Source: Cordilura impudica | Taxonomy: Eukaryota; Arthropoda; Insecta; Diptera; Scathophagidae | Reading direction: 5' to 3' | Assembly (NCBI GenBank): GCA_963682025.1 | Contig: OY821519.1 | Coordinates: 164,061,086 to 164,125,085 of the forward strand | Length of the DNA stretch: 64,000 nt | Made by a program: the position numbers and the translations under genes | The notes under the pieces: generated by a model | What the model saw: only the letters and a program-made list of their open reading frames with translations | Told to the model about the DNA's origin: nothing | Databases searched by the model: none | Shown here: piece after piece, positions 1-64,000 of the stretch | Numbering within the stretch: position 1 is the stretch's first letter | Layout: the number at the start of each line of letters is the position of its first letter

Positions 1-37
1 AAAAGGCGAACCTGTTGGTGGACTAATTGCCAAACTA

Positions 38-594
38 ATGAACATACAGCAAAAAAGTAAAACGGCCAACGCATACACTAGTAAAGTTGAATATTTGGCG
101 AAAAAAATCCATAATGCTTACATTTCAGATGGAGTACCACCAGCAGCAGCCAAGGAGTATACCACAAAAGCAGTTGTAAATGCGAAGGTAACAAATTGTA
201 ATAATGACAACGTGAGACAAATCATGAAAGCGGGTCAGTTTACTTCTTTAAGCCAAGCCATACAAAAATTTGTTGAGACATGCACCGAAACAACGGAAAG
301 CAAAGATACTGTGCTGTACTATAGACAGCAAAGTAAATCGTAAGTAAATATAATGGCAATAACAATAGAAATCCCCGAAATAATAATAGTAGGCACCAGA
401 GTCGTCAAGGTAACTTTAGGGAATACAGAAATCCCTGAGGTAAAAATAGAAACAACTACATAAGCAATGGAAATCGAGGACAACAGGAAAATACAGAACA
501 TAACTATCAATTTACGAACCACTATAGAGGTCGGGACCGCCAAGTCCGACCAATAGAGAGTACAATCAATACGGGTTCGGAAAACCAGGAATAG
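38..594 (+). pseudogene. gag C-terminal remnant of the 412-like element
   Basis: An open frame (38-343, 101 codons) with conserved-looking helical gag sequence is followed, in a shifted frame (about 346-594), by an Asn/Arg/Gln-rich tail with one in-frame stop (near 437). Such N/R/Q-rich tails without CCHC knuckles are usual at the end of gag in this clade. In the family, gag packages the RNA and assembles cytoplasmic particles. The start codon of the real gag is outside the window. At least one frameshift and one stop mark it as broken. Assignment rests mainly on its position directly before the protease; sequence similarity could not be searched. Confidence 0.6.
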
Positions 595-646
595 CCTCTG
601 GGGAAAAAGAAAAATATATATATATAAATTAAACTTAAGCCTTGCT

Positions 647-1366
647 GTGTTTGTAAAATTTTACAATTATCATACAAAACAAATTCTTGTTTTACTTGCG
701 GATACTGGAGCAGACATATGTCTGATAAAAAAAGAAAATCTTGGGGAAAATAATTTTATCAACAAACGGAAAATAACAACGATTAGTGGCATAGGCGAAG
801 GAATCATTAAGTCAATAGGTACAACTGATCTGGAAATTTGCAGGAAGGATTTCGTAGTACCTCATGAATTTCATGTGGTACACAATGACTCCCCAATACC
901 ATGTAGCGGAATCATAGGGATGGATTATTTGAAAACTTTTAATTGTAGCATTGATTTCATGGAGAACAAAGAGTGTCTTGTTATGAGACCTAAAAATTTT
1001 CGAAACCTAACAATTCCGATACACCACACATACGACAATGATTACGTCGTTATACCAGCAAGGGCTCAGGTAATACGCAAAATACCATTAAATGCACAGC
1101 ATGAGGAACTACTGGTGTTGAACCAAGAAATAAGACCAGGCGTATACATTGCAAATACATTGGCTCAAGGCAATAACGCATATGTCAGAATTCTTAATAC
1201 TAACAAAGAAAACATGACGATAAATATTAATAACATCCAAACGGAGAATTTAAACGAGTATGATGTTATATATCCAGTTACTGACCGAAAGAGAGACAAT
1301 AGGACGGATAAAATTTTGGAGAAATTATCAAAAAAAATTTCCTTAAGGAATTCGAGTGTGAACTGA
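647..1366 (+). pseudogene. retroviral-type aspartic protease region, 412-like element
   Basis: The open frame of 239 codons contains LLADTGADICLI near codon 17-28, the classical D-T-G active site of retropepsins, with the Asp codon at 701-703. It also has the hydrophobic GIIGMDYL motif near codons 88-95 (the family's second conserved element). The protease cleaves the Gag-Pol polyprotein during particle maturation. The frame runs on into the protease-RT linker and ends at 1366; RT sequence resumes in another frame at once, so a frameshift separates protease from RT. The domain itself looks undamaged. Confidence 0.82.
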
Positions 1367-2357
1367 CAACATTATGCTCAGATTATTCAGATATATTTGC
1401 TTTAGAAACAGAAACAATAACCACAACCAATTTTTACAAACAACATTTAAGGCTGGGTGATAACACACCAACATATATAAAAAATTATAGAATCCCACAT
1501 TCACAAAAATTAGAAGTAGAAAAACAAGTAATAAACTTAATAGACGATGATATTGTAGAACCATCAACGTCAGAGTAAAACAGCCCATTGCTAATTGTAC
1601 CAAAAAAGGCACTCCCAAATTCAACGGAGAAAAGGTGGAGATTAGTCGTAGATTACCGCCAGGTAAATAAAAGATTATTAGCTCATAAACTCCCACTCTC
1701 AAGAATAGAGGACATTCTTGACCAATTGGGTAGAGCAAAGTACTTTTCGCGCCTTGACTTAATGTCAGGCTTCCATCAAATTGAGTTACATGAAGATTCA
1801 AGAGACATTACATCATTTTCAACTGAAAATGGCTCTTATCGACTTCCATACGGACTAAAGATAGCTCCAAATGCGTTTCAGCGTATGATGACATATGTGC
1901 ACCAATGAGGGCATTCTACCGGGTGATGGAAAGTACTCAGCAATTAAACATTACCCAGTACCATCGAATGCGGATGAAGCTAGAAGATTCATTGCTTTCT
2001 GTAACTATTATTAGCAATTCGTTTATTAGCAATTTCGTTGATTACTCCCGTCATATAACAGGATTTACGAAAAAAGGTATAGAATTCCGTTGGACGGCCG
2101 AATGCCAACAAGCTTTTGAATATTTGAAAAACGCTCTACTAAGTCCACAGATATTACAGTATCCGGACTTCACTAAGGAATTTTGTATAACAACGGATGC
2201 CAGTAAACATGCATGCGGTGCAGTTTTGACACAAGAGTATAATGGTAGACAGCTACCGATATCATATGCTTCTAAATCTTTTACAAAAGGCGAAAGCAAT
2301 AAATAGACAATTGAACAGGAACTCACTGCGATTCATTGGGCAATTCAATATTTTCGA
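1367..2357 (+). pseudogene. reverse transcriptase and first half of RNase H, 412-like element, with YxDD deleted
   Basis: RT motifs WRLVVDYRQVNK, FSRLDLMSGFHQIEL and LPYGLKIAPNAFQRMM (1621-1890) are clear. Directly after FQRMM the sequence jumps to what is normally found well downstream (an IKHYPVPSNADEARRF-like stretch near 1941-1995), so the segment carrying the catalytic Y-x-D-D motif has been lost, roughly 200 bases by comparison with the usual family spacing. RNase H begins near 2185 (ITTDASKHACGAVLTQE) and is cut by the non-LTR insertion at 2358-2367. There is an in-frame stop before 1588 and a shift near 1908. The enzyme would make cDNA from element RNA; this copy cannot. Confidence 0.8.
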
Positions 2358-2599
2358 CCATATATATTTTTTTTATTTATTTTATTAATAGATTTTGTAT
2401 ATACATATTTAATTCATTGAATTCATTTACAATATGATTAATATCTAAATCTATATATGGCATAACATAATTGTTGTAAGCCAGATTGGCACTAATATAG
2501 GGAAGCAAATTTCATTTACATAGTAAAGATTTTTTATAATTTTTAATAAATATATCGAGGTAATTTATAAGTTTACATTTTCATGGAGGATTAAAAAAT

Positions 2600-4757
2600 A
2601 AATTCATTTAAAATAAATCTTGTCTATCTTAAACAAGCCTCTATATATTTATACAGGGAGAAAAAGTTAAAGCCATTTAGTATACATATAACTTCATTTA
2701 AATTTAGTATGGATTTACCAAAATATTGTATTCTAAATTCTTTGTATATAGGGCAAACACCGATGAAGTTAAGTGTGTTTTCCGAAGCATCTAAATTGCA
2801 AATTGTACAAATAGCAGTAGCGTTATTTTTGAAGGACCTTGCATTCAAGTCTAATAAGCCACCTCTGGCCCTTATTATTCAACTGAGTGTACGAGAAGAG
2901 AAACTTGAATTACATAATGATGAAATATTGTAATCCAGTTTTGCATATAGATCGTGAAACTGTGAACTTGAAGCATTTTCAATATAATCATTACGTTCTT
3001 TGATTTTAAGTTGGTTTAATATAAGTTTCCACTGTCTACTTAGTGGTGTTATTGAATTAACAGGGGTAAATTGTATATGCTGACAAAGATTTTCCCACTC
3101 CTTAGCCCAATATATTTTTTTTTCTATAATTTTTAAAGCGAAAATGCGAGGCAATCTGTGAGAATTCATATTTAGTACTTTATTGATGTAGCAAAGGTGT
3201 AGTCTTAAGGTAGATACGTATAGTGACTCCAGGTTTGTTTCTATATACAGCATGTAATTAGGTGTTGCGTTTGGAAGGTACAGCATCCTTTTAATTAAAA
3301 ATCTAAATAGTTTTCCAACCTCATCATATTTTACATAGCCCAATACTTGTGCAGCATATAGCGTAATAGATCTGGAAGCTGCTTAAAATATTTTCAGCTT
3401 ATTATTTTGAGAAATTTGCGGGTTGTTTATATATTTCGACCAAGTAGAGTTTATCGCCAGTTTCGAGGCAGCTAATTTGTTGTGTAAGTGTTTTCTAAAG
3501 GAGAGATTATATGCGATGTCTACTCCTAGATATTTATAGCTGTTCACAATCTCAATACTATTGTCACCAAAAACCCAGTTTAACTTTGATGAGATTCTTG
3601 TACCGGAACGAAATACCACTATTTTAGATTTATCTAGATTAACACTTAAGGCCCACGTTGAACAGTACTTATATAAGCAATCAATCAGTGTCTGCAGTTC
3701 TGTTGGAGTATCTGATAAGATAACTAGGTCATCGGTGTAGACCAGTATTTTAACATTAACGTCCGCAACATTTACTCCTCCTGCTAAATCATTAACATAT
3801 AAAGAGAATAATAGGGGGCTTAATACACAACCCTGTTTTACGCCTATTTCGACGGCAAAAAGCTCGGAAAAAGAGTTACCATCCCAAATATAACTTTCGG
3901 TATCTTCATACAAGTGTTTAAAATTCTTATTATTTTCGAAGACATACCAAGGCACGAGAGCTTGTAGAATAGACTATTACGAGGTATCGTATCAAAGGCG
4001 CACGATAAATCAACAAAGAAACCAAATGTATTCTTGTTGATGGCTTTGTTTAAATTCGCAATATTAACGAGATTGAAAATATTGTCAATGGTTGAATAAT
4101 TCTTTCTAAAACCAGCTTGGAATTCATTTAAAATCATCTACGATCGATCCAATCCGTTAAACGATTGAGAATAATGGAATTAAATAACATTCGCTTGAAA
4201 TAACCTACTAAAATGTAGACGAAAATCCTCGGCATTTAATGAACCTTTTACTGCATACGAACGCGATCGCATAAAGTTAGAAAGCTTCCACCATTCACTG
4301 CTACATTTCACCCTGTTTAATTGCTCAATATTTTTATTATACAAATTCATTTTCTTTTCAGTACATATCCTAAGATAGGAAGCTCTAGATGCAAAATATC
4401 GAGATTTATTTACAGTATTGTGATTTTTTCTGTAACGCCTAAGACCTATTAGCATACATTTTCTAGCACGAGCACATTGCCAGTCAAACCATTTCTGTTT
4501 GGGATCAAAAAAACGTTTTTCAATTTTAGCATTAGCTGTCCTTATTTTGTGACATATGTAGTTGATCAACCAAATCATCAGCCGATTCATTAGACTGAAG
4601 ATCAACATTACTCGCAAGTATAGATAGATTATCTTTGTATTTATCAGAAAATTTACAATTATTATTATTATTATTATTTATTATTGTATTATTTACTTTA
4701 GCATTAACAACACGGCATGATGATTTAATTTTTAAGCATAGTGGCATGAGGTCAGAG
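2600..4757 (-). pseudogene. ORF2 reverse transcriptase and C-terminus of non-LTR element B
   Basis: On the minus strand the pieces run 4747-4532, 4617-4180, 4137-3844, 3955-3383, 3343-2879 and 2848-2624, in overlapping or adjacent frames, so several frameshifts break one RT gene. Visible motifs are FQAGFRKNYSTIDNI, FVDLSCAFDTIPR, GVKQGCVLSPLLFSLYVND and the catalytic VYTDDLVIL (YTDD in place of the usual YADD/FADD). The C-terminal piece holds CTICN...FIGVC, resembling the CCHC knuckle of these ORF2 proteins with the His apparently replaced. The protein would nick DNA and prime reverse transcription at the target. This copy is inactive. Confidence 0.78.
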
Positions 4758-4770
4758 TATGGCTTGGAAG
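4758..4770. repeat. left target-site duplication of the LOA-like insertion
   Basis: tatggcttggaag here matches tatggcttgaaag at 10205-10217 with one mismatch, flanking the LOA-like element as an imperfect 13-bp duplication of non-LTR element B sequence. The first nine bases are identical, so the original duplication may be shorter. Confidence 0.7.
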
Positions 4771-5126
4771 ATAAGTAGTAGTAGTGCTACAGGGAACCTG
4801 ATGCGTTCACATAGCATATATCCATTATGCATTAGCCTCTCAGTTTTCAAAGACCGTCCATGCATGGCGAAGAGTCATACCCTGCAAGAGGTGTCTCTGC
4901 TAATTATAACAGAACATGGCGGATCTAGAGCGGACACTCGATAAACACCCGTAATCCCCGGTGTTATCTGAACCGTGCCTATGGGATGAATAGCACTACG
5001 TTAGTGTGTTTTCTAACGGTAGCCTCCAGGTTGTGGCGAAAGCTGGTTGTATATAGCCCGCCGGTAGCAAAAGGGCTCTGCTACCTGTGCGTATCTCTTT
5101 AACCCTTTTTTCTTCTTTATTTACAG

Positions 5127-6514
5127 ATGGAAAATTTTAATTTAAAAATAACCACCCCAACAGACATGGTCAATATGGACCATTCGGATATGGCTAATGA
5201 GGTTCAAGGCCTCAAAAGCAAATCCGAAAAAATGGATGTGGTAGGGCAACAAATGGACGCAGGTCCAAACGTTGCTACTACTAATATCCTGACGGATGAA
5301 GAGGACGAGCTTTTAAGATCTCAGCCTGAAGAGTCCGTAGAACCAAAAATACCTGGCGTAAATAGCAAGCCTATTTCTGAGAAGATAAAGCTCTCTGGAG
5401 CCGCTCGGAAGCGCCTAAAGATGTACATTGATGAAGGCATCGACATCGAAGTGGCTCGCAGGCTTTGCAAGATGCCTATGCGTGAAGCCCGTGTTGAGGT
5501 GCGCGAGCTTTCATCAAAGCGCAAAAGGACGCGATCGGATGGATCCACTCCACCTGATGCTAGGCACCCACCAAAACGCACTACCGAATTGTCAAATAGT
5601 GGCAACACCTGCACTGCTGTAAGTGGCACTACGCTGCCAATCGATCCACAGCAACAGACAGCTGCATCTTTTAAAGATGCATTAAAATTGGTGAAAATTG
5701 GCGTAATACCGCCCGACTTCCCACACACCAGATGGTCAAACGAACAACTAAAGACCATACAAAAAGCTGTTCTTAACAAGATAGTGGAGCTAAAGAAAGG
5801 GTCTGTTAAGCCCAGTTTCTCTGGCTGCTCCTTTAAACCAGGATGGCTTAATTTCGTCTGTCGGGACAACGATATGGCACAATGGCTCAGGACTCACGTC
5901 CCGGATTTAAAGCCATGGAGCAATGCCGTACTCAAAGTGATCACAGAAGACGAAGTTCCCAAGACACAGATTTTTGTGGGTTATTTCCCCGAAAAGGCGG
6001 ACACGTCCACGGAAACCATCTTTGGACTGATCGACAAAAACAAAACAGTGACCTTTCGGTTGAGTACTGGAAAGTGCTTAAAAGGGCGATAAAAGGAGGT
6101 GTAATAGAACTCACCCTATCTATCGACCCAATATCGGCAGAAGTGCTCAAACGATTGGAACACTCGGTAAACTATGGGTATGGATCAGTGCTAATAAGAC
6201 CCACCCGTCCACAAAATGAGGCAAGGCACGTCATACCCAAAGAGACGAAGACAGCTACATCAACAACTACGGCCAAACACCAAAAGGGAGCTTCCCAGAA
6301 CTCCGAACTGGATGCGACGCCTGGTTGTTCGAAAGATGCTGTCACGTCTCGATCATTCAGGCCCCCGCTCAAGACGAAAGCTGATAGAACTCACGACAGG
6401 CCGCTGACCAGCAAACCTAGAAAATGTGAGAGATCAGCCGAGGAAGCAGTTCTGCTTACTTCCAATCGAAGCATAAAATTGGCGAAACGTGCCTCAAAAC
6501 AGTCGCGGTCATAA
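5127..6514 (+). pseudogene. ORF1 protein (DUF4780-like) of the LOA-like element
   Basis: The frame from ATG 5127 gives 321 codons to 6092, and the product continues in another frame within 5882-6514, so one frameshift lies near 6060. The segment LSGAARKRLKMYIDEGIDIE (about residues 88-107) is the kind of sequence seen at the start of DUF4780-type ORF1 proteins of fly non-LTR elements. A Lys/Arg/Ser-rich basic tract follows, then a globular region (residues 185-300), then a basic C-terminus. ORF1 proteins bind element RNA and accompany it to the nucleus. Its stop codon overlaps the ORF2 start as TAATG (6512-6516). Confidence 0.75.
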
Positions 6515-7115
6515 TGCCTTCCTACAGAGGCAATCAAAAAAGGTACCTTAAGTGCCTACAAGTGAACCTTCACCACGCAAAGGCTGCATCCCATGTGGTC
6601 AGCCGAAGGTTCACCACTGACATCCTGGATATAGTATTTATTCAGGAACCATGGGTAAATGCCGGAGTCATTAAGGGGCTCAACGCCAACCAAGGTAAGC
6701 TTATATACGATTATCGACAACCAAGACCCAGAGCGGGCCTGATTATTAGAAGTGGTATAACTTTTCTTCCAATTTCAGAATTCGTCTCAGGTGATCTGGT
6801 CGCCATCCGGGCTGAAGTGCCCTCTCTTGCTGGCGAACATGAGGTAGTGCTGGCCTCTGCCTATTTACCGGGCGAGGCGGAAACAGCACCCACCACAGAA
6901 GTGACGGCCCTCGTGGAATATTGCCAGGCACGTAGCCTCAGCTGCATCATATGCTGCGATGCCAATGCCCATCATACAACCTGGGGAAGTGGTAATGTTA
7001 ACAAACGTGGTGAGTCTCTTCTTGAATTTACCTGTAAATATAATTAAGTATTGCAAACAGGGGTGACGAACCGACATTTAGGAACTCAATCAGAACAGAG
7101 GTTTTAGATCTTACT
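6514..7115 (+). pseudogene. ORF2 N-terminus: APE-type endonuclease of the LOA-like element
   Basis: ATG at 6514-6516 overlaps the ORF1 stop (TAATG), which favours translation by termination-reinitiation. Motifs in order: QVNLHHAKAA (Asn), VFIQEPW (catalytic Glu), LASAYLPG, and CCDANAHHTTWGS (Asp/Asn pair). The last endonuclease motif, SMSDHQHI with its catalytic SDH, is at about 7173-7197 in the next open frame. The frame is lost near 7044, where one base appears missing in an AT-rich run, and resumes by 7116. The domain nicks one strand of target DNA to prime reverse transcription. Confidence 0.85.
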
Positions 7116-9869
7116 TTGACTAGTTCTAATCTATCTTTCACCATCTCAAACTGGCATGTTTCTAGTGAACTCTCTATGTCAGATCATCAACATATAGTTT
7201 TTGACATAGTTAGTTCTTTGAACACTGATCAACACTATCGAAATCCTAAAAAGACTAACTGGGATAAATTTCGATACCATATAGGTAACAATGCTAATTA
7301 TTCGGAAGGGCTAATAGAAAGCACTAGGGTAATTGATTATGAAGCATCTGAATTACAATCAAACATATCATCAGCTTACACAGAGAGCTGTCCATTAAAG
7401 ACCAGGAAGACTAGAAGAGACGTTCCATGGTGGAATGATGGACTAGAAGGGTTCAAACGCAACGCTCGAAGATTATTCAACAAGGCTAAAATTAATGGTG
7501 ACTGGAACGCCTATAAAACAGCCCTCACTGAATACAACAAGACACTACGCAAATCCAAAAGGACCACGTGGCAGAGCTACTGTGAGAAGATCAATGACCT
7601 TCCGGAAGCTGTGCGACTTCAAAAGGCCCTCTCTCAGGATCACACAAATGGTCTATGTACTTTAAAGAGACCAAATGGTTCATACACTGAATCTCCGGAA
7701 GAAACCTGTGAACTTCTATTGGAAACACACTTTCCAGGATGTGTCCCCATTAACAGGTCCCCACCAGTCATCGGGATACCCTCCCTGACTAAAGGGAACA
7801 TACGTTTGGCGGACAACATTTTTCAGAAGAACCGGGTTAAATGGGCGATAAATGGTTTCTCTCCACTAAAATCGCCTGGGCCGGACGGTATATATCCATG
7901 TCTACTACAGGAAGGGATGGATATCATCATCCCACAACTGACTAGACTTTTTAAATCTTGTCTTCTACATGGCTTTGTGCCATCGACATGGAGAGAAGTA
8001 AAGGTAGTATTTATACCCAAGGTAGGCAGAAAATCTGAACAGTTACCTAAATCGTGTAGACCGATTAGTCTAAGCTCTTTTTTCCTAAAAACAATGGAAA
8101 AAGTTCTGGACCATCATATCAGGGACACTTATTTGGCACGCAAACCTATTCACGAACTACAGTTTGCGTACCAACAGGGTAAATCCACAGGATCAGCTGT
8201 CCATAATGCTGTCACAATGATAGAAAAGGCATTCGATGCCAAACAAATATCTCTCTGTGCCTTCATTGATATACAAGGCGCCTTCGATAATACGTCATAT
8301 AGGGCAATTGAAGAGGCCATGTTGAGAAAGGATATTTCTCCAATCATAATTAACTGGACGCTAGAGATGCTCAACTCTAGGGTCATCACACTGAATATAG
8401 GCAGCACATTTAGGACCATAAGTGCCACTAGGGGCTGTCCTCAGGTAGGCGTTCTATCGCCACTGCTTTGGACCTTGGTCATAGATGAGCTGCTGGGGGA
8501 ACTTAATGAGTTAGGATTCAGGGCCTTGGGCTACGCGGATGATCTTGTTATCTCTGTCTCCGGATTTGACGAGAGGACAATATCGGAGCGTATGCAACAT
8601 GCTCTGAATTATACCCTCAATTGGTGTCAGAGAAAGGGGCTATCTATGAACCCATCAAAAACCATACTGATACCCTTCACTAAACGAAGAAGATGCAACC
8701 TTATGGAACCAAGCCTGAATGGCTTGAAAATAGGGTTCTCGGACGAGGTCAAATATCTTGGGGTCAGCCTGGATAAATCCCTCGCATGGAACGGCCACTT
8801 AGATCAAATTACCAAAAAGGCCACCAGGGCTTTATACGCCTGTCAAAGACTATTTGGTAGAACATGGGGCTTAAAGCCCCACATGATCTACTGGTCGTTT
8901 GAAACTATTGTGAAACCAATAATTACCTACTCGGCCCTTGCATGGTGGCCGAAGTTTGAGCAAACCAAAGCAAAAGCAATCCTGAACAAGGTGTACCGCA
9001 TTGCCTGTATTGGTATAACAGGGGCGAACAGAACGTGCCCAACCGATGCTATCGGCATCATGCTTAACATTACACCACTTCATATTTCGATCATTGAAGA
9101 TGCGTGCATGAGTGCCGTACGACTTCAGGATTTTGTTAGCATGAAGGACGGTGACCTAAAGGGTCACATGAGAGTCGCGAGGCTCTTCATCCACGACCCG
9201 GTGGCGAGAGTCACGGACAGAATGTTACCAAAAAATATATTCATTAGGGAATTTGAAACCATGATATTGGAGCGGAGCACATGGACCAGTGGGACCTGGG
9301 AACCAGAGCAAAGTTCTCATGTGTGGTTCACAGATGGCTCAAAACAAACAAATGGGGACACGGGCGCGGGCATATTTGGTCCCAACTTTCAACGTGCCTT
9401 ATCCATGGGTAAATACCCATCCATTTTCCAAGCGGAGGTCTTCGCTATTCTTACATGCGTGACTGAATGTCTCAGAAGAAAGACAAAAAGGGCACTCATT
9501 TATATACTATCCGACAGTCAGGCTGCACTTAAGGCAATAATGGCCTACAAAGTGACGTCCAAACTGGTGCGGGAGTGCATCGAAAAGCTAAACGAATTAG
9601 GTAGATGCAACAAATTAACTCTATGCTGGATTCCGGGACGGACATGCAGGAAACGAAAGGGCCGATTGCCTAGCCAATCGAGGGGCCCGTCGTCCTTTCA
9701 TCGGTCCGGAACCTTTCTGTGGTGTTCCAATGGGACACATAAAGGAAAAAATGAGGGAGTGGAGAAAATCACAAATTGCCGAACACTGGGACAAAAGTCC
9801 AGGTCAACGGCAGGCCAAGAGATTCATAACTCCATCCAGTGTTCAATCGGAAAGACTACTTGCCCTTGA
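7116..9869 (+). CDS. ORF2 central part: reverse transcriptase and RNase H of the LOA-like element
   Basis: This 917-codon open frame is the longest in the window. It contains the end of the endonuclease (SMSDHQHI), then RT motifs KSPGPDGIYPCLLQ, SCRPISLSSFFLKTMEK, CAFIDIQGAFDN and the catalytic ALGYADDLVIS. RNase H follows with VWFTDGSKQTNG (Asp), FQAEVFAIL (Glu) and LSDSQAALKAI (Asp). The RT fingers/palm motif reads GCPQVGVLSPLLW where the family has GCPQGGVLSPLLW, a likely inactivating Gly-to-Val change. From about 9640 the frame is wrong (after CWIPG), so the last about 75 codons are not native. The upstream endonuclease and downstream knuckle lie in other frames. Confidence 0.88.
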   Translation: MTSSNLSFTISNWHVSSELSMSDHQHIVFDIVSSLNTDQHYRNPKKTNWDKFRYHIGNNANYSEGLIESTRVIDYEASELQSNISSAYTESCPLKTRKTRRDVPWWNDGLEGFKRNARRLFNKAKINGDWNAYKTALTEYNKTLRKSKRTTWQSYCEKINDLPEAVRLQKALSQDHTNGLCTLKRPNGSYTESPEETCELLLETHFPGCVPINRSPPVIGIPSLTKGNIRLADNIFQKNRVKWAINGFSPLKSPGPDGIYPCLLQEGMDIIIPQLTRLFKSCLLHGFVPSTWREVKVVFIPKVGRKSEQLPKSCRPISLSSFFLKTMEKVLDHHIRDTYLARKPIHELQFAYQQGKSTGSAVHNAVTMIEKAFDAKQISLCAFIDIQGAFDNTSYRAIEEAMLRKDISPIIINWTLEMLNSRVITLNIGSTFRTISATRGCPQVGVLSPLLWTLVIDELLGELNELGFRALGYADDLVISVSGFDERTISERMQHALNYTLNWCQRKGLSMNPSKTILIPFTKRRRCNLMEPSLNGLKIGFSDEVKYLGVSLDKSLAWNGHLDQITKKATRALYACQRLFGRTWGLKPHMIYWSFETIVKPIITYSALAWWPKFEQTKAKAILNKVYRIACIGITGANRTCPTDAIGIMLNITPLHISIIEDACMSAVRLQDFVSMKDGDLKGHMRVARLFIHDPVARVTDRMLPKNIFIREFETMILERSTWTSGTWEPEQSSHVWFTDGSKQTNGDTGAGIFGPNFQRALSMGKYPSIFQAEVFAILTCVTECLRRKTKRALIYILSDSQAALKAIMAYKVTSKLVRECIEKLNELGRCNKLTLCWIPGRTCRKRKGRLPSQSRGPSSFHRSGTFLWCSNGTHKGKNEGVEKITNCRTLGQKSRSTAGQEIHNSIQCSIGKTTCP

Positions 9870-10134
9870 TAAAAAAGACTTAAGGACCTTAACGGGATTC
9901 TTTACAGGATACTGCAATCTTAGATATCATCTACGAATGAAAGGACAATCTGCTATAGACACATGTAGGTTCTGCGAGCAGGAGGTGGAAACAGCAGAAC
10001 ATATTCTCTGTGAATGTCCAAGACTAAGTGGTAAGAGAATCCTTGCACTTGGAGGATACATTGTATCCCCCCGGGACATATGGAAACTAATGCCAAATAG
10101 GGTAATTGGCTTCATAAGAAGCCTTAATCTTTAG
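9730..10134 (+). pseudogene. ORF2 C-terminus with CCHC knuckle, LOA-like element
   Basis: The native C-terminal frame carries CRFCEQEVETAEHILCEC (about residues 78-95 of the fragment), a C-x2-C-x8-H-x4-C nucleic-acid-binding knuckle found at the end of ORF2 in I/R1/LOA elements. It ends at 10134, about 70 bp before the end of the element. It is joined to the preceding RT-RNase H frame by a frameshift near 9640-9730; the exact site cannot be fixed by eye. Confidence 0.8.
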
Positions 10135-10187
10135 GACAACCATGGGCTGCACAAAAGATCAAATTGGTCGCAGTGCGTTTAGCTTTC

Positions 10188-10207
10188 CTTATCTTATCTT
10201 ATCTTAT
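10188..10207 (+). repeat. (CTTAT)4 3' terminus of the LOA-like element
   Basis: Four exact CTTAT units end the element and run into the right-hand target duplication (10205-10217). Short tandem repeats in place of poly(A) are usual for I/LOA-type elements, where the reverse transcriptase slips when starting at the target. Confidence 0.85.
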
Positions 10208-10461
10208 GGCTTGAAAGCAATAAAGAAATCTTCAACATATTGTAGAAAGTTAAGTGAACAAATACAATAATCAATAACAGAACTACCCATAATCCCACAA
10301 AAGCTGAATTCCTCTAGTGAATCGTTACCAGTTCTACCATTAAGTACAATCCCACCGATGTTTCATTCATCAATTCATCATTTGCCTTGCGCATTTAGTT
10401 CTTTGTCCTTTGAAAATCTATATTTATTAATATGTGGTAAATCTTTCAAAAAATTACCATC

Positions 10462-10920
10462 TTAAATTTGTTCATCTGCAATTCTCGAGTTTAGATCACC
10501 CACTACACAGAAATTTGAAGGATCAAGTTCTTGTACAAATTCTTCAAATTTTTCGAATTCATTCTTCCAGTTAGTGCAGTTTAAATATCTAGGGATAAAG
10601 TAAAACACATTTCCACTTAATACCGGATTATTTGAAATGTTTAAAAATTTAAAAGCATAAGTATTTTTAAGATTTTTTCTGAAACCATATGAATATCCAC
10701 TTCTAGCACGTCCAGCTCTATGCGTTTTCGTAGCTGCAATCCAAAGTAAACAATAATTATTAAAATACGATGAAAACAAGTGCTGTCTGTCAGCTGTGAC
10801 ATGGGTTTCAAAAAGAAAAAATACATCAAAATTATTGCTATATGTAATAAATTTACTAAATTTTAATGATTTTTCAAGATTTGCAACAGTATATGAAACT
10901 AAATGGCATAAATTAAATTG
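10462..10920 (-). pseudogene. ORF2 endonuclease of non-LTR element B
   Basis: Minus-strand remnant with VFFLFETHV near 10816-10842 (catalytic Glu) and CVVGDLNSRIADEQ at the 10465-10510 end (Asp/Asn pair), both motifs of APE endonucleases. The segments lie in at least two frames (10829-10641 and 10779-10462). The reading then meets the LOA-like insertion via 10218-10461 and continues into the RT half at 4757. Stretch 10218-10461 shows no open frame and is decayed inter-domain sequence. Confidence 0.7.
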
Positions 10921-11732
10921 CTATTGGGCCTTAGGAATATCTACATTTTTAGCATTATAATCTACAGTGTTTATCATGTCTTTAACGCAAACATCAATCA
11001 CAAAATTACATTCTGATAAAAGATTTTTTAAATATTCAGTAGCATTGACAGTATCAGCACAAACTTTTCCACAGGACCACGTATATTTGTTGTTATTAAT
11101 AAATATACAAAACTCACCAAGCCTGACTTTAACCGATTCGTACTTTCTTGAAATATTCTTACCCAACAGTCTCAGGTTATATCAGACGTTTTGTTCATCT
11201 TCGGTGTAATCCTTTTGTATGTACACCTCTTGACCCTTTAAATTACCCTGGCAATGACGTAGAAAGCCTGCGAACTCGACCCCAAGCTGAACAAAAACGC
11301 TTTTCCAGAAGAAATCATGCGAGTTGACACCACATCAGCGTTGACTTAAAGTACATCACTGCATAGTTTTGTAAATTTTTCTCTGGCAGATTGAACATTT
11401 CTACAATCCAAACCATTAACAACAACATTTGATGCACGCTACCTCCGGTCAATATACTCAAGACGTGATGTGAGCTTTTTTATATCATTGTTTAGTCTTA
11501 AATTTTCTTCTTTTAATACTTTGACTTCAGTTTAGATCGCTACCAGGTCAGCTTTTCTGGCAACATCTTCCAGTTTAACATCTAATAGGTCGCTAAATCT
11601 CTTCCACGAGAAAACATCTTGGGAGGATGTTTGATTGTTTTCAGCCATATTATGACAAGTCAAATGTTTTTTACTATTATTATTTACAGTGTAATCGGGC
11701 GATGTAACTTCTAGTGTACGTTTATTATTCAT
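10921..11732 (-). pseudogene. ORF1 remnants of non-LTR element B
   Basis: The first piece (11732-11532) starts with a basic/Asn-rich region and includes FSWKRFSDLLDVKLEDVAR, then breaks. Between 11531 and 11167 the minus strand is in several frames with Leu/Lys-rich, coiled-coil-like content. The last piece (11166-10921, 81 codons) contains VRLGEFCIFINN and ends with a stop just before the endonuclease. This order matches an ORF1 RNA-binding protein in front of ORF2. No domain name can be assigned with confidence. Confidence 0.5.
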
Positions 11733-12250
11733 CGGTTTTCTAAATTACACAATTAGGCATAATCCCCACTTATACAATAATAATACAATCTGGCAGCACC
11801 TTGTTTTTATTTACATCAGCTGCTTCTTCACTGAGCGACAATTATTACCAAATGAAACATCAACAAATTGTAGATATCAATGTGTACATGTAAAGGAATC
11901 TTATTGCGATATACCAAAATAATTGTAATTAATTCACCAGACTGTAGGAAACTGTTGTTTATCCTCAGCAGATTTGTAGTTAACAAGTACAATGCTGTAT
12001 ATAAAGATGTTTACAGCCAGTGAAAATAAAAGCCTCCACCAGTGTAGATTGTAGGAAATTCAAAATATATAAAACAACTAATCACTCAGCAGTACTCCAC
12101 CAGATTGGGACCGTACACAATGACACTTGTATAGCAGACAGTTTATCTTAACAATATACACCTTAACTTCAATTATTTAATGAAAATTATAAAAAATCTA
12201 CGGAGCTAATAATTTTATCTTTTCGACACTTCAAAAACAGAGTTGCCAAT
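11733..12250 (-). other. 5' UTR of non-LTR element B
   Basis: About 520 bp between the ORF1 start (11732, minus strand) and the 5' boundary at 12250 given by the target duplication. AT-rich, no open frame of note. By analogy with related elements it should contain the internal promoter; no specific motif is recognised. Confidence 0.55.
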
Positions 12251-12260
12251 CCATATATAT

Positions 12261-12520
12261 ATATGGTAAGCATTTTTTTGGTAAAAACAGATCATCGGCC
12301 ATTAACTTACTTGTTTTCCATGAAAAACCCCAGCTCAAATCTAACTAGAATAGGGCTAGGTTTAGAGGAATACGACTATACAGTCGAATACCTCAGAAAC
12401 AAAAATAACTATGTAGCAGATGCACTATCACGAATAACGATAGATGATCTGAAAAATATAAATGTGAATGAAGCCGTTCTCAAGGTAACAACGAGATCGG
12501 CTACAGAAAAATTAACTTAG
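12261..12520 (+). pseudogene. RNase H C-terminal half of the 412-like element
   Basis: Resumes exactly after the second copy of ccatatatat. Encodes KTDHRPLTYLFSMKNPSS and EEYDYTVEYLRNKNNYVADA near codons 8-60, the end of the RNase H domain and the Ala-Asp-x-Leu-Ser-Arg motif that precedes integrase in gypsy elements. A homopolymer difference near 12271-12278 shifts the frame relative to the 5' half. Ends at a stop at 12518-12520. Confidence 0.85.
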
Positions 12521-12529
12521 ATACAATTA

Positions 12530-13535
12530 ATAATGAAAATGAAAATAATCAGCAATTAACGTACAAGAAGCCCAATATATTCGAAGTCATAAGCCCATCT
12601 GACGTCAGGCGATACCATAAGCTCGAGATGACTTCCGACCATTGTTTATTGAAACATGGCAAAATGAAAATAGGAAAAATATTAATAAATGATTTATTTG
12701 CTAAAGAGAAAATTGACTTCGGACAATTATTCTCCAGGTTAGAATCACTAACCGGCAAATATAAAGTAAATAAAGTACGAATGGCACCTAATGAGAAAAT
12801 TTTCGAATTTGTCTCAATGCAAGATTTTAAGGCCAAGGGCAATATATTTTTGAATAAATTAAGAGTAGCGCTACTCCCAAAGGTGACCAAGCTGAATAAT
12901 AAAGATGAGATAGATAAGATATTGAAACAATATCATGATGACCCCATACGAGGGAAGATTAGGAAAGTAACTTCTGCAGCACATCAACACCAAACGCTAG
13001 GAACGATAGAGAGAAGCTATAGGACTTTCAACGAATATGTACGCTCCTACATATCAGTTTAAAAGGATGATTGGGATGAATGGATGAAGTACTCTACGTA
13101 CTGCTTTAACACGACACCTTGAGAAGCTTACGGGTACTGCCCATTTGAATTAGTATTTGGAAGAATCCCACATGGATTCAATAGACTTAACAACATGGAT
13201 AGAGTGGATCCCATATACAATATAGAGGACTACAGTAAGGAAATAATATATAGGTTAGAAGTAGCACGTAAGAGAGCTAGGCATAAACTTACTAGAAATA
13301 AGGAATACAATAAGAATCATTATGATAAGGGTATAAATAAAAGAATTAGAGATAAAGATAGGAGATAAGGTATTACTTAGGAATGACGTAGGACATAAAC
13401 TAGATAGTAAATATACCGGCCCTCATCTTGTAGAGAGCCTCGCGGATAATGGAAATGTAGTGATAAAATCACGAAAAGATAAAAAAACAAGTAGTACATA
13501 AAAACAGATTAAAAATATTTCATGAAAAATTAATT
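12530..13535 (+). pseudogene. integrase fragments of the 412-like element (core deleted)
   Basis: The frame 12628-13062 begins with the linker preceding integrase and reaches HDDPIRGK near 12945, the start of the HHCC zinc-binding domain. It then passes at once into AHQHQTLGTIERSYRTFNEY, a sequence that carries the third catalytic residue (Glu of the D,D35E triad). The zinc finger's second half and both catalytic Asp residues are missing, an internal deletion of several hundred bases by family comparison. The C-terminal part (13063-13535, stops and a shift) contains CPFELVFGRIP and a chromo-like tail. The integrase is non-functional. Confidence 0.75.
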
Positions 13536-13756
13536 TGATTAAACATAATTTAGATAATTTTTTTTTTTCAAAATCTTCAAATAATAGAACCAAACATTTA
13601 TATGTATATGTATTATTAATAAATCATTATAAAATTAATTTAACTAATAATGCCGTAAATTTAAAAATTTTTTTATTTAATAAAAATAATTTAATAAAAT
13701 CACATATATGTACTAATTAGTAAATTATCATACAGAATGATAAAATCATTCTAATT

Positions 13757-13767
13757 AAAAAGGGAGG
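13757..13767 (+). other. upstream polypurine-tract-like copy
   Basis: aaaaagggagg, preceded by cattctaatt, is the same 11-mer as the true polypurine tract at 14605-14615 (preceded by cattcaaatt). It is followed by tggcatagcc rather than the LTR start. It seems to be a duplicated second-strand priming site, about 850 bp before the functional one. Confidence 0.6.
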
Positions 13768-13783
13768 TGGCATAGCCATCCCA

Positions 13784-14330
13784 TTGAATTATAATAAAAT
13801 TTAGTCATTTATTTGTAATTAAAACAATTTTGAAATATAATATATTAAATAGTCATTTATTTATAGTTAAAATAATTTTAAAATATATATTGAATTCTAA
13901 TAAAATTTAATCATTTATTTGTAATTAAAATAATTTTGAAATATAATATATTAAATAGTCATTTATTTATAGTTAAAATAATTTTTAAATATATATTGAA
14001 TTATAATAAAATCTTATCATTTATTTGTATAATATATTAAATAGTCACTTATTTACAGTTAAAATAATTTTAAAATATATGTTTGTTTGTACTCAAAAAA
14101 ATTTTAAATATATGTTAACTAAATATATAGTAAAATAAATAATCATGATGGCATAGCCATTGAATTATAATAAAATTTAATCACTTAATTGTAATTAAGA
14201 TAATTTTGAAATATAACATATTAAATAATCATTTATCTACAGTTAAAATAATTTTAAAATATATATTTGTTGGTAGTCAAAATAATTTTAAATATATGCT
14301 AATTAAATAATCTTGAATAAAATTAAACCA
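13784..14330 (+). repeat. about 106-bp AT-rich tandem repeats in the 3' region of the 412-like element
   Basis: Units beginning ttgaattataataaaa start at 13784, 13890 (with one change) and 13996, giving a period of about 106 bp. A shorter, more diverged set follows, including a copy of ggcatagccattgaattata near 14152. Each unit contains recurring tttgaaatataatatatta and tcatttattta elements. The block lies between the pol end and the 3' LTR and explains the unusually long spacer. From 14330 to 14604 the sequence is simple AT-rich DNA with no feature. Confidence 0.75.
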
Positions 14331-14604
14331 TTTCTTTGTAATTAAATAATTAAATCATTTGTTTCTTAAATTTAGCAAAATAAATAATCATTAAAACAAT
14401 TTAAATTTTACTACATAGAATTAAATTTAAATTCACTAAGCAATGTTGTTATTCCACTACTTAAATTTAATTTTTAATTGAAAGCCAATAACGTTAAATC
14501 TATAATCCTATACTAGATTCATATTTAGTTAATATCTCTTTTAATTTATCAACAAAGAAAATACGTATATTATCAGAAATATGAATGACAAGATCATTCA
14601 AATT

Positions 14605-14615
14605 AAAAAGGGAGG
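14605..14615 (+). promoter_or_regulatory. polypurine tract of the 412-like element
   Basis: aaaaagggagg immediately precedes TGTAGCG, the inferred start of the 3' LTR. An RNase H-resistant purine run at the LTR border primes plus-strand DNA synthesis in LTR retrotransposons. Confidence 0.75.
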
Positions 14616-15086
14616 TGTAGCGTGATTACATTCATAAAGTGGACGATGACTTTTTTCGGTCACTAATATGTATATTTTAGTTGGCGACTAAAAGTTATTG
14701 TCCAAAATAAAATTAAGTACAAACATTTGCTGTATCGACAATTTACACTAAAGTCAACAACCGTATTTTATATACGGAAGTGTTTATGATTAACCAATTG
14801 CCGATGCAGCAAATGTATTGTGCAATACCGACTCACGTTATGCCCCATATGTATGTCAATAATATTTTGTTGACCATAGACATTTTATTATTATTGAAAA
14901 ATGTAAAAAAATAAAAGTTAAGAATAATATAAAGAAGTAAAAAGAAAATAAAGAAATTAATTACTAATTGGAAGCAAAACACTAAACAACGTGTATATTA
15001 TTTGAAATTATCAAAAGCAATTTAAATATTATTTATAATTTATTATTATACCATTATGTTATTTATTGTCACTGATCCTAGAATAG
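14616..15086 (+). repeat. 3' LTR of the 412-like element, first 471 bp, cut by BEL-A
   Basis: Begins TGTAGCGTGATT right after the polypurine tract; TG is the expected LTR start and TGTAG is also the start seen in 412-type LTRs. No second copy is in the window, so the end cannot be set by comparison. BEL-A is inserted after 15086; the LTR, if it is of usual length (about 500 bp), should finish shortly after 33200. Confidence 0.6.
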
Positions 15087-15305
15087 TGTTTACGCGCAGA
15101 TGAACGAAAAGACCTATAATCAGCTTAACGAAACGCTCTTTGGTGCTTTTTTCGTAGCCTTTGAGGTTTATTGTTTTAAGCGACATGATCAAACTGTTGT
15201 ATGCCCCGTTTTATAACGTTTGAGAAAAAATTCTAATTCCGTTTTTTTATTTCATTTTCTTCGAACATAATTTTATTGGAAAATTATTTTACGAGGAAAA
15301 AAACA
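15087..15305 (+). repeat. BEL-A 5' LTR (219 bp)
   Basis: Matches the 3' LTR along its whole length apart from scattered substitutions and a net 42-bp gap near 15208, where the 3' copy has additional sequence containing cttaaggtacg. It runs TG...CA. Divergence by substitution is low, about ten differences by eye. Confidence 0.9.
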
Positions 15306-15306
15306 T

Positions 15307-15322
15307 TGGTCCTTCGAACCGG
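15307..15322 (+). other. candidate primer-binding site of BEL-A
   Basis: tggtccttcgaaccgg lies one base after the LTR end and has the TGG start expected for pairing with a tRNA 3' CCA end. The T-arm-like ggttcga on the complementary strand supports a tRNA match, but the tRNA is not identified here. Confidence 0.55.
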
Positions 15323-16777
15323 ATAATAAATAAATTTCCCAAAAAATTATTTTAATTTCAGGATTTTTTTTCGGCTTTCCTGGTCTTTGTGGCAGCTGGC
15401 ATTGGATAGGTATATTTAACTTTCCCTGCTTAATTTTATCCCGAATAATAATAAAAATAAATAAAAGGTACGTGTGTAAAATTTAAATTATAAAATAAAT
15501 ACAAAAGTGTGACATAATAGAATATAAAGTGCTGTGTAAAATATATATATGTACATAGTGTAAACCCAGTAAAGTGTTACACTAAAATATATACCAACAA
15601 AACCCGTGCATAAAAAACCAAAAAGAAAATATACTCCCGCTAATAATTATGTGTACTGCAATTCGGTAAATTTTCTCTTCATAAATAACTAAACAGTGCG
15701 TTTGTGTGATTAACTCTGCGGCTTAACAATCTCTTATCTCGATAACTCTTGTTAAGCTGTTAATATACCAGTGCGAATGTAGCATTAGAGGGAGTTATAA
15801 AAGAAAAAAGCTTTACTCGTTATTAAATTACAAACGTATATTAGGCTGGAGTTTATTCGTACTCGTAAAGAATAATTAAATTAGAAAATTTAATACTTTT
15901 AAAACTCCTCCGGAAAATTAATTTAAACTGAATATTTTGTAATAAATATAGTTGGGTGGTTTACATAAATTTTTTATGTTTTTTGTTAATGCTACGCTTA
16001 AACGTGAACATAAAAGAATTGGTTTCTTATTGTTGGTTTGCTATATATATGTTCACACATAGTGCATTAGTGTTGCAACGTTTCCAAAAGGAATACCCGA
16101 ATACAAGTTGAGTCGGTTGAGTAAATTTTATATTAAAAAATTTTAATTTGTGATTATTTCGGAGTGCTTTAAATATCACCCACATTTGGGAATAATCATT
16201 AAAATATTTTTGGCTCAAAGTAGAAGAAAAATTGTTGGGTGAAGAAAATTTATTTGTACGCGATTACCCGAAGTGATTCGTTGCAACATTTTTGTAATTT
16301 GTTTTTTTAATTTTTTTTTAAATAAGTGCATCTATACTGAAATTGTTAATAAAAGTCGATAAATAATCCCGCCTTTGTCGATTTTTTCTCCGATTAATTG
16401 GAATTCATTGTAAATACACGTTACAACATTTCATATTTCATACAATTTTTCGGTATATAGTGCCTTAACAATTCTTTTCGAATTCTGTTTTCACCTTTTT
16501 TTTCTATTTGTCCGCGGTGGTTTTTTGCCGAAAATCTTAAAATTATATATCGAAACGTTTTTTACTTTAAGCGTTTTTACTCGATTTCAGCCATTTTTTA
16601 AGGGTTTTGAATTTTCGTTGAAACATTTCGATCCATTTGAGTTTTCACAACTTTTTAAACGGTTTTGAGTTGAACGTTTTTTTACTCGGGTTATTTTTCT
16701 ATTAGGAATAGAAAAAAAATTTTTTTTTTTTTTACTTGGTTTTCTCTTCACTTGCGTTCCACAAATAAACTAAGAGA
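15323..16777 (+). other. BEL-A leader, about 1.45 kb
   Basis: AT-rich with homopolymer T runs (for example near 16315 and 16725) and no substantial open frame. It lies between the candidate primer-binding site and the gag ATG at 16778 and probably contains the packaging and dimerisation signals. Nothing more specific is visible. Confidence 0.5.
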
Positions 16778-17914
16778 ATGGCTGATATATCAGAATTAGT
16801 TAAAATGTCTGATCGTTTGACAGATTTAGAAGAATTTATAGCTCTTATCCCGTCGGCGGAGCATAACCTCGGATCATTAGCTATTCACGATAAGAAATTA
16901 AATCGTTTATGGGAGGCGGTTCGGGCATCTTACAATTCTATAGCATTTGAATCGGAGACGAACAAGAAAATAGTGAAGGAAATAAAACAGAGGTACATGG
17001 CCTCATATTCCACCTACATTCGTGGGGATTGGTAACTGAGCATTTCGAGCGTTTGAAAGCGATTTCTCTCAAAGAACAAAAGGCTAATGAGGTGCTTCAG
17101 ATTCCTCCCCCCATGATCCATTTACCACCGTGTGACACGGATGTTTTCTATGGGGATTAAGCAAATTGGCCTACCTTTAGAGACATGTCGGCTTTATATA
17201 AGAATAACCCTCGTTTAAGCTGCATTGAGAAGTTATACTATCTACTGCAGAAGACAAAGGGCGAAACCCACAATATTATTCGAACTTGTCCATTGACAAA
17301 TGATGGTTTCGTTTTAGCTTGGAAAAATTTAGTGTAAAGATACGGGAACAAGCAAGTTCTCATAAATGCTCAGTTAAAGATTTTGTTTAATATTTCTCCC
17401 GTTATCCGAGAAACTGGCCCTAATTTAAAGAATTTACAGCGCACTATAAATGACTGCATCACGAACTTATTGTTGCTTGACATTAATACTGAAAGTTGGG
17501 ACGTAATTTTCGTGTATATATGCTCAACGAAGTTACCCGATAATACTTTAAGTCTGTGGGAGCAGTCATTGAAACGTGATGCGAATATGTCAAAGTGGGA
17601 TGAAATGGATGAGTTTTTGACAACCCGGTACCAAACTCTCGAATCTGTTTATGATATAAAAGGTTCGCAAGTAAATCAGGGCCAAAGTCAGAATAAAAAC
17701 TCAAATTCAAATAATTCGAAAAACCCTATAATGATTCGAGGAGGATTAACAGCTTTGCGACAAAGACTAAACCAAGTCAATCCATGAGTCGATGTGTTCT
17801 ATGCCAAGAACAGCATCCGTTACGGCTGTGTCCGACGTTTTTGAGGAAAAGTGTGGATGAGCGCATGTCAACCGTTAAACGTTTTAAGTGTTGCACAAAC
17901 TGTTTAGCTACATC
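16778..17914 (+). pseudogene. BEL-A gag, N-terminal to first zinc knuckle
   Basis: Starts MADISELVKMSDRLTDLEEF at ATG 16778. Similar sequence continues in the same or neighbouring frames through 17035-17390 with stops (for example taa near 17158 and 17336), then an open frame 17383-17787 with SWDVIFVYICSTKLPD and WDEMDEFLTTRYQTLES, gag motifs typical of BEL/Pao. After a stop at 17785-17787 a knuckle region begins (CVLCQEQHPLRLC, then CCTNCLATSH) and is cut at 17914-17919 by BEL-B. Gag forms the particle and binds RNA through the knuckles. Confidence 0.78.
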
Positions 17915-17919
17915 CCATG
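17915..17919. repeat. left target duplication (ccatg) of BEL-B
   Basis: ccatg directly precedes the BEL-B LTR at 17920 and recurs directly after it at 24436-24440, where gag sequence of BEL-A resumes. Confidence 0.9.
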
Positions 17920-18301
17920 TGTATGAGAATTAATCAAAACTACGATTTTGATTTACTATTGAAATTTTTATTATTAGTTATAAGCAGCACGGCTGTACTA
18001 GTTTTATTTTCGGTTTTAAATTTGCAGCAAGACAGTTGACTTTTCAATTGAAAGTTTAATGCAAGAATAAGAAATATTCATTTTTATGTTACAAAGCAAA
18101 GGCAAATTAATATTAACAACAAAACAAAATACCGCTATAAATTTGGAGTATTTGTATATAACAATATGAGTGTACAATTTACGATATTAGTAGCAAGCGA
18201 AGAAATTAAAGTAACAAGTTATGAAAGTTAGACAGAGAATATTAAACCCCTATTGGAAATAACAAGTTGTTCATAAATACATATAATATAAATATCGAAC
18301 A
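17920..18301 (-). repeat. BEL-B 3' LTR (382 bp)
   Basis: Same length as the copy at 24054-24435, with seven single-base differences seen by reading both. Starts tgtatgagaa and ends tcgaaca on the plus strand. On the minus strand it is preceded by the purine tract ggagggggaaaa (complement of 18302-18313). Confidence 0.95.
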
Positions 18302-18313
18302 TTTTCCCCCTCC
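18302..18313 (-). promoter_or_regulatory. BEL-B polypurine tract
   Basis: ttttccccctcc on the plus strand, that is ggagggggaaaa on the coding strand, lies directly against the 3' LTR and is the expected plus-strand primer. Confidence 0.8.
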
Positions 18314-18339
18314 AACAACATCTGTTCTTCATTCAGCTC

Positions 18340-20306
18340 TCATGTGTCATCGCCTTTACGTATCTCCTCATGGTCTTCATCTGAAGGTAGTAATGCTATT
18401 TTCGATACGGGTCTCTTGAAGATTTTCCCACGTGATTGTAACGTTACAACTCGAACAAGTCCATCTTTTCCGAGATGTACCTCCTTTATGCGAGCCATCG
18501 GCCATTGACCTGCTGGACAGCGTTCATCAAAAATTAGAACAAGATCTCCCACTTGAATATTTTTGGTTTGTTTCAACCACTTCGGTCTAGCTTGCAAGCG
18601 GCACAAAAACTCATTTCTTCAACGCAGCCAAAAGTGCTGTTTAAGCTTTTCTATGGCCTTCCATCTGTTGAGGTGATCAATTTTGAAGTCAACTAGATCT
18701 TGCTCAGGTACACAATTTGATGCTTCTCCTATGAGAAAATGAGATGGTGTTAAAGCGCTAGCATCTGTTGGATCATTATTCAGGGGGCATAACGGCCTTG
18801 AGTTTAGGCAACTCTCAATCTGGGCTAGAAGAGTGCTTAGTTCTTCATAAGTAACTATTCTGTTGTTAAGTAAACGTTTAAGGTGGTATTTTGTAGATTT
18901 TACACCGGCCTCCCAGAGGCCGCTAAAATTAGGGGGTGACGGGCGGTATGAAGTGCCACTGAGTTCCCACAGTTGCAAGTTTCTCTAACAGTTCATCTGG
19001 TAGTGAAGATCGGTTGCGATTGTAGAGTATTTGCAGTTCTTTGCTCGGTCCTATAAAATTTGTACCGCAATCAGAGTACAGATCTGTACAATTACCCCGA
19101 CGTGAAACAAATCGCCGGAATGCTGCCATAAATGCTTCTGTTGATAGATTAGTGACAGCTTCGAGGTGCAAAGCCTTTGAAACCATACATATGAACAAAC
19201 ATATATAACGTTTTTCTGTAACCGAATTTCTGCAGTTGACTAGTTTAGAGTGATTGGTCCGGCGTAATCGACGCCGCTGTGTTTAAACGGACGTGTCGGC
19301 GTCAAGCGAACATTAGGCAGGTTACCCATCATCTGTTGCGATGCTTTTGCGTTATATTTAAAACATTTTATACAACTTCGCACCACCATTTTTGCGATGT
19401 TCCGCCCATGAAGTATCCAATAAGTTCTCGCCACGAAGGACTGCATCTGTAGGAGAGAACCATGCAATGTTTTAATATGTGCATCTTTATATATAAGAAG
19501 GGACAGTGGATTTTGTTTTTTAAGTAAAATAGGATGCTTTGAACTGAAATTTAAATTTGAATTTTGTAATCGTCCTCCCACTCTTAGAATATCGTCTGCG
19601 TCAATAAATGGGCATAACCGAGAAATATGATTATTATATGTTAATTTTCCGTCTTTCTTTAATTTTTGTATCTCATCGGCGAAATCTACGTGTTGTGATA
19701 ACTTGATTAGTTTTTGAATAGACATATTCAGCTCACTAGTTGTGAGAAAACCAGTCATCTTACATTTACTATTTCTTTGATTTTGCTGTTTATGACAAGA
19801 AAAGTTATATCGATATCGATGAAGATATGCATTGATTCGAACAAGCCTTTCTAGCGATGAGTAATTTTTTAATATAAATGAATATTTGGGATCGTTGGTA
19901 TCGTCGGCAGAAGTAGAATTATTTGGTTTTGTAGCACCAGCAATAATAATTGTCGAATTAACTGTATTCGTATTTAAAGCGACATAGTTTGTGTTGACTT
20001 CTTCCTCAGTGTCATATTTGAATGAGGGTTGAGTTGGCCAATTTTCCATGTTTTCTTTAAGCCATTTAGGGCCTGTCCACCATATGTCGTGCGTGACTAG
20101 TTCCATTGGAGATATGCCTCTCGATGCACAATCGGCCGGATTTTCATTTGAAGCAATGTATTTCCATTGTGTAGTACTAGACATGCGCTGAATTTCCGCA
20201 ACCCGATTACCAACATATGCTGTCCATTTAGACGACTGACCTCATATCCAACACAGAACTGTTGTGTTATCTGTCCAATAGGTAACTTTTTCAACTTCAT
20301 GTTCAA
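18340..20306 (-). pseudogene. BEL-B RNase H end and integrase
   Basis: The frame 20184-19240 (314 codons) contains WKYIASNENPADCASRG (end of RNase H), the zinc-binding part of integrase (AHIKTLHGS ... CIKCFKYNA) and HSGVDYAGP with the first catalytic Asp. Frame 19198-18929 has SKALHLEAV and LYSDCGTNF (second Asp). Frame 18978-18619 has FSGLWEAGVKS (catalytic Glu) and ESCLNSRPLCPL. Frame 18606-18340 is the C-terminal domain with VGDLVLIFDER and PVSKIALLP, ending at the stop near 18340. All three catalytic residues are present but at least three frame breaks separate them. Integrase joins cDNA ends to chromosomal DNA. Confidence 0.85.
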
Positions 20307-20490
20307 TTGTTGTTTGTACTTTGTGTAGTAACTTAACTAAAAGTGTAGCGCCACATAATCAAGTCTTGGTACAGATAATCTTTTCAAAGGGCTTATTTTT
20401 GTTTTTGCTTGGAGAAGAGTTATTAAAGAACATCCGTTTTCATAAATCGCTTTAACATAAACAACGGCTGCATATGCTGCTGTCGACGAA

Positions 20491-21735
20491 TCACGAAATC
20501 CATTTAATTCCAGCTTTGTTTTTACTTACTCCAATCCATCTAGGTATGTGAATCACTTCAAGATTCTTTAGATTTTGCATGTATTGTAACCACTCAGACA
20601 CTAAGGTTTCCGGAAGTTGATCATTCCAGTCTACTCCTAGCAACCAGAGTTTTTGAAACATTATTTTTGCTTTTATAGTTGAAGGCGAAAGCCAGCCCAA
20701 GGGGTCATAGAGTTTTGCAGCATCTGATAGTATAGATCTCTTGGTAACTTCATCACTACGCTCAAAATTAATTTTAAAATAAAATGTATCTGTGTTCGTA
20801 CACCATTCTAAACCGAGAGCCTTAATACTGTCTCTTTTATCTATTTCGAAAGTGCTTTTTAATTCTCGGTATTCAATCGGTATAGTGTTCATGAGTTCCT
20901 CACTATTGGAAGTCCACTTTCGTAATGTAAAACCACCCTCATTTAACATATTACATAATTGTTTTTGTAATTCAATTGCTTCGTTCCAGTTATCAGCTCC
21001 AGAGATTACGTCATCGACGTAAGTATCAGCAAGAAGAACTTTAGATGCCATTGGATACTTTTTCTTTTTATCTTTTGCCAGTTCGTGAAGTACTCTCATA
21101 GCTAGAAATGGGACAGAAGTCGTCCCGTAGGTCACTGTAGAAAGCTCATAAATTTGTATATCACTTTTCGAGTTATCTCGCCATAATATTTGCTGATACT
21201 TCTGGTGTTCGCTCATTACATTGACTTGTCGAAACATTTTTTTCAAATCTGACCTGAAACCAATTTTAAATCTTCTCCATCGGTTGATAACTGTGGGTAG
21301 ATCATTTTGCAGTGGTGGACCTGCCGCCAATTCATCATTTAATGAAAACTGTTGTTTCCTTTTACTACTACCGTCAAAAACTACTCTTAGCTTTGTAGTA
21401 GAACTACTCTCTCTCCACACACCATGGTGTGGTAAGAAATAACAATTTTTTTCTAGTTCATCAGGGTATATGCCAATCTTTCTCATATGACCTAAGCTTT
21501 CATATTCAGTCATAAATTTATAATAAGCTTCGCCAAACTTGCCATTTTGTTTACATTTATATTCAATATGTTTTAATCGGGATAAAGCGTTATAATCAGT
21601 CTGATTAAATGTAGGAATCGATTCTCCCTTTATTGAACTTTTAAAAGGTAGAGCAACAGTGTAGCGACTATTACTATTTCGTGTTGCTGTTGCTTTAAAA
21701 TACTGCTCACAAAGTTCTTCTTCTTTTGTCCACAC
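20491..21735 (-). CDS. BEL-B reverse transcriptase region
   Basis: An open frame of 414 codons on the minus strand. It holds the BEL/Pao hallmarks YFLPHHGVWRESS, TKLRVVFDGSSK, FRSDLKKMFRQVNV (first catalytic Asp), TVTYGTTSVPFLAMR, and the active-site ADTYVDDVISGA (YVDD). LYDPLGWLSP then marks the start of the connection to RNase H. The frame starts downstream of the real polyprotein start, since protease lies in a separate frame upstream (22301-21867). It ends at a stop near 20491, before RNase H. The domain itself shows no damage. Confidence 0.9.
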   Translation of the reverse strand: MWTKEEELCEQYFKATATRNSNSRYTVALPFKSSIKGESIPTFNQTDYNALSRLKHIEYKCKQNGKFGEAYYKFMTEYESLGHMRKIGIYPDELEKNCYFLPHHGVWRESSSTTKLRVVFDGSSKRKQQFSLNDELAAGPPLQNDLPTVINRWRRFKIGFRSDLKKMFRQVNVMSEHQKYQQILWRDNSKSDIQIYELSTVTYGTTSVPFLAMRVLHELAKDKKKKYPMASKVLLADTYVDDVISGADNWNEAIELQKQLCNMLNEGGFTLRKWTSNSEELMNTIPIEYRELKSTFEIDKRDSIKALGLEWCTNTDTFYFKINFERSDEVTKRSILSDAAKLYDPLGWLSPSTIKAKIMFQKLWLLGVDWNDQLPETLVSEWLQYMQNLKNLEVIHIPRWIGVSKNKAGIKWIS

Positions 21736-21866
21736 TCGTTTCTCAATAAACTCTTATTGAACCCAAAAAGCTTTTAATTGTTCATCCAGAGAGCAAATGT
21801 TTACATTTATTCTATCGCCGTACACAAATTTTGATGTAGGTCCTGACACTATCCAGCCGAAGTGAG

Positions 21867-22301
21867 TTAATTGTAGAAAAACCTGTTTTTAAACTTTTTT
21901 TGTTCTGGTAGGATAATGTCTCCATAGATATCTCCTCCAAGTAATAAATCAATATCGCCAGGATTTAAAAACTCTGAATCTGCTAATTGAAATTCATTAA
22001 TATTTGGAAGTTTATCTATATTAGCTGAAACTGGTTGATAATGTGTTATTGATGGCATAACAAAAGCACTACAGTTTATTTCGAAATTAGATTCTGTTTT
22101 AGACTGAAGTAATAAATTTGCATACTTCAGTACAATGATTCCTTTATCACCTCCAACTCCGCTTATTTGTGCATATATTTTAAATGTTTGTAGCTTTAAC
22201 GTTTGTGAAGCAGTTTCCGTAATTAGAGATGCTTGAGCGCAATCGTCTAACAATGCTCTCAGAGAAAAGGTACCATTAGGTGTTTTTACATTTACACGCA
22301 T
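21867..22301 (-). pseudogene. BEL-B aspartic protease region, unusual active site
   Basis: Frame of 144 codons beginning MRVNVKTPNGTFSLRALLDD. The position of the active-site triad reads LLDDCAQASLI, where retropepsins have D-S/T-G; BEL/Pao members commonly show variants such as DQGSQ, so DDC may be a family variant or a lesion. LLLGGDIYGDIILPE near the C-terminus matches the second conserved protease motif of this superfamily. Followed by a frame break before RT. Confidence 0.7.
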
Positions 22302-22402
22302 TGTTGCTAATAGAATCTGCGGTTTAGCAAGTGTACCACATTGTACTGTTATATTAGCAGAGCTTTCTGCTGACTGCGTCGTATCTTTTTTATTTGAAGC
22401 TG

Positions 22403-23660
22403 CTAGATCGAATTTGATTGTCTTGTGCCTTGATAAGATAATTCATTGTGTATTATTGTGTGATGTTTTTGATGGCAAGTATGACAACGAGCTGCTGAGC
22501 GACACTCTTTACTAAAATGGCCAATGTTCAAACAATTATGGCAAATTCCTTTTGATTTAATGAGTTCACGTTTGGCAGATGAGGACATTGTTTCGAATTT
22601 GAAACATTTGTACAATAGATGTCGGTTCTTGCAACATGGACAGTTACTATCATTATTTGTAGTTGTTAAATGAATATTTTTTCGAAAAGAATTTCTTGAT
22701 ATTGGTTGATGTTTTACTCGCGGAGTAAAATACGTTGGCTTTGCAATTGATTCAAGAGTCCTAAATGAAGTTTCCAAAAAACCAAAAAGTTCATTAATTT
22801 GTGGAATCTCAATCGTGGCTTTTACGGATTGTTCCCATTCTTTTCTAGCTTGGGTATCAAGGCGATTGACTGTTATATAAACTATAATAGCATCATAGTT
22901 TTCCCTAGTAACACCCAATGTATTTAATAAAGCTAAGCAGTTACTGTAGTGTCCAAGATCATTTGTATACTTTCGGCTGTACCATTTGAGGCGGGAATTG
23001 AAAAAAGTTTAGTTAAAAGAGTGTTTACAATTTTTCTTTTATTATGGTATCGTCTATTAAGCGCATCCCAGGCTAATTCGTAATTTTCTTCAGATGCTGG
23101 ATACTCGTTATATCCAGGGGAGTAGCAGAACAGGAACCTTTAAGAAAATAATACTTTTGTATTTTAGACAATGATGCGTTGTTATGTACCAATGTTATAA
23201 ACATATCTCTGTATGCAACCCATGTTAAATAGTCACCAGAAAAATTAGGTATATCAATTTTTGGCAATCGAGGTTCAGCTGGTATGGTTATATTTGGTCT
23301 TGTAGACGAAGCATGAAATGTACTCGAATGGAACGTAGGTGAGTGAGGTTGCTGTGCATCAGAAATAATATCTAGTAATCTCCCCTTTTACATTTGAAAA
23401 AAGTCTTGAAAATCGTCGTAGGTTTCTTCAGAAAAATAAGGGACATCATCCGACTTATTAGATTTTTCGCGAATTATGCTAATAAGTTGGTAATGGGTGT
23501 CGTTAAATTGTTGAGATATACCATCTACTGTTTCAAGAATACTCTGAGCATAACCTCGGGTCTTAAGTTCCCTCGGTTTACTATCAAACCTTTCTGCGGT
23601 TCTTTTCAAATTATTGAACAGCCCTCGCTGTTCTTCTATTATTATTGATATATCTTCCAT
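22403..23660 (-). pseudogene. BEL-B gag with three zinc knuckles
   Basis: Minus-strand pieces: 23660-23388 (start MEDISIIIEEQRGLFNNLKR, 90 codons, ends at a stop), 23267-23073 (PKIDIPNFSGDYLTWVAYRD, the conserved BEL gag motif), and 22918-22403 (171 codons). The last has ENYDAIIVYITVNRLD and three Cys/His motifs: CPCCKNRHLLYKC, CHNCLNIGHFSKEC and CHTCHQKHHTIIH. One stop and at least two frameshifts break it. ATG at 23660 is the likely start because a clear gag N-terminus begins there. Confidence 0.85.
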
Positions 23661-24028
23661 AATTATAAATAAATTAAATTGATTTTATACATACGGTTAT
23701 GGGTACGTCAGTAACAAACCAATTCACGGCAATCCAATTATTAATTTTAAGGCAGCACAACCAACTCTGTTTCAAACAAGGCAAATGTAAAGCAGGTGGA
23801 TATGTCTCTATTCCGATAGTCGAAAGGAATTCCAATACACAAAGTTTGAGACGTCATCAATGTTCAACAGTATATTTTATTTCCAGACAGCTAATTTACA
23901 GAATAGTATATTCACCTTCAAAGTCAATTCAAGGTCGTTAACAGGTTTCAAAAAGTTAATTAAATTACAATCCAAAGGTTTTTCCTTTTTTTATTTAATC
24001 TCGTTGACAGCTTATATGGGATAATATT

Positions 24029-24047
24029 TCCCGGGTTTCGGCATCAA
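24029..24047 (-). other. candidate primer-binding site of BEL-B
   Basis: On the minus strand, six bases after the 5' LTR, the sequence reads ttgatgccgaaacccggg, one mismatch from the tggtgccgaaacccggg type of tRNA-complementary site. Stretch 23661-24028 is otherwise a short non-coding leader. Confidence 0.6.
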
Positions 24048-24053
24048 TTTTAA

Positions 24054-24435
24054 TGTATGAGAATTAATCAAAACTACGATTTTGATTTACTATTGAAATT
24101 TTTATTATTAGTTATAAGCAGCACGGCTTTACTAGTTTTATTTTCGGTTTTAAATTTGCAGCAAGGCAGTTGACTTTTCAATTGAAAGTTTAATGCAAGA
24201 ATAAGAAATATTAATTTTTATGTTACAAAGCAAAGGCAAATTAATATTAACAACAAAACAAAATACCGCTATAAATTTGGAGTATTTGTATATAACAATA
24301 TAAGTGTACAATTTACGATATTAGTAGCAAGCGAAGAAATTAAAGTAACAAGTTATGAAAGTTAGACTGAGAATATTAAACCCCTATTGGAAATAACAAG
24401 TTGTTCATAAATAAATATAATATAAATCTCGAACA
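24054..24435 (-). repeat. BEL-B 5' LTR (382 bp)
   Basis: Partner of 17920-18301; same length, TG...CA ends, seven substitutions. Directly followed by the ccatg target duplication and by BEL-A gag. Confidence 0.95.
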
Positions 24436-24440
24436 CCATG

Positions 24441-25200
24441 AGTTTAAAAATTGTAAAAGCGTTCACGTGTGTTTTCTTTGTAAGTTGAACCATCATTCGC
24501 TTTTACACAGAGATAACCAATCTTCTAGGCCCATATCCGGCACTCCGGTACCACTCAACCCCCCTAACTGTACCCCAGTTTTTGTTCCTAGAAGTTCCGG
24601 TGATCCCACTTATAGCCGCTCTCAACCCTCTAGCAACTCTGATGATGGACCTTCTACTTCGTCAGCAACCCGTTCGTTCCAAGCCTACAACACTCAGTTA
24701 GAGTCTAACATACTTTCGACAGTTCTGTTAGGTACAACGGTCTGTGAAGTGGATACTCAAGATGTAATAAGCTCTGCACGAGCATTAATCGACCCAGCCT
24801 CTCAAGCAACCTTCATTTCAAAAAGGTTGCAAAGAAAGCTTTCTATCCCCATATGGTCTACTCCGATGACCGAAGTTACTGGCCTTAATGGGAGTGTGGC
24901 CGCGACCTGCCTTCCGTCGCATCTTTTATCAACCACATCGAGTTAAATACTCAACTAGCCCGATTTTGGGAACTTGAAGAAGTTCCACCAGCGGCTCGCT
25001 TAACTGAAATTGAAGACTGTTGTGACAAACTTTATCGGACAACTACATACAGAAATTCGGAAGATCGTTATGTGGTATCACTCCCGTTTAAGCACGAGTT
25101 TCCAAGATATTTATCTTTAGTCAATTCCCGGAATATAGCTCTTTCGCAATTTATGCGAAACGAGGCAAGACTTATGAAAAACCCCGAACTAAAAGCATGA
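24441..25200 (+). pseudogene. BEL-A gag end, protease and start of RT
   Basis: Right after the ccatg duplication, frame 24401-24946 (native part from 24436) reads CKSVHVCFLCKLNHHSLLHRD, the last gag knuckle, then a Ser/Pro/Thr-rich linker. The protease follows: ARALIDPASQATFISKRLQ, with D-P-A at the active site, a BEL-like variant. The frame ends at 24946. The next segment (about 24950-25200), in another frame with a stop at 25198, carries ARFWELEEVPPAAR and RYVVSLPFKHEF, the region that leads into BEL RT. Part of the protease C-terminus seems deleted at about 24905-24950. Confidence 0.75.
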
Positions 25201-26100
25201 TATGACGATCTGATTAATGAGTACATTGTTTTAGGACATATGCGTGAAATAGCCCCCCGAATTTTGAAACTTCGTGCTATTATGCCCCATATTGCTGTCA
25301 TTAAGCCAGATAGTGTTACTACGAAACTTCGAGTAGTATTTAACTCATCAAGTCCTTCAGCAAATGGCATATGTTTAAACAGTGTTTTGTTCTCCGGTCC
25401 TGTGTTACAAGCGGACCTTACTGTTTTAATTCTCCGTTGACGTTTTTATCGCTTCGTGTTTAATGCCGACTTTGAGAAAATGTACAGGCAAATACTGGTT
25501 CATCCCGATCATACCACATATCAAAGGATTCTTTTCCGGCGTAATCCTGAAGATAATATTAAAGACTACGAGCTGAATACGGTAACGTTTGGAGTGAATT
25601 GTGCTCCGTATCTTGCTATAAAAACACTAGTCCAGCTAGCTAGCGATTGTAAAGCTCGTAGTCCCGCGGCGCCTGAGATTTTAGAAAATCACATATATGT
25701 CGATGACGTACTGGCTGCCTCGCATGAACTAGCCGATGGTCTGAGTAAGCGCGACGAATTCACTGAAGTCCTTCAATCAGCGGGTTTCGTTCTGCGGAAA
25801 TTCACCGCTAATCATCTCCGTCTTTTGAAAAATATACCCGAAGAAAATCTGCTTGATGCAGATTTCTTAAAATTCTCCGACGCCAGTGCTACTAAAACCC
25901 TAGGGTTGCGATGGAATGCTCAAACTGCTATTTTAAACTCGTCTCGCAGCCAGGTAAAAATGTGGTCACTAAGCGTGCGGTCTTGTCCGAAATAGCAAAA
26001 CTGTTTGATCCCTCAGGTTGGCTTTCTCCCAAAATAATTGTTGCAAAGATGATAATGCAACATATATGGAAGGACAAGACAGATTGGGATGACGTTTGAG
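25201..26100 (+). pseudogene. BEL-A reverse transcriptase
   Basis: Motifs in order: TTKLRVVFNSSSPSANG (25240-25437 frame), a stop at 25438-25440, then frame 25456-25995 with FNADFEKMYRQILVH (first Asp), TVTFGVNCAPYLAIK and ENHIYVDDVLAASH (YVDD), then a frameshift near 25950 into LFDPSGWLSPKIIV (25911-26099). One stop and one frameshift interrupt a domain that otherwise keeps its catalytic residues. It would copy BEL-A RNA into DNA in the particle. Confidence 0.87.
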
Positions 26101-26159
26101 TCCTCTAACTTTGGTTCAATGACACGCTTTTCTCGACGACTACCCGAATATTGAGAAAA

Positions 26160-26518
26160 TATTTATTCCAAGATGGGTGAACTTTCATCCCGAGAATGAT
26201 ATCGAGATCCACGGGTTTTGCGAGAATGATATCGAGATCCACGGGTTTTGCGATGCTTCTGAGAAGGCATATGCAGCAGCACTCTATGTTCGCACCGTCT
26301 CTTCCCCGATTGAGATAAAATCGCATTTACTTGCTTCGAAAACAAAAGTAGCTCCAGTCAAATTTGAGTCTTTTCCCCGACTAGAACTCTGTGAAGCGGC
26401 GTTAATGGCAAAAATGGTTGACTCATTGAATAGTCAGTTGAAATTTCCCAAGGAGAAAATTTATCTCTGAACTGACTCCACTATTGTCTTAGCTTGGCTG
26501 AGAAAAGAGTCATGTGAT
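26160..26518 (+). pseudogene. BEL-A RNase H region with an in-frame 30-bp duplication
   Basis: Frame 26177-26470 contains [17 protein letters not shown] (first RNase H Asp) and [14 protein letters not shown] (Glu), ending at a stop (tga, 26468-26470) that falls inside the expected TDST motif. Ten codons ([10 protein letters not shown]) are present twice in a row because of a perfect 30-bp tandem duplication at 26191-26250; it keeps the frame. The stretch 26100-26160 is out of frame. Confidence 0.82.
26191..26250 (+). repeat. perfect 30-bp tandem duplication in BEL-A RNase H
   Basis: The 30-mer starting cgagaatgatatcgagatcc occurs at 26191-26220 and again at 26221-26250 with no difference. 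Confidence 0.97.
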
Positions 26519-28266
26519 TTGCCGACTTTTGTTGCGAATAGAGTTGCGTTGATTATTAGAAAAGTTGGAAACGAGAATTGGTCTCACGTGGTTTCCAAGG
26601 ATAACCCCGCCGATCTGACAAGTCGTGGATCTCTTGGTCATGACTTAATTGATAAATCGTTATGGTGGCATGGTCCTCAATGGCTATCGAAACCAAAGAG
26701 CGACTGGCCTCAGAAAGCAATTAGTCTTCATTCTCATTTGGAATGTATTAAGTCGGATAGGGAATTAAAGAAACCAATTGATATACTACACAAGTATTCA
26801 AATTTACCCCGAGCAATGAAAATTATTGCATATTGGTTTCGGTTGTTGCATTTTCTCCGTGTGCACAACGGTTTGTACCCGACTTTAGAAGTAACCCAGA
26901 AGGAAATTAAGTCTGTGAGGGATCGATTGATTATTTTACGCCAGCGAACTTATCTCTCCGAATATGAGCTTTTGGCTAAAGGACTACCTTTGGCCTCGAA
27001 GAGTAATTTATTGTCCTTGAAACCTTTTATTGACTCCGATGGATTCATCAGAATGAACGGTCGGCTAATTCAAGGCCCAGGTTTGGCATATAATGAAAGG
27101 TACCCGAAGATCCTGCCTTACGATGGTCAGTTCACAAAGTTGTTCGTAAAACATGTACACGAATGTTCGATCCATGGCGGACAGCCGTTGATGATGCACT
27201 TGATAAGAATGGAATTTTGGATTCCTAATCTGAAGAATCTTGTTCGTGGGACAGTTCGTAATTGTACGAAGTGCGTTTTGTTTCAGAAGAAAACTGGACA
27301 GCAAATTATTGCTTCTCTACCCCCGGAAAGAACTGTTCTTTCAAGGCCATTTACCCATACTGGTTTAGATTTTGCTGGGCCCTTTGATATAAAATCCTAT
27401 GTAGGCAGAGGGTGCAATATTACGAAAGGTTATGTTGTAGTTTTTGTATGTTTCGCGACAAAGGCAATTCATTTAGAGGCGACAGGCGATATGTCATCCG
27501 AAACGTTTTTGGCGGCATTTGCTCGTTTTTTCGCCCGCCGCGGTTGCCCGTCCTATTTATACTCCGATAATGGGACTGCTTTTGTAGGTGCCTCAAATTT
27601 GCTCGAAGAGGACAAGAGGCGATTTGTAACATTGCTGAAAAGCAAGGTTTCCAATCAGAATAGCCTGAACATGGTGGAATGGCATTTTATTCCTCCCGGC
27701 GCTCCGCATATGGGTCGACTCTGGGAGGCGGGTGTCAAAAGTTTTAAGACGCATTTAAAGAAAATATCGAACGCACAAAAATTTACTTTTGAAGAATTTA
27801 CAACAATGCTTACCCGAATTGAGGCTTGTTTGAACTCTCGACCTCTACGCCCAATGAATGAAAGTCCTTACGAATTCACGCATTTAACTCCCGGTAATTT
27901 TTTGATTGGCGCACCCTTACTGGCTCCTCCTGAACCTGACATGTCTGTCCTGCCCATAAGTCATACGAATAGTGGCAGAAACTCAAGGTACTTCACCATT
28001 ATGCGATTCGGTGTAAGGAAGAGTACCTAAAGGAGCTGCATAGACGCGTGAAGTGGAAGTACCCGAAGAGGGAGTTTCAAGTAGGCGATGTTGTCGTTAT
28101 CCGTCAAGACAACTTGCCTCCAAACGAATGGAAACTAGGGCGCGTAGAAAAAGCATTATTAGGAATCGATTCAAAACCCCGTGTGTGTGAATTAAGAACA
28201 GCTTCTGGGATCGTAACACGGCCTATAGTAAAGCTGGTTCTTTTACCTATTTCCGAACAGCACTAA
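26519..28266 (+). pseudogene. BEL-A integrase
   Basis: Frame 26519-28030 (503 codons) covers the end of RNase H (SKDNPADLTSRG), the zinc-binding region (HVHECSIHGG ... CTKCVLFQKK) and the catalytic core: HTGLDFAGPF (Asp), YLYSDNGTAF (Asp) and MGRLWEAGVKS (Glu). It then has ACLNSRPLRPMN. A shift near 27975 moves the C-terminal domain to 28048-28266 (FQVGDVVVIRQDNLPPNEWK, then ITRP-like RPIVKLVLLP), ending with a stop at 28264-28266. Only this one shift disrupts the gene, so it is the best kept part of BEL-A. Confidence 0.9.
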
Positions 28267-28322
28267 TTTCTTACTTTTTTTCTCTTCTTTTTTCGTCTTC
28301 CATTCTTTTCCCCCAAGGTATA

Positions 28323-28631
28323 ATGTCGTCAGTATCACGCCGTCTCGAAGTTCACCGTCCTGCGGCTGAAGCCCCAGTCCCTGCCAAAACAATAGCCGAG
28401 ATCGGACAAAGCGGTCCAACTTGCCGGCTATGTAAGAAAAACCATCCTCTCCGGAAGTATTTTCGTTTTAAGCGGATGTCGGTAGACGAAAGAATACAGA
28501 CCGTCAAGCGACTTAAATATTTTTTTAATTGTTTGGCCACCACTCATTTGTTGCGGAAGTGCGATAGTCGGATAAGGTGTCTTGAGTGTCTCGAAGAGCA
28601 CCATACGCTCTTGCACCGATTTCGTCAATAG
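28323..28631 (+). CDS. BEL-A third ORF: nucleocapsid-like zinc-knuckle protein downstream of pol
   Basis: An intact 102-codon ORF with its own ATG, starting 57 bp after the pol stop. It contains CRLCKKNHPLRKYF, SVDERIQTVKRLKYFFNCL and CLECLEEHHTLLHRF. The same pattern (C-x-L-C-x4-HPLR, SVDER-x2-TVKR, NCLAT, C-x2-C-x4-HH-x-LLHR) is in BEL-A's own gag knuckle region at about 17795-17930 and 24441-24510, so this ORF is a second copy of the nucleocapsid module. Some Cys positions differ (YF where gag has C). A role in nucleic-acid binding is inferred only. It could be a subgenomic product or a captured gag fragment. Confidence 0.7.
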   Translation: MSSVSRRLEVHRPAAEAPVPAKTIAEIGQSGPTCRLCKKNHPLRKYFRFKRMSVDERIQTVKRLKYFFNCLATTHLLRKCDSRIRCLECLEEHHTLLHRFRQ

Positions 28632-28953
28632 CAAAATTCTAGTCTTCAACGTGGTGAGAAAAGAAAGGCAAAGAGCACGAAAACAGCAACGGCCTAGTGC
28701 TAAACCACCCCAGCAAAACCAGCAAACCCAGAAACTTCAACCGCGTAAGGGCCGGCAATGCTGTAACAAGCAGCGCAGGCGACCATCCACTCGGGACAAA
28801 GTTTTTAAAATTTATTTCTTTATTATTTTTTTCCTATTCCCATACATATTTTTATATTTAATTTTTTTTTTTATAAATAATTGTTAATGAATTAGATGTT
28901 TCCTTAGTACCCTGCGAATATTCCTTGTCCCCACTTGTTGCACCCGTGCAAGG
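28632..28953 (+). other. BEL-A 3' untranslated region with a basic frame
   Basis: After the third ORF another frame (to 28887) encodes a Lys/Arg/Gln-rich stretch (RQRARKQQRPSAKPPQQNQ) that may be its shifted C-terminus, followed by a T-rich run (28800-28880). It ends in the purine-rich caaggg that forms the polypurine tract together with gggcg and gga after the Transib insertion. Confidence 0.5.
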
Positions 28954-28958
28954 GGGCG

Positions 28959-28997
28959 CACTGTGGTCAATATTTTGAGATAGCGGCCAAAACTCCT
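28959..28997 (+). repeat. Transib left terminal inverted repeat, RSS-like
   Basis: Heptamer CACTGTG, then 23 bases (gtcaatatt...gcggcc), then aaaactcct. It matches the right end at 31 of the first 37 positions. The heptamer-23-nonamer layout is that of a 23-RSS. Confidence 0.9.
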
Positions 28998-29509
28998 TTT
29001 GGTTTTTGTTCTCCGATTTTAAAGTTATTAGACTCATATGAAAGTAGACAGTAGTAAACCTCGGGAGCCAAAAAGTTAGAACTCTATTTCAACTATTTCA
29101 CTGAGAACAGGGTGGTCCAAAATGGGCTTTTTCAGAATTTAGAAAATTTATGATATTTTTAGTTAATTTTTAAAGTTTAAATGATCATAACTTTTTTGTT
29201 TTTCAAGATTTTTGGACGAAATAAATTTTGTGTTGTAACTTAACTTATTTCCTATTACTGGTAAAAAAAATTGAAGTTCTACTATTTTCAGAACAATTTA
29301 AATTTTTTTTTTAAAAAAGGTCAAATTTCTCGGAAATTTCCTACTTCATAGAGCACAACTCCTGTGAGTCAAGCTGAGTCAAAACACAAATTTACTATTT
29401 TGTAGTCCTAACTCTCCCCTACATTCCTATATATACATGTCCATGCATCGGGACTGCACTTTTTGAGCTACAGCAATGTTTCTGACCCAAGGTAAGATAT
29501 TCGGTACAA

Positions 29510-29746
29510 ATGCACGTCATATTTTTTGAGAAGTTATTTGTATGTGAAAGTGGCTATTATGCATATATTTTCATGAAATTTTGGACAAGAGTTCTTATTG
29601 ACCCAAAAAATAATTCTGTTGAAATTAGGAGAAGTTGGCCCATATTTGGACCTAGTCCACATAGAAGGGTGTATCAAAATTTTGACAAAAATGACAATAG
29701 AACTCTCAAATTATGTGGTATCTGGCAATTCATTTGGAAAAGGTAA
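29510..29746 (+). CDS. unrecognised 78-codon ORF in the Transib 5' region
   Basis: Starts at ATG 29510 and includes RSWPIFGPSPHRRVYQNFD; its end overlaps the first 168-bp unit and stops at tag-like sequence just after a splice-donor-like ggtaaaaaag. It could be an upstream exon of the transposase gene or chance. No family is recognised. The rest of 28998-29509 is AT-rich without a feature. Confidence 0.3.
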   Translation: MHVIFFEKLFVCESGYYAYIFMKFWTRVLIDPKNNSVEIRRSWPIFGPSPHRRVYQNFDKNDNRTLKLCGIWQFIWKR

Positions 29747-30185
29747 AAAAGATTTTATTGCCATCTAATATTACACAACTTAAATACGTGAAAATTGCAA
29801 ATAAATTTAAAACCAATGGAAATAACTGGTAAAACCAAGTACCTTTTATATTATTGCCAGTACCTGTTAACTCTCAAATTATGTGGTATCTAGCAATTCA
29901 TTTGGAAAAGGTAAAAAAGATTTTATTGCCATCTAATATTACACAACTTAAATACGTGAAAATTGCAAATAAATTTAAAACCAATGGAAATAACTGGTAA
30001 AACCAAGTACCTTTTATATTATTGCCAGTACCTGTTAACTCTCAAATTATGTGGTATCTAGCAATTCATTTGGAAAAGGTAAAAAAGATTTTATTGCCAT
30101 CTAATATTACACAACTTAAATACGTGAAAATTGCAAATAAATTTAAAACCAATGGAAATAACTGGTAAAACCAACTACCTGTTAT
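29701..30185 (+). repeat. three 168-bp tandem units upstream of the Transib transposase
   Basis: Units starting aactctcaaattatgtggta lie at 29701, 29869 and 30037, a period of exactly 168 bp; the third is shortened at about 30185. Copies differ at only a few positions. Each has ttggaaaaggtaaaaaagat, a splice-donor-like sequence. Confidence 0.93.
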
Positions 30186-30283
30186 ATTATGTTTCAAAGA
30201 GGTAAAAAAGATCATGTTGAAACTTCGAGCAATAGTATATTAATCCATGCATTCATTTTTTTTTCTTCATTATTGTTTAAACA

Positions 30284-32316
30284 ATGGCTAAATTCAGTTA
30301 TAGTGTTCTATCTGATATATATTTTGAACGGAAAGATGAAAACGACATTATTTTACATATAATGAATAATCCATTCTTCAAAATATGCGACAAACAAGAA
30401 CTTAAAATTCATAACTTAAAAATAAAAAACTTTTTAAATACTTTAAGAAAACGGTGCAATCAATGTTCCAGAAACAAGAAATTGTTTTACTCACGCAACC
30501 AAGAATGGCTAAGAAATAAAGTTATTTTTAAAAAGCCATCAGTAACTACCACGGAAACTGGAAAAGGTGGTCGACCAGCAAAGCCAATTGATAATTGTAG
30601 TGAAAGATCACGAAGACGCAAGCTTAAACATATCAATGAAGAAGTTTCTTGTAGCATCATAAAGGATTCATTTCTGCTTCAAATTCAACCATCGAAAACT
30701 AAAAAGGGTAAAATTGCTATCATTGAAAAAATAGTGGAAACAAGCCCCAGACGCACAAAAAGGATTTTAGAAAGTATGCCGACACCAACTGAAGAAAATA
30801 AATTTACTCCAGAAGAAGCATTTGCACTTTTTTTGGATTTGAAAATGACTAAAAACCAATATACAGAATTGCGGAAGCGAACCAATGAAAAAAATTGTGG
30901 AATTTTTCCATCATATCGAGATATAGTTTCTGCCAAAAAAGATTGCTTACCTTCACCAACTGCTATTAGTGTAACTTCAAGTTCAGCAGAAATAAAATTG
31001 CAGGATCTTCTTGAACACACTGCAGAACGATTATTAAAGACATTTGATGCTGACTATTTAAAGAAGTTTAAAAATTGCAGCATGACTTTAATTTCTAAAT
31101 GGGGATGTGATGGGTCCTCTGGCCAGAAACAATACAAACAATGTAATGCGGAAAATTCATCAGATGCCAATTTATTCATGATTTCTTTCGTTCCATAACG
31201 TTTAACAAAAACTTATATTGGTTCAGAGCCGTCAACTAGTAGAGCTGCAGAGATAGATGTATGGAAGAATGAAATTCCCTCGTCAACAAAATTTTGTAGA
31301 CCAATAAAGTTTGCTTACAAAAAGGAGACTCAAGATGTCATAGATGAAGAAGTTCGAAAAATAAATGATTAAATTAAAGAACTTCAACCAGTAACATTTA
31401 AATTTGATGACCAAGACATTGAAGTAAATTTTAAAATGTGTCTCACAATGATTGATGGAAAAGTTGCACAAGCTTTAACCAAAACAAAGTCATCGTCAAG
31501 CTGCACCATATGCCAAAAAACATCAAGTCAATTGAGCCAACCACCAACACAAGACGATAGTTTTAATGAAGCATATGAATTTGGAATGTCACCTCTTCAT
31601 GCTAGAATTCGTTTTATGGAGGATATTCTTAAATTGGGATACGATTTGGAATTTGGCCCGTTAGGCGAAACAGTGAGAAACAACAAAGAAAATTTGGAAA
31701 AAAGAAAGCAAAAAAAAAAGATATTCAAGAAAAATACCGTGAGATAGGCCTTATAATTGACCAGCCAAAGCAAGGAGAAGGAAATTCTAATGATGGAAAC
31801 ACAGCAAGGAGATTTTTTTCCGATACAGAAACTGCAGCTTCTATAACTGGAGTAGATTATGATTTAATACGACGATTCCAAATCATATTACAAGTTATAG
31901 CATGTAGCAAAAAGATAGATGCAAAAAAATTTGGTCAGTATGCTAATGAGACAGCAACCCTTTATAACCAAAAATATTCTTGGAGACATATGCCAACCAC
32001 AGTTCACAAAATTTTGTTCCATGGGGAACAAATAATTCAGCACAATATGCTTCCAATTGGAGATCTCTCAGAAGAAGCCCAAGAAAAAAGGAACAAAGAC
32101 TACAGATTCTTTCGCGAGCACAATACAAGAAAAATTTCCAGATATTGTACTAATGAAGATCTTATTAATATTTTGTTGTGCACATCAGACCCATATATGT
32201 CCAGTATTCGACAAAAATGGAAATCAACCTCATTAGAGTTAGATGAAGAAGCTAAACAACTACTGCAAAATGAAAATCAAAGCTATTTGGAAGAAATTTT
32301 TACTAATATTGTTTAA
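30284..32316 (+). pseudogene. Transib transposase (RAG1-like DDE recombinase)
   Basis: Frame from ATG 30284 runs 304 codons to a stop at 31196-31198, then continues in the same frame through a second stop near 31369-31371 to about 31710. In the A-rich run there the frame shifts, and the rest lies in the frame ending at 32316. Catalytic candidates: Asp276 in KWGCDGSSG (codon 31109-31111), Asp in TMIDGKVAQAL (31454-31456) and Glu in LSEEAQEKRNKDY (32083-32085), aligned by pattern with RAG1 D600, D708 and E962. CRPIKFAYKKET, CTICQ and SPLHARIRFMED are further Transib motifs. It cuts at the CAC of the ends and joins them to a GC-rich target. Confidence 0.9.
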
Positions 32317-32887
32317 TTAATACTAGTTTAAAGATTATAATTTGTTTCTAATTTTAGTATAAATTTTTATTAATACATTTAAATAAAATATATGTGCACT
32401 TTAAATCAATAGTAAAAGTTTACTTAAAATTTTATCGATGTTGTGTTCTGTATATAATATATCCAAATGGTATTGATATTGTTGGGAATTTCAGTGTTAT
32501 TTTTCAGTTTAATCCTCACAAGAATTAGCTTTCTTCCAAAAAAAACCAACCTTTGGCCCCTATGAATATTGAGAGACTAAATAAATGTCAGGGGCCAAAT
32601 GTTGGCATTTTCTGACCAAAATTAAGTTTAGGAATAATAAATAAGTATTGGTTGTAAAATACGATTGAAGAAAATAAGAAATTATAAAAAAAATACCTAT
32701 TTAAAATGTCAAAATATTCAACTTTTACATGGAAAGTCAACAAAAAATTAAAATGCATTTTTAGCTCCAAATTACTTACGTTCCTATCAGTCGATTTTTA
32801 CGTTTGAATACGCAAATTGAAGCTTAAAGTCCCTCCTATTGAACAAAACAAATCGCGTAAAAAAATACCAATCCGGTCAAAAGTTAT
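32317..32887 (+). other. Transib 3' non-coding region
   Basis: AT-rich sequence between the transposase stop (32314-32316) and the right inverted repeat. AATAAA-like signals occur near 32381-32388 (aaataaaat), suitable for transcript ending. No open frame of interest. Confidence 0.5.
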
Positions 32888-32925
32888 AGAGTTTTGACCG
32901 CTATCTCGCGAAATTGACCACTGTG
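32888..32925 (-). repeat. Transib right terminal inverted repeat, RSS-like
   Basis: Read on the minus strand: CACAGTG, the exact consensus RSS heptamer, then 23 bases (gtcaatttc...gcggtc), then aaaactcta. Ends against the gggcg duplication at 32926-32930. Confidence 0.9.
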
Positions 32926-32933
32926 GGGCGGGA

Positions 32934-33194
32934 TGTTTACGCGCAGATGAACGAAAAGACCTATGATCAGTTTAACGAACGCTCTTTGGTGCTTTTTTCG
33001 TAGCCTTTGAGGTTTATTGTTTTAAGCGACATGATCATACTGTTGTGTACCCCGCTTAAGGTACGTTGTACAAATCCACCCCCAAGAAAAAATATATTTA
33101 TAACGTTTGAGAAAAAATTCTAATTCCGTTTTTTTTATTTCATTTTCTTCGCACATAATTTTATTGGAAAATTATTTTACGAGGAAAAGGAACA
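32934..33194 (+). repeat. BEL-A 3' LTR (261 bp)
   Basis: Begins TGTTTACGCG three bases after the right Transib target copy and ends GGAACA before the aatag duplication at 33195-33199. It is 42 bp longer than the 5' LTR owing to one indel. caagggggcggga, the BEL-A purine tract before this LTR, is reconstructed in order from both sides of Transib. Confidence 0.92.
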
Positions 33195-33199
33195 AATAG

Positions 33200-33325
33200 T
33201 TATCGATTTCTCTCAATGTATTTCTTATTATTCAGAATGACGGTTTCTATATTATGTATTTTTCCAGATTATTCTATTCAACTATACCTATCCTTTTCTT
33301 ACCTCGATGTTACTAAAATTTTTGA
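33200..33325 (+). other. presumed end of the 412-like 3' LTR and junction to BEL-C
   Basis: Sequence continuing from 15086 once BEL-A is removed. AT-rich and non-coding. The 412-like LTR should end here, but there is no second LTR copy to place the boundary. Confidence 0.4.
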
Positions 33326-33810
33326 AAATGACGTCCAATATCCAGCTGCATACGTTTGTCGATGCCGGCAAAAATGCATACGCAGCTGTATGCTAGTTTC
33401 GTATTCAACACCATGATGAATTCGATGTCTCTATCGTAGTTGCGAAATCCAAAGTCTCAACTCTGAAGCCGATATCCATACCTAGACTGGAACTCTAAGC
33501 GGCGTTAATTGGTACCCGTTTGGCCGGAAAAATCCGAAGTGTGACACGTCTTCACTGTACTGAAAGCTTCTTCTGGTCCGATTCAAAAACTGTCTTGAAA
33601 TGGTTATCCATGGACCCCAAACCCTTCAAGGCGTTAGTTATGTATGGAGTCGGTGAAATATTAGTATCTACTAATGTGACTCAATGGTATTGGGTCCCAT
33701 CCAAATCAAACCCAGCTGTGGTTTAGGGGCCCGAAGTTTTTAAAGGGCGACAAAAGGCCAACATATTCAGATTTGAGAGGCGCCAACAACGAAGAGGTAC
33801 GAAATCAACA
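33325..33810 (+). pseudogene. BEL-C RNase H fragment
   Basis: ESFFWSDSKTVLKWL and QWYWVPSKSNPA (frame 33520-33726) are BEL/Pao RNase H motifs. In other frames upstream are HTFVDAGKNAYAAV-like and IPRLEL-like stretches (33330-33510), so the region holds three or more frame breaks. The stop at 33724-33726 interrupts the A-D motif. 33811-34090 is too decayed to assign. Confidence 0.75.
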
Positions 33811-34089
33811 AATCGTATAGTTTCACTACGAACATAGAATATTTTTTTCAGAAGAGATTTGGTGCCTCAAAAATAGTAAGCAAATTGTGGGAGAGCAGAA
33901 ATGTTAAACTGTAGCAGAAATGTTAATAGTTTTGCCACATAGTCACTATATCACTTTCATAGTTGGTCGATATTATCACGAGAATTTCCATCATTGTCTG
34001 CACGAAGCAGAATTAAGTAAATTTTTTATATTTCGAAATTAAGAGCTCTACATTAGAACACACGAGGCCGATGTCAGCGCTGTAAAATG

Positions 34090-34793
34090 AATCAGCAGTG
34101 CCCCGACCGCCGATAATGGCATCTCTACTTCCAGAAAGGCTATCGAGCTTTGAGCGTACATTCACGAACGTCGGCGTTGAATTTTTTGGGCCATATATAC
34201 AGCCGTTGGCAGACGAAAGGAAAAAGGATGGGGTGTTCTGTTTACATCCTTGACAGTTCCTGCAATTCATATTGAAGTGGATCATAGTCTTGATACCAGC
34301 TCGTACATCATGTGTATACACAATTTCATTAGTCGTCGCGGCTCTACGAATGAAATATACACTGACAATGGTAACTTCAAATCAGTACAAAAACGATGCC
34401 CTAACTCAAAACCACGTGCTTCTTGGTGCTGCCGCCGGATACAAACCTCTAGGTGAATACGATCACGATCTTCGACAGCGATGGCATCAAACCCTGAAAT
34501 TAGCAAGTCACTTTAGGCGAAGGAGGGTACGTGAATATGGACAGACATTGGCGTGGCACAGCAAATGGTTCGAAAAAGTATAGCCACTTCACGTTGGAGA
34601 TATAGTCATCATGATACGCTTCCTCGCAACTGCTGGCCCAAAAGTGCAATAACCCAAATTGTTCCTGCGAAATACGGTCACGTCCGCCGCGCCAAAGTCA
34701 AAACGAGTACCAGTACATACGAGAGACCAGCAGCAAAAATAGTGGTGTTAGAAGTCGGTAATGTAAAGGATGGTGAGCTCGTGGATCCATAGC
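34090..34793 (+). pseudogene. BEL-C integrase fragments
   Basis: LPERLSSFERTFTNVGVEFF (34120-34185, first catalytic Asp position reads Glu in GVEFFGP), then frame 34250-34456 with AIHIEVDHSLDTSS and NEIYTDNG (second Asp). A deletion removes most of the region containing the catalytic Glu. Frame 34553-34792 ends with ITQIVPAKYGHVRRAKVKT and a C-terminal RPAAKIVVLE motif. Non-functional. Confidence 0.72.
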
Positions 34794-34811
34794 TGGCTTA
34801 AAAAGGGGGAA

Positions 34812-35145
34812 TGTTACCGCCGCGACTTTTATTTACTTAAAATTATAATATTGTATGTATCTTTATTTTCTCATTATACCGTTGTCTTTATATTTACATT
34901 TATACTCACACACGTATGTATATACATAGTTTAAATATTTCTATTAATTTACATTGCTGAATAGCGGTAGTGTCTGGTTTTTGTCTATACTTTAAATAGG
35001 AAGACAAACATAAAAGTTAGGCAGTTCGACTTGAGTGATTAAACAATTTGTTTTTAAGCTTAACATCAATTGTAATAAAAAATTGAAGCTAATAAAAATC
35101 GCTTTGCCAGATCGCAAATAGGAAAAAACATTATTATTCCATTAC
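34812..35145 (+). repeat. BEL-C 3' LTR (end uncertain)
   Basis: TGTTACCGCCGCGAC follows the purine tract aaaaggggga (34801-34810). The end is put at the CA of attaca near 35145, but no partner copy is present to confirm. 35146-35443 contains no recognisable feature. Confidence 0.55.
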
Positions 35146-35516
35146 ACCTTTGCCTTGTATCTGAATGACAGTTTTACTTGTATGCTTCACGTCTTGGGAA
35201 TACATACCTAACAACTTACTTAATATCAACGCAAATAGCTTTAAAGAGTTTCTATTTACATTTTTTGAACAAGTTTAAATGCATTTTATGTGTTCTTTGT
35301 AACAATTGTTCTGCCATAAGTTTGCCATAATGTATTGTATTCTTGTACTTTACATATAAGATAAAATCTGGTACAGAAAATGGAAAATAAATAAATAATC
35401 CATTTTTCCTCAGCCAGTTTCTCTGCCTTACGGGCCATGGAATTACAGTAAACCTCTAAAAAAATATTCTGTATTTTATTCACTTTTCAAATAGTTTGAA
35501 GAAAATTTGTGAAAAT

Positions 35517-36164
35517 GGTGCCTATTATGAGCAATTTTCGATTTTCGATTTTGGTCGAAATAACTGATCGAACGAATTTTCATTTGGTTTTAGGCGCACA
35601 TTCGATAAAATAGTGCTATTGTGAATATCACTCAATTGGATTATTCACAATAGTACATATTTATCAGCTGGCACTATAAATAAACATTGTTTATTTACAA
35701 ATTTATTTTAAAAAAAATTAATTATTAACATGGAATTATGGTTCTATGGTCGTCTGATGAAGATGAATTCTTCGTCATGAGAGATGCTTCCAACATTATG
35801 GAAATGAATTCCACTACGTAAGTATGCGAGGTTTTAGCAAGGGTACCATTTGTTTACAGATTTATAGCAAATTCTCGACTGCAAGGAGGAGTTTACGGAA
35901 TTGATGTCTACTACAGATGAACTGCTGCGGCAATGGACACAAGGCAGATCGATCTAGTGAAATTAAAATAATTTACAACTGATATTTTAAATAAGTTTTA
36001 CAAACTGCCATCCAGCATTGAAAGCAAAATTGTATGCGATTGAAAATTCATTGTACAACGAAATTTTCTACCGTGCTGCTAGCTCATAATACGACTTTGA
36101 CATTCGATAGTCGGTGTTCGATAGCCAGAAGATCGAAGTTCGAATGCAACTCATAATAAGGGCC
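35517..36164. mobile_element. PIF/Harbinger-like non-autonomous insertion in the left Tc1 repeat
   Basis: A 648-bp segment interrupts the left inverted repeat of the Tc1-like element. Ends are ggtgcctattatgag and, complemented, ggcccttattatgag (12 of 15 identical). Such ends with TATTATGAG resemble Harbinger-type TIRs in flies (family recollection). Flanks aat and agt would be an imperfect 3-bp duplication. A short decayed coding-like piece (35740-35830) is inside. It carries no transposase. Confidence 0.5.
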
Positions 36165-36284
36165 AGTATCATGTTCTTAACAAAAATTAACAAAAAACAA
36201 TAAAGGTACATTTCATGAAACCAAAAAAAAACTTGTACACTCTTCATGTTACGCAGTATTGTAAGGTACCGTTATCCAACACAA

Positions 36285-37260
36285 TTCTGTTTTCAGTTGT
36301 CTATGCCACTCGCATTCTCTTCATATTTCTAATGTGCACATGTCAGTTTACGCGAAATGTTAAAATTTATTATAAATCTCTGGGAAGAGACAAAGATTTT
36401 GAGGAAAATTTGTGAAATTGGAAAAAAGCCGCACTCTACCGTCAAATACATTATTGATATGTACCAGAAAAATGGGTTTCTAATTAGACCAAGCGGAATC
36501 GGAAAGCCAAAAAAATTTCATCTTTACAAACGCAAAGGCAAATAGTTCGAAACATTAGTGAAAATTAAAAAATATCGACAGTGGAAATAGCACGAAACTT
36601 GAGCGAACATTGAAGGCATAAGAGTGTATAAACCCCGAAACAAGCCTCTGCTGTAAGCTACAAATATAAAGAAGCGACTGGAGTATGAAAAAGAGTATGT
36701 CTCGAAGCCACTAGAGTTTTGGTGCTCCGTGATATTTACAGATGAGTCGAAATTCAATATATTTGGATACGACATTTTGTGCGAAAAAAAGAAGGGTACA
36801 GCATTGTACCCAAAAAATTTTTATAAAACGTTCAAACATAGTAGCGACAGTGTTTTATGGTTGGGGGTGCAATAAGAGCTAATAGTGTTAGAAATTTTCA
36901 GTTTGTGGAAGGCACGATGAATAAATTTGATTATTTTCGACAAAGAGCTACAAAATTAGAAATTGCCGAGAATTTTAGCTAAGTTCACGACAACGATCTA
37001 AAGCATTCCTTGTTTGTGATTAAAGAATGACTGATGTAGAGCTGTTAAAAGTACTATCCCATCCATCCGCATGTCCCGATGTAAGTCCAATCGAGCATTT
37101 GTGGGTCCATATGAATAAAAACTAAGATAAAATACCGTTAAAAGTACAAAATAGATTAAAACTGCACTCCAAAACATATGGGCGTCAATTACACTGACAT
37201 CACACAAAATTTGTCCTTATCAATGCCAAAAAGGTCATACGCCGTTATAATTGCTAAGGG
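36285..37260 (+). pseudogene. Tc1-like transposase remnant
   Basis: Frame 36357-36545 contains KICEIGKKPHSTVKYIIDMY and SGIGKPKKFHLYKRK, the helix-turn-helix and GRPR-like linker of Tc1 transposases. Further on, in several frames, are IFTDESKFNIFG (first Asp, about 36735-36770), VHDNDLKHS (second Asp, about 36985-37010) and SPIEHLWVHM (third-residue region, about 37085-37120). Multiple stops and frameshifts. The enzyme would excise and insert at TA. Confidence 0.8.
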
Positions 37261-37318
37261 TCATCATACAAAATACTAGCTTTTAAAAATGATGACGAAA
37301 AATCTTTATTTTTTTAAG

Positions 37319-37553
37319 AATTTCTGAAATGTACAAGTTTTTTTTTTGGCTTCATGAAATGTGCTTTTTTGGGTTTTTGTTAATTTTTGTAAACAATATG
37401 ATATTTTCACAAATTTTGTTAAAACTATTTGAAAAGTGAATAAAATACAGAATATTTTAACATTATATTTTATATATCTAGTGTATATAGTTTCAAAGAT
37501 AATGCACATAAACATATGTAAGTATGCTGTACAAATATTTTATTGGTTCACTG
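37319..37553 (-). repeat. right inverted repeat of the Tc1-like element (about 235 bp)
   Basis: Complementary in blocks to 35446-35516 and 36165-36243. The outermost bases are CAGTGAACC on the minus strand next to TA. Confidence 0.75.
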
Positions 37554-37555
37554 TA

Positions 37556-38083
37556 TTTGGAATTTATGCTACATTTTTGCAAGTTGGAGCTTTTGGATAA
37601 AATTGGTTATAGAAGGTTTTCACTTGTTTAGTGGTTATTCTAATTGTTTTTTATCTCTTTGATTATCTCGGATCCAGGACATATGTGAGTAGTTAATAGG
37701 ATGGAGTCGCGTTTTCTGTGCTTGGATCTTTTTCTCTATTGTACACATATTCGACCAAAGTATTAGAAGTGATTGAAACACTACAATTTTAAATTGAGAA
37801 AACTGATTTCTGCACACAAAAAACTGATTTTTTTTTAGTTGTAATATTTTTATTTTTATAAACTTTGTACACTTCGAAGGTGTCTACACGACACATAATA
37901 TTTATTTTGGTCTCGTTTTGAAAATATTGCATTTAAAATAGTATACATTTTTTTATGTTCTAAAAGCCCAAAGGTATTTTTTTTTTTTGAATATTTACAG
38001 TATTTCTCAGTGCAAAACGTGAGCCTAATCATGGAATAGGTATATAAGCCTCACTCTGTCGTTGTAGTGGTAAAAAGGACAAA
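37556..38083. other. AT-rich spacer without a recognised feature
   Basis: About 530 bp; a T run near 37980 and no open frame or repeat that could be supported. Presumably DIP2 intron. Confidence 0.5.
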
Positions 38084-38086
38084 TTA

Positions 38087-39301
38087 CACTGTGGAACAAA
38101 TTCAGGTTAGCAAAAGTTAGGTCGATTTTGAAAGTGAGGGGTGAAAGTAGAGGCTAAATTAGAAGACATTATCCCAAGACATTTTCCCGCTTAAAAGACA
38201 TTTACATATGTCGTACAAAATTCATCTCTTGCATCAGCATCTTGATCAACTCGCTCAACAGTTGCCAACTGAATCTGATGAGCAGGGCGAACGTTATCAC
38301 CAAACTGCGCTTCCATTTGAAATAAGGTAACTATAGAGTGTGCATATTTTGAATTCCTAGATTTTTCTAATATCTTTGTCAGAGTGCACAATTTAAACAT
38401 GTTAACGATTGAAAACTATTTTCGTTTCAGGTACAGAGGAAAGAAATCTCCAGATGCAATACTCGCTGAAATTTGTTGGTGGTATAAAAACATCTTTGAA
38501 GAAGAGGAAGACGAGGAAAAGGAGGGAGAAGGGGAAGACAAAGATGAAATTCCAGAATATCTGCTGGACGAAATTATCGACCTTTCTGATGATAATGACG
38601 ATGACCAAGATATTAGAGAGAGCAGTGATGTTGTTCCACAGCCGCCTGCTAAGCGGCAACTGGCCAAATCATTAATTTATTTAATTTTTTTACTTAAAAC
38701 TTTTCATAACTAACATTTCAAAAATATATTTTTTCCATATTGTTATAACTTCTTTTTCAACGTTTCTTCAAAACCAACACTGAACAAAATTGGTACATAA
38801 AAAATGAGAAGTAAATTAATATTAAGCTGGAAAACGCAAGTTTTGTATTATGATTGTTTTCTTTTCAAATGAAATTTATTGAAGAAACTGAGAAGCATAT
38901 TATAGATCAAACAGAAAGCAAAAAAGACTTAGTTTTGTGGAAAATATTTTCAAAAAGCATGAAAGAAAATAATTTTTCCAACATTTTGCTTCATAAGCAC
39001 CACAAAAATTTTCTAAATCAATTTTTTAAAAAATTCTAATTGTTGCACGGGTCTCTAGCAATAATTTGGCTTTTACAGATTGAAAAAATATCAATTAGTC
39101 GACGAGTTATAGCCAAAAAAAACTATATAAACAATATGCTGAAAATCGGCATTTGACTGCAAAGTTCGAAGGTCGATTAAAAAAAAATTCGAACTAACAT
39201 AAACAAACGCCGCGATATGGGTCTTCTAATTTAGCCTCTATTTTCACCCCTCACTCTCAGAATCGAACTAACTTTTGCTAACCTGAATTTGTTCCACAGT
39301 A
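38087..39301 (+). mobile_element. unclassified DNA transposon with 81-bp inverted repeats
   Basis: Left end 38087-38167 and right end 39221-39301 are inverted copies of 81 bp with about five differences. Outer bases are CACTGTGGAAC (left) and TACTGTGGAAC (right, complement). TTA flanks both ends (38084-38086, 39302-39304), a possible 3-bp target duplication. Inside is a two-exon coding remnant (38208-38710) and later a short ORF (38854-39039, MKFIEETEKHIIDQTE start). It lacks a complete transposase, so it is likely an internally deleted derivative. Confidence 0.78.
38208..38713 (+). pseudogene. spliced C-terminal fragment of a transposon-borne protein
   Basis: Exon 38208-38326 starts at an ATG and encodes HQHLDQLAQQLPTESDEQGE then RYHQTALPFEIR. 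A donor GT at 38327 and acceptor ttcgtttcag (38421-38430) allow in-frame joining to 38431-38713, which begins YRGKKSPDAILAEICWWYK and continues into an acidic tail with Glu/Asp runs. The pattern HLD...SDE-GERFHQ...ERYQG...LAEYCW is one I recall from a widespread uncharacterised protein family of insects and cnidarians thought to be transposon-derived. No function is assigned. Confidence 0.55.
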
Positions 39302-39304
39302 TTA

Positions 39305-39670
39305 TAGTATTGACGTGCCTATTTTTTATCATCACAAGAAAAAACAAGAGAGTTTTCTTAAATTGTAGTATGAATGCTACCAATTAATTGGTTTTTGGTA
39401 TATATATTATATGCATACTCATCAACAATTAAAAAACAAACTTTATTCAACGTTTTTCTTCTAAGATATTTGGTTTTATGTTTAATTAAAATAGTAAATA
39501 TTTATAAAAAAAATAAAAAGTGGTAAACAAAAAATAATTTCAATAATTAACTATTCGAAATATATTACCACTTCGAAAAATATTCACCTCCAAATATTAA
39601 TTAATAAAAAACTAATAAAAATGCAGATTCTTTTAAATTGAACTAAGATTTGAAGTCCCTTTTGTGTAAA
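39305..39670. other. AT-rich spacer
   Basis: About 365 bp between two mobile elements; A-rich and T-rich runs, no ORF or repeat supported. Confidence 0.5.
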
Positions 39671-40490
39671 AATCAGAGTTCAGAAAAAAACACACACTGA
39701 ATAAAAAACTCGTACATATATGTAAACAAACATAACTTAGACCAACACACACATATTTTTATTTTCATATCAATTATGTTTGTTTTTAAATTTTCTTCGG
39801 TGCCCAACACAACCACGACTGTGTTCGTTTTAATATTTCGTTATTTACACGAACATTTTTCTATCACGTACTTTTTTTTCAATCACACATAAAGCACACA
39901 TTTTTGAGTGTTGCTTTATTTGAAGTTGATGTTCTGGTACGTGTAGTGAAAAAAAACACAGAACATGTAAAATAAACAGGTTCGAGTTCAGTTATATTTT
40001 AAGTCGTGTTGCGGCTCGTGTAGTAAGAAAAAACACAACATGTACAATAAATAGGTTCGAGTTCAGTTATATTTTAAACACGACTTAAAATATAACTGAA
40101 CTCGAACCTGTTTACTGTACATGTTCTGTTGTTTCTTACTACACGAGCCACAACACGACTTAAAATATAACTGAACTCGAACCTGTTTATTTTACATGTT
40201 CTGTGTTTTTTTTCACTACACGTACCAGAACATCAACTTCAAATAAAGCAACACTCAAAAATGTGTGCTTTATGTGTGATTGAAAAAAAAAGTATGTGAT
40301 ACAAAAATGTTCGTGTAAATAACGAAATATTAAAACGAACACAGTCATGGTTGTGTTGGGTACCGTAGAAAATTTTGAAACGCACATAATTGATATGAAA
40401 ATAAAGATATGTGTTGGCTGCTTTTGAACAGAACATTGTGTGTTTCGTGTGTGTATTTTCTGAACCTTGGTAAAAATACATACAGACTTA
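39671..40490. repeat. near-perfect palindrome of about 0.8 kb (foldback element)
   Basis: The left arm (about 39671-40078) is followed without a loop by its complement (about 40079-40490), centred on the taaacacgacttaaa region near 40078. Examples: gactgtgttcgttttaatat (39817-39836) against attaaaacgaacacagtcat (40329-40348); gaagttgatgttctggtacg (39922-39941) against cgtaccagaacatcaacttc (40221-40240). Each arm also has a repeat of the ggttcgagttcagttatatt unit. Outer arms are more diverged and contain small indels. Confidence 0.9.
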
Positions 40491-40586
40491 AGACTATTGA
40501 TGTTTTCTTGTGATAGATTTCTTAAATTCGAATAGATTATATAATATTCTGTTATTCTTTTTATCGACTCAAAGTAAACACATTTT

Positions 40587-41099
40587 TATACCCTATACCA
40601 CTATGAGATCAGGGTATAATGACTTTGTGCTGATGTTTGTAACTACCTAAAATATTTGACCTATCTTTTATTATACCGATCAACTCAGAATCACGTTCTG
40701 CCTTAAGACCTAAATTATCATATAGATCTTGGGGGAATTTGTTTGTTTGTGTTTATTAAAACAATAAATCTTGTATAGATTTCGTAGCCATGGCCCCCAT
40801 ATAAAGCTACTACCCGATCTTTACTTAAATCTATCAAAAAACAAAAGTATTGTCCAGATGTTTCTCATACTTGTTTTTTATATATTTTTTTCAAATTATA
40901 ACTGACTTCAACAAGATGGTCACGAACGGTCTATTATTCGACATAGTTCCCCATGTTAATATAGCAGCCGATAAGAACTTTTTCATATCTACAAGCAAAA
41001 AAGTTATTAACAATGCCACTCGATTTGGTTTATGCTTATTTGCTATATACAATTAGTTGGACCAGAGACCTCCTACATAAACGCACGGTATAGGGTATC
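40587..41099. mobile_element. MITE-like unit with taccctatacc inverted ends
   Basis: taccctatacc at 40589-40599 is the exact complement of ggtatagggta at 41087-41097; an extra agggtata is at 40611-40618. The 510 bp between have no convincing ORF (a 68-codon frame at 40850-41056 is unassigned). Units that begin with tataccct are common in fly genomes, but the family was not identified. Confidence 0.5.
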
Positions 41100-41105
41100 G
41101 TATAG

Positions 41106-41929
41106 TCTAGACCGACTATAATTATTGTTGTTGTTATACATGGTGAACTCTCACAATGAGTTGAATTCACACAGAACACGTACATTTGAAGAGAATATTA
41201 TTTGTGAAATCTAAGCATGTTTTTATCTACGAATTTATATAAGAAACTCATGAAAAGATAAAAATACACTATGCTTAACTTTTTCCGATTTTACATTTAT
41301 ACTTTATAATATATAAAATGTTTTCCTTGGGTTTATATATATCAACAATAAAATTGGCACATATGTAGACAATATAGCCAGCCAGCTTTAACATTTATTT
41401 TTTAATTTTAAAAGTAAATTTTAAGATGTCGTTTTCTGAGATAATAACGGTAATTATAAGATATGTTTAGTTAATTTGTTATGAATTTTTAACTTTTTAA
41501 TCGCTATAATTCCGGAATTCCGAGAGCTAAAAAATAGTTTACTTTGTGATACACTACAATCCTGCCCAATTTTCTCAAATTCGGAGGTTGAGGGAAATTT
41601 ATTAGTTGAAAATTCCTCTCTATAATAGCATCGGCAACCGTTTCTAAAGTAGCTACATGTTGGAGTAAGTTTTAAATATCTATAATTCTTAAATAAAAAC
41701 TTTTATCAATATCTCGTGCGTATATCACTTTCCTAATTAAATTTTTTATCCAGCACAATCCAGAACAATCTACAAAATAAAGCGAAACTATTATTTAACG
41801 TTTCACCTGTAGTAAAATTCTCTAACGGTTAAGTTGTAAATTTACTATGAAATTGTAGATTTTGTTGTGGACAAGTTAGAAAATCCCGTCTCTAAGAAAT
41901 AATGCTGTGTGTAAATAAAAAAGATTTAC
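41106..41929 (-). other. DIP2 intron, 3' of the exon
   Basis: Begins with a splice donor on the minus strand (GT at 41929-41928, in aaggtaaat). AT-rich, non-coding. If DIP2 is intact the intron continues leftward beyond position 1. Confidence 0.65.
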
Positions 41930-42479
41930 CTTAATGGATCATTATTTGGATAAACCAAAGCCACTCTATCACCAGGTTTTAACGTCACTTGTTCAGGTCC
42001 TTTACTGAATATTTTCGTGGATAAGGCATATGCAATCTTTTGAGCTCTAGATAAAAGTTTTCCATACGTTAAAGTAGTTGTCATCTTGCCATTAGGATCT
42101 ACTACTGTTGCCATAGGAGACTTATATGAATTTGATCCAAAACGTTGTATGGCGGCTTCCAGTGTGCGTGGCAAACTTGCAGATACTGACAGTTGTTCTC
42201 CTTGAACAGCAGACATCGTGCTACCTTCTGGCTTAGGAGCATTCGGATCTTTAGGATTTGCCGCAATTTCAAGTTCAATATCGTTGTCTTCATAAAATTC
42301 CGGAAGGGGACGGCGCTTAGGTCGTTTAAGAGTATTTAGTAACTGTTGAATTTTAGCAGAAACTTTCCATTTCCCATTTCCGTCTTCGTTTACATCTGTT
42401 TGAGAAATATTGACGTAGCGAGTAACGCGATCCGCTGCCCGACGGGTGTTGTTAAATTGGGTAATATCTGGAGCAGCAT
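41930..42479 (-). CDS. DIP2: DIP2 internal exon (disco-interacting protein 2)
   Basis: A 550-bp exon, minus strand, bounded by acceptor tttttgcag (ending at 42480) and donor ag/gtaaat (41929). The 183 codons include AAPDITQFNNTRRAADRV, GNGKWKVSAKIQQLLNTL, PKRRPLPEFYEDNDIELEI, GKLLSRAQKIAYALSTKI and LKPGDRVALVYPNNDP. These match insect DIP2 between the N-terminal DMAP1-binding region and the first adenylate-forming (AMP-binding) domain, whose start is at the exon's end. DIP2 proteins are conserved metazoan regulators with two acyl-CoA-synthetase-like domains and act in lipid metabolism and neuronal morphology (family knowledge). No stops or shifts. It is the only host exon recognised. Sequence upstream of 42479 in the same frame is intronic. 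Confidence 0.95.
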
Positions 42480-43280
42480 CTGCAAAAACAAAAGTAAAAT
42501 TAGAATATAACAAGACTGAGAGCCATATTTAAAATATGTAAACGGCTTATGAATACGTCAACCATCCGTCTTTTTAAAACGCCCGTTTCGTATACCTAGG
42601 CTAACTTGTTTTTCAAATACATTGTTTACATTCTATCTGAAAGGATAATAATATTTCTTAATAATTCCAAATAAACCAACAATTTGGACATTATATGATA
42701 GACTCTCAAAAATTATGGCGTTTTGTATGGTCGCACATATGACCTTTAAATTAAAACTCGTAGTTTTGCCTTAAATAGAAGGTATTTTAGCTTTAGTTTT
42801 TCCGAAGAGACGTCTTATGTTCGATGGTGGCAACTCGGCATAAAATATGGATATCAACAATTTTATTTTTATGTACACACCAAAAGTGTACAAAAATTTA
42901 ATCTCGATAGACAAAAATTATTGAAAAATGAATTTTAAATTAAAGCTCTGATATTTAAATCGTAGTTCTATATACTAACCATAAAAACTGGTTTGAAAAA
43001 TCCAGATATATTATGTTTTAAGTATCGAATTTTGTTTAGTTTCTTAAAAACATTCCTGTGCTGTAGGGGCGCTTATGGCCCGAAAATTCTTTATTGATTT
43101 TTTTTAATTTGCGGAAAGATATTTTTGGCATCCTGCTTTGAAGGCCTTACACCCTGTTGTAAGTAGATAATGCAGTGTAAAACCGTTACATTTGTGTAGT
43201 TTGTAGGTGTAAGTACCCGTTTATGTATGTTTATATTAGTGCTGAATTAACGCAAACTTTCCAAATGGAAAATAATTCCA
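42480..43280 (-). other. DIP2 intron, 5' of the exon
   Basis: Starts at the acceptor tgcag. AT-rich with no ORF or repeat that could be supported. Confidence 0.6.
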
Positions 43281-43284
43281 TCGT

Positions 43285-43392
43285 TTTGGGGTATAAAAGG
43301 CTTAGCACGAGGAAATATCTTCCTATTTTACTGAGCATCAACATCACGTTTCTTCAATCATCGACTCCGTCAATTTTATAAAATAAATGTAA
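43285..43392 (+). promoter_or_regulatory. promoter-like sequence with TATA box and splice donor
   Basis: gggtataaaaggc places a strong TATA box at 43292-43299, with initiator-like ttactgagcatcaac 35-50 bases downstream, then a GC-balanced leader and the consensus donor gtaagt at 43389. This is the layout of a short 5' exon of a fly gene. A possible acceptor ttacag occurs at about 43815-43820, but no convincing coding exon follows, so function is unproven. Confidence 0.4.
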
Positions 43393-46300
43393 GTTGGAAT
43401 TTACATAAGTTCTTTTTAATTTGCTTAATTAGTTCTTTTTAATTTGCTTAATTTTCATTTTTTTTTTTAACTTTCCAAGAGGAAAAGAAAAAAATTATTT
43501 TTCATTATTGAAAGTTTCGATTTCCTTTCGAGGATATTTTGAGTTCCCACTAAAAAAGTGAATTAAAATGTTTGTTAAATTCGTTGTCCAACTTTTCTTC
43601 TAAATGAAAAATAAATACTTTTTTCTTCAGAATAAAATTTTGAATTTCATATGAAACGATATTGTCATTCCCGCAAATAAGGAATTTATTCATAGGAAGA
43701 CGTGTCAGCAAATGCCATTTATACCTTATCACCATCGAATATTATAAAACAGGTAACTAGAAAAAATACATAAACGTGGGCAAATCAACACCTTAAAACC
43801 TTTTTTTTCCTACGATTACAGTGTACCGGGAAGAAAGCTATTGAAATTATGATTTTTTTCATATGCATATGTAATAAGAGCTTCTTCTTAAAAGTCGGCT
43901 GTCTGGTCAACAGTGTGGAAATTCTGGAAAAAAAGTCATTGATTTTAATAAATTCTTTTTGGGAACGGAAAACCCGGGAGGAGAAACCCGAAATCTTTCA
44001 TACCAGCAATGGGAAAGCAGTAAAAGTAGTGAAATGTGTTTGTTTCAGTGAAAGATTGAAGGAAAATTAATAGAAAAGTGTTGGTAAATTAAAAAAATGT
44101 CAAATTAAAGACATTTTCACCATAAAACAGAAAAGTGCATAAACCATAAAATTATTACAAAAGTACAAGTGAAAGTGTAAAGCAAAATTTTTGTATAGAG
44201 CTAATATCACAGATTTTCTAAAACGACACCTTAAATCCAAGAACGAATCCAATAAGAGAAAAAAAAACAGATCAAAATAACCTTTATTAGCAAAAATTTC
44301 ATATTTTAATTGATTCGCATGTAGATTTCCATAGCATCGCGAGAAAAAAATAACAAAAAAAGATGCCAAAGTGGTACAAAGTGGTAGCTAGAAAAAAGAA
44401 AAAGTTGTAATTAATAAATGTATATATAAATGAAGTGAGGAGGAATACCTAGCTTTAGAAAATTATAATTGTTCCCTCAACTAACTTAACTAACTGCTTC
44501 ATTCGATACAAAACCTCGGGTTTTACCGCGAACTCTTCGTACAACAGCAACTTTGATATAAATTTGTATTTTTTAATTAAAAATTATAATATAAAAAAAA
44601 TGTTTATCACCAACGTGTAATTTACTAAAAACGAAGATGTAGAGAAATAATCGTGTAGCTTAACTACTGTCAAAAAAAAAAATGTTACGAAGAGGGTAAA
44701 GCGAATGGAAAAACAACTATGTTGCCATATCGGTAAAAACGCGATTTTGGTTATATATATATATTTTATTTTTGATTAATAATAACATAAAAAAAAAGAA
44801 AATCATTAAAAAAAGGAAAAACATAATTATAACCATCATTTTTAAATCATCATCATCATCATCGTCGAAGCAATGAAAGATCTTTCATCGTTGGATTAAA
44901 CGCTGATGTATGTAAGTTTTTATTTACGTTTCTGTTTATTTCTCAAGCCACCTGTGTATATCACTAACATCGAAATTAACAGCACTGTTAATTCTTGGAA
45001 CTCAGGCTGGTTAAACATGAACTAATTCTGTTAGTGATATATGGATGGATAATATTTATGCAATTTCTACCAAATATTGATCAAAATTAATAATATTAAT
45101 ATTAACAATATTTTGATACCCAAATCATTGTCTAAATATCACGCTGTGAATTATAAATTGCTTTTATTAAATGAAATATAAAATATATATATATATATAA
45201 ATGTTTAACGGGATATTACGAATTTCAATTCCGTTCGTTCCGCTGGTTAAAAATAATTTTGTTGGATTTAATATAAATAAGATTTTTTTTCCTGTGTCTA
45301 AAATAATGAATTCTTCATTTGATTAAATATTGATGTTAGCAAATATTATTTAACCAAATCGAGTTAGACCTTTAATTTTTTTATTATTCGGTATTTTTGT
45401 TTCAAATAACGCGGTCGTTAATATCTTCGAATAGATAATAAAAATATAAAAATGTTTACATAAATATAAACCGAAAATTTTTATAACTTTGCGACATCCT
45501 TAATTTACGGATCGTGTCACCCGAATTCAAATCCTGACGGGACCCATGTAATTTTTTTTATATATTTTTTTTAAATCATTTTGTTCATACATTATTATTA
45601 AATCTATTATTAATTTTCATTATGTTACTGTATTAAATATCAGGTTGGTTTAAATTGACTTATATGCCTATTCTTTTTGTACAATTTTTACATATTTTTT
45701 TTAAATTTTTTTTGAATTATAAGTCATGCTTTGTATTGCTGACTTTTTTTTTTCTTGAAACTCGCTTCATTTATCTAGGAATAAGTTAGATTTAGTTAGA
45801 ATTAATAACTTTTGTTATTTTGGATTTAAAAATTCTTCCGTCAATAAATGAAAATATTGTAAAATGAATCTTTAAGAAGTTTGTGTTCAGATTTCTAGCG
45901 ACTTGAGCGGATAGGGTACATTAATGGGATCATGTTCGATTTTTACGGGCTCGCCATAACATGGTCATGGTTCGGAGGGTGCATTTAATGTGTAAACATC
46001 TATACGCATGCGATCGTCAGACTTAACTTTCCTTTTATCTAAATGATCTCTGCTCTTTCTTTTCGTATATACTTTTCATCTTTCTTTTAACAATATTAAA
46101 AAAAAAAAAGAAAAAACTCCACCTTCAGCACGCACACAATAAAATAGTGATCTGTGCATATCAATTTAAGATTTCAACCTGTAGTAGCCAAGAAACCTCC
46201 CCAATAGCCGACGAGATAGTAGCCGGAAATATATGCGTGCTTTTGCTACAAATGGTTTAATATTAAAAACATCAACTGAAACATTCAAATATTCGTTATA

Positions 46301-46849
46301 TGCTACAGTGCGAATGTAGTATTTCCTTTGGATGGTTTCTATAGTGTTATATGTCGATGAAAAGTGCTTTAAAAATACATTTACATGGAGTCTAAAAAAA
46401 TTTATATAGAAAAAATTCATATATTATAAAAATAAGTTATAGAAATTAAAACAGTTTTTCATATATATAAAATTATTTTATTTTATAACTTCGGCAAAAC
46501 ACGCTAAAGGAAAATATCTATATAACAAAATCTTCTTTTCGTTCGTTTTCAAGTTTCTCCTGCGGTAAAATATTTTCGTCATCTGGGAAATCAATGTCTT
46601 GTATAATAATAATAAATAAAATAAATAATACTCTTTTGGCAAAAAAAATTGAATAAAGTTTGAAATTGAAAGACAAAAATTTTTAAATTAATAGAATACC
46701 TACTTTATATATACTATATAAAGGCAAATTGTCCTTAAATAAAATATGAAAACAAATGAAAATTATACTAAGGATAAAAAAGAATATATTTAACGAATTC
46801 CGCGAATCATTCAATTGTTGGGAGTATCCTGGATATACAGCTTAAGGAA
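43393..46849. other. long AT-rich stretch without supported genes
   Basis: About 3.4 kb. Contains (TCA)n microsatellite at about 44845-44865, (TA)n runs near 44750-44765 and 45183-45200, and only short frames. A 73-codon frame at 43849-44070 lacks recognisable features. Probably intron. Confidence 0.5.
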
Positions 46850-47230
46850 AAATACGTTAGTGGCATAAGTTAGAGCAGACATCGACATACCAGGCCGCAT
46901 TGAAAAATGGTTCTCGGAGGAACACAAAAACCCAATGCCAAGCTAGATACGATTCAAAACCTACAGGCACCGAGACGATGCTCCTTAGCCCACAGAAGAT
47001 AGCACAAATAATTTAGCCCAATGAAATTATATCGCAAAACGAAACGCATCATACTAACGAGGCCGCTACGGCAATAACCAGGTCGACAGGTCTCTGTTCT
47101 TATTTAAAAATTGCGGCAGATCAGGTACGGAAATGGAGTGTTAAATTCTAAGGAGAACGTGACTCACTAAAGTTCAGGGAAAGAATCGAAGAACTAGCAC
47201 AAATGTACTACGTGAGTCTAGTTTAAGGAA
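46850..47230 (+). pseudogene. possible decayed retroelement gag fragment
   Basis: In broken frames, ADQVRKWSVKF, GERDSLKFRERIEELAQMY (47120-47220) resembles the RKW-x-x-KFSG-x-x-x-x-L-x-F-x-x-R-I-E motif of gag proteins of gypsy-type retroelements. The region has a different base composition (less AT) from its surroundings, which supports an insertion. Stops throughout. The remaining 47231-48590 is AT-rich with a short duplicated motif (ttttggtatgattttact) near 47500 and no gene. Confidence 0.35.
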
Positions 47231-48589
47231 ACTTCACATTTTAAGCTGTTATAATTATATACTTTAAGCTGTTATAATGTAAATATCTAATATAAGAATG
47301 AAGTAATAAAGCGGCAGAGGGCAGTCTACTACAAACTATCAAACCAAAAACAGGTTCTTTTAATTTGCGACCACCATTCACAACATGGAAACAAAATTCA
47401 GTATCGATTGAAAGTACAGTAATTAAAAAAAATAGGTTTAAACCTCCGTTAAAAAAAAAAATATTAATTTTATTGTCAAGTATTTATGATTTTACTTAAT
47501 AAAATTTTGGTATGATTTTACTAAATAATATTTACTATATTTGTTTAATTCAAGAAAGATGAACACCGTTTCGTTTGCTAGAATACAAAAAACTCCTTTT
47601 ATTTACAATTTTCCCTAGCTTATATACCTAATTCTTAGCTCATATAAAAACACTCAAAATTAATTAATGATCATAGAAAACAGCCTACGGGAAAACTATT
47701 CTATTAATACACACATCATCGACGCCTTAATGTTTTTGATGCGTGTGTGCATTGTAAAAAATATATTTAATATGCTAAACACAAAAATGCGGACAAATAA
47801 AAGAACCCAAAATATCGACAGTGAACCTATGCGGGTGTATCTCAAGACTGAACAATATTTTTAGTTAAATTATAAACATACATGCATATCCCTTTCAGAC
47901 CAAGCTATACCGATTGTGCGATCTGGTTTAAGATGCTTAAAATATAAACAAATAATTTTTTCTGTTTTTTTTTCCCGGTATGCAGTGATTTTGAGTTCTC
48001 TTGCGTGCTCTTTACACAAAAGAGAATTAAAAAATAGAAAGCGCTGTAAAATGATATTAGTTTAATTGTGTATTTTGACAAGGATTGACATGCGGCCACG
48101 TAATGGTTAATATTTTTTATTTGGCATAAATTTCCGCTTTATTTACTGATTTCTGTTTATTGCAAATTTTGTACTTTCCTTTTACAAAATAAAAGTTACT
48201 AAATTTCATATTTTTTAATTTGAAAAACAGATATCACATTTGTGCTATTCAGGCACGACATCACGTTTCCTTCTATCCTCACGATTGTGTGTCTTATTTT
48301 TTCCTTCAGCAAAACACTATGATTTGTCAAAAAACGATTGTCAAAAAACGTTGCATTGCCGATTTAAGACCAGTCTGATATTTACTTTAGTGTGAAGACG
48401 ATTCGTAAATGAAATTTTAACACCCGCAATCATAATTCCTGAAACGAAAGTGACGAAAATTCGAGCGACGAGCAAATTAAACTGATCCCTTAGCAAGTGC
48501 AACGGATACAATCAAACTTAAGCCCAGTTTACTAAATACAAGTCAAAAGCCATCAAATTCCATCAGTCAATTTACATGGAATGGAATTT

Positions 48590-48657
48590 TTAAGATTTAC
48601 ATGGAATGGAAAATGATAAGGAATATGGAATGGAATATGGTATGGAATATGGAATTG
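48590..48657 (+). repeat. TGGAATATGGAA-rich short repeat
   Basis: Repeated tggaatgga / tggaatatgg units over about 68 bp directly before the TG that begins BEL-D. Likely a simple repeat at the insertion site. Confidence 0.6.
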
Positions 48658-49434
48658 TAACGATCCTAAACTCCTAGGTCTTCTCGAATAGGACAGAGGC
48701 TACCTATATTCCCGGCCGTGCTCAGGGCTGGGGTGTGTTCTTACCCATTTCGAATGTAGATTTCGAATCGTTTCAAAAATTTTACTTAGGAGCAACAAAA
48801 AAAAAGATATAACAAAAATAATAATGATACTTTCCAAGAAGATAGAGAATCGTTGTTGATTGAATGGAAGGCTTATGCTGGTATCCTTTCCATATATATT
48901 TTTTTTTGTAGTCAGCCCGAATAAAAAAATATAATAAATTACTTAAATACCTACGACTTCACTTTTCATAATAGTTTTAAAATTTAGGTTTAATATTCCA
49001 TTTGGAGAATTACAACAATTAAATTTATTTGTATACAACATATTTTTATATTATTGTTAAGATTCAATATGTGTGAATGCAATGAGTGTAGAATTCCCCT
49101 ACTAGATTATAAGAATTAGTGAATAGTTTAATGTTATGTAGTTAATATTGTCTTTCTTTTATTGGCCAATTTAACGTAAATTTTATTATTAATACGAGTA
49201 TATCAAATTACATTTATACCTTTTCCACTGTTCTGTTTTATTATTGGCCAATATAGCATAAATTTTATTTCTACAATAATTAGTTAAGTTAGCATTTTCA
49301 TGTTTAACTCTTAGTATAAATACTTCAACAAAAATACCTCAACAAACAATTATTGAAGAACTGATCTTACAAGTTACAAGTGCTTGAAAACCAACAAATT
49401 TTAAGAACCAAGAATCAAGTGTTTGGTTTGACTT

Positions 49435-50400
49435 ATGCTAATTAGTTTCAACACACATAAACATTTTGGTTTTAATATGGTTGAGTTTTTCAGACTGAAT
49501 GAAACAGTTCAGAATCATTTGGGTAATCTGTCGGTAGTAACTGCCACAACAAAAAACAATAATATATCTAATAATATACCATCATCAACGTCATCGATAC
49601 AAAATTCACTACCATTGCCAAAAGTAATTATTCCAAAATTTGATGCAGATTACCTAAAGTGGAGCCAATTAAACGATTTATTTTCAGAAATGGTAGACAA
49701 GCAAAACATCCCAGCAAACCAAAAAATGTGGTATTTAAAGACTACCCTAACTGGCGAGGCAGAACATCTGATCAGCCAATTCACATTAACGGAGCAAAAT
49801 TATAGTACTGCATGGAAAACGTTGCAAGAACGCTACAACAAAGAAAGGCTCCTAGTAGCTAACTTAGTAGACAAAATAATGCACCAACAGCCACTAACGT
49901 CATCAGCACCATCACTCAAAGCTCTGCATGATACAACCAAGGAAGGCTTGCTTACCTTAAATAACTTCGGAATTACAACATCTTCCTGGGATGCGATACT
50001 AATACAGTTATTGATTAAAAAACTCGACAAGAGCATCCATATCTGATATCATATCATGCAATCTTTGAAAAACACAAGAGATGTGCCAACTGTATCTGAA
50101 TTTCTGGCATTTTTGGAGTTTCAGTTCCAAGCTATGGAGGCAATCAATCCAAATGAAAAACCGACATACAAGGCGGTTTCAATGATAATAACATCCGCCA
50201 GAAACAATATCAAAACATGTAAATTGTGCAATAATAATGGTCATAAATTATATCACTGCAGTAAATTTCTGCAATTATCACAAGCAGAGCGGCTACAATC
50301 GGTGCAACGACAGAATATATGCGTTAATTGCTTCAGAAGTGATTACACTTCGAAATCCTGATATTCAAGTAGCTGCAGAAAATTTACAAAAAAGCACAAT
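49435..50400 (+). pseudogene. BEL-D gag
   Basis: Frame 49435-50046 (203 codons) includes LPKVIIPKFDADYLKWSQLN, QKMWYLKTTLTGEAEHLIS and AWKTLQERYNKERL, the conserved gag region of BEL/Pao (DUF1759-like). The frame ends at a stop (50044-50046). A second frame, 50056-50361, has FLAFLEFQFQAMEAINPNEK and Cys/His motifs CKLCNNNGHKLYHC and CVNCFRSDYTSKS; the second knuckle has lost its end at a stop. ATG at 49480 (MVEFFRLNE) may be the true start rather than 49435. Confidence 0.8.
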
Positions 50401-50760
50401 ACGTTGCTTCATTTAAAAAAAGAGATAATACTCAAAAAGAAAAAATGTCATCAAATCGTAGCAGTTACATCAGCAGCAGCAAACATCGGTGCGGGCCGCC
50501 AGGGCTATTTCTTTCTTGCAGCAGCGAAAGTTATCATTACAGCATCAAACGGCGTATAAGATGAATTTTAAGCAGTGTTACATTCAGGTTCGCAAGTGAA
50601 TGTTGTATTTAAACGACCTTGCCAAAAATTGTCCATTTCACCATCAGAAGCTTCCCTGTGCCTCGACGGTGTCGGAGAAACTCAGAAAAATCTTAATATC
50701 GCCTAAATATCGGTTAAAGTTGTAACGACGTATTTTACCACCTTTAGCCGGGATAGCGTC
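50401..50760 (+). pseudogene. BEL-D protease fragment
   Basis: AVLHSGSQVNVVF (about 50576-50615) is at the place of the active site, with His where the catalytic Asp should be (HSG for DSG). GVGETQKNLNIA follows, with an in-frame stop. Similarity ends near 50720. Confidence 0.6.
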
Positions 50761-50978
50761 AGCGGGATTCCGGGGTCGTTAACAGAAAAATAAACACTCG
50801 TATTTTTACGTTATAATACGGAAAACTCAGTTTATTTATATTTTTACGATTAAAATCACAATATTATACACCAGATATAAATAAATAATGAACGTTAGGC
50901 GTCCAGGGTAGGGTAGAGCATAGAGATGCGCTAATTAAGAGGACGCCAGCTTTGCACCGTATAATGGTAATCCGACTT
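50761..50978. other. unclassified sequence, left part of a block split by non-LTR element C
   Basis: The block from about 50719 (tgtaacgacg start) to 50978 is less AT-rich in places (gcgtcagcgggattccgggg at 50757-50776). It probably continues at 53238-53540 on the other side of the non-LTR insertion. It could be an LTR; no coding capacity. Confidence 0.4.
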
Positions 50979-51220
50979 TATTTATTTATTTATTTATTGG
51001 AACTGCTCCATACACAAGACTAAAAGTCTTATTTTGCAGTATGGAACTGATTGTATTGAAAATTATAAAATCGTTAATAAATTAATAACTAATTACAAAT
51101 TTTCTTTATATAAAATGCAAAGAACAATAAGATTAAAATTAAAGAATAAAGTTGAAATATTTGAAATTTAATTTAATCAAATGTATTATAATATCAAATA
51201 ATATTTAATGTTTTAAATTG

Positions 51221-52687
51221 TTATGCCGAAAACAGTTTAAAAATATTTTCTTTAAATTTTCGTGCGTTACTTAAAAGTTGAGAGCTATGGGGTATAGAAT
51301 TCCAGAGAGATACTGCGAATATGTAGAAATGCCACTCCGATATTAAACTTTTATATCTAATTGATCTAATTCTTTTTCCCCTGCTTATATCTGAAATATA
51401 AAGTTTGTCGTACAGATGATCCGGTTTGTGGGTATACACTATTTTATGTAAAAAAACTAAAACTCTTATATTTAAAAGATTATCTAAAGAAACGCCATAT
51501 AGCTGCGATGAAAACAAAGATACACTAGAACGTCTATTAAGTCCATACACATATCTGATTATGTTGTTAAATGCAACGTTCAATTTCCTTTTACTAATTG
51601 TATCACATTTCGCAAATAGCTCACAACCATACAGTAAAACAGGCATCAGATAAGTTTTGGCAAGTAGGATTCTTATTTTCATAGGTGTACAATGCTGGGT
51701 TTGCCACAGAGTTCTAGTCATAGAGAAAGTACGACCACAGGCATAGTTAATATGGTTCGACCACGTAAGAGTGTCATTAAAAAAAATACCTAGATTCTTA
51801 GCAGTTTTAACGATTTCAATTTTCTGATTATTTATAATTATATTAGGTGTAATATTTAGTTTGGAAAGTCGCTTTTGAATTACAATGCATTTTGATTTTT
51901 TCGGATTTATCTCTAATCCATTTGCCGTTGCCCATGTATAAATACGATGGAGTTGCTGATTAATAGAGATAATACACTGGTCGATTAGGGCATTACTACA
52001 GCTGGTATAAAGCTGAACGTCATCCGCATACATTCTTACATTACAATTTGTTAAAATGCCTGGGAGGTCATTTGAGTACAATGAGAATAATAGTGGCCCA
52101 ACAATGGACCCCTGAGGTACGCCCCTTGCTACAGGCAGTGTCATTGAATTTTGGATTCTAGTTTCAACATACTGATACCTGCCACGTAAGTATGTTGACA
52201 ACAACTGAGTAGCGGTCGAAGAAAAATTAAAAAAGTTTTTAAGTTTGTAACAAAGAATGTTATGATCCACGGTATCAAATGCTTTTGAATGATCTAAAAG
52301 TATTAAAAATGTAGTCTTGTCATCATCAAGTTTCTTCCTAATCTCCTCTGTAACATCAACTAAGGCTGTTAGGCAGCTGTGTTTCCTCCTGAACCCAGAT
52401 TGACGATCTGTTAGCAAGTTATTGTCATCCAAGAAACTAGTCATTTGTTTGTGCATAATACGCTCGAATACTTTAGAGAGAAATGGAAGAATAGCTATTG
52501 GTCTATAATCGGAACCAGCTTTGGGTATTGGAATGATTTTAGCTATTTTCCAATTCGATGGGAAGTGGCTTGAAGTTAATATTTTGTTAAAGAAAAAAGT
52601 TATAATTGGAAGTAGCTGAGGTAAAAGAATCTTGAGAAACTTAGGATTAATCCCGTCCACTCCTATAGAGTTCGATTTTATAGACAA
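51221..52687 (-). CDS. reverse transcriptase of non-LTR element C (open, 488 codons)
   Basis: Motifs in order: GVDGINPKFLKILLPQ, WKIAKIIPIPKAGSDYRPI, DRQSGFRRKHSCLTALV, LLDHSKAFDTVDHN (first Asp), ARGVPQGSIVGPLLFSLYSN, VRMYADDVQLYTS (catalytic YADD), NPKKSKC and KNLGIFFNDTLTWSNHI, then a C-terminal region with AVSLWNSIPH. No stop or shift inside the RT. The native upstream part continues in another frame (53232-52714), so one frameshift separates them near 52700. Confidence 0.9.
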   Translation of the reverse strand: MSIKSNSIGVDGINPKFLKILLPQLLPIITFFFNKILTSSHFPSNWKIAKIIPIPKAGSDYRPIAILPFLSKVFERIMHKQMTSFLDDNNLLTDRQSGFRRKHSCLTALVDVTEEIRKKLDDDKTTFLILLDHSKAFDTVDHNILCYKLKNFFNFSSTATQLLSTYLRGRYQYVETRIQNSMTLPVARGVPQGSIVGPLLFSLYSNDLPGILTNCNVRMYADDVQLYTSCSNALIDQCIISINQQLHRIYTWATANGLEINPKKSKCIVIQKRLSKLNITPNIIINNQKIEIVKTAKNLGIFFNDTLTWSNHINYACGRTFSMTRTLWQTQHCTPMKIRILLAKTYLMPVLLYGCELFAKCDTISKRKLNVAFNNIIRYVYGLNRRSSVSLFSSQLYGVSLDNLLNIRVLVFLHKIVYTHKPDHLYDKLYISDISRGKRIRSIRYKSLISEWHFYIFAVSLWNSIPHSSQLLSNARKFKENIFKLFSA

Positions 52688-52713
52688 TAAACTAGATAAA
52701 ACGTCGCATTGGT

Positions 52714-53232
52714 CTACTGCAGCAAAAGAAAAAAAGATTCAGCATCGTTATTCGAGTGACTATTGATATAGTAATCTTTATCTGCTTGAACCATAGGAAC
52801 ACTTAAAAACTTTGTATTAATTGTATCTGCATCAACCGAACATGGTTCTCGATGCGTAGATTTACCGATACCAACTTCGCGTATCGTTTGCCATGTTCTT
52901 TTGGAGCCAATGGCAGAAGAAAATTTTTCAGCATAAAAATTGGATTTGGCCTTTTTAATCATTTTATTTGTGTTTCCCTTAGCAGTCAGATAATCATCAT
53001 GTAATGTTGTTGTTTTAAATCTTTTCCAACGTGCATAGACAAAATCTCTTTGATTGATACAATCTTTAATTTCAGAAGAAAACCAGGGTTTTTGTTTATT
53101 ACTAATAATCTTCGATTTTATTGGTACAGTTAGATCGAACAGATAATTTATGTTTTGCTCCAGAAAAGAGAGTTGGTCATCCACAGAATTTAAACAATGT
53201 GAATTTAAACTTAAAATCACGTGTCCACTCAA
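52714..53232 (-). pseudogene. ORF2 linker between endonuclease and RT, element C
   Basis: 172 codons containing KQKPWFSSEIKDCINQRDF and ARWKRFKTTTLHDDYLTAK, the W-x-x-x-E-I / R-D-x-x-x-x-x-W-K region typical before the RT in these elements. Truncated at the 5' end at about 53237 and frameshifted before the RT. Confidence 0.75.
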
Positions 53233-53237
53233 TTACT

Positions 53238-53540
53238 CGCCCCTCGAATATTTAGTACTGCGTACGCCAACGATAGGTTCGAGATTCTCACCGAAAGCGG
53301 TAGCCCAAACTTAATCGTGGACGATCTATACTCCGTATATTCAATTCTCCGTACGAGATTCTTAACGTAAACGGTAGTCCAAACCTAAACGTAGAGAATC
53401 AAGGCCTCACTCCCTCAACTTTAGGTACGAGATTTTCCACGCAAGCGGTAGCCCAAACTTAAGCATGGAGAGTCGAGTATCTATCTGCTAAGGTCGCGTT
53501 GACGTTGATACATACACTATACGACTTGTAGACACAAGAT
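53238..53540. repeat. three diverged tandem units of about 70 bp
   Basis: Units around ttcgagattctcaccgaaag (53278-53297), tacgagattcttaacgtaaa (53352-53371) and tacgagattttccacgcaag (53423-53442) each continue with cggtag(c/t)ccaaac and then an agagtc/agaatc end. They lie next to the non-LTR C insertion and may be the right part of the block at 50719-50978. Confidence 0.7.
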
Positions 53541-53675
53541 TCTTTTTTATTTTTTTTTTTTTTTTATTTATTTATTAGGTCAATGGAATAAATCCTTACA
53601 GACCTGTATAAATGATATAATTACATATGTACATATATTGAAACAATTAAATGATTTCAAAATAGAAACAAATAG

Positions 53676-54684
53676 TTAAGAATTTAAGAAAATAATGATA
53701 TTATGCTTAATTACATCAGTGTTCAACGAAAAATCAATTAATTGATAAAGATTATTATAATCACAACAAATTCTTCTAAAAGGATCAGCTGGAGCATAGT
53801 TGGATTGAAAAGATTTAACAAAGAGTGGTTGGAATTGGCGTGATACTCGTTGAGGAACATTAAAAGCTATATTGTTGACAAGAAAGTCAGAACAGATTTC
53901 ACCGTTAATTAGGTTGATCATAAATGTTACTTTTAGCATAGTTCCTACGGTTTTCCGAAGTAGGTAATTTTATTAATTTAAGTCAATCAACGTATGAAGG
54001 TAGATTAATTGCAGAATTCCAAGGTAAGCCACGTAAGCAAAAGAGTAGAAAGTGTTTCTGTACAGACTCGATTCGTTGAATATGAATGTTATAGAAGGGA
54101 TCCCATATTATTGACCCATATTCTAAAATAGGTAATTTTATTAATTTAAGTCAATCAACGTATGAAGGTTGATTAATTGCAGAATTCCAAGGTAAGCCAC
54201 GTAAGCAAAAGAGTAGAAAGTGTTTCTGTACAGACTCGATTCGTTGAATATGAATGTTATAGAAGGGATCCCATATTATTGACCCATATTCTAAAATAGG
54301 TCTTACAAGAGATGTAAAAAGTTGTTTGGTTATGTAAGGATCAATAAATTCTTTTGCCCATCTTTTAATAAAGGCGAGTGTACCTCTAGCTTTATTAACT
54401 GTCATGGTGACGTGAGATACAAAGTTTAATTTAGGATCAAGTAGAATCCCTAAATCCAGAAAAGTATCAACAAGTTCAAGCTGATATCCGCCCAAAAAGT
54501 AGTTAGCAGGAAAAACATTATTTCTAGAAAAACGCATACATTTACATTTTTTCAAATTTAGTTCCATTAGGATACGGTTACACCACGAAAAGAAATTGTT
54601 GAGATCTGATTGAAGATGAATATGATCATTATGTTGACAGTAACTTAAAAAAATTTTAACATCATCATCATTAAAACGCTGCAA
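53676..54684 (-). pseudogene. ORF2 RT thumb and C-terminus of element D, with tandem duplication
   Basis: Frame 54684-54151 starts in the RT catalytic region, where the expected FADD reads FNDDDVKIF (an extra GAT codon), and continues with NLKKCKCMRFSRN, FLDLGILLDPKLNF and SLVRPILEYGSIIWDP, the usual order after YADD. A 168-bp tandem duplication (53961-54296) falls at its 3' end. The final 87 codons (53939-53676) are in another frame and include VPQRVSRQFQPLF and DPFRRICCDYN. Confidence 0.8.
53961..54296 (-). repeat. 168-bp tandem duplication inside ORF2 of element D
   Basis: taggtaattttattaattta begins at 53961 and again at 54129. The two 168-bp copies differ at one position (gaaggtaga / gaaggttga). 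Confidence 0.95.
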
Positions 54685-56122
54685 AAATTTATCACTTTTG
54701 GAAGATCAATGATGAAAAGGGAGAAAGGAATTGGTCCAAGATGGCTGCCTTGAGGAACACCAGGAGTCACAGTAATATCTTTAGATGACATATTATTATA
54801 CATTACACGTTGTGTTCTCTCAGAAAGATATGATTTTTATCCTTTTAAGGCTTAATGGTGTTAAACCTAATAAATCCAATTTGATCAGTAGAAGGTTATG
54901 GTTTACTTTATCGAAAGCCTTACTAAAATCGGTGTATACTGCATCCGTTTGTTTTTTCTTGACAAAACCATCGTTAATTATTGTCGTAAAATGAAGCACA
55001 TTTGTAACGGTAGAGCATCCTTTCCGAAATCCGTGTTGAAATGGTGACAAAATTGACAATGAGTGATAGCACAAAAAATCTGTAATAAATTTCTCGAAAA
55101 GCTTAGGGTTTGCACTAAGTTTAGCAATACCATTGTAATTAGAAACATCCGATCTATTTCCAGATTTAAATAATGAAATGATGTAAGAAGCTCTCCAAAA
55201 TTTTGGAAAATAACCGTTTTTTATTGACGCATTAAACAACAGAGTATAGAACTAGGGACTCCATCAGGTCCATGAGTAAATGAAACTTTTAGTTTCTTCA
55301 GGCTACTAACAAGTTCTGCCTTATCAATTAGGGGAAAAGATATAGCTTGATTTGTGTTTATTGGATATGAATAGCTGTTGGAACAATATTGAGCAACAGA
55401 ATATGTACTAGCAAAGAAGTCTGCAAACATGTTACTTATTATAGTATCATCACTAGATTCGATATCGTTAAATTTCATTACAGATGGATAACCAGTAGTT
55501 TTTCTTTTTGAATTAACAAAGTTGTAAAATGCTTTAGGATCACGATTGAAATCTTCCTTCATTTTGTTTAGATAGTTTTTGTATAAATAATTGTTAAGAA
55601 TATTATATTCGGCACGATGAATAGAGTATTTTTCAAAAAATACAAAAGAAGCAAAAATTTTATACTTTTTATAATACTTGTTCTTCAAATTTTTTAATCT
55701 TGATAGTTGCTTTGAGTTCCAAGGCGGGCCAGTTTGTTTGTAGACAGAACGCTTTGGGATGCATTCATCCATAAAAGAATACATAGTTCTATAAAAGACC
55801 TCCACCATTAAATCAATAGAAGTATGGCACAACAAATCATTCCAGTTAGTGTTAGAAATTAGATCAATCAATTTGCTATAGTTGGTTTGTTTAAAACAAA
55901 AAACTTTATCTATATTAGTACGAATATTGGATCACCAAAAGTAGGCAAAACACAGCTAATTTCAGTAGTTGGATGAAAGCGATCTTCCGGCAAGGTGATA
56001 GGATCAGAGCGAGTTATTATACAATCTTCTAGATTATTTGTAAATACCAGATCTAGCAGTTTACCGTATTCATTAAATACGCCATTCATCTGGTAAAGAC
56101 TAAGATCAACTATCTCATTCAA
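54685..56122 (-). pseudogene. ORF2 linker and RT N-terminal half of element D
   Basis: Frame 55871-55221 contains QTGPPWNSKQLSRLKNLKNK and HGPDGVPSSIL. Frame 55239-54820 has WRASYIISLFKSGNRSDVSN, FQHGFRKGCSTVTNVLHF and VYTDFSKAFDKVNHN (first catalytic Asp). The GVPQGSHLGPIPFSLF motif lies near 54700-54760 in a further frame. 56122-55910 carries a piece of the endonuclease end. At least four frame changes separate the pieces. A short stretch of plus-strand frames here is antisense shadow. Confidence 0.78.
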
Positions 56123-56692
56123 TATTAAATCATCACAGTTATTAGATTTAATTGGAATAAAATCCGGAGCATCAGGCGAATTTTTCCATATTAAAGATGG
56201 TAAATTAAAATCTCCAACAACAAAAATTAAATCCTCAGGTTTAGCACGTTGAGCAACTGATTTGATGGCCTGAACGTGTTCAAGGTATATTTCTTCGGGA
56301 GAATTAGGAGGTATATACGAAAGGTTATGAAAATGATTTTATAATTAAGCTTTATCATTACACTGACAAACTCAATATTTGGAGAAGATTCAGATTGAAG
56401 AGATTCGGAAGCAAACAGGCATGACACAGCAATTAAAACACCACCACCATTACGATCGTTTCTGTTATATCTATATATTTGATAATTGTTACATAGTAAC
56501 TCAGAATTAAAAACATTATCTTTCAGCCATGTCTCAGTAAAGATGATAACATGAAAATTAAAATCATAACTGTTAACTAGTAGATTAGACATTTTAGTAT
56601 TTAAACCACGAACATTCTGATACATAATGATTAGTCGTTCAAAGGGTAAAGAATCTAGTTTTTTGAATTAATGTTGAAATTCGTATTTTCAT
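56123..56692 (-). pseudogene. ORF2 endonuclease of element D
   Basis: Frame 56625-56227 begins MYQNVRGLNTKMSNLL (the Y/C-Q-N-x-R-G-L start motif of these endonucleases) and has VIIFTETWLKDNVF (catalytic Glu) and NRNDRNGGGVLIAV. A frame break follows; on the minus strand the conserved D-F-N motif appears near 56195-56215 (FVVGDFNLPS-like) in another frame. Confidence 0.75.
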
Positions 56693-57600
56693 TTATTCGA
56701 TGTCGGGGCGGAAGCTCAGCAATGTTGTTTCTCCGTGGATTTTTTTAAATTCATATTCACGAACTAAAGCATTTACAGGCCAGAAACCAGGGTTAACGAT
56801 TTGCTCATAAAGATCGAACGGAACGGTTATTTTTAAAGATGTAATCCTTCTTGGTACGGAATAGGAAAATTTATATACCATAACATCAGCTTTATAACTT
56901 AGTTTAGAGTTTATATAAAAGTTAATGTCATCAGTGGAGGTATCCGAAGAATGACGCGAAATAAAAATAGATTTTTTTGGCGGTATTACTTTTAGTTGTT
57001 TCGGTAACGCCTCTTCATTAGTTAAAGATGGTGGAATAGCAGTTGTAGGCGTCAAGGACGTATTATTTAAAGATGGTAGCATTGCAGTTTTAGTCATCAA
57101 AGGAGCAGTATTTGTAAAAGATTGTATATTATCAGTTGTAAGTATCGATGATGCTTTATTAAAAGATGGTAGGACAGCATTTTGAGGCATCAAAGGAGAA
57201 GTAATTGTCGAAAGCATATTTGCAGAATTCAGAGTTGTATGGATTAAAGAAGCAGTAGTATTATCAGGGTTTTCTCTATTCATGAATCTGGGTGACTTAC
57301 GGCGATTTGGAGATGGCAATTTATCCAATGACTTGAAATCATCGAAAAGCTTTCCATAAGAGTTTATTTGCCCGGATAAATTAGCAAAATGGTTTTGAAT
57401 TTGCAAAAAATTGTTTTTAGTACTTTGGAAGAAGCGGTAAAAATCAGCGCCAATTTTTTGACAGTCATTACAGCGCCAATGCAAGTTTTTATGCTTCGAT
57501 ACAGATTCGGCTACTAAACCAGATAAGCCACTGCATTTAAAGTGACATACACCAAGACAAAGCCAGCAACTCAGCATTTCTCGTCATGACCTTCCAAAGA
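56693..57600 (-). CDS. ORF1 of element D with PHD-like zinc finger
   Basis: Open frame 57577-56693 (294 codons). Near the N-terminus it reads CWLCLGVCHFKCSGL and LHWRCNDCQKIG, a Cys/His pattern of PHD-type fingers found in ORF1 of CR1-like elements. The middle is Ser/Thr/Pro/Asn-rich with a repeated motif (PLM-x-x-x-A-x-LPSxN, about residues 120-190). The C-terminus has VPRRITSLKITVPFDLYEQI. An ATG at about 57622 in another frame (ACLKKGCSLEGHDEK, with two more Cys/His ligands) suggests the true start lies upstream and one base is missing near 57577. Confidence 0.7.
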
Positions 57601-57639
57601 ACAGCCTTTTTTTAAACATGCCATTTTAAGGGATTTAAT

Positions 57640-58070
57640 TTAGTTTTATTGGGGATATAGATTTTTAAAATAACTGGCAGCACTTTTTGTTTATTAGGAA
57701 TTGTTATTGTTGTTGTTTGGTTTTGCTATTGGTTTTTTTGTGTTTTCTTTTTATGCTATGTTCTATTGAGTAAGTGTTATTTCTGTTAAGTATATTTTCT
57801 TGTTGTAAAATGTTTCAAATTTATTGGCTTATTGTTAGTAATTTTATGTAGGAACTGTTATTGTTGTTTTTTTTTTTAAATAAGAATATAGCACTTGTTT
57901 TAAGTTATTTCAAATATTGCTATTGTGTTTTTTTGTATTTTCTTTTTGTAAGTGTTCTATTGAGTAAGTGTAATTTCTGTTTAGTGTATTTTATTGTTGT
58001 AAAATGTTATGAAATTGACAATTTAGTTGTTTATTGTTGGTAATTTCGTGTATTGAAGAAAGAAATTATT
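57640..58070 (-). repeat. 194-bp tandem repeats in the 5' leader of element D
   Basis: ttgctatt followed by gttctattgagtaagtgt starts at 57723 and again at 57917, about 194 bp apart. The units share gttctattgagtaagtg, ttgttgtaaaatgtt and ggaa(t/c)tgttattgttgtt segments. They lie upstream of ORF1 on the minus strand, where the promoter of such elements is. Confidence 0.75.
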
Positions 58071-58127
58071 ATTTATAAAACAAATATTTAAAAATTGCGG
58101 CCTTTAAAATAAGCTTTTTAAATTGAG

Positions 58128-58652
58128 TTTTTTTTTTTTTTTTTTTTTTGACAAACCAGAAATAATTAAACGGATTTTTAAGCATTAAACAAAAAATTAT
58201 AAATTCTTTATTGACGAAAAACACGGAGCACAATTCAAGATAAACTGTCTTACACGAAGGTTGTAGGCGAGAGTTAAAAATCAAAATATCACTCCTTTAA
58301 TTTTTTAAAATTTTTAGTGACTTTATTAATGATTGATGGTCTTAAAACTAACTTAAAAATATTTCTTTATTTTATGCCAAACTTCAGAATTCGATTATTT
58401 TCATACATATATTCATGAGTCGACAAAACATTATTGTGCAATCAACAATTCTTTTCTTTATTTTAAAAAGAAAGCATTATTGGGCAATCAATGCTTTAGT
58501 TTAAATTTTAATATGTATGTTGGTTTAATATTTCAACAAAGCGACTTCAGCAATTTCAGAGCAACGACTCTTGTACATTCACATAGGCCTTGAACAAACA
58601 TTTCGTCATTGTTTTGTGGCAATGACTTATTCTTATTTTTTTTTATGTGAAT
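58128..58652 (-). other. 3' end of the errantivirus-like element with poly(A)-like tract
   Basis: Non-coding region after env. On the minus strand a poly(A) signal AATAAA (complement near 58208-58213) is followed about 55 bases later by a run of about 20 A (T run 58129-58149 on the plus strand). The LTR should start within this region; two similar attattgtgcaatca / attattgggcaatca motifs lie at 58431-58446 and 58469-58482. Confidence 0.5.
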
Positions 58653-60179
58653 TTACAGGTGTCGTTGGCTCGAATTTTTGTTAATGTATTTTTGGATTAT
58701 TTCTTCGACGTTGTCTATATTTGTGGGGTTTTGTTGGGTATGTGGAAGTACATACGTAACTCCTCCCCCATTAGATGAAGGATTCTCCCGAATTCTTCCA
58801 CTTGACATTTTGCATCTATCATACAATATTATTATTAATATTATTACTATTGTTGCTAATATAAGAGGTGGTACACTATAGGTTATAATTTTATTATTAT
58901 ATTTTATTTCTTCTATTTCTTTTAAATTTTGTATTGTCGTTAGTTTCACTTCCTCCATTGTAAGTGTTATATTAAATGTTACATTTTGAAATTTTGGAAC
59001 GATTATTTTATCTAAATATATTTTATTTTTATTTGAAAATTTTTGGTTTGCTATTTCTAATGAGCAATTATTGTAGTGTACTAAAATATTTCCATTTAAA
59101 ACATTTTCTGTGTTATTATAATTACTTGTAATAGTCTCATTCTTTGCATTCTTGACCACAGTTGTTTGGTCATTAATATTTATGATTTCGGTATTATAAT
59201 TTGTAACCAGTTTACATGTTTTTTCTTGTGTACAATGATTTGATAGTTTACATTCATTAATATATTTATCTTTCATATATGTATATGTATTATTATTGTA
59301 ATGGAATATATTTTCAATTTCAGCTTCTATTTCCTTATTAAAATAGTCATTATTTGTATAATTTTAAATGTTTTTGGAACCTTAATTACAAAAATTAATT
59401 TATTATCTTTTTCGAGGATTACTGTTCTTAAATATTGAATTTTTCTTATATCAACTTCGTAATCATCTATTTCTTGTTTTGTTAAAATACCTGCATCGCT
59501 AATCCTATTTTGTGCTGTTGTAATATAGCTTTGTATGTGTTCAATATAGTTTTTAATTGTAGTCAAAATAAGTAATCTTTCAAGATATATGTTCCGTGTT
59601 AATATGTTTCTAACTGTTTTATGAATTCCTTTCATGTGGTATAGTATCGGTTTTTTTTTTGTGTTATAGTGTCTTTTATTAATTGTATTGTTCTATTAAA
59701 ATGATCATTAATTTTTATCTATTGATTTAGACCTGTTATAGAATTATGCATGTTTGTGTCAATTGTGTTAAAATGATTAGTGATATCTTCATGGTCCGTA
59801 TTATCCATCGTACCAAAAAGATATTTATATGCATGACCTACCAAGTTTATTAGTCCTCGTTTCTGTCTGCCATTAGGTGTTACCGTCTTCAGCTTGCTTA
59901 ATACTGTTTCTACTTCGTTATTCATAAAATGTTGTTCATTTTTACTAAAAGTGCTTATATTGATCTTCATTGATAACAATACATTTTTAATTCCTGTATA
60001 TCTATTTGATGCAAAATTAAATCGAATTCGATTGGAATGTTACAATTTCCGCTAATAATTTCCACGTAACCGTTTGTCTCCATTATTGGGTAAATCGTTA
60101 TATTAGCTCGATTTGGTGTAAATGCCATTATAGCCATTATTATCCATAATATAATCTGTAATTTTGGATTTAGGGGCAA
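58653..60179 (-). pseudogene. env remnant of the errantivirus-like element
   Basis: Pieces: 60179-59967 (70 codons) with a hydrophobic, signal-like start; 59979-59719 with the basic cleavage site RQKRGLINL and a fusion-peptide-like hydrophobic stretch; 59635-59327; and 59276-58653 (207 codons), which has several N-x-S/T sites and a membrane segment (about residues 130-155, ATIVIILIIILY), then a short cytoplasmic tail. In the family Env is a class I-type membrane protein that can allow transfer between cells. Three breaks make this copy non-functional. Confidence 0.82.
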
Positions 60180-60250
60180 TTATTAATTTCAGTTTGTTAA
60201 AGGATTGTTAAATTTATTTGGTCTTTTAATATTACTAGTATGTATTCCTT

Positions 60251-61084
60251 CTAAGCATTTTTCTCTAAACTTTCTATATAATTTTCCCTATTCTCGTTCC
60301 GTTTCCTTATTACCTTTTCCTTAGCTTCCCATAATCTTTTCCGTATCAACTCCCGATCTACTTTTGCGTATTGAGCCGCCGTTGGGGTACACTTTATTGT
60401 ACTATGGTATGTATTATTGTAAATTGTAATGGCCTTTGTCATCTGTTCAATTATGGGTAGTTTCACCTCCAAATTAAGACTTCTTATTCTTTCCGTAAGG
60501 GTACCATTCAATCTCTCTATATCCGAGTTCCATGTATGACTATTCGGTTTGGTCGTATGATACTCAATTCTTTCTTTTTCCAAAAATTCGATTATATTCT
60601 TTGATTTAAACTCATTGTCAAAAACAAACGTGTTAATTTTACCCTTTATTGAGAGAAATTCCCTGATCTTTTGCACGATAGTTGGGCTGTTCCTATCTGG
60701 TAGGTGAAAACAAATGGAATGTTTGGAAGACTTATCAATGAAAATAACAAACGAATTTTTACTATTAGTATATGTATCGACATGTACTATTTGGTTAATA
60801 TTGTCCGGTGTTTCCGTTATACAAAAGGTTGGTTTAATCGGTTTTCTGTCATATTTTGCTGATGAGCATATCTGACAGTTGTTTATTATAGAATGTATAA
60901 TTGTCTTTAGTTTTGGATTATATAGTCTGTTTTTCAGGTCTTCGAAGGTAGAAGTAATTCCTGAATGGCCTGATTCAATTTTATGGAAATTAGAAATCTG
61001 CTTTTTTAAGTCTTCCTCATCTTCTATGTCTGTTGCAAACCAAGAGCATCTGACAAATTTGACATTCGTTGTAATCGGAAACAT
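60251..61084 (-). CDS. integrase of the errantivirus-like element
   Basis: Open frame of 277 codons. The zinc-binding region includes IESGHSGITSTFEDL and NNCQICSSAKYDRK. The core has HVDTYTNSKNSF (Asp), FVFDNEFKSKN (Asp) and WNSDIERLNGTL (Glu), that is a full D,D,E set. The C-terminus is rich in Lys/Arg/Glu. The start codon shown is not native, since pol is one polyprotein; the preceding linker is in frame 61615-61139. Stop near 60251, with the env start 72 bp further on. Confidence 0.88.
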   Translation of the reverse strand: MFPITTNVKFVRCSWFATDIEDEEDLKKQISNFHKIESGHSGITSTFEDLKNRLYNPKLKTIIHSIINNCQICSSAKYDRKPIKPTFCITETPDNINQIVHVDTYTNSKNSFVIFIDKSSKHSICFHLPDRNSPTIVQKIREFLSIKGKINTFVFDNEFKSKNIIEFLEKERIEYHTTKPNSHTWNSDIERLNGTLTERIRSLNLEVKLPIIEQMTKAITIYNNTYHSTIKCTPTAAQYAKVDRELIRKRLWEAKEKVIRKRNENRENYIESLEKNA

Positions 61085-61138
61085 TTCAATAAATTTTTCC
61101 TGAACTTTATTATAATAATGGTCGTTAATTTCTGGTCG

Positions 61139-61860
61139 TTAAATTTTAATTCCTATTTTTCCTTTTACTACATTTCTTTTGGTTATTTCCTCCACATTAT
61201 CGTTTTCAATGTCTGACTTATCAATGAAGATTCTATTATTTCCGAAAACGGTTTGTGTTTCCGAATCTTTATTCTCCACAATAATAATTTGAGTTTTGAA
61301 CCTATTTACAACCGTGTCCAAAATCGAAAAATAGTTATTCAAGTCTTCCTCTTGCGAATGGCATGTTTGCACATCCAGCGATTCACGAGAATCATTGAGC
61401 CTTTCCGTGGTTACAATAGGGTCGTTATCATCTGGGTTAACAGAATCTACAACATTTATTTCCTTATTTTCAGCGTCAATCCTATTGAGAAAATCGGCTA
61501 TATAATTATCCTTGCCCTTTATGTAGTCAATTTTGAAATTGTATTCTCCAAGTTCGACCAGCCTCTTTGAAGTCGGGGACTGATATCCCGTCCCGAATAT
61601 TTTGCCATTAACCAATTAAGTGGTTGGTGATCACTTTCAAGATCAAAATTTCGTCCATATATGTATGGTCTAAAATATTTTACTCCCCAAACAATTGCTA
61701 ACAATTCTTTTTCGATTGCTGCATAGTTTCTTTCATGTTCATTTAATGTTCTCGAAGCATATGCAATTGGATGGCTTTCTTGTGTTAGAACGGCACCTAT
61801 AGCAAAATTACTAGCATCAGTTATTATCTTAAGTTTTTTCTCATAAATTGGATATCTTAA
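61139..61860 (-). pseudogene. RNase H and linker of the errantivirus-like element
   Basis: Frame 61704-61519 has YFRPYIYGRNFDLESDHQPL, the end of RNase H. Frame 61615-61139 has KGKDNYIADFLNRI then an acidic linker. The beginning of RNase H (ITDASNFAIGAV) is at about 61790-61830 in the minus strand. A run of seven G at 61864-61870 on the plus strand coincides with the frame change from RT to RNase H. Confidence 0.8.
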
Positions 61861-62923
61861 TATTGGGGGGGTTTGGTCACTATATCCTTAAGTAGTTCGA
61901 ATGCGAAAATATAACTAGGATCATTTGAATTAATTTGCTCGCCTTTTCTCAAATACTTTGTCATGTGAAATGCAATTTTCGCATAATCCTTAATAAACTT
62001 GCGATAACACCCTGTCATGCCCAAAAATGATTTTATCTGTTTTACCGTTTTCGGCAATTTTAAATCTTGTATATGTTTAACGTTGCTCGGGTTTGGTTTA
62101 ATACCCTCTCTGGTCAGAATATGACCCAAAAACTGAGTCTCTTTTTTCAAAAAATCGCATTTATCCACCTGGATCTTTAATATGGCTTTTCTTAATGCTT
62201 TGAATATTTTTGTTAAATTGATTATGTGTTCCTTCAAGGATGTACTAAAAACCAAAATATCATCCAAATAGACAACACAGATTTTGTTAATAAACTGTCT
62301 GAGGACAGTATTCATTAGCCTCTGAAATGTTGAGGGAGCATTTTTTAGGACGAAAGGCATTCGAATAAATTCATAGTGACCTTGGGGTGTCGAAAACGCC
62401 GTTTTTGCCTATCTTCTTCCCTAACCAAGATTTGATGAAACCCTTTAGCCAAATCTATAGTGCTGAAATACTGTGCATTTCCCAATTTGCTAAATATATT
62501 TGAAAAATTAGGTATAGGGTACTTGTCGTCTACTGTATGCCCATTCAATTTCCTATAGTCGACAACAAGTCTCCATTTCTGTTTTCCTGAATTATTAATT
62601 TTCTTCGGCACTATCCAGAGAGGACTATTATATGGAGAATTACTTTTCCTTATTATATTATTTTCAAGTATATCTCTTATCTGCCTCTGAGTTTTCTGTT
62701 CATGAATTTGAGGGTAGTTATAAATTTTCGAATATAATGGTTTATCAATTGTCGTTATAATCTCATGACATATTTCATTTGTTGCAGACAAATTGTCCCC
62801 TTCTTTATAGAAAAGATCAACAAATTCTCTCAATAACATCTCGATACTATTCGCCTCTTCATTATTCAAATGTGAGAAATTAAAATTTTCCATATTAGAT
62901 CCATCCAGTCCTCTAAATTGCAT
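61857..62923 (-). pseudogene. reverse transcriptase of the errantivirus-like element
   Basis: Frame 62923-62345 has SPLWIVPKKINNSGKQ, WRLVVDYRKLNGHTV and YFSTIDLAKGFHQI (first Asp). Frame 62360-61857 has KNAPSTFQRLMN and CVVYLDDILVFS (YLDD active site), then FLGHILTREGIKPNP and IKSFLGMTGCYRKF. One frameshift near 62350 separates them; all catalytic residues are visible. Confidence 0.9.
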
Positions 62924-63294
62924 ATTTCGTCGTATACATACGGAGAAAATGTATCTGCGAAAAATATTCTATTACCAAATATATCTAAATGTCCATTTGA
63001 TAAATCTATTTGTGCTCTGAAAGGGATTAAAAAATTCTGACCCATTATGGCATCATATTTTTCACTCCTGACATTCATTGTCTTCCAAGTTAATGTTCCT
63101 CTTGCTTTGAATTGTTTCGGAATAGGTGTGACTACTTCATACTCCATTTTATTCAAGCCTGTCAATGTTCCATATATTTGGGGTCTATACAATCTCCTCT
63201 TCTGATATCCTTTTGCTTTTTTTGAATCTATAATGCTAGTATCTGAACCAGTGACAATTACACACCTTTTATTTATATTCCCTATTGTTACCAC
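62866..63294 (-). pseudogene. protease region of the errantivirus-like element
   Basis: 142 codons with CVIVTGSDTSIIDSKKA near the start (a TGSDTS active-site variant common in gypsy-type proteases) and AIMGQNFLIPFRAQIDL, the second conserved motif. It overlaps the RT frame at 62866-62923, consistent with a frameshift. Confidence 0.75.
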
Positions 63295-63299
63295 TATTA

Positions 63300-64000
63300 T
63301 GGGTAATCTGCTCCTAGAGGCTGCCTTGAAAAATTTACCTCATCGCATTCTTCATATTGTTCTTCAACATTTCCTATCTCCATAGGTTCAGGTGTCCATC
63401 TGGAGTTATGGGTATCTACGCTCATACGGGTAATCCTAGTTTGGCCTGAATTGTTAGTATTTAAGCGATTTTGTACGGCTGTGCTATTTTGTCTGTATCT
63501 GTTAATGTTTGGTGTTATGTTATTTTGGTGGTATCTATTAGTATTTGGTATTGTGTTATTTTGGTTTTATCTACTAGTGTTTGGTACTGTGTTATTTTGG
63601 TTGTATCTATTAGTATTTGGTACTCTATTGTAAACATTATTATTTGTATTTTTCCTATATTTTATATGAATAGCTCTAGGGTCATCTAGTGCTTCAATTT
63701 GTGAATACCTCGTTGCAATAGTATTTAGTGTACTGATCTGATCCTTAATGGTATATCAATGTTCTCTATCAATATATTGAATAAATCTTTGTCAATTCTA
63801 TCTGACTTATAAATGCTAGGTCTATTCTCATCAAACAAATAAATTTGATTTATTTTATATTTTGCTTTTTCAAAATAAGTAAATAACTCTCTTAAATTGC
63901 TTACTTTTACACCTCTGCATTCATTGAAGACGTCACTATACGTTGTTTTTGGTCTGTGGTATTCTACTAGTCCAGCTTTTATTTGGTCCCATGTTGCGCC
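63300..64000 (-). pseudogene. gag C-terminal part of the errantivirus-like element with 12-residue repeats
   Basis: On the minus strand gag continues from the right edge: WDQIKAGLVEYHRPKTTYSD and YFEKAKYKINQIYLFDE (63985-63800), typical of errantivirus Gag, then breaks near 63750. At 63500-63640 a repeated NQNNT-x-PNT-x-RY motif (period 36 bp) gives an Asn-rich tail, then PEPMEIGNVEEQYEE near 63350-63400. No CCHC knuckle, as usual for errantiviruses. At least two stops. Confidence 0.65.
63495..63640 (-). repeat. 36-bp repeats in gag (3-4 copies)
   Basis: On the plus strand ggt(a/g)ttgtgttattttggtt units recur every 36 bp (starting about 63510, 63546 and 63582), encoding a 12-residue Asn-rich repeat on the minus strand. 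Differences are a few per unit. Confidence 0.85.

What the first reader, a model, noticed from the sequence alone, without database searches (positions are those of the whole stretch)
28959..32925. Transib ends built like a V(D)J recombination signal with a 23-bp spacer
Both ends show heptamer (CACTGTG left; CACAGTG right, the exact consensus RSS heptamer), exactly 23 bases, then AAAACTC. The 23-base spacer itself is conserved between ends at its inner part (gagatagcgg). This is the layout proposed for the ancestry of RAG signals from Transib. The two ends differ at heptamer position 4 (T or A), which may be natural variation or decay. Heptamer, spacer length and A-rich nonamer are read directly; the link to RAG is family knowledge.
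Basis: partly seen in the sequence, partly recalled or inferred. Interest (0 to 1): 0.8.

Follow-up and report, generated by a model that had tools for sequence, protein, structure and literature searches.

The report
Transib transposon with RAG-signal-like ends
This is one copy of a young, abundant Transib jumping gene whose ends resemble the DNA signals cut by the antibody-gene recombinase; the resemblance was already known for Transibs, but unrelated ends in this genome share it, and copies often sit end to end with other Transibs across one shared 5-base target site.

Summary
Window 28959-32925 is a complete Transib with a perfect GGGCG target-site duplication (TSD). Its ends are CACTGTG-23-AAAACTC (left) and CACAGTG-23-AAAACTC (right). 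In the copies sampled, the difference at heptamer position 4 is end-specific, so it is not decay.

The RSS-like reading holds beyond this family. Of 53 Transib ends (19 clusters), the best match to the RSS nonamer falls 21-25 bp from the heptamer far more often than in shuffles (8.25 of 19; shuffle mean 1.77, maximum 6.25 in 1,000). The transposase is HzTransib-like with DDE residues, plus an N-terminal GRP motif that aligns with the RAG1 nonamer-binding arm; HzTransib structures lack it. Both ends are 23-type, so there is no 12/23 asymmetry. Layout, 5-bp TSD and GRP motif are in print: a new member of a known kind.

Less expected: 11 of 51 copies abut another heptamer across one shared 5-bp site. 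Genome-wide, 35 of 41 nearby left-end matches lie at exactly 5 bp.

A frameshift at an A10 run in this copy first looked family-wide, but run length varies around an in-frame A11. The window copy is dead.

The parts
28954..28958 (.). left target-site duplication GGGCG
   Evidence: identical to 32926-32930
28959..28965 (+). left heptamer CACTGTG
   Evidence: CACTGTG in 33 of 36 readable left ends
28966..28988 (+). left 23-bp spacer
   Evidence: same length in 36 of 36 readable left ends
28989..28995 (+). left A-rich box AAAACTC (nonamer-like)
   Evidence: 34 of 36
29702..30197 (+). three copies of a ~168-bp tandem repeat before the reading region; end approximate
   Evidence: motif starts at 29702, 29870 and 30038; other copies have different lengths here
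30284..32316 (+). Transib transposase reading region, broken in this copy: stops after residues 304 and 362 of the first frame, then a frame change at the A10 run
   Evidence: matches HzTransib 6pqn on both sides of the break
30569..30577 (+). GRP motif codons (residues 96-98), aligned with the RAG1 GGRPR nonamer-binding arm
31109..31111 (+). first catalytic Asp (WGCDG)
   Evidence: aligned with HzTransib; D126 named in PMC6941560
31454..31456 (+). second catalytic Asp (MIDGK)
   Evidence: aligned with HzTransib; D225 in PMC6941560
31710..31719 (+). A10 homopolymer where this copy changes frame
32083..32085 (+). catalytic Glu (SEEAQEKRN)
   Evidence: aligned with HzTransib; E436 in PMC6941560
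32889..32895 (-). right A-rich box AAAACTC
   Evidence: 35 of 36
32896..32918 (-). right 23-bp spacer
32919..32925 (-). right heptamer CACAGTG
   Evidence: CACAGTG in 34 of 36 right ends in register
32926..32930 (.). right target-site duplication GGGCG

Best explanation
A cut-and-paste Transib DNA transposon, one of roughly 800 close copies in a 1.49-Gb genome (probably an insect, judged from the named relatives; host not identified). Its transposase would bind each end at two points: the RAG1-like catalytic core at the CACWGTG heptamer, and an N-terminal domain with a GRP arm, equivalent to the RAG1 nonamer-binding domain, at the A-rich box about 23 bp further in. It would then cut at the outer edge of the heptamer and insert into CGNCG sites, duplicating 5 bp. 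Shown here: end sequences, spacing, TSDs, conservation across copies and across unrelated ends, DDE residues, fold match, GRP alignment. Inferred from HzTransib and RAG: the cleavage chemistry, and that the GRP domain reads the A-box. The window copy cannot make intact transposase; copies with an in-frame A-run exist.
Against: The GRP stretch has only i-Evalue 2.4 on its own, and structural alignments through it have large rmsd (about 12-16 A). 8 of 19 end clusters have no best nonamer match within spacer 21-25, and the mean match also rises at spacers 8 and 29 (3.53 and 3.58, against 4.11 at 22). A paper passage says Hztransib ends have little or no nonamer similarity (PMC8289069). The window's own C-terminal part is below the Pfam RAG1 cut-off in the copy tested (19.2 against 25 bits). 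No biochemical test was possible.
Confidence: 0.85

Rival explanations
1. The ends are just a 37-bp terminal inverted repeat conserved by descent; heptamer/spacer/nonamer is a pattern read into it.
For: Within this family the inner half of the spacer is as conserved between ends as the heptamer. The best RSS-nonamer placement in this family is spacer 21, not 23.
Against: Across 19 clusters with different spacer sequences the nonamer match concentrates at spacer 21-25: 8.25 of 19 against shuffle mean 1.77, maximum 6.25 in 1,000. One unrelated end is CACAGTG-23-ACAAAAATA (L110, 7 of 9); another, L091, is CACAGTG-21-TCAAAAACC (8 of 9).
Confidence: 0.12
2. Target re-use (about the end-to-end chaining): copies abut other Transib ends simply because CGNCG sites that served once as targets are good targets and each insertion doubles them; the neighbouring end itself is not recognised.
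For: TSDs are CGNCG in 24 of 29 perfect cases. 12,355 places read CACTGTGCGNCG, so Transib TSDs are a real share of all CGNCG sites. Re-use of TSDs is known for P elements and others (recalled).
Against: CACTGTG-flanked sites are about 0.9% of an estimated 1.4 million CGNCG sites, yet 11 of 51 copies have a heptamer exactly 5 bp outside. Counting both orders of insertion this is roughly an eight-fold excess (estimate; CACAGTG-flanked sites were not counted).
Confidence: 0.5
3. The transposase is made by programmed frameshifting at the A10 run (A AAA AAG).
For: The best-40 set is dominated by A10 (35 of 37 readable), with long open frames on either side; P0001 from a public assembly ends its open frame at the same place.
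Against: In the first 99 A-run places listed genome-wide, A11 (in frame) is commonest, 37, then A10, 33, with a spread of 8-14. The first sample was ranked by likeness to a query that carries A10. No downstream RNA structure (z 0.55). Relatives P0003-P0006 and P0008 are single 673-679-aa frames, as is P0007.
Confidence: 0.03

Closest known systems
HzTransib (Hztransib, Helicoverpa zea), Transib superfamily
   Same: Homologous transposase, same DDE residues by alignment, TIRs, 5-bp TSD (PMC1852546, passages)
   Different: HzTransib structures align only from model residue ~171 on, so they lack the N-terminal GRP domain; its TIRs are described as having little or no nonamer similarity (PMC8289069, passages); its TSD was GCTCG, here CGNCG
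Drosophila hopper / transib2
   Same: Transib with 5-bp TSD (PMC3276498, passages)
   Different: Target motif CCANTGG there, CGNCG here
Transib families with symmetric RSS-like TIRs
   Same: Symmetric ends with heptamer, spacer of about 20-22 bp and nonamer-like box, described in PMC8355894 (passages and section 6)
Vertebrate RAG1/RAG2 and the 23-RSS
   Same: Heptamer CACAGTG (right end), ~23-bp spacer, A-rich box; RAG1-like fold
   Different: No RAG2-like frame found in the element; both ends 23-type, no 12-type partner; the box matches at most 6 of 9 nonamer positions in this family

Membership tests
Transib superfamily | Transposase homologous to a known Transib transposase | tested here: met
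Transib superfamily | DDE catalytic residues at the Transib positions | tested here: met
   D 31109, D 31454, E 32083 align with HzTransib; residue names from PMC6941560, matched through a numbering offset of 17 that I inferred
Transib superfamily | Terminal inverted repeats starting with a CAC heptamer | tested here: met
Transib superfamily | 5-bp target-site duplication | tested here: met
   perfect 5-bp TSD in 29 of 40 copies, this one included
RAG 23-RSS (layout) | Heptamer CACAGTG | tested here: met
   Right end exact; left end CACTGTG. RAG shows little or no specificity at position 4 in the assays of PMC9723617 (passages; it also cites earlier reports of an A preference)
RAG 23-RSS (layout) | Nonamer-like box after ~23 bp | tested here: met
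   A-box at 23 in this family; excess at 21-25 across clusters. Match to ACAAAAACC only partial in this family
RAG 23-RSS (layout) | Variable spacer sequence of nearly fixed length | tested here: met
   Spacer differs between clusters; conserved within the family
12/23 pairing | One 12-type and one 23-type end | tested here: not met
   Both ends 23 bp in this family
RAG / RAGL transposon | A RAG2-like gene beside the RAG1-like gene | tested here: not met
   Inside 28959-32925 no ORF over 78 aa lies outside the transposase region; among the longest ORFs over 150 aa in L001-L008 none lies in the element outside it. No RAG2 profile search was run
RAG-like cleavage | Nick-hairpin cleavage at the heptamer | not testable with these tools
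   needs biochemistry

The most novel reading that the evidence does not exclude
Transib transposases in this genome use existing Transib ends as preferred targets: a CGNCG lying directly against a heptamer is chosen above other CGNCG sites, perhaps because heptamer plus flank resembles the substrate that the enzyme already holds. Elements of different families are thereby chained end to end through single shared 5-bp sites, and could move as composites.
Probability: 0.3. Interest if true: 0.65.

Novelty: new member of a known kind. Interest (0 to 1): 0.5.

Why it matters
The proposed origin of V(D)J signals from Transib ends rests on published comparisons of individual families. One genome with 12,355 heptamer-CGNCG junctions and many unrelated ends lets the heptamer / ~23 bp / A-box layout be tested statistically. 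It also pairs that box with a GRP domain at the place of the RAG1 nonamer-binding arm, which HzTransib structures lack, so a direct test of nonamer reading by a Transib becomes possible. The end-to-end chaining across one shared TSD bears on how RAG-family enzymes choose targets.

Tried and rejected
Programmed -1 frameshift at A10: taken up, rejected.

A10 as a separate subfamily: no majority substitution separates the left parts of 36 best copies and 11 others, and the right 1.2 kb gives a star-like tree with A11 copies scattered; not supported.

Assembly artefact in homopolymers: A/T runs of 11 and 12 occur beside runs of 10 in the window (5, 6 and 2 runs of 10, 11 and 12), so longer runs are called; biological slippage and sequencing noise were not separated.

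12/23 asymmetry: not found in this family.

Composite movement as the cause of chaining: all four CGNCG variants occur between the abutting ends (33 of 35 matches at 5 bp have CGNCG) and the neighbour ends are diverse, which speaks for separate insertions; not excluded for single pairs such as L007 and L060, which share neighbour end and TSD.

Families absent from the fold list are not excluded by it.

Not obtained because the genome search stayed unreachable: right-end adjacency count, exact number of left ends, family-B end count, host identity (PF00115).

Print check: listings 45, 63, 85 and 121 and the passages read showed no report of Transib TSD sharing; for most papers only titles and abstract starts were seen, so this does not prove absence. 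Kapitonov and Jurka 2005 is not held and is known here through other papers.

Full report
WHAT IS THERE. Window 28959-32925 is a complete Transib DNA transposon. The ends agree at 31 of the first 37 positions and little beyond. The window lies in contig C3 of a 1.49-Gb genome; the named relatives of the transposase are insect proteins, so an insect host is likely, but it was not identified.

COPIES. A whole-genome search scored 40 of 3,669 candidate places, listing matches at 94-100% identity. All 40 were read. Left ends are readable in 36 of 40 and right ends in register in 36 of 40. CACTGTG is found in 33 of 36 left ends and CACAGTG in 34 of 36 right ends; the left spacer is 23 bp in 36 of 36; AAAACTC in 34 of 36 and 35 of 36; one further copy, L035, keeps its right heptamer with a shortened spacer. 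Another 30 ends in genome order, chosen by the inner box, gave CACTGTG in 14 of 15 left and CACAGTG in 13 of 15 right (three lie on copies already counted). So position 4 goes with the end. RAG shows little specificity at that position in the assays of PMC9723617, although that paper cites earlier reports of an A preference (passages). The inner box occurs 1,679 times, control 0, which suggests roughly 800 copies. Forty-eight right-hand parts differ on average by 1.6% pairwise and 0.8% from their majority, with a star-like tree: a young burst.

ACROSS FAMILIES. The string CACTGTGCGNCG occurs 12,355 times, its reversed control 28 times, so this genome holds very many Transib junctions. Twenty such ends, taken in listed order with known family-A ends left out, show A-rich boxes mostly 22-25 bp from the heptamer. 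With 31 neighbour ends and the two ends of this element, 53 ends fall into 19 clusters. The best match to the RSS nonamer lies at spacer 21-25 with weight 8.25 of 19; shuffles of 2-base blocks gave a mean of 1.77 and a maximum of 6.25 in 1,000. The mean match is highest at spacers 22 and 23 (4.11, 3.84). Against this: 8 of 19 clusters have no best match in that range; lesser rises stand at spacers 8 and 29 (3.53, 3.58); a few neighbour ends look truncated or nested (L038, L002); the heptamer was part of the selection; and the clusters are not fully independent.

SHARED TARGET SITES. In 11 of 51 copies (9 of the 40 best, some with one unreadable end; 2 of 11 others in genome order) another CACNGTG heptamer lies exactly 5 bp outside the element. 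Genome-wide, 41 matches (40 distinct left ends) have CACTGTG within 30 bp; 35 are at exactly 5 bp, and 33 of those have CGNCG between. CACAGTG adds 2, both at 5 bp. At least one neighbour is certainly a Transib of another family: in L002 the sequence beyond the shared site encodes, on the other strand and in broken frames, a transposase 80-85% identical to this one. The others are judged by their ends. CGNCG occurs 74 times in 77,273 bp outside the element, about 1.4 million genome-wide, so CACTGTG-flanked sites are about 0.9% of them. Allowing for both orders of insertion, I expect 2-3% of copies with a neighbour and see 22%, roughly eight-fold more. This is an estimate on a small sample; target quality could explain part or all of it. 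Right ends were not counted genome-wide because the tool was unreachable.

A FALSE TRAIL. The window copy changes frame at an A10 run (31710-31719). In the best-40 set 35 of 37 readable copies had length 10, which looked like a programmed frameshift. Loci in genome order and a pattern search (744 matches, control 1) showed otherwise: of 99 listed A-runs, 37 have A11 (in frame), 33 A10, and lengths run from 8 to 14. There is no downstream structure. The first sample was ranked by likeness to its A10 query. The window copy also has stops after residues 304 and 362 and is dead.

WHAT IS KNOWN. Transib ends resembling RSSs, including symmetric 20-22-bp spacers and a few 12/23 types, are described in PMC8355894 (passages and section 6). 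Five-bp TSDs are known (PMC1852546, PMC7204232, PMC3276498; passages). The element is therefore a new member of a known kind. I saw no report of Transib TSD sharing in the listings.

Noticed in passing
window 32934-33188 and 15087-15300: The Transib sits just upstream of a stretch that matches 15087-15300 (95-98%), perhaps the two LTRs of a BEL/Pao-like retroelement (the naming is my reading of the ORFs, not a family search); the insertion lies in a purine-rich stretch.
   Followed up: partly
window 29702-30197: A ~168-bp tandem repeat, three copies here; shorter element lengths suggest fewer copies in most other elements.
   Followed up: partly
P0121: A Eumeta japonica (bagworm moth) protein is 86% identical over 89% of the C-terminal query, which may point to horizontal transfer; host unknown, not tested.
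   Followed up: no
L017; G000:C4:32452150; G000:C1:206016033: Some neighbouring heptamers lie 8 bp away, two of the three across overlapping CGNCGNCG sites.
   Followed up: no
L038: Left of the shared site a 12-bp stretch lies between two heptamers, like a nested remnant or excision footprint.
   Followed up: no
L074, L007, L020 and the window element's ends: A second subterminal block (ATAACTTTTGA at right-type ends; CCGATTTTAAAGTTAT-like at left-type ends) recurs inside several families, reading the same way on the top strand at both ends.
   Followed up: no
model m1f80cc40939a residues 1-80: A confidently predicted N-terminal domain before the GRP motif (block pLDDT 90-98); its fold was barely tested.
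   Followed up: no
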